Part shown: positions 1 through 24,582 of the stretch, piece after piece
Position numbering within the stretch: position 1 is the stretch's first letter
Layout of the letters: each line of letters starts with the position of its first letter
Origin: a virus
DNA: 24,582 nt
Reading direction: 5' to 3' (one strand)
Virus record (IMG/VR): IMGVR_UViG_3300032322_002299
Location: 1-24,582 of that record
The notes under the pieces: model-generated
Told to the model about the DNA's origin: nothing
The model's database searches: none
What the model saw: the letters and a program-made list of their open reading frames with translations, nothing else
Program-made: the position numbers and the translations under genes

Positions 1-1368
1 AGTGAAACCCGCACTAGAACCTTGTGGCAATCCTTTAATATTAACATCTAATTGACCGCCAGCTGTTAATTGTTGTGTTTTATTAATTTGTGCTGGTTGG
101 TTCATTTTTGGTGCCACCATTTCCGACAATTTATCAAGACCAATAAAGTCTAAAACAATGGCAGTATCGGCTCTAAATTCGTTAATCAATCCCATTACCA
201 TTTTTAGTTTTTCGGCAACATAATCAAAAGCACCAGCAAATTTATCTTTTAAAAAATCATAAATTATTATTAATTCTTCTTTAAATAAATACATCACACC
301 AATAGCAAGTTGCAAGCCAAGTATCCAAGGGTTCATTGCAAATGCCATTGTTATTGCTTTGCCAAACAATACAAAACCTGCGGTGGCTAATCCTAAAACA
401 CCAGCAAGAGAACCTAAAATTAATAATGCTGGCGATAATGTGGCAGTTATTAAAATTGCATAAGTAATAAATTTTTGTGTTTGAGGTGATAAATTTTTAA
501 ATTTATCTGTAAGATTTGCAATAACATCGGTAATTTTTGTAATATTAGTTGATAGATCGATTGATTTTGCCATTTGTGTCCCTAACTCACCGAATGCAAT
601 ATTAACAGAATCAATTAAAGTGCTTGCAAGTCCTGATAAAGTTTGAGACATTTTTTCAGCTCCATTCTCAAACAATCCGCCTTTTTGTGTGGCTTTTTCC
701 ATCGCTTTTGCAACTATATCAAAACTTAACTCACCTTTTTCTTTCATTGCCATTATTTGTGCCGTTGTTTTGCCTGTGTAATCCGTTAATATTTTCATTA
801 AAGGCACACTATTATTAACAAATTGATTAAAGTCATTACCTAATAATCTTGTTGTTGCCGCGGTTTGCGAAAATGCCAATGCCATTCCGCTCATTTCACC
901 GCCAGATATTGAGGCAATATCACCTAGAACTTTAATGGTCTTCATCGCTTCTTCGAATTGCATTCCGCCAGTAGACATTAACATATTTAAAGATTTACTA
1001 ATATCGGCAATTTGGAATGGTGTTTTAGCGGCATATTTAGTAACCTCTTGAAAAGCTAATCCTCCTTTTTCGACACTACCAGTTAATACATTCATTCTTA
1101 TTCTTAACATCTCGAATTCTGCGGCACTTTTGAAAGCCTTGGTCGCCACTAATCCCATCGCTACCGATAATGGAGCAAGTGTCATGCCAGCGTTATTAAA
1201 TGATTGACTGGTTCTTTTTATAGTATCGCTTAAATTACTAAATGATGTTGACATCTGCCCTGCAATAGAGTGAACCTTATTTTTGGTAGCCTCTAGGTTT
1301 GATTGTATCTTTTTTAATTGAGGTGTTATATTATCAACTAAATCGTATATATATGATACTTTAAACAT
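1..1368 (-). CDS. Phage tail tape measure protein (N-terminal part, runs off window)
   Basis: The minus frame is open from ATG at 1368 to the window edge, giving 456 residues with no stop. It opens MFKVSYIYDLVDNITPQL, then has the Ala/Gly/Met-rich tape-measure domain (about residues 50-220, with TGSVEKGGLAFQEV, TPFQIADISKSLN and GNDFNQFVNNSVPLMK) and a hydrophobic stretch at about 265-345 likely to be membrane-active. The last visible residues (KGLPQGSSAGF) resemble the end of the conserved region in Mu-type tape measures. In this family the protein sets tail length and passes into the host envelope at infection. Its start overlaps the end of the T-frame of the tail chaperone (AATGTTTAA), as is usual in this gene order. 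The C-terminal part lies outside the window. Confidence 0.93.
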   Translation of the reverse strand, partial: MFKVSYIYDLVDNITPQLKKIQSNLEATKNKVHSIAGQMSTSFSNLSDTIKRTSQSFNNAGMTLAPLSVAMGLVATKAFKSAAEFEMLRIRMNVLTGSVEKGGLAFQEVTKYAAKTPFQIADISKSLNMLMSTGGMQFEEAMKTIKVLGDIASISGGEMSGMALAFSQTAATTRLLGNDFNQFVNNSVPLMKILTDYTGKTTAQIMAMKEKGELSFDIVAKAMEKATQKGGLFENGAEKMSQTLSGLASTLIDSVNIAFGELGTQMAKSIDLSTNITKITDVIANLTDKFKNLSPQTQKFITYAILITATLSPALLILGSLAGVLGLATAGFVLFGKAITMAFAMNPWILGLQLAIGVMYLFKEELIIIYDFLKDKFAGAFDYVAEKLKMVMGLINEFRADTAIVLDFIGLDKLSEMVAPKMNQPAQINKTQQLTAGGQLDVNIKGLPQGSSAGFT

Positions 1369-1561
1369 TTTTTTCTAGTTGTTTGTTAATTTTTTCAGCT
1401 TCTTTTTGAAGTCTTAATATTTTTGTTATTGGTTGTAATTCGAGCCATTCAAAACTAGCCGAGCCTTTATAAAAATATCCAATATTACAAATTATTGATT
1501 CAATCGAAACTTTGTTGTGGGTAAAGCCGCCTATTTTAAGGTCTTCATCCACGAAACAATA
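1361..1561 (-). CDS. T-frame extension of tail chaperone (GT fusion by -1 frameshift)
   Basis: From the T-run the -1 frame reads YCFVDEDLKIGG and continues for 66 residues to a TAA at 1361, overlapping the ATG of the tape measure. If ribosomes slip on T_TTT_TTT the product is 144 residues of the upstream protein plus these 66, about 210 in all. A separate start exists (GTG at 1552, 63 residues), but it has no obvious ribosome binding site. G/GT frameshift pairs just before the tape measure are conserved across long-tailed phages. The T segment normally recruits tail tube subunits. Confidence 0.75.
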   Translation of the reverse strand, partial: YCFVDEDLKIGGFTHNKVSIESIICNIGYFYKGSASFEWLELQPITKILRLQKEAEKINKQLEKNV

Positions 1562-1992
1562 AAAAAAACCTCTAAATATTTAGCCAACAACTCCTCAAAA
1601 TCTTCTTCGTTAATTTTTTCAATATCAAGATTATTAAGGGGCTGTTTCATTTCTTCATCTTTAAAAGCAACATTTAGTAATAAATTTGCAAAAGATTTAA
1701 AATAGCTAACAATGTCAAAGTTAGGGCTCGCATATAAAATTGCCTTAATAGCCTTGGCATCTAAACCATTTTCATTTTCGATTTGTTCACTTGCTTGTTG
1801 TTTTGACAAAGATTGTGTCATACCGAAAATAGCTTCTATAAATTTCTTTTTTAACACCAAGGTTTTATCTTTGTCTTTATAAGATGGTGCAGACAAATAG
1901 ATTTTATCTAAATCAATAAAAGAATTTTTATCGCCATCTTTAAATTGAACTTTGACAGGATTTTGAAAATCAAAAATAATTTTATCTTTCAT
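1531..1992 (-). CDS. Tail assembly chaperone, G-type (short product)
   Basis: This is a 153-residue protein between the tube and tape-measure genes, the standard place for a G-type tail assembly chaperone, which coats the tape measure while the tube polymerises around it. The N-terminus (DKIIFDFQNPVKVQFKDGD) looks like the beta-rich start of Mu gp41 / P2 E-type proteins, and the C-terminal half is helical. The reading frame passes in phase through a run of eight T's and stops at 1531, while the overlapping -1 frame stays open to the tape measure gene. Identification rests on gene order, size and the frameshift arrangement more than on a sequence signature. Confidence 0.82.
   Translation of the reverse strand: MKDKIIFDFQNPVKVQFKDGDKNSFIDLDKIYLSAPSYKDKDKTLVLKKKFIEAIFGMTQSLSKQQASEQIENENGLDAKAIKAILYASPNFDIVSYFKSFANLLLNVAFKDEEMKQPLNNLDIEKINEEDFEELLAKYLEVFFIVSWMKTLK
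1561..1568 (-). promoter_or_regulatory. Putative -1 ribosomal frameshift slippery site
   Basis: The minus strand carries GG followed by eight T's. In the frame of the 153-residue gene the codons are GTT TTT TTT ATT, so the heptamer T_TTT_TTT is correctly phased for simultaneous -1 slippage of both tRNAs. The -1 frame is open on both sides of the site. I did not identify a convincing downstream stimulatory pseudoknot by eye. Confidence 0.72.
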
Positions 1993-1994
1993 AA

Positions 1995-2339
1995 CTAAAT
2001 TGCAGGATCGCCTTTAAAAACATACTCAACGATTTCTAAATCCTCAATTTGCGGTAATTTTTCCATTACACAGCTTGAAAAATTTTGATTTCTAAATGAA
2101 ATTGTATTATTGTCGCCATTATTATAAAAGCTTGTAAATAACTCAACATTTTCAGGGATTGCTCTTACTGGCACACTAATAATGCTAATATTGGTTGAAA
2201 CATCGCTAGTAATTATTTTTGAGCCATTAACTTGACTAAAAACATTTCTTGTAATAGAGCCAGCTTCGATTTTAACTTTACCTTCGTAAGCTATTGGCTT
2301 TCCGTTGATAACTAAATCACCTTGTTTTTGTATTGCCAT
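1995..2339 (-). CDS. Phage tail tube protein (Mu gpM-like)
   Basis: This 114-residue protein lies directly after the sheath gene. Its length matches the roughly 118-residue tube protein of Mu-type tails. It begins MAIQKQGDLVINGKPIAYEGKVKIEAGS, which fits the Tail_tube family pattern of a short lead-in and then beta strands (residues 8-60). The C-terminal half (NNGDNNTISFRN, SSCVMEKLPQIEDLEIVEYVFKGDP) continues the beta-rich pattern. The protein would form the inner tube through which DNA passes, stacked in hexameric rings inside the sheath. It is separated from the sheath gene by 7 bases and from the chaperone gene by 2, so it is part of one tail operon. Confidence 0.85.
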   Translation of the reverse strand: MAIQKQGDLVINGKPIAYEGKVKIEAGSITRNVFSQVNGSKIITSDVSTNISIISVPVRAIPENVELFTSFYNNGDNNTISFRNQNFSSCVMEKLPQIEDLEIVEYVFKGDPAI

Positions 2340-2346
2340 AATTTAT

Positions 2347-3903
2347 TTATTCAAATGTTGGAGTAAAATTAACTATAAATTCTCTTACCTGAGTTACGAT
2401 ATTAGCGATTGATTCTGCTGTAATTTTGCCATCAACCAAAGTAATAACCACTGATTGATCTAGGGCATCAACAAAAGCTTTTAATTCGCTATCACCAGCT
2501 CTTAACAATACATAATTATTATTATTAGTTTTATAACCTGATAATACACCATAATATTTTTTCATAAGATTAATAAAACCTTCTTTATTAATCATAGCAC
2601 GACCACTTATTAATTCGCCAGTTGTTAATCGTCTTCCAATTAAATCATTTTTTAAATTGTTAAATACATATTCTCTAATAATAGTTAAGGTATCAAAATA
2701 ATTGAGATATTTAAAAGTTTTATCAACTTGACTTTGTGCATCAGTTTTATAAGTAGTCATTGCTTCGTTAATAATGATATCTGTATTAGATGGATTATTT
2801 CTTAATAAAGTTAAACCACTATTCGCAAGTTCATCAGCTTCAGCATCGCTAAAATCATTGCCACTTTCAATTATAGGTAAGTTATAAATAGGAGTTCCAG
2901 CATAAGGAACACCAGCATAATAATTACCACCAACTGTTTCACCGTTGGTTGCGAAACTTGAAACATTAGCACCAACTGACAATCTTAATTCTCTAATACC
3001 AGCAAATATTGATGCAATAACAAGTGGGCTTTCAAAAATAGCTCCACCTTTTAATTTTGTAGCAGAGATTAGTTTATTAGAAATGCCACAAAGTGTTTTT
3101 TGGTTCAATGCATCTGCAAAAGTGTTTAGATTAGCATAGGTATCTAATTTACAAAATAAACCAACTCCATCAAGAATTTTATTATCTACATTAAATCTTG
3201 CTTCGGTAAATGTTGATAATGTAGAAGTGCCCCACTCGGCAGGATAAATGATAGTTGTAAATCTTTTATCTGCAATTGGATCAAATAACGAAGTTAAAAC
3301 AGGATTTGTTGCACCACTTGACATCGCAGTTATTGTTGTGGTTATCCCAGCAATAGAGCCATCAACACCAAGAGAGATTGTATTACCTTGTGTGCCATCA
3401 TTTACAGCAGTTAATCCAACGGAACCAGTAGTATTGACTGCGGTTACTGGTGAATAAGCATTGGCAGTAATTGCAGTTTCTAATTTACCACCAATTACAG
3501 TCGCAGTATCGCCGATAGCGACCGCGATTTCGTATTTACCATTTATTTTTGAATCAATGTAAATAGTTAATGTGCCAGCTTCGGTAGAAGTGCCTGAAAA
3601 AGCAATTGAGCCAGTTGAGGCGACACCAGAAGCATTGTCGGTTAAGCCAATTGCAGAAACTTTTGGTTTAATTTTAGAAACCGATAAAGTATCTATTAAA
3701 GATCTTCCAGCTTTTGCAATTTGTGATTTTGCACCGAATAAATCGTTAAATTCTTTTTTGCTTAAAATATTTTCTTTAAGCTCACCACTAGAAGCGGTGC
3801 CACTTATCATACAGCCTACTAAAAGAATTGAGCGATCGCCTGCATCTTTTGCGGTTAATGCTGAGTTAATATTAGATGTTCCTCTTGGAAATGATTGTCC
3901 CAT
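2347..3903 (-). CDS. Contractile tail sheath protein (Mu gpL-like)
   Basis: The 518-residue protein is close to the 495-residue Mu sheath. The N-terminus (GQSFPRGTSNINSALTAKDAGDRSILLVGCMISGTASSGEL) and the block FNDLFGAKSQIAKAGRSLIDT are typical of Mu-type sheaths, in which subunits recognise a growing baseplate and tube. Residues about 100-200 form a Thr/Gly/Ala-rich beta domain (GTLTIYIDSKINGKYEIAVAIGDTATVIGGKL). The C-terminal part (FINLMKKYYGVLSGYKTNNNNYVLLRAGDSELKAF and the final REFIVNFTPTFE) is the conserved polymerising core. The presence of a sheath is the direct argument for a contractile tail. Its ATG shares one base with the TAA of the preceding DUF2635 gene. Confidence 0.92.
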   Translation of the reverse strand: MGQSFPRGTSNINSALTAKDAGDRSILLVGCMISGTASSGELKENILSKKEFNDLFGAKSQIAKAGRSLIDTLSVSKIKPKVSAIGLTDNASGVASTGSIAFSGTSTEAGTLTIYIDSKINGKYEIAVAIGDTATVIGGKLETAITANAYSPVTAVNTTGSVGLTAVNDGTQGNTISLGVDGSIAGITTTITAMSSGATNPVLTSLFDPIADKRFTTIIYPAEWGTSTLSTFTEARFNVDNKILDGVGLFCKLDTYANLNTFADALNQKTLCGISNKLISATKLKGGAIFESPLVIASIFAGIRELRLSVGANVSSFATNGETVGGNYYAGVPYAGTPIYNLPIIESGNDFSDAEADELANSGLTLLRNNPSNTDIIINEAMTTYKTDAQSQVDKTFKYLNYFDTLTIIREYVFNNLKNDLIGRRLTTGELISGRAMINKEGFINLMKKYYGVLSGYKTNNNNYVLLRAGDSELKAFVDALDQSVVITLVDGKITAESIANIVTQVREFIVNFTPTFE

Positions 3904-4094
3904 TATTTACCTTTTTTTTGAGTTGATATAACTTGATCCACAACCTCAATGCAATTATCGATAGCGGAATCTTTCAATCTATTTCGCCAAAATAAATCTG
4001 TCGGCACTCCATGCTCATCATTAATTTCAATGATTGCACCTTTTAGCAATTGCCCTTGTGGAGTTTTTAAATTTTGATTTAATTTTATTTGCAT
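3903..4094 (-). CDS. DUF2635 small tail protein (Mu gp38-like)
   Basis: This 63-residue protein sits immediately before the sheath gene, where Mu and its relatives carry the DUF2635 protein gp38. It shows the expected pattern: an N-terminal beta hairpin (KLNQNLKTPQGQLLKGAIIEIN) followed by a short conserved W/R-rich motif (DLFWRNRLKDSAI). The function in Mu is not firmly known. It is the first gene of the tail operon, with a promoter and the repeated 13-mer upstream. Confidence 0.72.
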   Translation of the reverse strand: MQIKLNQNLKTPQGQLLKGAIIEINDEHGVPTDLFWRNRLKDSAIDNCIEVVDQVISTQKKGK

Positions 4095-4109
4095 AACAAA
4101 ATAATTTTT

Positions 4110-4138
4110 TATATATTTATATTGTTAATTTTTGTCAA
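4110..4138 (-). promoter_or_regulatory. Sigma70-type promoter for the tail operon
   Basis: On the minus strand TTGACA (4138-4133) is followed after 17 bases by TATATA (4115-4110), just upstream of the DUF2635-sheath-tube-chaperone-tape operon (ATG at 4094). The spacing is ideal and the -35 is perfect. Confidence 0.6.
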
Positions 4139-4150
4139 TTTTTTGCAAGT

Positions 4151-4163
4151 GAAAAAACTATGA
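4151..4163 (-). promoter_or_regulatory. Repeated 13-mer, copy 1 (TCATAGTTTTTTC), possible late control site
   Basis: The minus strand reads TCATAGTTTTTTC, 57 bases before the ATG of the DUF2635 gene and 13 bases upstream of the -35 hexamer. Identical copies lie at 9974-9986 and 12847-12859, each in a gap before another late transcription unit. Confidence 0.5.
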
Positions 4164-4165
4164 TT

Positions 4166-5233
4166 TTAACGAGTGTTTAGATCATAATCTAAACCTTGCT
4201 CTTCAAATAAACCTTCAACCCTTTGCAACGGAACTCCCAAATCATAATCGGTAGTATCGCTAACTTGAATAAACCTTTGCGCTACAAAATCAAACCTATG
4301 TGTATAGGTAGCGGTTATATAATCGTCAGCTTCATCGCCTACATATTGGCAAGGTTGCATCTCTTCATCGCTTAAATCACTTTCAAAAATATAATTTGCT
4401 AGGGCTTTTAATATTGGTTTTAAATAACCTTTGGCATTATCGGCAATGTCGCCACCAAGAATTGATGTTGTTGCTGGTATAACTATATAAATGCTAAAAC
4501 TTTGCTGTGCCGAGTTCCAATAGTCTTCATTTGTTCTTTTTGCAGTCGATGAATCACCTACAATTGTATCATTTCTATAAGCTTGGTTTTGCCCCATAAC
4601 AACATAAAGCCAAGTTTCTAAAACTCCACCCTGCCCCGCTGTATAAAACTCTTGTATTCTTTGTGGTGTTGCAGAATGTGCTATTCTTGTTGCTGTGCTT
4701 ACCTTTATTTCGCCTTGTGCTGGTGATTGCATCGTGCCAGTTGTTGTGTAGCTAAACGAGGTATCTGTTAATTTAGTTATTTGTTTATAGCCATTATATC
4801 CGTCATAATCGTCAAGCAATAAATATCCACCATTTACATTGGCAGGGTTGCCGCTTACTTTAAAGGTAAAAATTAATTTACTTGGCACACTTACTAATTC
4901 CCAACTTCCGTTAAATCCAACTGCCCCAGCTATTTCAATTTTAATTGGCAAAATTTGTGGAGAAAATAAAGACGGATCGCTTAATTTATGATCTGTTAAA
5001 GATGTTGCGGTGGCAATGCCATTAGAAAAAGTTATTGTGCTTAATGCTATCGGTTCTTTTGCACCTTTAATTGTTATATAATTTCCAGTTAATAAATTAT
5101 GATTAGTTGCTGTCGTGCAAGTTATTGTAGAGCCTGCTCTTGTTAAAGATGAGGCATTGATAATGGTTGAAAAATCATTAGTATATTTTGGCAAAATATC
5201 TTTTAATCTATTAACTACTTGAATACCTTTCAT
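4166..5233 (-). CDS. Tail terminator / neck-like protein with beta-rich insert
   Basis: The 355-residue protein lies between the HK97 gp10-like gene and the tail operon, where a tail-terminator or completion protein is expected. Its N-terminus (MKGIQVVNRLKDILPKYTNDFS) and C-terminal half (about 185-355, including YTHRFDFVAQRFIQVSDTTDYDLGVPLQRVEGLFEEQG) resemble the LIC_12616-type phage family. Residues about 30-180 are a separate Thr/Gly/Ser-rich beta domain with repeated INASSLTRAGSTITCTTATNHNL-type turns, which looks inserted. The start overlaps the upstream gene by 4 bases. A head-tail or tail-terminator role is inferred from position; the exact family is uncertain. Confidence 0.6.
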   Translation of the reverse strand: MKGIQVVNRLKDILPKYTNDFSTIINASSLTRAGSTITCTTATNHNLLTGNYITIKGAKEPIALSTITFSNGIATATSLTDHKLSDPSLFSPQILPIKIEIAGAVGFNGSWELVSVPSKLIFTFKVSGNPANVNGGYLLLDDYDGYNGYKQITKLTDTSFSYTTTGTMQSPAQGEIKVSTATRIAHSATPQRIQEFYTAGQGGVLETWLYVVMGQNQAYRNDTIVGDSSTAKRTNEDYWNSAQQSFSIYIVIPATTSILGGDIADNAKGYLKPILKALANYIFESDLSDEEMQPCQYVGDEADDYITATYTHRFDFVAQRFIQVSDTTDYDLGVPLQRVEGLFEEQGLDYDLNTR

Positions 5234-5706
5234 TTTTTACCGCCCAAAACTTGTTTTAATTTAATATCTATATTTCTTTTGATTTTATCTTTATTTTTCA
5301 TAACAATTCTTTTAAATGGTTCTCTTGCTGCCATTTTGTTTGTTCCTTCTTCTAAAAATTTTGCATACTCTGGTGCATTTTCGTTAGCTCCAAATTCTAA
5401 TTCTCTATTGCCACGAACGGCAAAATCAACCGATTTTCTAAATTTACCAGTTATCACCGCTGGTGTTTCGTTTGGTGCCGAAGCTATATGTAATTTAGGT
5501 TTTTTTAATTTACTGCCACCAATTCCTTTATATACTTTGTAGCCTCTACCACTTTTTGGTTGCTTCATATCTTTATTTAAATCAGCAACCAATTCTTTAC
5601 CTGATGTATAAAATCCTTGACGAATTGCTTTTGTTAATTCTACTGGCAATTCGTAAAGAAATTTTAATGTTTTTTGGTTTTGTGAGCCATCTTTTACTTT
5701 TATCAT
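5230..5706 (-). CDS. HK97 gp10-like tail/neck protein
   Basis: This 158-residue basic protein has the family hallmarks: a Lys-rich helical first half that sets up TGKFRKSVDFAVRG, then NAPEYAKFLEEGTNKMAAREPFKRIV, the almost invariant 'YA.FLE.GT.KM.ARPF'-like motif. Members sit at the head-tail joint and act in neck or tail-tube completion. The gene overlaps both neighbours by 4 bases, so the neck genes are translationally coupled. The usual motif reads ARPF; here it is AREPF, with one inserted Glu. Confidence 0.85.
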   Translation of the reverse strand: MIKVKDGSQNQKTLKFLYELPVELTKAIRQGFYTSGKELVADLNKDMKQPKSGRGYKVYKGIGGSKLKKPKLHIASAPNETPAVITGKFRKSVDFAVRGNRELEFGANENAPEYAKFLEEGTNKMAAREPFKRIVMKNKDKIKRNIDIKLKQVLGGKK

Positions 5707-6095
5707 CTTTTATTAGCATTTATTGTTTTATCGCCTTTCTCAATACTTCTCAATCTAATAATTTTATCGTCAATATCAATATTATCTGTATTTACAATCT
5801 TGTAATAAATATTTTGATACTCAATCCATAATTGCTTATCCAAAGGTATTGATGAACTATAACGAACATAAAAATCAGTATTTACACCTTTTTCAATATT
5901 TACCCCATCTATAAATTCTCTTGCGGTATTTGTTTTTACCATCGCCCAAACCGTTACTATTGTTGTAAAACCAACTGTTGCCGAACTATTGGGTGCATTG
6001 TTTGGAATGATTGCAGTTGTTAAAATTTTAATTCTTTTATCAAAATCGCTAGTGCAAATCTTTTTTGTATTTTTCTTTATTGATTGACATTTCAT
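5703..6095 (-). CDS. Head-tail adaptor protein (Phage_H_T_join type)
   Basis: The 130-residue protein has the SPP1 gp16 / HK97 gp7-like signature: a short N-terminal Cys-containing lead (MKCQSIKKNTKKICTSDFDKRIKIL), then beta strands around TTIVTVWAMVKTNTAREFIDG and a closing RLRSIEKGDKTI. Proteins of this family seal the portal-connector channel after DNA packaging. The gene lies between the connector and gp10-like genes and overlaps each by 4 bases. Confidence 0.8.
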   Translation of the reverse strand: MKCQSIKKNTKKICTSDFDKRIKILTTAIIPNNAPNSSATVGFTTIVTVWAMVKTNTAREFIDGVNIEKGVNTDFYVRYSSSIPLDKQLWIEYQNIYYKIVNTDNIDIDDKIIRLRSIEKGDKTINANKR

Positions 6096-6655
6096 AAAAA
6101 GAATTTTTGTGGTATAATATAGGGAAAGAATAAAGACTTGAAAAGGGAATTATTTTCATTTACACAGTCGCCAGCATTCTCATATAGATAAGCACAAACA
6201 TTAAGCATTGCTTGTTTTATTGCTTCTGGTCTATTAGGATAATCAGCTTTGAAAGTAATAATAATTGCTTGTTTGCGATTATAAGTATTAGGGAATTGCT
6301 TACCTTCTTTTATATAAATTGATGAATAATACTGATCATCAGTAAAATAATAATCGGCTGAACTTAATGTTTGTAGTGTGTTATCTAGATCGTAATATTG
6401 AATTGAAGTAATTGATTTTAATTTGCTTCTTTTTACTTCTATACCGTTGCATTGTGGGAATGTGTCAAGATATAATTTAAATTCTTTTTCAACAAATTCT
6501 CTACCAGTTATATTCTCACCAATTTGACGAGACACTTTGATAAAGGGAGTTATTATATTATCAAAATCAGTGCCATCAATTCGCAAAAATGTTTTTATTT
6601 CAGCAAGTGTCAAAACTTCGGTTGTGGCATCTGTTAATAATACTATGGATTGCAT
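6092..6655 (-). CDS. Head-tail connector protein (gp6-like)
   Basis: This 187-residue protein begins MQSIVLLTDATTEVLTLAEIKTFLRIDGTDFDNIITPFIKVSRQIGENITGREFVEKEF, the typical helical start of the gp6-like connector family ('LTLAE.K.FLRID...D..I...I..A....E..TGR'). A beta-strand middle and a C-terminal helix (AIKQAMLNVCAYLYENAG) follow. It would form a ring below the portal. Its start overlaps the end of the upstream gene by 13 bases and its end overlaps the adaptor gene by 4. Confidence 0.87.
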   Translation of the reverse strand: MQSIVLLTDATTEVLTLAEIKTFLRIDGTDFDNIITPFIKVSRQIGENITGREFVEKEFKLYLDTFPQCNGIEVKRSKLKSITSIQYYDLDNTLQTLSSADYYFTDDQYYSSIYIKEGKQFPNTYNRKQAIIITFKADYPNRPEAIKQAMLNVCAYLYENAGDCVNENNSLFKSLFFPYIIPQKFFL

Positions 6656-6984
6656 ATAATTTTTATTTTTCTTTCACCTGCTTCAACAGAATTAGAAACT
6701 AAACGAATAAAATTAAAAGGGTTATCGTAATTGTTTTCAATTTCAATAAATTTGTTAGCAGCTACTTTAATTTCTTTTACAGTTCCAGAGGTTGAGCCAT
6801 ATAATTGATAAAAATTAGTTCCGTCAATAGAGCCTTCAATAGTTAATTTTGTTCCAGTGAAAGCACTTGGTATTAATAAACCAACTAAATGAGTTCCGCC
6901 TAGTTCGTAAGCGGTTGAGGTTGTGCCGCCATTTGCTATTGTTAATTCTACAAATTCTCTTGTGTTTTGAAAATTACTGGGCAT
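6643..6984 (-). CDS. Beta-rich virion-associated protein of unknown function
   Basis: The 113-residue protein contains a predicted beta-sandwich: ELGGTHLVGLLIPSAFTGTKLTIEGSIDGTNFYQLYG, then VKEIKVAANKFIEIENNYDNPFNFIRLVSNS. The pattern 'PSAFTGTKLT..GS.DGT.F..LY' is common in small phage proteins encoded beside head genes, probably structural decoration or head-fibre components. I do not know a named family. The gene is in the head-neck operon, 8 bases after the preceding gene. Confidence 0.6.
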   Translation of the reverse strand: MPSNFQNTREFVELTIANGGTTSTAYELGGTHLVGLLIPSAFTGTKLTIEGSIDGTNFYQLYGSTSGTVKEIKVAANKFIEIENNYDNPFNFIRLVSNSVEAGERKIKIICNP

Positions 6985-6991
6985 TTTTATT

Positions 6992-7201
6992 TTATTTTTT
7001 TGGTTTAAATTGTTTATTTTCTAAATTATCAATAGCTTGATTTTCGTATTCTTCAATAGCTTTTTCACCCCAGCCTTCTTTTAAAAATACTTCGGCTAAT
7101 TCTTGGTAAATATCATAAATATTATCTTTTAAATATTCGAAACATTCATTACCTACTTCATTTTTTGAAGCTATGACAGTTTTTAAAACTTTTATTTGCA
7201 T
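6992..7201 (-). CDS. Small acidic head-region protein, unknown
   Basis: This 69-residue protein begins MQIKVLKTVIASKNEVGNECFEYLKDNIYDIYQELAEVFLKEGWGEKA. The layout of a short beta strand followed by 'A..L...G.AE' resembles the very small proteins often found between capsid and connector genes (for example, the class with 'G......Y.V....A..LI..G.A'). No function can be assigned. It is the first gene after the terminator that follows the capsid genes, so it depends on read-through or an unseen promoter. Confidence 0.55.
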   Translation of the reverse strand: MQIKVLKTVIASKNEVGNECFEYLKDNIYDIYQELAEVFLKEGWGEKAIEEYENQAIDNLENKQFKPKK

Positions 7202-7216
7202 ATATTTAAATTTAAT

Positions 7217-7246
7217 TTAAAAAAGAGGGGTTTTTTAAGCCCCTCT
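7217..7246 (-). terminator. Rho-independent terminator after the capsid/decoration genes
   Basis: On the minus strand AGAGGGG (7246-7240) pairs perfectly with CCCCTCT (7230-7224) across a 9-base loop and runs straight into a T-tract. It lies just after the stop of the 133-residue gene. There is no T-tract in the plus direction. It probably reduces expression of the neck and tail genes relative to capsid genes. Confidence 0.85.
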
Positions 7247-7253
7247 AATTAAT

Positions 7254-7655
7254 TTATGCAACTGGTGCAGATTTTGGATTACCAAGAATAGCCGAAGCTC
7301 CAGCAGTTAAGCCAGTGGTTACACTTGTTGAAACTAAAGATAATTTTACATATCTTTTAGATCCAACATAACCAATTCTTGAGCGAGATTGAGCTGTTGA
7401 AAGTGCAGCCTCAGTTTCAAGTCCAATCAGATCGTCGTCATCAACGGAACCACTATAAGAGCCTGAAGTATCAGATTCTTGAATAAGTGGGGTTACAGTT
7501 CCATCGGTTCTCGCACCAGTAATAATTTCAAATGTTACTGATTCATAACCTTGGGTATCAATTTCTACACCAGCAGTTGTGGTGTTTGTTGAAATTGCTG
7601 CAATATTAAGAGCATTTAAAATCTTAATATTATTTTTTAGGTCTCTACTAGCCAT
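7254..7655 (-). CDS. Capsid decoration-like protein
   Basis: The 133-residue protein follows the major capsid gene. It contains the recurrent phage pattern GYESVTFEIITGARTDGTVTPLIQESDTSGSYSGSVDDDDLIGLE and RIGYVGSKRYVKLSLVSTSVTTG, then a Gly/Ala-rich tail ending GNPKSAPVA. Proteins with this layout are common beside HK97-type capsid genes and are thought to be head decoration or structural proteins; the exact role is inferred from position. Unlike most genes here it has an SD-like AAGGAAAA upstream of its ATG, which fits high expression. Confidence 0.65.
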   Translation of the reverse strand: MASRDLKNNIKILNALNIAAISTNTTTAGVEIDTQGYESVTFEIITGARTDGTVTPLIQESDTSGSYSGSVDDDDLIGLETEAALSTAQSRSRIGYVGSKRYVKLSLVSTSVTTGLTAGASAILGNPKSAPVA

Positions 7656-7684
7656 AAAATATTTTCCTTTTTAATTAATTATTA

Positions 7685-8857
7685 TTATGATGATGCGACT
7701 TTAAGTTTTCTTAAACCTTCTGGTAATACAACTTTTCCACCAGTTCTTTTATATACAATAAAGCGTCTTTTGCCATTTGTAGCTTGAGTGTATGGATCTT
7801 CTATAAATTCAATAGATTGATTATCGGCGATATAATAACATTTACGATAATCACCAACAATTATTGGATAAGTTCCAGCAGCAACATCAGGCATATCGTT
7901 AGCTAAATAATAAGGTAAGCCAGCAACAGTGTTAGGCATATCACTACTTCCAAGACTAGGAACGAACAAATATTGTCCGTAGCTATCTTTTAAAGTTCTG
8001 ATGTTTCCGTGTAAAGTTTTTCTGTTAAACATCCAAGCAAGATTATATCCAGTTGGGATAAATCCTTGAATTGCATAAAGAGAATCCGCAGTTAATGCCG
8101 AAGCACTTCCTGTAATAGTTTCACCAACTGACAAGTTAGTTAAAAGACCTTCTGGTTTATTAACACCATTTCCCGAAATAAAAGCTTGACCTTCTAATCT
8201 AGCAAAATCCTCTGAAATATCAGAAGTAATTTGTGCCTTCATATCAAAAACAGAATCTCTGAGCATTTCAAGAGATATATCGGTATAGACCATCATCTTT
8301 TCTGCTTTGATTGTATCCTCACCATAAGTTGAATTAGATTGATTAGCTGTTTGAGTTTCGCCAACCCATCCACCAGATACTAAACCAGTTCTTTTAGGAA
8401 TTGTAATTTCTTTTGCAGTTGTTGAAATAATGCGAGCTACCGAACGAACAGGAGAAACCTCAGTAATTTTTTTAATGATTTCGTTAGTATATTCAGCAGG
8501 AGCTAAATAACCACCGTGTTCATTATTTCTTACTTGAAGATATTTTTGTTCTTCTGTTTTTAAGATGCCAAAATTACCTTTTAACAAAAGGTTTTCAAAA
8601 GCTTTCAATTCTTGAGTTTTAGCTTGTTTTTCTTCGCCACCTAAATTTCTTTTAAGATCGGCTTCCAAAGCATTACAACGATTTTCAATCTCTTCAATCT
8701 TTTTAGATTTTTCGAGTATTTCTTGTAATTTAGCTTGATTTTTTTCTTCTTGTTTATCAAGTAAAGAGTTAATTTTAGCTTCTTGTTCAGGAGATAGTTT
8801 TTTAGTCTCATCTCTTATTGCTTGCAAAGCCTCGGATATGTATTGTTGTTCTGACAT
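7685..8857 (-). CDS. Major capsid protein, HK97 family
   Basis: The 390-residue protein is a typical HK97-fold capsid protein with an N-terminal scaffold (delta) domain. Residues 1-95 are charged and coiled-coil (SPEQEAKINSLLDKQEEKNQAKLQEILEKSKKIEEIENRCNALEADL). The shell domain starts near 100 (KYLQVRNNEHGGYLAPAEYTNEIIKKI). Conserved segments are SPVRSVARIISTTAKEITIPKRTG, GWVGETQ, EKMMVYTDISLEMLRDS, the DISEDFARLEGQAFISGNGVNKPEGLL motif and the C-terminal GGKVVLPEGLRKLKV. The delta domain would be removed by the adjacent prohead protease, probably around residues 95-105. The gene begins 6 bases after the protease gene. Confidence 0.95.
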   Translation of the reverse strand: MSEQQYISEALQAIRDETKKLSPEQEAKINSLLDKQEEKNQAKLQEILEKSKKIEEIENRCNALEADLKRNLGGEEKQAKTQELKAFENLLLKGNFGILKTEEQKYLQVRNNEHGGYLAPAEYTNEIIKKITEVSPVRSVARIISTTAKEITIPKRTGLVSGGWVGETQTANQSNSTYGEDTIKAEKMMVYTDISLEMLRDSVFDMKAQITSDISEDFARLEGQAFISGNGVNKPEGLLTNLSVGETITGSASALTADSLYAIQGFIPTGYNLAWMFNRKTLHGNIRTLKDSYGQYLFVPSLGSSDMPNTVAGLPYYLANDMPDVAAGTYPIIVGDYRKCYYIADNQSIEFIEDPYTQATNGKRRFIVYKRTGGKVVLPEGLRKLKVASS

Positions 8858-8863
8858 ATTGTT

Positions 8864-9895
8864 TTATTGTAAATTTTTAAAATTTTGTAAAAGTGTGATG
8901 ACGTTTTTTTGTTTTTCAGCATCTCGCTGATTATCTTCGCCAGCATCTCGCTGGTTTGAGAATTCTTTTATTTTACTTATAACTGTTTTAGCCTCGGTGT
9001 TTGAGAAGCCGTGAGATTTAAGTGTTTGTTCGATGTCCCTTTCAGTATCAAAACATTTAATAAGGGGACTGGTTATTGAATCATCATTAAATTCATCTGC
9101 CATTCTTTTATATAATTGATTTATAACTGGTTTGATGCGATTTTTATCTGTATCAGTTATGTCGACACCCCCTCTTGCACCATTTAGTATCCCTGCTATT
9201 GAAAAAATAGCTTTTGGTATAATATGAGGTTCACCATTAATTATATCGGCAAACAATAATTTGTATGAGCCAAACAAATTTGCATTTTCTCCATCAAAAT
9301 ACATAAAATATTTACGATAATCTTGATTTGGTGCTTCGATTGAGTTTGTATACTCTCTTATTCTTTGTTCTGCTTGTGTGCTGTCCCAACTTCTATCTCT
9401 TGGTGCTAGTGGAAGTTTAGTAGTGCCAGCAAATGATTTAAAACCACTTACTAAAGCTTGTGAGTTCATAGCCTTGGTAACTAACGATACCTCCATTAAT
9501 TCAATCTCTTTTAATAATCTAATGCCATCTTTTGACATATCAAAATTTTTGGTGCGGTAGCCAATTGACATTTCTTTAATTGAGCCTATTTTCATTTGTG
9601 GAATGATTCGCCCAGAAACCAAAGTATCGTCTTTTGGCAAATTGCCTTTAATAAATAATCCTTTATCATCTTCATATAATTGCACCGATATGCCAACAGG
9701 TTCACTTATTTGATGTTGCCACAAAATAGGAACTTGCGAATTTTTAGCCAAAGAATTAGCAAAAGCACCACGAATTACAACATCATCTCCATGATCTATA
9801 TTATTAAAAGTCGATGCATAGCCTTCAAATGTAAAAATATTATTTTCTTCGGCTGTTGCCTTGACTTCGAATGAGAATGATTTGGTTTCTTTCAC
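8864..9895 (-). CDS. HK97-type prohead protease with C-terminal extension
   Basis: Residues 1-145 are a prohead serine protease: FTFEGYASTFNNIDHGDDVVIRGAF, LWQH (candidate catalytic His61), KEMSIGYR (candidate Ser110) and ELMEVSLVT. Residues about 160-270 are a second domain (TKLPLAPRDRSWDSTQAEQRIREYT and AIFSIAGILNGARGGVDI) that I recognise from many phage proteases as an unnamed fused domain. The far C-terminus has an imperfect duplication, QRDAGED/NQRDAEK, encoded by two copies of a small GC-rich palindrome. The start is GTG at 9895; there is no in-frame ATG upstream before a stop. The protein would cleave the capsid delta domain during head maturation. Confidence 0.9.
   Translation of the reverse strand: MKETKSFSFEVKATAEENNIFTFEGYASTFNNIDHGDDVVIRGAFANSLAKNSQVPILWQHQISEPVGISVQLYEDDKGLFIKGNLPKDDTLVSGRIIPQMKIGSIKEMSIGYRTKNFDMSKDGIRLLKEIELMEVSLVTKAMNSQALVSGFKSFAGTTKLPLAPRDRSWDSTQAEQRIREYTNSIEAPNQDYRKYFMYFDGENANLFGSYKLLFADIINGEPHIIPKAIFSIAGILNGARGGVDITDTDKNRIKPVINQLYKRMADEFNDDSITSPLIKCFDTERDIEQTLKSHGFSNTEAKTVISKIKEFSNQRDAGEDNQRDAEKQKNVITLLQNFKNLQ
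8917..8954. repeat. Two copies of a GC-rich palindrome within the protease gene
   Basis: CAGCATCTCGCTG occurs at 8917-8929 and again at 8941-8953, the second extended to CCAGCATCTCGCTGG (8940-8954). Each copy can fold as CAGC/GCTG around a 5-base loop. They encode the repeated QRDA motif near the protease C-terminus and stand out from the AT-rich surroundings. Confidence 0.7.
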
Positions 9896-9973
9896 AATAA
9901 AAAAATTGATTTATATTGACTAATAAATTACTATAATTAGCATATTAACTTATCTTAATTATCATAATCAATA

Positions 9974-9986
9974 GAAAAAACTATGA
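9974..9986 (-). promoter_or_regulatory. Repeated 13-mer, copy 2 (TCATAGTTTTTTC), possible late control site
   Basis: It lies 78 bases before the GTG of the prohead protease gene. On the minus strand a TTGATT (9971-9966) follows the 13-mer, and a TTAATA/TAATAT lies 17-18 bases further, a weak promoter candidate. The same bases on the plus strand contain the ATG of the 98-residue gene at 9983, so this copy may serve both strands. Confidence 0.45.
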
Positions 9987-10279
9987 ATAACAAAGAAATT
10001 AACCTAAATATTAAATTTAACAGATCTTATATTTTTTTTAAATGGATTTTGCAAAAATATAAAACACAACTGCCTTATAACGGCGAGATTAAACAATTTG
10101 CAATAACAAATAATTATTGCCCTAAAATATGCGACCAGTGGAGAAATTATGGAGTTGGTTATAGAGTTTGGAATTTATTACACAAAGACTTGATAATTAG
10201 TTTTTTGATAGGTAAAATAGATACAACAGATTTTTATCAATTAGAAAGGGAGTTTTTAGAATTAAAGCAAGAAAAATAA
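9983..10279 (+). CDS. Unknown 98-residue protein, antisense to the late operon
   Basis: This is the only plus-strand gene in the late block. It fills the gap between the protease and F-like genes, where neither minus-strand gene codes, and stops one base before the end of the convergent F-like gene. The protein is basic and rich in aromatic residues (SYIFFKWILQKYKTQLPYN, CDQWRNYGVGYRVWNLLHKDL), with a Lys/Glu-rich helical C-terminus. No family is recognised. The ATG is preceded by GAAAAAACT, like the A-rich leaders of the early genes, and a TATAAT lies at 9932-9937. It could be an accessory gene (moron) or a small regulator. Confidence 0.6.
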   Translation: MNNKEINLNIKFNRSYIFFKWILQKYKTQLPYNGEIKQFAITNNYCPKICDQWRNYGVGYRVWNLLHKDLIISFLIGKIDTTDFYQLEREFLELKQEK

Positions 10280-10280
10280 T

Positions 10281-11441
10281 TTACTTATCTTTATATCTTT
10301 CCCAAATATTAGTAGACCAAGTTCTGCCTGCATCACCACCCCATAAATCCCAAGCGATTCTCCAAGTGGTAGGTTCGCCATCCCTAAACTCATAATGAGT
10401 TGAGCGGTAATTACCGTGCCTAGAAAAAAAAGAATACATTCTTTTAACTGTTGACAATGTTAAATTTTCTCTATTTTTTAATTGATTTGCTCTTTTAACT
10501 CCAACAGCCGTTCCGCCTCTTCCGTATTTTTGCCTCCATTCTAGTGCTCTTTCACCTGCTTTTGCCATCTCTTCGGTTGGCTTAAATGTTTCACTTGCTT
10601 TTGCTTCAAACGATTTTTTACCAAACTTATTAGAATAATCTGCGAAACAACGACAGTTAATTGATTCTTCGGCTGGCAAGTTAGGATCTCTTGGGAATTT
10701 AGCTTTATATCCGCCTATATCAAAATAATCATCAACATTTACTTGTTGAAAATCAGCTTCTGCATGTGTTATTCTAGTTTTTTTATCAAGTAAAGCTATT
10801 AAAGTTTTAACTACTTCAATTGGCTTGCCGTCAATTTCTAGTTGCACTTCATTAATAAGTTCGCCTTCTTCTTGCCTAGTCCAACTTTCAGTCAAGCCAA
10901 CAACTTGTGAGGCGATTAATTGAGTTCTTGCTTCGCTTTTATCAAGTAAGTTAATTTTAATATTTCTTGCAATAATGATCCATTCAGGCAAAGCCTTTTG
11001 ATTATTAAATTTAATCTCTTCTTGTGATATTGCCAATAATATTTCTTTTGCATTTGTTTCGGCTATATATTTTGCTTGCCTTTCACTTTCGTTAGCAACA
11101 AAGAAAGTAGCTGAATCTTGGAATTGTGTGTTAATTTCTTTTAACTTGTCCTTTACTTTTGGATCTGTGATCTCTTTTATTTCAAAATCAATGCCAAAAT
11201 TCAATCCTTTTTGTTGCAAGTCTTCTCGTAAAGAAAAACCAAATTCTTTTATTGTTTTTCGCATCATATCCCTAACTTCTTTTAGGAACTCTGGATAATA
11301 ATTATTTGCCAACTCATTAGAATTGATATTGCCATTTTTACGATAAATACTTTCTGCATCTTTTGCCATATTTTTAAAGATGCCTTTAATTTTAGGTATT
11401 GCATTAGCTTCTAATTTTCTTTTGCGAACATCAATTTCCAT
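10281..11441 (-). CDS. Mu F-like head morphogenesis protein with C-terminal domain
   Basis: The 386-residue protein follows the portal gene, overlapping it by 11 bases. Residues about 150-285 are the Mu gpF-like minor head domain, ending in the diagnostic segment ITHAEADFQQVNVDDYFDIGGYKAKFPRDPNLPAEESINCRC. Residues about 300-386 are an additional domain (FKPTEEMAKAGERALEWRQKYGRGGTAVGVKRANQL, STVKRMYSFFSRH, WDLWGGDAGRTW) that occurs in many phage head-region proteins as a fusion; its function is not known to me. The protein is probably a few-copy head component needed for assembly or DNA injection. Confidence 0.85.
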   Translation of the reverse strand: MEIDVRKRKLEANAIPKIKGIFKNMAKDAESIYRKNGNINSNELANNYYPEFLKEVRDMMRKTIKEFGFSLREDLQQKGLNFGIDFEIKEITDPKVKDKLKEINTQFQDSATFFVANESERQAKYIAETNAKEILLAISQEEIKFNNQKALPEWIIIARNIKINLLDKSEARTQLIASQVVGLTESWTRQEEGELINEVQLEIDGKPIEVVKTLIALLDKKTRITHAEADFQQVNVDDYFDIGGYKAKFPRDPNLPAEESINCRCFADYSNKFGKKSFEAKASETFKPTEEMAKAGERALEWRQKYGRGGTAVGVKRANQLKNRENLTLSTVKRMYSFFSRHGNYRSTHYEFRDGEPTTWRIAWDLWGGDAGRTWSTNIWERYKDK

Positions 11442-12792
11442 AAAACTCTTTTGCTTTTAATTCTATATAATCATCATTGTAAAATTTTCCACCATCTTGC
11501 TTTTGTTGATCTTTCATTATCTTGATAAACTCGGCTTTAGCCATAGGCTCGTCTCTATTATCGGCTATGTTTATATCTTGACCAATTGGCACTTGATTTG
11601 CTGGCTTGTATATTGCATCGCCACCGCTTATTGCTTCGTATCCGATCATTGCCCTAATCTCATTATCACTTAAAATCCCTATTTTGCTTGCCATCATGGC
11701 ATTTTCAAATTTTCTCGCTTCCAAAGATTCAATTGCGGATTCGTCAAAATAATATTCTAACTCTTCGGTTCCGGGATATCTTGTTAATAATTTAGCCGAT
11801 AAAAAATTTAATATTCTTTTTAAAATTGGCAAAACCGCATTGTCATAGTAAGCATATTTAGCAGTATCTAGGTTAGAAAATGTCATATTCTGCGAACTAA
11901 TCATTGGTAGCGGTATTTTTAAAGCATTATATATCGCTTCATTGACTGATTGTTTAAGCTTTGGGAAGTCCATATCTTTCATTGATTCCGATAATTGCTT
12001 CCAATCAAAATCTCCTCCTAAAAAAGCTAATTCACCAGCATTTTTTGCCCCTGATAGCTTCTCTTTCATTACTTGCTTCACTCTATCAATTTGTTCTGGT
12101 TGTAGTTCATTCGTGCCTTTGTAAGTAAGCATTCCACTTGGTCTTGCACCATTTTTAAGTAAAGAATAATTATGGATTGAGGCTGCAACAAATTGAGAGA
12201 TTTCTAGTTGACAACCTACAAAAGCACTACAACCAACTAAATTTGTTGATGAGAATTTAGGGTTAAAGGCTCGCAGGTGTATTAGTTCATTTTTTTTTGC
12301 ATCAATAAATCTTTTTTTGCCATCTCTTGTATATGTTGTAGAGTTATTAACAGTTGACACGGTGTATTCGCCCATATAACCATCATTGCCAGCTAAAATT
12401 GTGATATCTGTTGGTCTAATATTGTTTATTTCAATCGGTTGAGATTCGCCGATTATGTTAATATAAGCATTGCCAGTTAACAAATAATAACTTGCGATCT
12501 CTTTAATAAATAACTGTGAATCAGTAAAGGGGTTAGGGTTTTTTAAAATATCAAGGGCTTTATGTTTATATATAAAGTCGCCAGTTTTTTTGTTTTTTAA
12601 AACAATATCAATAGAGCTTATTGAATCCGTGATTAAATTAGTTGCTGTAAATACAGGGCAAGCATCATAAAAATAATTAATAAATGCACTGGCACTACTG
12701 TTTGAGCTATACTCTTGTTTCAAAAAGTTAAATGCAAACCAATCTTGCACCCCGTAGCTTTTTTTTTCTTGTTTTTTTTTAAAGAATAACAT
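11431..12792 (-). CDS. Phage portal protein, HK97 family
   Basis: The 453-residue protein matches the HK97 portal family: the early clip/wing segment (YFYDACPVFTATNLITDSISSIDIVLKNK), YLLTGNAYI, the stem region (GARPSGMLTYKG, EQIDRVKQVMKEKLSGAKNAGELAFLGGDFDWKQLSESMKDMDF) and the ALKIPLPMISSQNMTFSNLDTAKYAYYDNAVLP motif. Twelve copies would form the ring at the packaging vertex that binds the terminase and later the connector. It starts 68 bases after the terminase gene, so it probably has its own control signals (see the 13-mer at 12847). Confidence 0.95.
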   Translation of the reverse strand: MLFFKKKQEKKSYGVQDWFAFNFLKQEYSSNSSASAFINYFYDACPVFTATNLITDSISSIDIVLKNKKTGDFIYKHKALDILKNPNPFTDSQLFIKEIASYYLLTGNAYINIIGESQPIEINNIRPTDITILAGNDGYMGEYTVSTVNNSTTYTRDGKKRFIDAKKNELIHLRAFNPKFSSTNLVGCSAFVGCQLEISQFVAASIHNYSLLKNGARPSGMLTYKGTNELQPEQIDRVKQVMKEKLSGAKNAGELAFLGGDFDWKQLSESMKDMDFPKLKQSVNEAIYNALKIPLPMISSQNMTFSNLDTAKYAYYDNAVLPILKRILNFLSAKLLTRYPGTEELEYYFDESAIESLEARKFENAMMASKIGILSDNEIRAMIGYEAISGGDAIYKPANQVPIGQDINIADNRDEPMAKAEFIKIMKDQQKQDGGKFYNDDYIELKAKEFYGN

Positions 12793-12846
12793 TTTGATAA
12801 AAATTTTTTTAAATAAAAATTAGTTTTTTTTTTAAAAAAGTCATTA

Positions 12847-12859
12847 GAAAAAACTATGA
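12847..12859 (-). promoter_or_regulatory. Repeated 13-mer, copy 3 (TCATAGTTTTTTC), possible late control site
   Basis: It lies in the 67-base gap between the terminase and portal genes, 54 bases before the portal ATG. No good -35/-10 pair follows, only A/T runs, which suggests that the 13-mer itself matters if the site is a promoter. On the plus strand it also creates an ATG followed by an open frame of about 30 codons. Confidence 0.45.
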
Positions 12860-14314
12860 TTAAAAAGCATAAAATTCTTTTTTTGAAAATAATGCAATTT
12901 TACAAGCATCAATTAAAGTGTCAACAAAATCGTCGTGGGCAGATTGATTAAATGATAACAACTCCTCGATTATGTCGTTAAAATTTTCTATGCAATTATT
13001 CATAATAACATTAGGTAAAGTAGAATTTAAAGAGGGTATTATATTATTTGCTCGCATAACCTTATCGCCATCTCTTGGTAATGTTTGTTTAATCATTGTT
13101 TCACTTGGCACAGGCAAGCCATCTTTTCGATATTGTTGTAATAAATAAGTGCCGTGTGCCTTATCCTCAATCCATATATAACGAAAACCATATTGTATTT
13201 TTGGCATTATCCAAGGTCTAATCCAACTGTCAATCTCAACTGAATTAATTTTTTTTCTTTTTACATCTATTAAGTAAAGCTTTTTATCTAACACTCCCCA
13301 ATAACTAAAACAAGTAAAATCATTATGTTGTTTATCTTTATAAGCCAAGTCGGCAGTTATAAAAGTATATTCGTATTTATTAGGCAAGTTGCTAGTGAAA
13401 ATAAAGCAATCTCTTTTAAATAAAGCACCACTTGATAAAATAGGGGTTTGTTGATATTGCGATAAAAACATAAACTCATTTTTTTGCAACTCATTTAATC
13501 GTTCTGTTGTGTATTGCGATGGTAATTGGCAAACTCCATTGTCAACAAGTGGCAATTTAAGTAAGCTAAATTTATACTTATCTAATAAAAAACCTGATAT
13601 GTCTTCAAGATGCAACCTTTGTTGTATATTAATAATCGGCACATTGCTATCATTGAGCCTACTTAATAAAGTCTCTTCGAAGTATGTTTTAACTTTATTT
13701 CGGCGAACTTGTGAGTAAATGTCCGATGGTTTATTTAAATCATCTTGCAAAAGACAACCTGAAAATTGTTTAGATCCTCTAATACCTGAACCAAAACCAG
13801 TAATTTGCGATCCAACTGATGAAAATAATACTACACCACCTTCGGCGGTTGTTATTTTTCTACTTGAAAAAGTAGCCTTGCCAGTCTCTTCTTTTGTGTA
13901 TGCCTGCCAAAACTCATCAATAGCATTGACTTCTTGTTTCTCTTCTTTAATGCCATTATCATACATAGCTAAATAAACTGGGTTTATTAGAATATTTGTT
14001 AAATCTCTTGCGATATCATTTAATAAAGCCTGCGAGTAGCTAGTATAAATAAAATTACTTTTAGGGTTTATAGCTAATGTGTAGGCTATAAAGTATTTAG
14101 CAAGGGTTGTTTTAGCTGATCTAGGGCAAACATTTATATTTAGTCTTTTTTCTTTTAAATCATAAACATCTTGGTAAGCTTGCAATAATTTAGGGTGCAA
14201 TGCTTCTTTTATAAATTTTCTATTCTCAATCAATCTAAACATATACAAAAACCAAGTCTCAAAACCTTTTTTATGTAGTAGCTGACCGAAATATTGAGGG
14301 TTTTTAATCTGCAT
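12860..14314 (-). CDS. Terminase large subunit
   Basis: The 484-residue protein has both terminase domains. The N-terminal ATPase has a Walker A-like CPRSAKTT (63-70), ITGFGSGIRGSKQFSGCLLQDDLNKP with Walker B around 188-192 and the coupling segment NIQQRLHLEDISGFLLDK. The C-terminal RNase H-type nuclease has TADLAYKDK (candidate metal-binding Asp322), YIWIEDKAHGTYLLQQYRKDG and HDDFVDTLIDA (460-470). It would cut concatemeric DNA and pump it through the portal. Walker A is the variant form usual for phage terminases. The start overlaps the small subunit gene by 11 bases. Confidence 0.95.
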   Translation of the reverse strand: MQIKNPQYFGQLLHKKGFETWFLYMFRLIENRKFIKEALHPKLLQAYQDVYDLKEKRLNINVCPRSAKTTLAKYFIAYTLAINPKSNFIYTSYSQALLNDIARDLTNILINPVYLAMYDNGIKEEKQEVNAIDEFWQAYTKEETGKATFSSRKITTAEGGVVLFSSVGSQITGFGSGIRGSKQFSGCLLQDDLNKPSDIYSQVRRNKVKTYFEETLLSRLNDSNVPIINIQQRLHLEDISGFLLDKYKFSLLKLPLVDNGVCQLPSQYTTERLNELQKNEFMFLSQYQQTPILSSGALFKRDCFIFTSNLPNKYEYTFITADLAYKDKQHNDFTCFSYWGVLDKKLYLIDVKRKKINSVEIDSWIRPWIMPKIQYGFRYIWIEDKAHGTYLLQQYRKDGLPVPSETMIKQTLPRDGDKVMRANNIIPSLNSTLPNVIMNNCIENFNDIIEELLSFNQSAHDDFVDTLIDACKIALFSKKEFYAF

Positions 14315-14987
14315 TTATTGTATCATTGATATGATTTTCGTATTCTTCTTTTTCTTCTTTTTCTATATAAACAACTTTTGACCTAATCTCGCCAGTGTGT
14401 TCGGTTTCTGTTTTTAAACTAAACTCATCTTTTGCCTTCCTTTCAGCATACCATTTAGCGGTTGAAACATCGCCTTCATTCAATGCTTTGTTGATGACAA
14501 GTATTGATTTTATTAGTGGTTTTTGCTGTAAAGTCTTGCATTGATCGGAGAAATTAGGGTGCTTTTTGCAGTACTCAAAATAAGTATCTTGATTTATATC
14601 TGCCCAGATACAAGCATTGCGAACACTAAAACCTTGTGCAAAGCCTTCTTTTAGTTTGCCAATTGTAGCTTCTGTCATTATTGTTGGTCTGCCTGTCTTC
14701 TCAGCTTCTTTTTTTATAATTATTTTAGCGGGTTTGTTTTTTACTTTTGACAACTTCATTTTTGTAATTATCTTATTACATCTATTGCCAAAGGAAGCAT
14801 TTCTGCCGTAGTGATTTTTATAAGTACCTTTTGATATTCCTATTTCTTTACAAGCCTTGCCTATATGTCCGCCGTTATTTTCAAGTATTTTATAAAATAA
14901 CTCTTCTTTTTCTGGAGTGAATGCTAATAAATGCTTGTTGGCTTCTTTCATTTTTTCACTAATACTTTTAATATTTTTTCTAGTCAT
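14304..14987 (-). CDS. Terminase small subunit
   Basis: The 227-residue protein has two HTH-like segments: GGHIGKACKEIGISKGTYKNHYGRN (about 39-63) and GRPTIMTEATIGKLKEGFAQGFSVRNACIWADINQDTYFEYCKKHPNF (about 98-145). The second is followed by the oligomerisation helices (NKALNEGDVSTAKWYAERKAKDEFS). This pattern is common in small terminase subunits of the homeodomain-like class, which recognise cos or pac sites. Its position directly before the large subunit gene supports the call. A GC-rich island at 15136-15163 just upstream is a possible binding site. Confidence 0.85.
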   Translation of the reverse strand: MTRKNIKSISEKMKEANKHLLAFTPEKEELFYKILENNGGHIGKACKEIGISKGTYKNHYGRNASFGNRCNKIITKMKLSKVKNKPAKIIIKKEAEKTGRPTIMTEATIGKLKEGFAQGFSVRNACIWADINQDTYFEYCKKHPNFSDQCKTLQQKPLIKSILVINKALNEGDVSTAKWYAERKAKDEFSLKTETEHTGEIRSKVVYIEKEEKEEYENHINDTINAD

Positions 14988-15054
14988 TGTTTTTATTTAA
15001 AAAAGGTAGCCTTTTGTTTTATGACATTCACAGTATTTTTACTAGGTTGTTTTA

Positions 15055-15083
15055 ATAATAACAAATCTTTTTTACAATGTCAA
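15055..15083 (-). promoter_or_regulatory. Sigma70-type promoter for the terminase genes
   Basis: On the minus strand TTGACA (15083-15078) and TATTAT (15060-15055) are separated by exactly 17 bases, reading toward the small terminase gene (ATG at 14987). It is flanked by an inverted repeat TGACATT (15022-15028) / AATGTCA (15076-15082), which could be an operator. Confidence 0.65.
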
Positions 15084-15135
15084 GCACTTTTTACAATAAA
15101 ATGATTTATTTTAACTTTTTTTTATCTTAAAAAAT

Positions 15136-15163
15136 GCTACATGCCCCACCGAGCCGATCCGCT
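15136..15163. other. GC-rich island beside terminase genes, candidate cos/pac site
   Basis: About 28 bases (GCTACATGCCCCACCGAGCC and onward) are strongly GC-rich inside a region otherwise almost all A and T. The island is non-coding and lies 150 bases upstream of the small terminase gene. Next to it GATCC (15156-15160) can pair with GGATC (15172-15176). A packaging recognition or cleavage site is a reasonable guess but not shown. Confidence 0.35.
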
Positions 15164-15229
15164 ATTTTAAAGGATCTTGTCTTTTTTTGTATTTTTTTGA
15201 AAATAATTAAAAAAAAATGAAAAAACTAC

Positions 15230-15257
15230 TTGACATTTTAAAAAAATAATTTAAAAT
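15230..15257 (+). promoter_or_regulatory. Early promoter P1
   Basis: TTGACA (15230-15235) and TAAAAT (15252-15257) are 16 bases apart, reading toward the first early gene at 15390. They are followed by a perfect 8-bp inverted repeat, CAAAACAAAAAATTGTTTTG (15266-15285), about where transcription should begin. Confidence 0.7.
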
Positions 15258-15329
15258 ATTATTATCAAAACAAAAAATTGTTTTGACACCCTTTTTAACT
15301 AAATAAAAAACTATATAAAACTAAATAAA

Positions 15330-15360
15330 AGTGGTTGTTCGGAAATTCCGAATGACCACT
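15330..15360 (+). promoter_or_regulatory. Leader hairpin with TTCGGAAATTCCGAA core
   Basis: AGTGGT (15330-15335) pairs with ACCACT (15355-15360), with two G-T pairs and TTCGG/CCGAA inside. That makes a 13-bp stem in the leader of the first early gene. There is no following T-tract, so it is not a terminator. The core CGGAAATTCCGAAT recurs at 15821-15834, so it may instead be a protein-binding operator. Confidence 0.55.
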
Positions 15361-15389
15361 AATAATCAATAAATAAAATAATAAACTAT

Positions 15390-15695
15390 ATGAATAAAGA
15401 AAACCTCCAAAATCTAAAAAAATATTTAGAAAGCACTATAAGTGCTTATTTTAAAATAAGCCAAGACTTACAAAATTTGCAATTTAACGATAATAATTAT
15501 TTAGATTATTTTGAAGATATAACAGAAGAAGAATTTTTAGAAGGCAAACGTTTGTTAAGTTATGAAGCCCACTCTATTGACAGCGATATTTTGAGTATCA
15601 TTGACAAATTAAAAGAAAATCTAAACAAAATCAATGAAGAGCTATGGGCAATACATTGCCAAGAGTTGCAAGTTATTATGGAGCCTTGTTTTTAA
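15390..15695 (+). CDS. Unknown acidic helical protein (first early gene)
   Basis: This 101-residue acidic protein is predicted to be mostly helical. Residues 1-35 (NKENLQNLKKYLESTISAYFKISQDLQNLQ) and 60-95 (SIDSDILSIIDKLKENLNKINEELWAIHCQEL) have heptad-like Leu/Ile spacing, so it may form a coiled coil. No family is recognised. The ATG follows AATAAACTAT, the early-gene start context, and the gene is first after early promoter P1, a place often used for host-takeover or anti-defence proteins. That role is inference. Confidence 0.6.
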   Translation: MNKENLQNLKKYLESTISAYFKISQDLQNLQFNDNNYLDYFEDITEEEFLEGKRLLSYEAHSIDSDILSIIDKLKENLNKINEELWAIHCQELQVIMEPCF

Positions 15696-15754
15696 ATAAT
15701 TCTAAAACAACACCACAAAGCCCTAACAATTAATAAATAAAATAAAAAAAATAT

Positions 15755-15988
15755 ATGAAACATTTTATAAGACAAGATTTTCTAGGGAATTTTTACTTCC
15801 CTAGAAAAAAACCAAAAATACGGAAATTCCGAATTTGTATAATTTTATTATCAATGATTAGCATTCTTTTTGTATGCAGTTGTAAAGAACAAGAGCCGAT
15901 AATTGATAATAGCGATTATGGTATTATCAAAAGAGATACCATTGAGTTAAGATCTTTTATTTTTAAACAAACAATACTTTTTAAATAA
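15755..15988 (+). CDS. Small membrane protein or lipoprotein, unknown
   Basis: The 77-residue protein has a basic N-terminal region (PRKKPKIRKFR), one hydrophobic segment (about 28-41, ICIILLSMISILFV) and then CSCKEQEP. The Cys in VCSC could be a lipobox, though the -3 position is Val rather than Leu, so a plain inner-membrane anchor is equally possible. The coding sequence contains the second copy of the CGGAAATTCCGAAT palindrome. Function is unknown. Confidence 0.5.
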   Translation: MKHFIRQDFLGNFYFPRKKPKIRKFRICIILLSMISILFVCSCKEQEPIIDNSDYGIIKRDTIELRSFIFKQTILFK

Positions 15989-15992
15989 AAAT

Positions 15993-16358
15993 ATGAACAT
16001 AATTCAAAAAACAATGATTATTGTGGCTGTTGCTACAATAACTTTTATAACATGGCAATTAATAAAAAAACCAACTATTGTAGATAAACTTTGTTATTTA
16101 ATAAAAAATAATGATCCTTCTAGAATAGGTAATTTTGCTTATAGTAAAGTTTATTATTATTTCGACGATGAAGAAAATGAATATTCCTTTTTTTTTGATA
16201 CTACTGATGAAGAATATAAAGTTTATATAAATGATAAACCTTACCCCATAACAAAAAGTGAAAGTTTTTTAATTTTACTTGCCAAAAATAGCATAAAAGA
16301 AAAAAAAGACAATGAATTAAGAAAAATTGTTGAAACAAATTTTTATAACAATAAATAA
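15993..16358 (+). CDS. Small membrane-anchored protein, unknown
   Basis: The 121-residue protein has one N-terminal membrane segment (about 6-24, KTMIIVAVATITFITWQLI). A Tyr/Phe/Asp/Glu-rich domain follows (NFAYSKVYYYFDDEENEYSFFFDTTDEEYKVYIND), with a charged helical tail. It would sit in the inner membrane with the domain on one side. The gene begins 4 bases after the preceding membrane-protein gene, so the two are probably co-expressed. No family is recognised. Confidence 0.55.
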   Translation: MNIIQKTMIIVAVATITFITWQLIKKPTIVDKLCYLIKNNDPSRIGNFAYSKVYYYFDDEENEYSFFFDTTDEEYKVYINDKPYPITKSESFLILLAKNSIKEKKDNELRKIVETNFYNNK

Positions 16359-16365
16359 TAAAACT

Positions 16366-16653
16366 ATGATAAACGAAAAACTTACCGAAAACGAACAGAT
16401 AAATTCTTTTTACGAAATTTTAGAAAATTATAATTTTTTTAATAATAACATTATTGAAAATAATATTTTCAAGAGAATTGGCTTAATTTATACAATGAAT
16501 TGTCTTTTTGATGCAGAAACTAATGATATGTTAGCTGACGACATATGGGACGGTGAAAATTTTAGTGATGATGCTAAATTTGCTATTGCCACCTATATTT
16601 TGGACGATGCTAGACAAAATATTTTAAACATTTTAGGTTATGCCAAAAAATAA
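16366..16653 (+). CDS. Unknown acidic protein
   Basis: The 95-residue acidic protein reads MINEKLTENEQINSFYEILENYNFFNNN and later CLFDAETNDMLADDIWDGENFSDDAKFAIATYILDDARQNILNIL. I chose the ATG at 16366, which has the usual AATAAAACT leader; a start at 16327 in the same frame would overlap the upstream gene by 32 bases. Function is unknown. Small, very acidic early proteins of phages are sometimes DNA mimics, but nothing here shows that. Confidence 0.5.
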   Translation: MINEKLTENEQINSFYEILENYNFFNNNIIENNIFKRIGLIYTMNCLFDAETNDMLADDIWDGENFSDDAKFAIATYILDDARQNILNILGYAKK

Positions 16654-16978
16654 TATCAAAAAAAAAATAAAAAAAGAAGATTTTCTTGATTATTTAGCAA
16701 AAAATAAATTGCCAAATCAAACACAAATTGCAAAGCATTTTGATATAAGCAAAAGAACGATTTTGCGATATTTTGAAGCTTACAATTTGTCAAGGGAATT
16801 ATTATCAAAAACACCAATGCCAACTAGAATACCCCTTTCTTTGCAAATAAAAATTTTAGCTTGTTATAAATTTAACAAAAACATTGATGATATTTGCAAA
16901 AAAACAGGAATTAGTAAATATCTAGTTAAAAAAACTATTAAAAAATTTGAAACAAATCATAATATTAACAATAAATAA
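16640..16978 (+). CDS. Two-HTH DNA-binding regulator
   Basis: The 112-residue very basic protein (NNIKKKIKKEDFL start) has two helix-turn-helix segments: LPNQTQIAKHFDISKRTILRYFEAY (about 23-47) and IKILACYKFNKNIDDICKKTGISKYLVKKTIKKF (about 70-103). The two HTHs are typical of small phage regulators or resolvase-like DNA-binding modules; no catalytic domain is present. It overlaps the upstream gene by 14 bases. It is the best candidate regulator for the hairpin-bearing early promoters, which is inference from position. Confidence 0.65.
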   Translation: MPKNNIKKKIKKEDFLDYLAKNKLPNQTQIAKHFDISKRTILRYFEAYNLSRELLSKTPMPTRIPLSLQIKILACYKFNKNIDDICKKTGISKYLVKKTIKKFETNHNINNK

Positions 16979-16998
16979 AAATAAGCAAAAAAAACCTC

Positions 16999-17027
16999 TT
17001 GACATTTTAAAAATTATTGACTAAAAT
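16999..17027 (+). promoter_or_regulatory. Early promoter P2
   Basis: TTGACA (16999-17004), 17 bases, then TAAAAT (17022-17027), just after the HTH gene and before the paralogous small genes. Confidence 0.7.
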
Positions 17028-17060
17028 ATTGATATCAAGCCAAAACTTGATATCAATATT
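17025..17060 (+). promoter_or_regulatory. Perfect 15-bp inverted repeat at P2 start point
   Basis: AATATTGATATCAAG (17025-17039) and its exact reverse complement (17046-17060) surround the 6-base loop CCAAAA. The left arm overlaps the -10 hexamer, so a protein bound here would block the promoter; as RNA it would cap the 5' end with a stable hairpin. Confidence 0.8.
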
Positions 17061-17078
17061 AATTTAAATAAAAACTAT

Positions 17079-17276
17079 ATGAAAAACTTAAAAAAAGAAT
17101 TTACAACAAGCCAAAACGGAGATAATTACCCTGAACTATTACCTGAATTAATGCAAGCTATTAATTCCCTTAATGAAACAATAGCAAAACAAAAAGAAAC
17201 AAATAAATATTGTCATAAAAAAACTTTTAAAATTTTAACAACAACATTTCTAGAATATTTAAATAAAGACAATTAA
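17079..17276 (+). CDS. Small SQNGDN-motif protein, paralog A
   Basis: The 65-residue protein (TTSQNGDNYPELLPELMQAINSLNETIAKQKETNKYCHKKTFKILTTTFLEYLN) is a shorter relative of the next gene. They share SQNGDN.P, then ..AI......IA.QK......H.KT..ILT..F.E.LN. The ATG follows AATAAAAACTAT. No family is recognised. A conserved His-Lys-Lys-Thr segment suggests a small folded domain rather than a random ORF. Confidence 0.6.
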   Translation: MKNLKKEFTTSQNGDNYPELLPELMQAINSLNETIAKQKETNKYCHKKTFKILTTTFLEYLNKDN

Positions 17277-17289
17277 AAAAATAAATTAT

Positions 17290-17583
17290 ATGATAAATTT
17301 ACAAGACATTAAAGATTTTGTTGAGGCAGAATTAACAATATCAAGCCAAAACGGAGATAATCACCCTGCTATATTACTTCATAGAGAAAATGGCAAAGCT
17401 ATTTTTGGCGATGATTTAAAAAAAGCTATTGATGTTATACACAAATCAGTAGCAATACAAAAAAAATGGCATGGACATGTTCATGAAAAGACTGCCGATA
17501 TTTTAACAAAAATGTTTGCAGAACATTTAAATGAAAAAACAAAAAAAACACTGAAAAAACAAAAAAAACACTTGACAAATTAA
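17290..17583 (+). CDS. Small SQNGDN-motif protein, paralog B
   Basis: The 97-residue protein aligns with the preceding gene: SQNGDNHPAILL, KAIDVIHKSVAIQKKWHGHVHEKTADILTKMFAEHLNEKT. Relative to A it has an N-terminal extension and a longer middle (LHRENGKAIFGDD). The Lys-rich C-terminus is encoded by a perfect 20-base tandem duplication, and its stop overlaps the next promoter. The pair shares a 5'-end DNA block (AGCCAAAACGGAGATAAT), so the duplication is fairly recent. Function is unknown. Confidence 0.6.
   Translation: MINLQDIKDFVEAELTISSQNGDNHPAILLHRENGKAIFGDDLKKAIDVIHKSVAIQKKWHGHVHEKTADILTKMFAEHLNEKTKKTLKKQKKHLTN
17532..17571 (+). repeat. Perfect 20-bp tandem duplication
   Basis: TGAAAAAACAAAAAAAACAC occurs twice in direct succession (17532-17551 and 17552-17571), directly before the TTGACA of P3. 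It extends the reading frame of paralog B with Lys-rich codons. Confidence 0.9.
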
Positions 17584-17600
17584 AAAAAATATCTTAAAAT
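17572..17600 (+). promoter_or_regulatory. Early promoter P3
   Basis: TTGACA (17572-17577), 17 bases, TAAAAT (17595-17600). The -35 and part of the spacer overlap the last codons of the gene ending at 17583. Confidence 0.7.
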
Positions 17601-17606
17601 AATGGA

Positions 17607-17663
17607 GCGGTTGTTATTTTTTACAATTGTTTTCGCTTGTAAGAAGAACACAATAACAATCGC
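17607..17663 (+). promoter_or_regulatory. Nested leader hairpin downstream of P3
   Basis: GCGGTTGTTATT (17607-17618) pairs with AATAACAATCGC (17652-17663; 12 pairs, one G-T), and TTACAA (17621-17626) pairs with TTGTAA (17637-17642) inside it. It begins about 7 bases after the -10, so it should be at the 5' end of the transcript. Confidence 0.6.
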
Positions 17664-17684
17664 AACTAAAAAACACAGGAAACA

Positions 17685-17864
17685 ATGATAAACGAGATTA
17701 AAAGACAACAAAATAGACAAATCGCTAGAACTCTTGACGATTTAAAGGATTTAAAACTTCCTAAAATAGTTGAAGAGAGAATCAAAAAAGGCTTTTACGA
17801 TTTTGCAGAAAATCTTATAAAATTAATACAGGACACTCAAAATGACAAATCAAATCAAAACTAG
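17685..17864 (+). CDS. Small unknown protein, 59 residues
   Basis: ATG at 17685 opens a 59-residue frame (starts MINEIKRQQNRQIARTLDDL, ends DTQNDKSNQN). It has a real-looking Shine-Dalgarno sequence (CAGGAAAC, 4-9 bases upstream) and overlaps the start of the replication gene by 23 bases, as coupled genes do. The product is basic and helical, with no family recognised. Because it is the first gene behind P3 and is coupled to the replication gene, a regulatory or replication-accessory role is possible. Confidence 0.55.
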   Translation: MINEIKRQQNRQIARTLDDLKDLKLPKIVEERIKKGFYDFAENLIKLIQDTQNDKSNQN

Positions 17865-18543
17865 GGATAGTTTTATCTTTTATCGCAGTTTTTATGAAAC
17901 TATTAGCGATTTAAACGACAAGCAACAATTACAAATTTACAAAGCAATAGCAGAATTTTCTTTAAATGATAATCTAATTAATTTAGACGGCTTATCTAAA
18001 ACAATTTTTAGATTAATAGAGCCTCAATTATTAGCTAACAAAAAAAGATATCTTAATGGCTTAAAAGGTGCCGAACACGGCTTAAAAGGGGGAAGACCTA
18101 AAAAACAAGATAACCTCGAAGGGGTTAAAATAATAACCCCTAACAAACCCCTAGATAACCCCAAAATAACCCCTAACATAACCCCTAATAAGAATGTAAA
18201 TGAAAATGTTAATGAAGAATTAATTAATGATAATCTTAATAATAATATATCTACTGAAAAAAATAAAAAATTTACAAAACCATCTATTGAGGAGCTTATT
18301 GATTATTGCAATCAAAATGTTTTAAATATAGACCCTAATCAATTTATTGATTATTACAATGCTAATGGTTGGAAAGTTGGTAAAAATCCTATGAAAGATT
18401 GGCAAGCAACCGCTAGAACTTGGCATCGCAATTCTAACAATAACAACAATCAAGTAAGTTATCAAAAAATGAGTAAAGAACAGTTAAAAAAACAAGAGAG
18501 AGACAAAATGTATGCTGAAATTAAAGAACAATTTAATTTATAG
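17842..18543 (+). CDS. DnaD-like / DUF6291-type phage replication protein
   Basis: The 233-residue protein has an N-terminal DUF6291-like domain (RDSFIFYRSFYETISDLNDKQQLQIYKAIAEFSLND, about 8-95), a low-complexity Asn/Pro-rich linker (about 95-140), and a C-terminal segment (KPSIEELIDYCNQNVLNIDPNQFIDYYNANGWKVGKNPMKDWQATARTWHRN). The last is typical of phage replisome organiser proteins related to DnaD/DnaB2. The linker comes from repeated ATAACCCCTAA-like DNA. It probably binds DNA and helps load the host helicase at the phage origin. A good RBS lies before the following gene. Confidence 0.75.
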   Translation: MTNQIKTRDSFIFYRSFYETISDLNDKQQLQIYKAIAEFSLNDNLINLDGLSKTIFRLIEPQLLANKKRYLNGLKGAEHGLKGGRPKKQDNLEGVKIITPNKPLDNPKITPNITPNKNVNENVNEELINDNLNNNISTEKNKKFTKPSIEELIDYCNQNVLNIDPNQFIDYYNANGWKVGKNPMKDWQATARTWHRNSNNNNNQVSYQKMSKEQLKKQERDKMYAEIKEQFNL

Positions 18544-18551
18544 GAGAAATT

Positions 18552-19019
18552 ATGAATATTTTAGATTTTAATAAATTTAAAGAAGGTTTCGAATTTATAC
18601 AATTTAATTTTAATATACCTGACAATAAAATTTATGTGATAGCTATTTACAATGCTATTTGCCAAGATATAACTGACGAATTATTTTTAAAAAAATGTTT
18701 TGATTTATCGGCAGAATATACAAAGCAAGAGTTTTTTAAAGAGTATGGCAATACCCCTACTGTCAAAGACTATATAAAAATGCTACTTCCTGAAAAAACG
18801 ACAAGATATAGAAAAAAAATAATAATTGTTGGTAAAAAAGAATATGAAGGAACAGAACCATACTTTGGCTACCCTGATGATTATCAAAAACAAATCGACG
18901 AGGCAAAAAAGAATTTAAATATCAATTCCAAGCCATTAGAAAGCCGAGAAACGATATTAAATAAAAAAAATAGTCAAACATACATTAAGACTATTAATAC
19001 TAACTTAAAATCAAAATAA
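18552..19019 (+). CDS. Putative replication partner (helicase-loader-like), unknown family
   Basis: The 155-residue protein directly follows the replication gene, with TAGGAG at 18541-18546 as RBS. It has an N-terminal helical pattern (FKEGFEFIQFNFNIPDNKIYVIAIYNAICQDITDELFLKKCFDLSAEYT, then KEYGNTPTVKDYIKMLL) like the small partner proteins in phage replication modules that act in helicase loading. The basic C-terminal half (RYRKKIIIVGKKEYEG onward) looks less structured. The assignment rests on context and shape only. Confidence 0.4.
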   Translation: MNILDFNKFKEGFEFIQFNFNIPDNKIYVIAIYNAICQDITDELFLKKCFDLSAEYTKQEFFKEYGNTPTVKDYIKMLLPEKTTRYRKKIIIVGKKEYEGTEPYFGYPDDYQKQIDEAKKNLNINSKPLESRETILNKKNSQTYIKTINTNLKSK

Positions 19020-19020
19020 T

Positions 19021-19329
19021 ATGAAAATTACAAATAAAAAAGAATTATTAGAAAAAGTAAAACACGATGGCATGGCTTTGCAGTATGCCAGCGACAAATT
19101 AAAAAACGATAAAGATGTTGTATTAACTGCGGTAAAACACGATGGCATGGCTTTGATGTATGCTAGTGATGAGTTAAAAAACAATAGAGGGGTTGTTTTA
19201 GAGGCGGTTATGAATTATGGTTTTGCTTTACAATTTGCTAGTGAAGAATTACGAGCAGACAAAGAAGTTGCTTTAGAAGCAATCACACAAAATTACGGGG
19301 CTGTGCAGTATGCTAACATTTTCAATTAA
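19021..19329 (+). CDS. DUF4116 repeat protein 1
   Basis: The 102-residue protein has four tandem DUF4116-type helical repeats of about 24 residues (VKHDGMALQYASDKLKNDKDVVLTAV, VKHDGMALMYASDELKNNRGVVLEAV, and so on). DUF4116 repeats occur in bacteria, protist-associated bacteria and large viruses, and are of unknown function; they form short helix pairs suited to binding partners. It begins 2 bases after the preceding gene and is the first of three such genes here. Confidence 0.85.
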   Translation: MKITNKKELLEKVKHDGMALQYASDKLKNDKDVVLTAVKHDGMALMYASDELKNNRGVVLEAVMNYGFALQFASEELRADKEVALEAITQNYGAVQYANIFN

Positions 19330-19357
19330 AAACTTTATAAACTAAATAAAAAATAAT

Positions 19358-19903
19358 ATGACAAAAATTACATTAGAACAAGTAAAAAAAAATGGTTATT
19401 ATATAAGACTTGCTAGTAAAGAACAATTAAATGATTATGATTTACAATATGCCAGTGCAGAATTGCGAAATGATAAAAAATTTGTTTTAGCGGCAGTAAA
19501 ACAACATGGCGATGCTTTACAATATGCTAGTCTAGAATTAAAGAATGATAGAGAAGTAGTTTTGGAAGCGGTTAAAAACCATGGCGAAGCTTTGCGATTT
19601 GCTAGTCTAGAATTAAAGAATGATAGGGAAGTTGTTTTAGAGGCAGTGAGCCAAATTGGTGGGGCTTTATTCTGGGCTAGCGAAGAATTACAAAACGATG
19701 AAAAATTTGTTTTAGAGGCGATTAATAAAAATGGTCTTGCTTTACAATTTGCTAGCAAAGAATTAAGGGGAAATCGAGAAGTTGTTTTGGAAGCAATGAA
19801 ACAAAATCCCGATATTAAACGCTGTGCTTTTATTCTCTTCTATGCTACTGATGAGCTACAAAATGACAAAACAATTAATCAATTTATAAAAAATTTAAAA
19901 TAA
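19358..19903 (+). CDS. DUF4116 repeat protein 2
   Basis: The 181-residue protein has about six DUF4116-like repeats ('VVLEAVKNHGEALRFASLELKNDRE' type). Two adjacent units are almost identical in DNA sequence (TATGCTAGTCTAGAATTAAAGAATGAT-type blocks at about 19521 and 19600), which shows recent expansion. The C-terminal unit (QNPDIKRCAFILFYATDELQNDK) is divergent. Function is unknown; a binding or decoy role against host factors is speculation. Confidence 0.85.
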   Translation: MTKITLEQVKKNGYYIRLASKEQLNDYDLQYASAELRNDKKFVLAAVKQHGDALQYASLELKNDREVVLEAVKNHGEALRFASLELKNDREVVLEAVSQIGGALFWASEELQNDEKFVLEAINKNGLALQFASKELRGNREVVLEAMKQNPDIKRCAFILFYATDELQNDKTINQFIKNLK

Positions 19904-19904
19904 T

Positions 19905-20306
19905 ATGAAAAATTATATAGAGCAAAAAACCCTTGACGACATGGTTGAGGATCAAATACAAAGATTTTTAGGTGAAGATATCAAGCATCATTTTCAATTA
20001 GAGCAAGCTAAAAACGAAAATTGGCTTGGCTATGCCGATATAAGAAAAAATGATTTTGGTTTATTAGGCTATTACCGAACAAATATTGCTTGCCAAATAC
20101 AAATCTTGCAAAATTTAGGCAACCCAGTTTGCATACCAAGTAATCATTCGTGCTTTGCTAGTTTTTTTAGGAGCGATTGGTTTAGAAATGCAGTTTTAAA
20201 AAATGGTTTTATATCTTTTAATCTTTATAAAAAATCACATTTTGAGGTAATAAAAAAACAACACTATTTTTTAAATAACGAAGATTTTTTAAAACTTTAT
20301 AGTTAA
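19905..20306 (+). CDS. Unknown 133-residue protein
   Basis: The protein begins 1 base after the stop of DUF4116 gene 2, so it is coupled with it. It has KTLDDMVEDQIQRFLGEDIKHHFQLEQA (helical), WLGYADIRKNDFGLLGYYRTNIACQIQILQNLGNPVCIPSNHSCFASFF, then SDWFRNAVLKNGFISFNLYKKSHFEVIKK. It has several conserved-looking Cys/His residues but no motif I recognise. It is not a DUF4116 protein. Last gene of its transcription unit. Confidence 0.45.
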   Translation: MKNYIEQKTLDDMVEDQIQRFLGEDIKHHFQLEQAKNENWLGYADIRKNDFGLLGYYRTNIACQIQILQNLGNPVCIPSNHSCFASFFRSDWFRNAVLKNGFISFNLYKKSHFEVIKKQHYFLNNEDFLKLYS

Positions 20307-20314
20307 AAAAACTA

Positions 20315-20342
20315 TTGACATATTAAAAAATTAAGTTAAAAT
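20315..20342 (+). promoter_or_regulatory. Early promoter P4
   Basis: TTGACA (20315-20320), 16 bases, TAAAAT (20337-20342), in the gap before the third DUF4116 gene. Confidence 0.65.
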
Positions 20343-20382
20343 TATAACATAAAAATAGTTTCGACATCAACGGAACTGTAAT

Positions 20383-20439
20383 TTTAGATTAAGTTAGTTA
20401 ATCTAAATTGTGTAGGCATTCAATCCCCTGCCTACACAA
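20383..20439 (+). promoter_or_regulatory. Two tandem perfect hairpins in the P4 leader
   Basis: TTTAGATTAA/TTAATCTAAA (20383-20407, 10 bp, 5-base loop) is followed without a gap by TTGTGTAGGCA/TGCCTACACAA (20408-20439, 11 bp, 10-base loop). They lie 21-78 bases before the start codon. No T-tract follows, so termination is unlikely; control of mRNA stability or protein binding is more plausible. Confidence 0.75.
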
Positions 20440-20460
20440 ACAATTAAATAAATAAATTAT

Positions 20461-20952
20461 ATGAAAAAAACAAAAATAGAAATAATATTAGAACTAGTTA
20501 AGCAAGACGGTCTTAATTTGAAATATGTTAATAAAAAATTAAGGAATAATGGAACAGTAGTTTTAGCGGCAGTGAAACAAAATTATAGCTCCTTAAAATA
20601 TGCTTCCAAAGATTTACAAAACAATAAAGACATAGTATTAGAAGCGGTTCGGCAAAGTGGATATGCTTTGCTGTATACTAGTAAAGAATTAAGAAACAAT
20701 AAAGACATAGTATTAGAAGCGGTGAGACAAGAGAGTTATGCTTTACAATATGCTAGCGAAGAATTGCAAAACGATAAAGATGTTGTATTAGAGGCAGTTA
20801 GTAAAAGTGGCTCTGTTTTGATGTTTGCTAGCGATGAGTTGCGAGGAGATCGGAAAGTTGTTTTGGAAGCAATGAAACAAAATCGCTGGGTTTTAGGATT
20901 TGCAAATAAAGAATTACAAGAAGAATTAAAAAACCAATTTTATCAAAATTAA
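20461..20952 (+). CDS. DUF4116 repeat protein 3
   Basis: The 163-residue protein has about six DUF4116 repeats (VRQESYALQYASEELQNDKDVVLEAV type). Two adjacent units share nearly the same DNA (NNKDIVLEAVRQ, twice). It has its own promoter and leader hairpins, unlike copies 1 and 2, so it can be expressed separately. Function is unknown. Confidence 0.85.
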   Translation: MKKTKIEIILELVKQDGLNLKYVNKKLRNNGTVVLAAVKQNYSSLKYASKDLQNNKDIVLEAVRQSGYALLYTSKELRNNKDIVLEAVRQESYALQYASEELQNDKDVVLEAVSKSGSVLMFASDELRGDRKVVLEAMKQNRWVLGFANKELQEELKNQFYQN

Positions 20953-20965
20953 AAGAATAAACCAT

Positions 20966-21652
20966 ATGAAAAACAACATTTACCAAGAGCAATTTTATAT
21001 TTTTAGTAAAGAAGAAATAACAAAAATTGTTAAAAATTTTATCAAAAACAATTCTAATAAATTTTATGATTTGTTTGATATAGAAAATGATGGATCGCCA
21101 AAAAGTTTAGAAAAATATAAAATTTGCCAAAATATTTTTGAAAATCAACTTTATAAAAAATCATACGAAGTTATTGAGAAAAACAATAATGTAATGATAA
21201 AAAATAATTTGCTAAATTGCTTGTTAAATATCAAGCCTGAAAAATCAAACATATCAAAATCACAAGCAAAAAATATTATTGAAAATTTTTTAAATTCTAA
21301 AAATCTTGCAGGTGAGATTGATGATTTTTTTATTATTAGCAGAACTTATTTAAGAAAAATGATCTCACAATTTGTTGGTGCAATCAACTTTGATTTAAAA
21401 AATCATGATATTATGGATGTTTTTAGATTAAACGAGCAAATTATAAATGATCCACAAGAAGAGCAAAAAAAAATATTCTTTTTAGCACAAATTTTTAGAA
21501 TTTTTATACACAATAAAGATTCTCTTTTTAATGATATTGTTAAAGCCAAGCTTTCAATGTTTTACAATAACTTTAACCATTTTGCCGATATGAACAAAAT
21601 GGTAAAAAAAGATAATAATTTATTAAAAAAGTTCTTGACAAATACTTTTTGA
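20966..21652 (+). CDS. Unknown 228-residue helical protein
   Basis: The protein is largely helical and rich in Lys, Asn, Ile and Phe (FSKEEITKIVKNFIKNNSNKFYDLFD, SNISKSQAKNIIENFLNSKNL, EEQKKIFFLAQIFRIFIHNK). No motif of a known enzyme is visible. It follows DUF4116 gene 3 by 13 bases and shares its promoter. Its last codons contain the -35 of the next promoter. Function unknown. Confidence 0.5.
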   Translation: MKNNIYQEQFYIFSKEEITKIVKNFIKNNSNKFYDLFDIENDGSPKSLEKYKICQNIFENQLYKKSYEVIEKNNNVMIKNNLLNCLLNIKPEKSNISKSQAKNIIENFLNSKNLAGEIDDFFIISRTYLRKMISQFVGAINFDLKNHDIMDVFRLNEQIINDPQEEQKKIFFLAQIFRIFIHNKDSLFNDIVKAKLSMFYNNFNHFADMNKMVKKDNNLLKKFLTNTF

Positions 21653-21663
21653 TACTTTATAAT
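21635..21663 (+). promoter_or_regulatory. Early promoter P5 (consensus sigma70)
   Basis: TTGACA (21635-21640), 17 bases, TATAAT (21658-21663): a full consensus match, driving the recombination genes. It starts inside the last codons of the previous gene. Confidence 0.8.
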
Positions 21664-21667
21664 TTAT

Positions 21668-21696
21668 ATTAATTTAAAATATTATTTTAAATTAAT
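21668..21696 (+). promoter_or_regulatory. Perfect 13-bp inverted repeat at P5 start point
   Basis: ATTAATTTAAAAT (21668-21680) and its exact reverse complement (21684-21696) are separated by 3 bases, starting 5 bases after the -10. It is a further example of an inverted repeat at the start of an early transcript. Confidence 0.75.
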
Positions 21697-21719
21697 TTTT
21701 TAACTTAAATAAAAACTAT

Positions 21720-22676
21720 ATGATTAATTTAATAAAACAACCTCACGAACTATCTACCGATAGTGTAAAACTTACTGGCTTAATTTACGGACAGCCTGGT
21801 GTTGGCAAAACTTCCGTTGCTTTATCTTCGCCTGAACCACTTTTGATTGATTTTGATAATGGAGCTTTACGAGTAGAAAAACAATATAGAGTTCCTACTT
21901 TACAAATTACAAATTATAATAATCTTTTGCAAATTCTAGAAAAAGATAATTTGCATTATCTAACTAATTATAAAACTATTGTTATTGATACTCTTGGCAA
22001 AATGATTGACAGTATGTCAGATTATTTAATTGAAAAAGATCCAAAACTTAAACAATTTGATGGCACTTTGTCAATGAGAGGTTGGGGCAGTGTTAAGAAG
22101 GAGTTCCAAAAATTATTAAAAAATTTACTTAATACAAATAAAAGTATTATTTTTACAGCTCACGAAAAAGAAGAGAAAGTAGGCGATCAAATTATTAAAA
22201 GACCAGACATTGCAGGATCTAGCGGTAAAGATATTGTAAAAGATCTTGACTTTATGGGCTATATGTCAATAAACGGTGGCAGAAGAACGATTGATTTAAA
22301 CCCTAATGAAGCTTTTTATGCAAAAAATTCTCTTGGGCTAAATTCTTTTTTAGTATATGAAAAATTACAAGGTGTTAATGATTTTTTAAAAACAAAAATT
22401 TTTGATGCTTATAATGATAAATTGAAAGAAGAAAATAAATTTATTAAAGATTACGATATACTAATTAAAGAATTAACAAATAAAATTAATAACATTAAAA
22501 ATTTAGAAGAGCTTAATTTATATTATAAATCAGTTTATAATCAACACGATCAAATATGGACTTCGCATCAAGTAGAAAAAGTTATTTTCTTTAAAAAATC
22601 AAAAGAATTAAATTGCATTTTTGACGATAAATTAAAATGTTTTATTGATACTGCAAAAGAAAAAGTTTCTAAATAG
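21720..22676 (+). CDS. AAA_24 / Sak4-like recombination ATPase
   Basis: The 318-residue protein has a RecA-type P-loop domain: Walker A GQPGVGKTS (24-32), LLIDFDNGALRV, Walker B TIVIDTL (86-92, Asp90), then MRGWGSVKKEFQKLLKNLL and IIFTAHEKEE, the typical layout of phage AAA_24 nucleotide-binding proteins. These are related to Sak4, a single-strand annealing/recombination ATPase. Residues about 220-318 are a helical extension. The following nuclease and NinB-like genes support a recombination or replication-repair module. Sak4-type activity is known for the family; it is inferred here. Confidence 0.87.
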   Translation: MINLIKQPHELSTDSVKLTGLIYGQPGVGKTSVALSSPEPLLIDFDNGALRVEKQYRVPTLQITNYNNLLQILEKDNLHYLTNYKTIVIDTLGKMIDSMSDYLIEKDPKLKQFDGTLSMRGWGSVKKEFQKLLKNLLNTNKSIIFTAHEKEEKVGDQIIKRPDIAGSSGKDIVKDLDFMGYMSINGGRRTIDLNPNEAFYAKNSLGLNSFLVYEKLQGVNDFLKTKIFDAYNDKLKEENKFIKDYDILIKELTNKINNIKNLEELNLYYKSVYNQHDQIWTSHQVEKVIFFKKSKELNCIFDDKLKCFIDTAKEKVSK

Positions 22677-22684
22677 GAGTTTTT

Positions 22685-23302
22685 ATGAATAAATATTTAA
22701 TTACACCTACATTAATCAATAGTTTTCAATATTATATTGAGGACGAATTTAAAAGCCCTGCGGATAGCAGGGCTGACTTTTTAAAGACTTTATCAAAAGA
22801 AAAGTTTGAGCCAACCGAAGCTATGCAAAAAGGAATTGATTTTGAGAATGATATAAAAAAATTATGTGATAATATTTTGCTTGATAAAAAAGAAAATATT
22901 GATTACGAAGTTATTTGCAACAATATAGCAACAATTGTTAAAGATGGACTTTGGCAAGAGACTTGCAAAAAAGAATTACAAATTGGCAATCAAGAGTTTT
23001 TGCTTTATGGTAAAATGGATGTTATTAAAAGAGATACTATTTACGATATAAAATACACTAGCAATTATGAATTAGGCAAGTTTTTAGGCTCAGCACAGCA
23101 CTTAATTTATTTATACTGCACTGGACTGCCTAAATTCAAGTATTTAATAAGCAATGGCAAAGATTTTTGGCAAGAAGATTATTTTAATAATGTCAATATT
23201 GAAAATGAAATCAAAAGCAAAATCAATGATTTTTTAAGTTATCTTGAAAATGATAATGAAGCTAAAAATCTTTTTGAAACTAAATGGCAAGCTAAAATAT
23301 GA
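22685..23302 (+). CDS. PD-(D/E)XK exonuclease (YqaJ/DUF3799-like)
   Basis: The 205-residue protein has the PD-(D/E)XK pattern: KGIDFE (Glu54), YGKMDVI (Asp112), IYDIKYT (Asp121-x-Lys123) and a following GSAQH with Gln138. Such nucleases pair with annealing proteins to make single-stranded ends for recombination. It is shorter than many relatives. TAGGAG at 22674-22679 is a clear RBS. The coding sequence has a GC-rich palindrome (22754-22774) at residues 24-31. The stop overlaps the next gene by 4 bases. Confidence 0.85.
   Translation: MNKYLITPTLINSFQYYIEDEFKSPADSRADFLKTLSKEKFEPTEAMQKGIDFENDIKKLCDNILLDKKENIDYEVICNNIATIVKDGLWQETCKKELQIGNQEFLLYGKMDVIKRDTIYDIKYTSNYELGKFLGSAQHLIYLYCTGLPKFKYLISNGKDFWQEDYFNNVNIENEIKSKINDFLSYLENDNEAKNLFETKWQAKI
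22754..22774. repeat. GC-rich palindrome within the nuclease gene
   Basis: AGCCCTGC (22754-22761), loop GGATA, GCAGGGCT (22767-22774): a perfect 8-bp stem encoding SPADSRA. It is much richer in G+C than the surrounding gene. The core CCTGCGGATAGCAGG resembles the minus-strand CCAGCGAGATGCTGG in the protease gene. Confidence 0.75.
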
Positions 23303-23832
23303 ATAAATTCATTTTTACTTTAAATCAAAAGCCACTTGATTTTGCCAACAATATCTATTTAGAAATAGTTAATTTAACAAAACAAAATAAAGAGTTTCAA
23401 GTGGAAATAAAATCGCTTGAAAATGCTAAAACTTACAAGCAGTTAAAAGGCATACATAAGCTTTGTGAGATATACGGCAATTATATATCAGAAAGCGAGG
23501 GGCAAGTTTTTAGTTTTGAAAATGCAAAAGAAAGGTTAAAATATGAAATTGGTTTTACAAGATTGGCAAACTATGATGAAGCTTTGGCAATTGCTTTAAG
23601 AGAAAAAGACTTTTTAAATAAAAATTTTTTTTTAAACATAGAGTTTGCAAATTTAGTTAATATATTGCAAAAAAACTATCAAGTGCCGAGATCATTTGCC
23701 GAGGCATCTCTTGAAGAGATGATGTTGTTAATTGAAAAAATACACGAACTAGGCAGGGATAGAGGTTGGCATAATTTAGTTTTAACTAGTGAAGAAACAA
23801 AAGCAATGATTAAATATTATAACGATAAATAA
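23299..23832 (+). CDS. NinB-like recombination protein (probable)
   Basis: The 177-residue protein begins inside the nuclease gene's end. The pattern SLENAKTYKQLKGIHKLCEIYGNYISESEGQVFSFENAKERLKYEIGF, then SFAEASLEEMMLLIEKIHELGRDRGW, resembles NinB: an early helical segment preceding the LK-containing helix, and a final 'S..EM...IE.I......G' motif. NinB-type proteins bind single-stranded DNA and act with phage recombinases. The usual R(S/T)..QN signature is replaced by TYKQLKG, so the call is moderate. Confidence 0.6.
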   Translation: MNKFIFTLNQKPLDFANNIYLEIVNLTKQNKEFQVEIKSLENAKTYKQLKGIHKLCEIYGNYISESEGQVFSFENAKERLKYEIGFTRLANYDEALAIALREKDFLNKNFFLNIEFANLVNILQKNYQVPRSFAEASLEEMMLLIEKIHELGRDRGWHNLVLTSEETKAMIKYYNDK

Positions 23833-23834
23833 AT

Positions 23835-24035
23835 ATGATTAACATTCTAGCTAGTACTCAAGTTTTATTTATTGGTTTAAAATTAACAAATCACATCAAT
23901 TGGAGTTGGTTTTATGTTTTATTGCCTTTAATTGTAGTATCAATAACAACAATAACTGTGCTAAAAGAGGACGAAGAGTTAAAGCAAATTGTAATTTATC
24001 TTTTGAAGAAATATTTTTCAAAAGATAAAAGATAA
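23835..24035 (+). CDS. Small membrane protein
   Basis: The 66-residue protein has a hydrophobic N-terminus (about 1-15), the motif HINWSWFYVLLPLIVVSITTITVL (about 20-43, a membrane segment) and a charged C-terminal tail (KEDEELKQIVIYLLKKYFSKDKR). Small proteins with an INWSWWWVLLPLW-like motif are common in phage early regions and have no assigned function. It is probably an inner-membrane protein. Its 3' end contains an 8-bp inverted repeat CTTTTGAA/TTCAAAAG. Confidence 0.6.
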   Translation: MINILASTQVLFIGLKLTNHINWSWFYVLLPLIVVSITTITVLKEDEELKQIVIYLLKKYFSKDKR

Positions 24036-24110
24036 AACTGCATTATTAATTAACTAAATAAAACATATAAAAACCAATTTTTTAATAATATTATAACGAT
24101 AAATAAACTA

Positions 24111-24131
24111 TGCAAACAAACTTAAAATAAT
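24111..24131 (+). other. Six-codon leader ORF or gene remnant
   Basis: An ATG in the standard early-gene start context (AATAAACT just before it) is followed by only six codons and TAA, directly upstream of P6. It may be a decayed gene start. It is too short to call a gene. Confidence 0.3.
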
Positions 24132-24154
24132 TAAAAAAATTTTAAAAAAATACT

Positions 24155-24183
24155 TGACAATTATTTTATAATAATTTAAAATA
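24155..24183 (+). promoter_or_regulatory. Promoter P6 upstream of repeat region
   Basis: TTGACA (24155-24160), 17 bases, TAAAAT (24178-24183). No gene start follows in the remaining 400 bases, so it probably drives a non-coding RNA or a gene beyond the window. Confidence 0.7.
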
Positions 24184-24189
24184 TTATAT

Positions 24190-24582
24190 AAGCTAAACAA
24201 TTTTATTGAGTTAGTTAAATTGCCTGAAAGGGCTTCATTAATCAAGCGGTTAAGTTTAGTTAATAAATTTTAATACTAAACCTCTGAGAACGAGCAAGAC
24301 TAATTACCATCATCGCTTTGTGTAAGATTAAAGATTAGTCAACAGCTAGCCTTCTGTAAAAAGGCGAGTTAGCCTTCTGTAAAAAGGTGACTCTCAATTG
24401 TCAAAAAAAATTGAGGCGGGCTTCTAGATTACCGCTTAGTAGCTAGAATATGAGTTAGTCCTTCTTGAACAAAAAGGCATTTTAAAACAGTTAGATTTCT
24501 GTAAAAAGGCAAATCGTAAATATTTAAATGGCTAATTAAATGTAGATGAGAGCTCTACTAATCGCTTTCAAGACTAATACCC
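24190..24582 (+). ncRNA. Candidate structured non-coding RNA or repeat-rich region, partial
   Basis: No frame of useful length is open. The region is made of short inverted repeats: CTAA/TTAG with CAAT/ATTG (24194-24215), GTTTAGT/ACTAAAC, GACTAAT/ATTAGTC, GCCTT/AAGGC (24349-24365), CTCAATT/AATTGAG, TTCTAG/CTAGAA and GTAGA/TCTAC. TTCTGTAAAAAGG occurs three times exactly, with a fourth variant. It is less AT-rich than the other gaps. It starts behind promoter P6, which supports an RNA. A replication origin with iterons is the main alternative. Confidence 0.45.
24349..24510 (+). repeat. TTCTGTAAAAAGG repeat family
   Basis: Copies: GCCTTCTGTAAAAAGGC (24349-24365), the same ending in T (24372-24388), a variant with CCTTCTTGAACAAAAAGGC (24460-24478) and ATTTCTGTAAAAAGGC (24495-24510). 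Most follow GTTAG or CTAG. Spacing is uneven (23, about 87 and about 33 bases), which argues against a CRISPR array. Confidence 0.85.

What the first reader, a model, noticed from the sequence alone, without database searches (positions are those of the whole stretch)
24155..24582. Promoter-driven, gene-free region of short hairpins and a repeated 13-mer
A sigma70 promoter (17-base spacer) is followed by about 400 bases without a gene but with at least six short inverted repeats and three exact plus one variant copy of TTCTGTAAAAAGG, most of which form small hairpins (GCCTT/AAGGC). The density of structure is unlike any other gap here. It could be a phage non-coding RNA (a decoy or sponge presenting AAAAGG in loops, or an anti-defence RNA) or a replication origin with iterons. 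I know no family that it matches.
Basis: partly seen in the sequence, partly recalled or inferred. Interest (0 to 1): 0.8.

Follow-up and report, generated by a model that had tools for sequence, protein, structure and literature searches.

The report
Phage array of pseudoknot-capped non-coding RNAs
The gene-free end of this phage fragment is the start of a chain of small folded RNA units, related to chains that sit among transfer-RNA genes in many uncultured phages, and its repeated 13-letter word is the core of a tiny knotted RNA that ends such units and also forms the predicted first letters of messenger RNAs in a second, unrelated phage group; no such RNA family was found in the RNA-family database.

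Summary
After a TTGACA-17-TAAAAT promoter (24154-24182) there is no gene to the contig end (24582), and TTCTGTAAAAAGG occurs three times (0.17 expected). The contig end cuts off a larger object: an array of structured RNA modules. Relatives carry the same modules mixed with real tRNA genes.

The 13-mer is the core of a 25-nt H-type pseudoknot ("P": CAG-UUA-NNNUU-CUG-UAAA-AAN'N'N'-AA). In 49 viral contigs NNN/N'N'N' are complementary in 48 of 50 copies (about 5% expected). P ends modules. Where a module begins with a second pseudoknot ("F2", not in the window), P follows it in 11 of 11 testable contigs.

Window unit A (24208-24340) is a new structured RNA: 13 of 26 pairs show compensatory changes, 0/500 shuffles as good. 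Unit B and a cut unit C follow. Only tRNA (plus one neighbouring tmRNA) matched Rfam in the arrays.

In T4-like phages the same P lies exactly 6 nt after the late promoter TAAATA, so it should form the mRNA 5' end. I therefore read P as an RNA-end or boundary element that shields or insulates RNAs (inferred, about 0.4). The modules' cargo function is unknown. Replication iterons are rejected. The RNA reading is upheld; the sponge or anti-defence reading is untested.

The parts
24154..24182 (+). sigma-70 type promoter TTGACA-17-TAAAAT; predicted transcript start about 24189
   Evidence: 76-nt block 93% identical in L005; TTGACA-type promoters precede the arrays of L007, L009, L040, L038
24208..24340 (+). 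unit A, a structured RNA module of about 130 nt (three helices, conserved AAGCGGUUAAG and UCAUCGCUU, possible long-range AAGCG/CGCUU pairing)
   Evidence: homologues in L030, L031, L034, L040, L055, L063, L064, L079, L090; 98.3% cells paired, 13 pairs with double changes, 0/500 shuffles; covariance-model hit E 1.1e-24
24343..24365 (+). P element copy 1 (H-type pseudoknot) closing unit A
24366..24388 (+). P element copy 2, head-to-tail duplicate of copy 1 (outer pair of the first helix lost)
   Evidence: 94% identical over 104 nt (with its P) to L039 and L056, where it lies between F2 and P; too few homologues for covariation
24488..24510 (+). P element copy 3 closing unit B (one mismatch in the second helix)
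24511..24582 (+). unit C, 5' part of an F1-frame module (AATCGTAAATATTTAAATGGCTAAT...), cut by the contig end
   Evidence: with P copy 3, 96% identical over 96 nt to L005 8533-8628, where the frame closes at about 8709 and is followed by tRNA-Phe; closing stems covary between phages
24036..24112 (+). non-coding remnant upstream of the promoter: a broken copy of the gene start that follows tRNA-Phe in L005 (ATG read as ATA) and a 26-nt repeat of 23813-23837
   Evidence: 96% repeat; 92% to L005 8798-8847

Best explanation
The region is the promoter-proximal part of a phage array of small structured non-coding RNAs. The window holds units A, B and the start of C with three P copies, but no F2: there unit A starts almost at the predicted transcription start. 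In T4-like phages P lies exactly 6 nt after the late promoter. INFERRED: one long transcript is made from the promoter; tRNA-processing enzymes and endonucleases cut it; P, which locks the first nucleotides of an RNA into a knot, shields RNA ends from end-dependent decay and insulates each unit, or the mRNA that often follows, from its neighbours. What the units A, B and C do inside the infected cell is not known.
For: P: 48 of 50 copies found without requiring pairing have complementary NNN/N'N'N' of seven or more kinds; pseudoknot count 96% paired, 5 of 8 pairs with double changes, 0/500 shuffles for score; first-helix swaps CTG..CAG in L060 and TAG..CTA in L065. F2: 98% paired, 4 of 8 pairs with double changes. 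Module prediction tested: a scan for F2 alone gave 12 contigs; 11 have sequence downstream and all carry P on the same strand. Unit A covariation. Array order promoter-F4-tRNAs-F1-F3-F2-insert-P repeated in many phages. 5' end: in all 12 contigs with TAAATA closely upstream of P the spacing is 6 nt, though the scan did not ask for a promoter. 31 of 60 distinct P copies have an ORF start within 75 nt downstream, mostly 22-35 nt, against 29% at random places for the whole 5-75 nt range.
Against: No RNA was measured; transcription, processing and protection are inferred. Single-sequence folding of the window region is ordinary. The first helix of P is only 3 pairs and rests on two compensatory cases, and the sequences of alignment A1 were filtered for pairing. 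P often lies between two RNA units, where either neighbour could own it. In L065 and L059 P is followed directly by a tRNA, so RNase P cutting would leave P at a 3' end. A pseudoknot at these places could equally bind a protein.
Confidence: 0.55

Rival explanations
1. P is an operator: a phage or host protein (single-strand-binding protein, ribosomal protein, or RNA polymerase as an antitermination element) binds the knot and controls translation or read-through of what follows.
For: P's loops and the UU/AA pairs are nearly invariant while three stem pairs change freely, as expected for a recognised shape. It lies 22-35 nt before many start codons, followed in the Rickettsiales-type phages by AU-rich UUAAC/UUAAA runs, like the T4 gene 32 leader pseudoknot with its UUAA(A) repeats (PMC3014915).
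Against: The genes downstream are unrelated to each other, whereas autoregulation needs one gene. In arrays P is often followed by another non-coding unit, not a gene. No binding data.
Confidence: 0.25
2. The units in the array (several carrying tRNA-like T-arm or acceptor motifs) are anti-defence decoys, baits for tRNA-cutting or RNA-guided defences, diversified by an arms race.
For: F1 and T inserts contain tRNA-like T arms inside variable bodies and stand next to real phage tRNAs; phage tRNAs have been proposed to evade host anticodon nucleases (PMC10264068). Inserts are highly variable inside conserved frames.
Against: The inserts do not match the Rfam tRNA model and none was matched to a defence target. 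No type III toxin or defence gene follows the arrays examined (one weak LeoBC match, E 3e-4).
Confidence: 0.2
3. P is a metabolite-sensing RNA (a miniature riboswitch with an A-rich third loop, like preQ1 class I in outline).
For: Small H-type pseudoknot with A-rich loop 3 in 5' leaders.
Against: No Rfam riboswitch model matches. The 3' strand of the knot does not overlap a ribosome-binding site or a terminator. It occurs in front of non-coding units and unrelated genes.
Confidence: 0.08
4. P acts as DNA: a recombination site that shuffles the modules, as attC sites do for integron cassettes.
For: Modules are mosaic between phages and P lies at their ends; folded single-stranded DNA would show the same covariation.
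Against: P's exact 6-nt spacing from T4-like late promoters fits an RNA start. Most arrays have P only once, at the array end. No matching integrase was looked for or seen.
Confidence: 0.07
5. The repeats are iterons of a replication origin.
For: Three direct copies in an AT-rich gap next to replication-type genes (Sak4-like annealing protein).
Against: Most related contigs hold a single copy, in front of mRNAs or inside tRNA arrays, with covarying stems.
Confidence: 0.02

Closest known systems
GOLLD and ROOL RNAs (large ornate RNAs of phages and prophages)
   Same: structured non-coding RNAs of unknown function near tRNA islands in phages; tRNAs sometimes lie inside the GOLLD linker (PMC12286853)
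   Different: no Rfam match; here many short units of about 60-400 nt rather than one 500-800-nt RNA; units end in a shared pseudoknot that also occurs alone at mRNA 5' ends
Phage tRNA arrays
   Same: relatives' arrays hold 1-6 tRNA genes (Met, Arg, Asn, Trp, Phe, Leu, Ser, Gln and others) in one run with the modules
   Different: much of the array is not tRNA; the window's own part has no tRNA before the contig end
T4/T2 gene 32 leader pseudoknot
   Same: H-type pseudoknot in a phage mRNA leader, followed by AU-rich UUAA runs before the start codon (PMC3014915)
   Different: other sequence and helix lengths; T4's serves one gene, P precedes unrelated genes and non-coding units
tmRNA pseudoknot PK1
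   Same: H-type knot with a UAAAAA-type third loop upstream of a reading frame (recalled, not tested by alignment)
   Different: P is free-standing; Rfam tmRNA does not match P. One phage (L080) has a true tmRNA 60 nt upstream of a P
Type III toxin-antitoxin RNA (ToxI/CptI pseudoknot repeats)
   Same: small pseudoknots, sometimes in tandem (window copies 1 and 2)
   Different: P is usually single, and no ToxN-like gene follows

Membership tests
GOLLD / ROOL ornate RNA | match to the family's covariance model | tested here: not met
   Rfam 15 at gathering thresholds on window and arrays; permissive search of one full array region and of two loci
GOLLD / ROOL ornate RNA | location near or within phage tRNA islands | tested here: met
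   relatives' arrays; in the window itself no tRNA before the cut
H-type pseudoknot (structural class) | two interleaved helices supported by compensatory changes | tested here: met
   P; second helix without filtering; first helix rests on two cases. F2:
T4 gene 32 autoregulatory pseudoknot | lies in the leader of a single-strand-binding protein gene | tested here: not met
   downstream ORFs are diverse small ORFs, no SSB family hit in ten examined
Type III toxin-antitoxin | ToxN/CptN/TenpN-type endoribonuclease gene directly downstream | tested here: not met
   ten downstream proteins against Pfam and PADLOC; the window's own downstream gene is beyond the contig end
Replication origin with iterons | direct DNA repeats conserved as an array beside a replication gene | tested here: not met
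   single copies in most relatives, RNA-type covariation
preQ1 class I riboswitch | match to the family's covariance model | tested here: not met
   no match at E up to 10 in 23800-24582
Integron attC / cassette system | integron integrase and attC core sites | not tested
   no search for an integrase was made
tRNA array | run of functional tRNA genes | tested here: inconclusive
   met in relatives; the window is cut before that part

The most novel reading that the evidence does not exclude
Phages carry a portable cassette system for non-coding RNAs. Each cassette is an RNA cargo flanked by two dedicated pseudoknots, F2 at the 5' end and P at the 3' end; cassettes are shuffled among tRNA arrays of different phages; and the same P knot has been adopted by unrelated T4-like phages as a fixed 5' cap of late mRNA. 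P would then be a general, host-independent RNA end-cap of phages.
Probability: 0.35. Interest if true: 0.9.

Novelty: categorically new. Interest (0 to 1): 0.77.

Why it matters
Several covarying RNA families absent from Rfam lie in one kind of phage locus, and one of them, a 25-nt pseudoknot, recurs in at least three phage backgrounds: Rickettsiales-associated phages, T4-like phages, and large contigs with long tRNA arrays. Such a small portable element fixed at predicted transcript starts suggests a phage way of shielding RNA ends that can be tested with a reporter in a laboratory strain. It also bears on two open questions: what the non-tRNA parts of phage tRNA arrays do, and how phages protect their RNAs in a cell whose RNA decay is high.

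Tried and rejected
Nucleotide search of the whole window against isolated phages: no match. Blast of the region and of short P queries against isolated phages gave only chance-like pieces in unrelated places (Erwinia, Leptospira and Methylophilales records looked at). Rfam at permissive threshold on the region: three chance-level hits. Minimum-energy folding: no excess stability, so not used as evidence. Host-genome origin: only 2 of 344 genomes of the order of MAG G001 carry P, both the MAGs already found, so P is phage-borne rather than a host gene. Automatic consensus folding of F3 failed because the collected set contained unrelated coding hits; F3 is described by sequence only. F1 inserts as tRNAs: T-arm-like motifs are visible, but neither ARAGORN nor Rfam calls them tRNA, so 'tRNA-like' is only descriptive. 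Literature searches found no description of P or of these arrays; the library holds no preprints and few subscription papers. No metagenome scan was available to extend the window past its end.

Full report
What was checked. The region 24155-24582 has no ORF of 60 aa or more, a TTGACA-17-TAAAAT promoter and three exact copies of TTCTGTAAAAAGG where 0.17 are expected. Folded on its own it is no more stable than shuffles (z -0.53), so whether it is structured had to be decided by relatives. The window is a linear IMG/VR fragment of a tailed phage with terminase, portal, major head protein, head protease, tail sheath and a Sak4-like annealing protein. The region is cut by the contig end.

Relatives. 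Proteins upstream of the region led to 23 related contigs. One of them, L005 (the same contig as L004 and L053), matches the promoter (93% over 76 nt) and the last 96 nt of the window (96%) and continues through a closed module to a tRNA-Phe. Others (L007, L009, L013) carry the 21-nt core AGTTAGCCTTCTGTAAAAAGG inside gene-poor stretches with tRNA genes. A scan for the 19-nt core found 35 viral contigs and three contigs of two Rickettsiales MAGs. Only those two of 344 genomes of that order carry it, so it is phage-borne. The host assignment rests on these MAG contigs alone.

The array. Marking recurring motifs in all contigs gives a common order: promoter, F4, tRNAs (Met, Arg, Asn, Trp, Ser and others), a linker CCAAAATCGTGAATA, a framed module F1 (UAAAUAUUUAAAUGG...UUUWUAAAUAUUUA), F3, F2, a variable insert, P, then a start codon or another module. 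Not every array has every part. The closing stems of F1 change in a compensated way between phages (GGCUAGUG/CACUAGC, GGUGGCAC/GUGCCAC, GGUUGCAAC/GUUGCAAC). In L079 a terminator-like inverted repeat with a T run follows P directly. The window array reads: promoter, unit A, P, P, unit B, P, unit C cut at the end. It has no F2 in front of unit A: the predicted transcript start (about 24189) lies 19 nt before the unit.

P is a pseudoknot. A scan with the three inner stem positions left free (AGTTANNNTTCTGTAAAAANNNAA) found 49 contigs with 50 copies, of which 48 have complementary NNN/N'N'N' (GCC/GGC, GAG/CTC, CAG/CTG, CAA/TTG, TAT/ATA, GCT/AGC and G-U variants); about 5% would be expected. With both helices (CAG/CUG and NNNUU/AAN'N'N') the count is 96% of cells paired, 5 of 8 pairs with double-sided changes, and 0 of 500 shuffles reaching the covariation score; slid versions fall to 33-55% paired. 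Caveat: the rows of that alignment had passed a pairing filter, so the unfiltered 48/50 is the clean test of the second helix. The first helix rests on two compensated variants, CTG..CAG in L060 and TAG..CTA in L065.

P ends modules; F2 begins them. F2 (CUCGGCACGGGUAAAGAUGAGUGC) is a second H-type pseudoknot: 98% paired, 4 of 8 pairs with double changes, with no pairing filter used in collecting it. Because F2 had been seen only near P or F1, I tested the link by an independent scan for F2. Of 12 contigs, one ends right after F2 (L088). In the other eleven P follows on the same strand within about 500 nt, including L087, where it had to be fetched and proved to be the variant CAGTTAGTCCTTCTGTAAAAAGGCAA, 27 nt before a start codon.

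Unit A. Nine phages besides the window carry it (ten copies; two rows are identical in the aligned part). With a structure drawn by inspection, 98.3% of cells pair, 13 of 26 pairs show double changes, 0/500 shuffles on every measure, and slid versions pair 25-51%. The 7-bp stem 113-119/149-155 of the alignment changes at every pair. A proposed AAGCG/CGCUU contact never varies and is therefore unsupported. A covariance model finds the window copy at 24208-24340 with E 1.1e-24. L030 holds a copy about 6 kb away from its array. Unit B is shared at 94% (104 nt including P) only with L039/L056, too few for covariation.

Second context. In twelve contigs, P follows TAAATA (the T4 late promoter core) by exactly 6 nt, and a small ORF with a Shine-Dalgarno sequence follows 22-33 nt after P. 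The scan had not asked for a promoter. One of these contigs, L066, encodes a T4-type RNase H. Late transcripts of T4-type phages start about 6 nt after TATAAATA (established knowledge), so P would begin at nucleotide +1 or +2. Bacterial 5'-end-dependent decay (RppH, RNase E) needs a few unpaired 5' nucleotides (established knowledge). This is the main reason for the end-protection reading, which is an inference.

Comparison with the known. Rfam matched nothing in the window; in the related arrays it matched only tRNAs and, in L080, a tmRNA next to P. GOLLD and ROOL are the nearest in setting (phage tRNA islands, unknown function; PMC12286853) but do not match by model and are built as one large RNA. 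The T4 gene 32 leader pseudoknot is the nearest in form and position (PMC3014915) but serves one gene. Type III antitoxins share tandem pseudoknots, but no toxin gene follows in ten cases.

Confidence. Array of structured RNA modules: about 0.95. P as an H-type pseudoknot: about 0.9. P as an RNA end or boundary element: about 0.4. Function of the cargo units: unknown. 'Categorically new' refers to architecture (pseudoknot-bracketed RNA cassettes and a shared knot at mRNA starts), judged against Rfam 15 and an open-access paper library without preprints.

Noticed in passing
window 19021-19326, 19358-19900, 20461-20949 (+): Three neighbouring phage genes made of DUF4116 repeats (Pfam PF13475, E 1e-56 to 1e-70), apparently paralogues; function in a phage unknown.
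   Followed up: partly
L080 12918-13548 (-): A phage-borne tmRNA gene (Rfam RF00023) is followed 60 nt later by a P element, then a TATAAATA late promoter and tRNA genes.
   Followed up: no
L042 1800-3923 (-), from a 174,761-bp contig: Long tRNA array with the exact P element between tRNA-Met and tRNA-Gly and several hundred bases of tRNA-like, unannotated sequence with large inserts.
   Followed up: no
L089 480-1640 (+), from a 140,400-bp contig: Several F2/P modules in a row, one with a strong terminator-like hairpin between them.
   Followed up: partly
L030 6602-6754 (+): A second copy of unit A about 6 kb from the array, without P after it.
   Followed up: no
window 24036-24112 and 23813-23837: Remnant of a gene start and a short repeat upstream of the promoter suggest a recent rearrangement of the array. 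In L031 a homologue of the 66-aa ORF at 23835-24035 lies after the array instead of before it.
   Followed up: partly
L008 32-104 (+): Rfam match to DUF3800-IX RNA in a related contig.
   Followed up: no
L006 1985-2015, L029, L031, L054 and other relatives: Gene starts in these phages are preceded by UAUUAACUUAAA-type runs instead of a Shine-Dalgarno sequence, with or without P.
   Followed up: no
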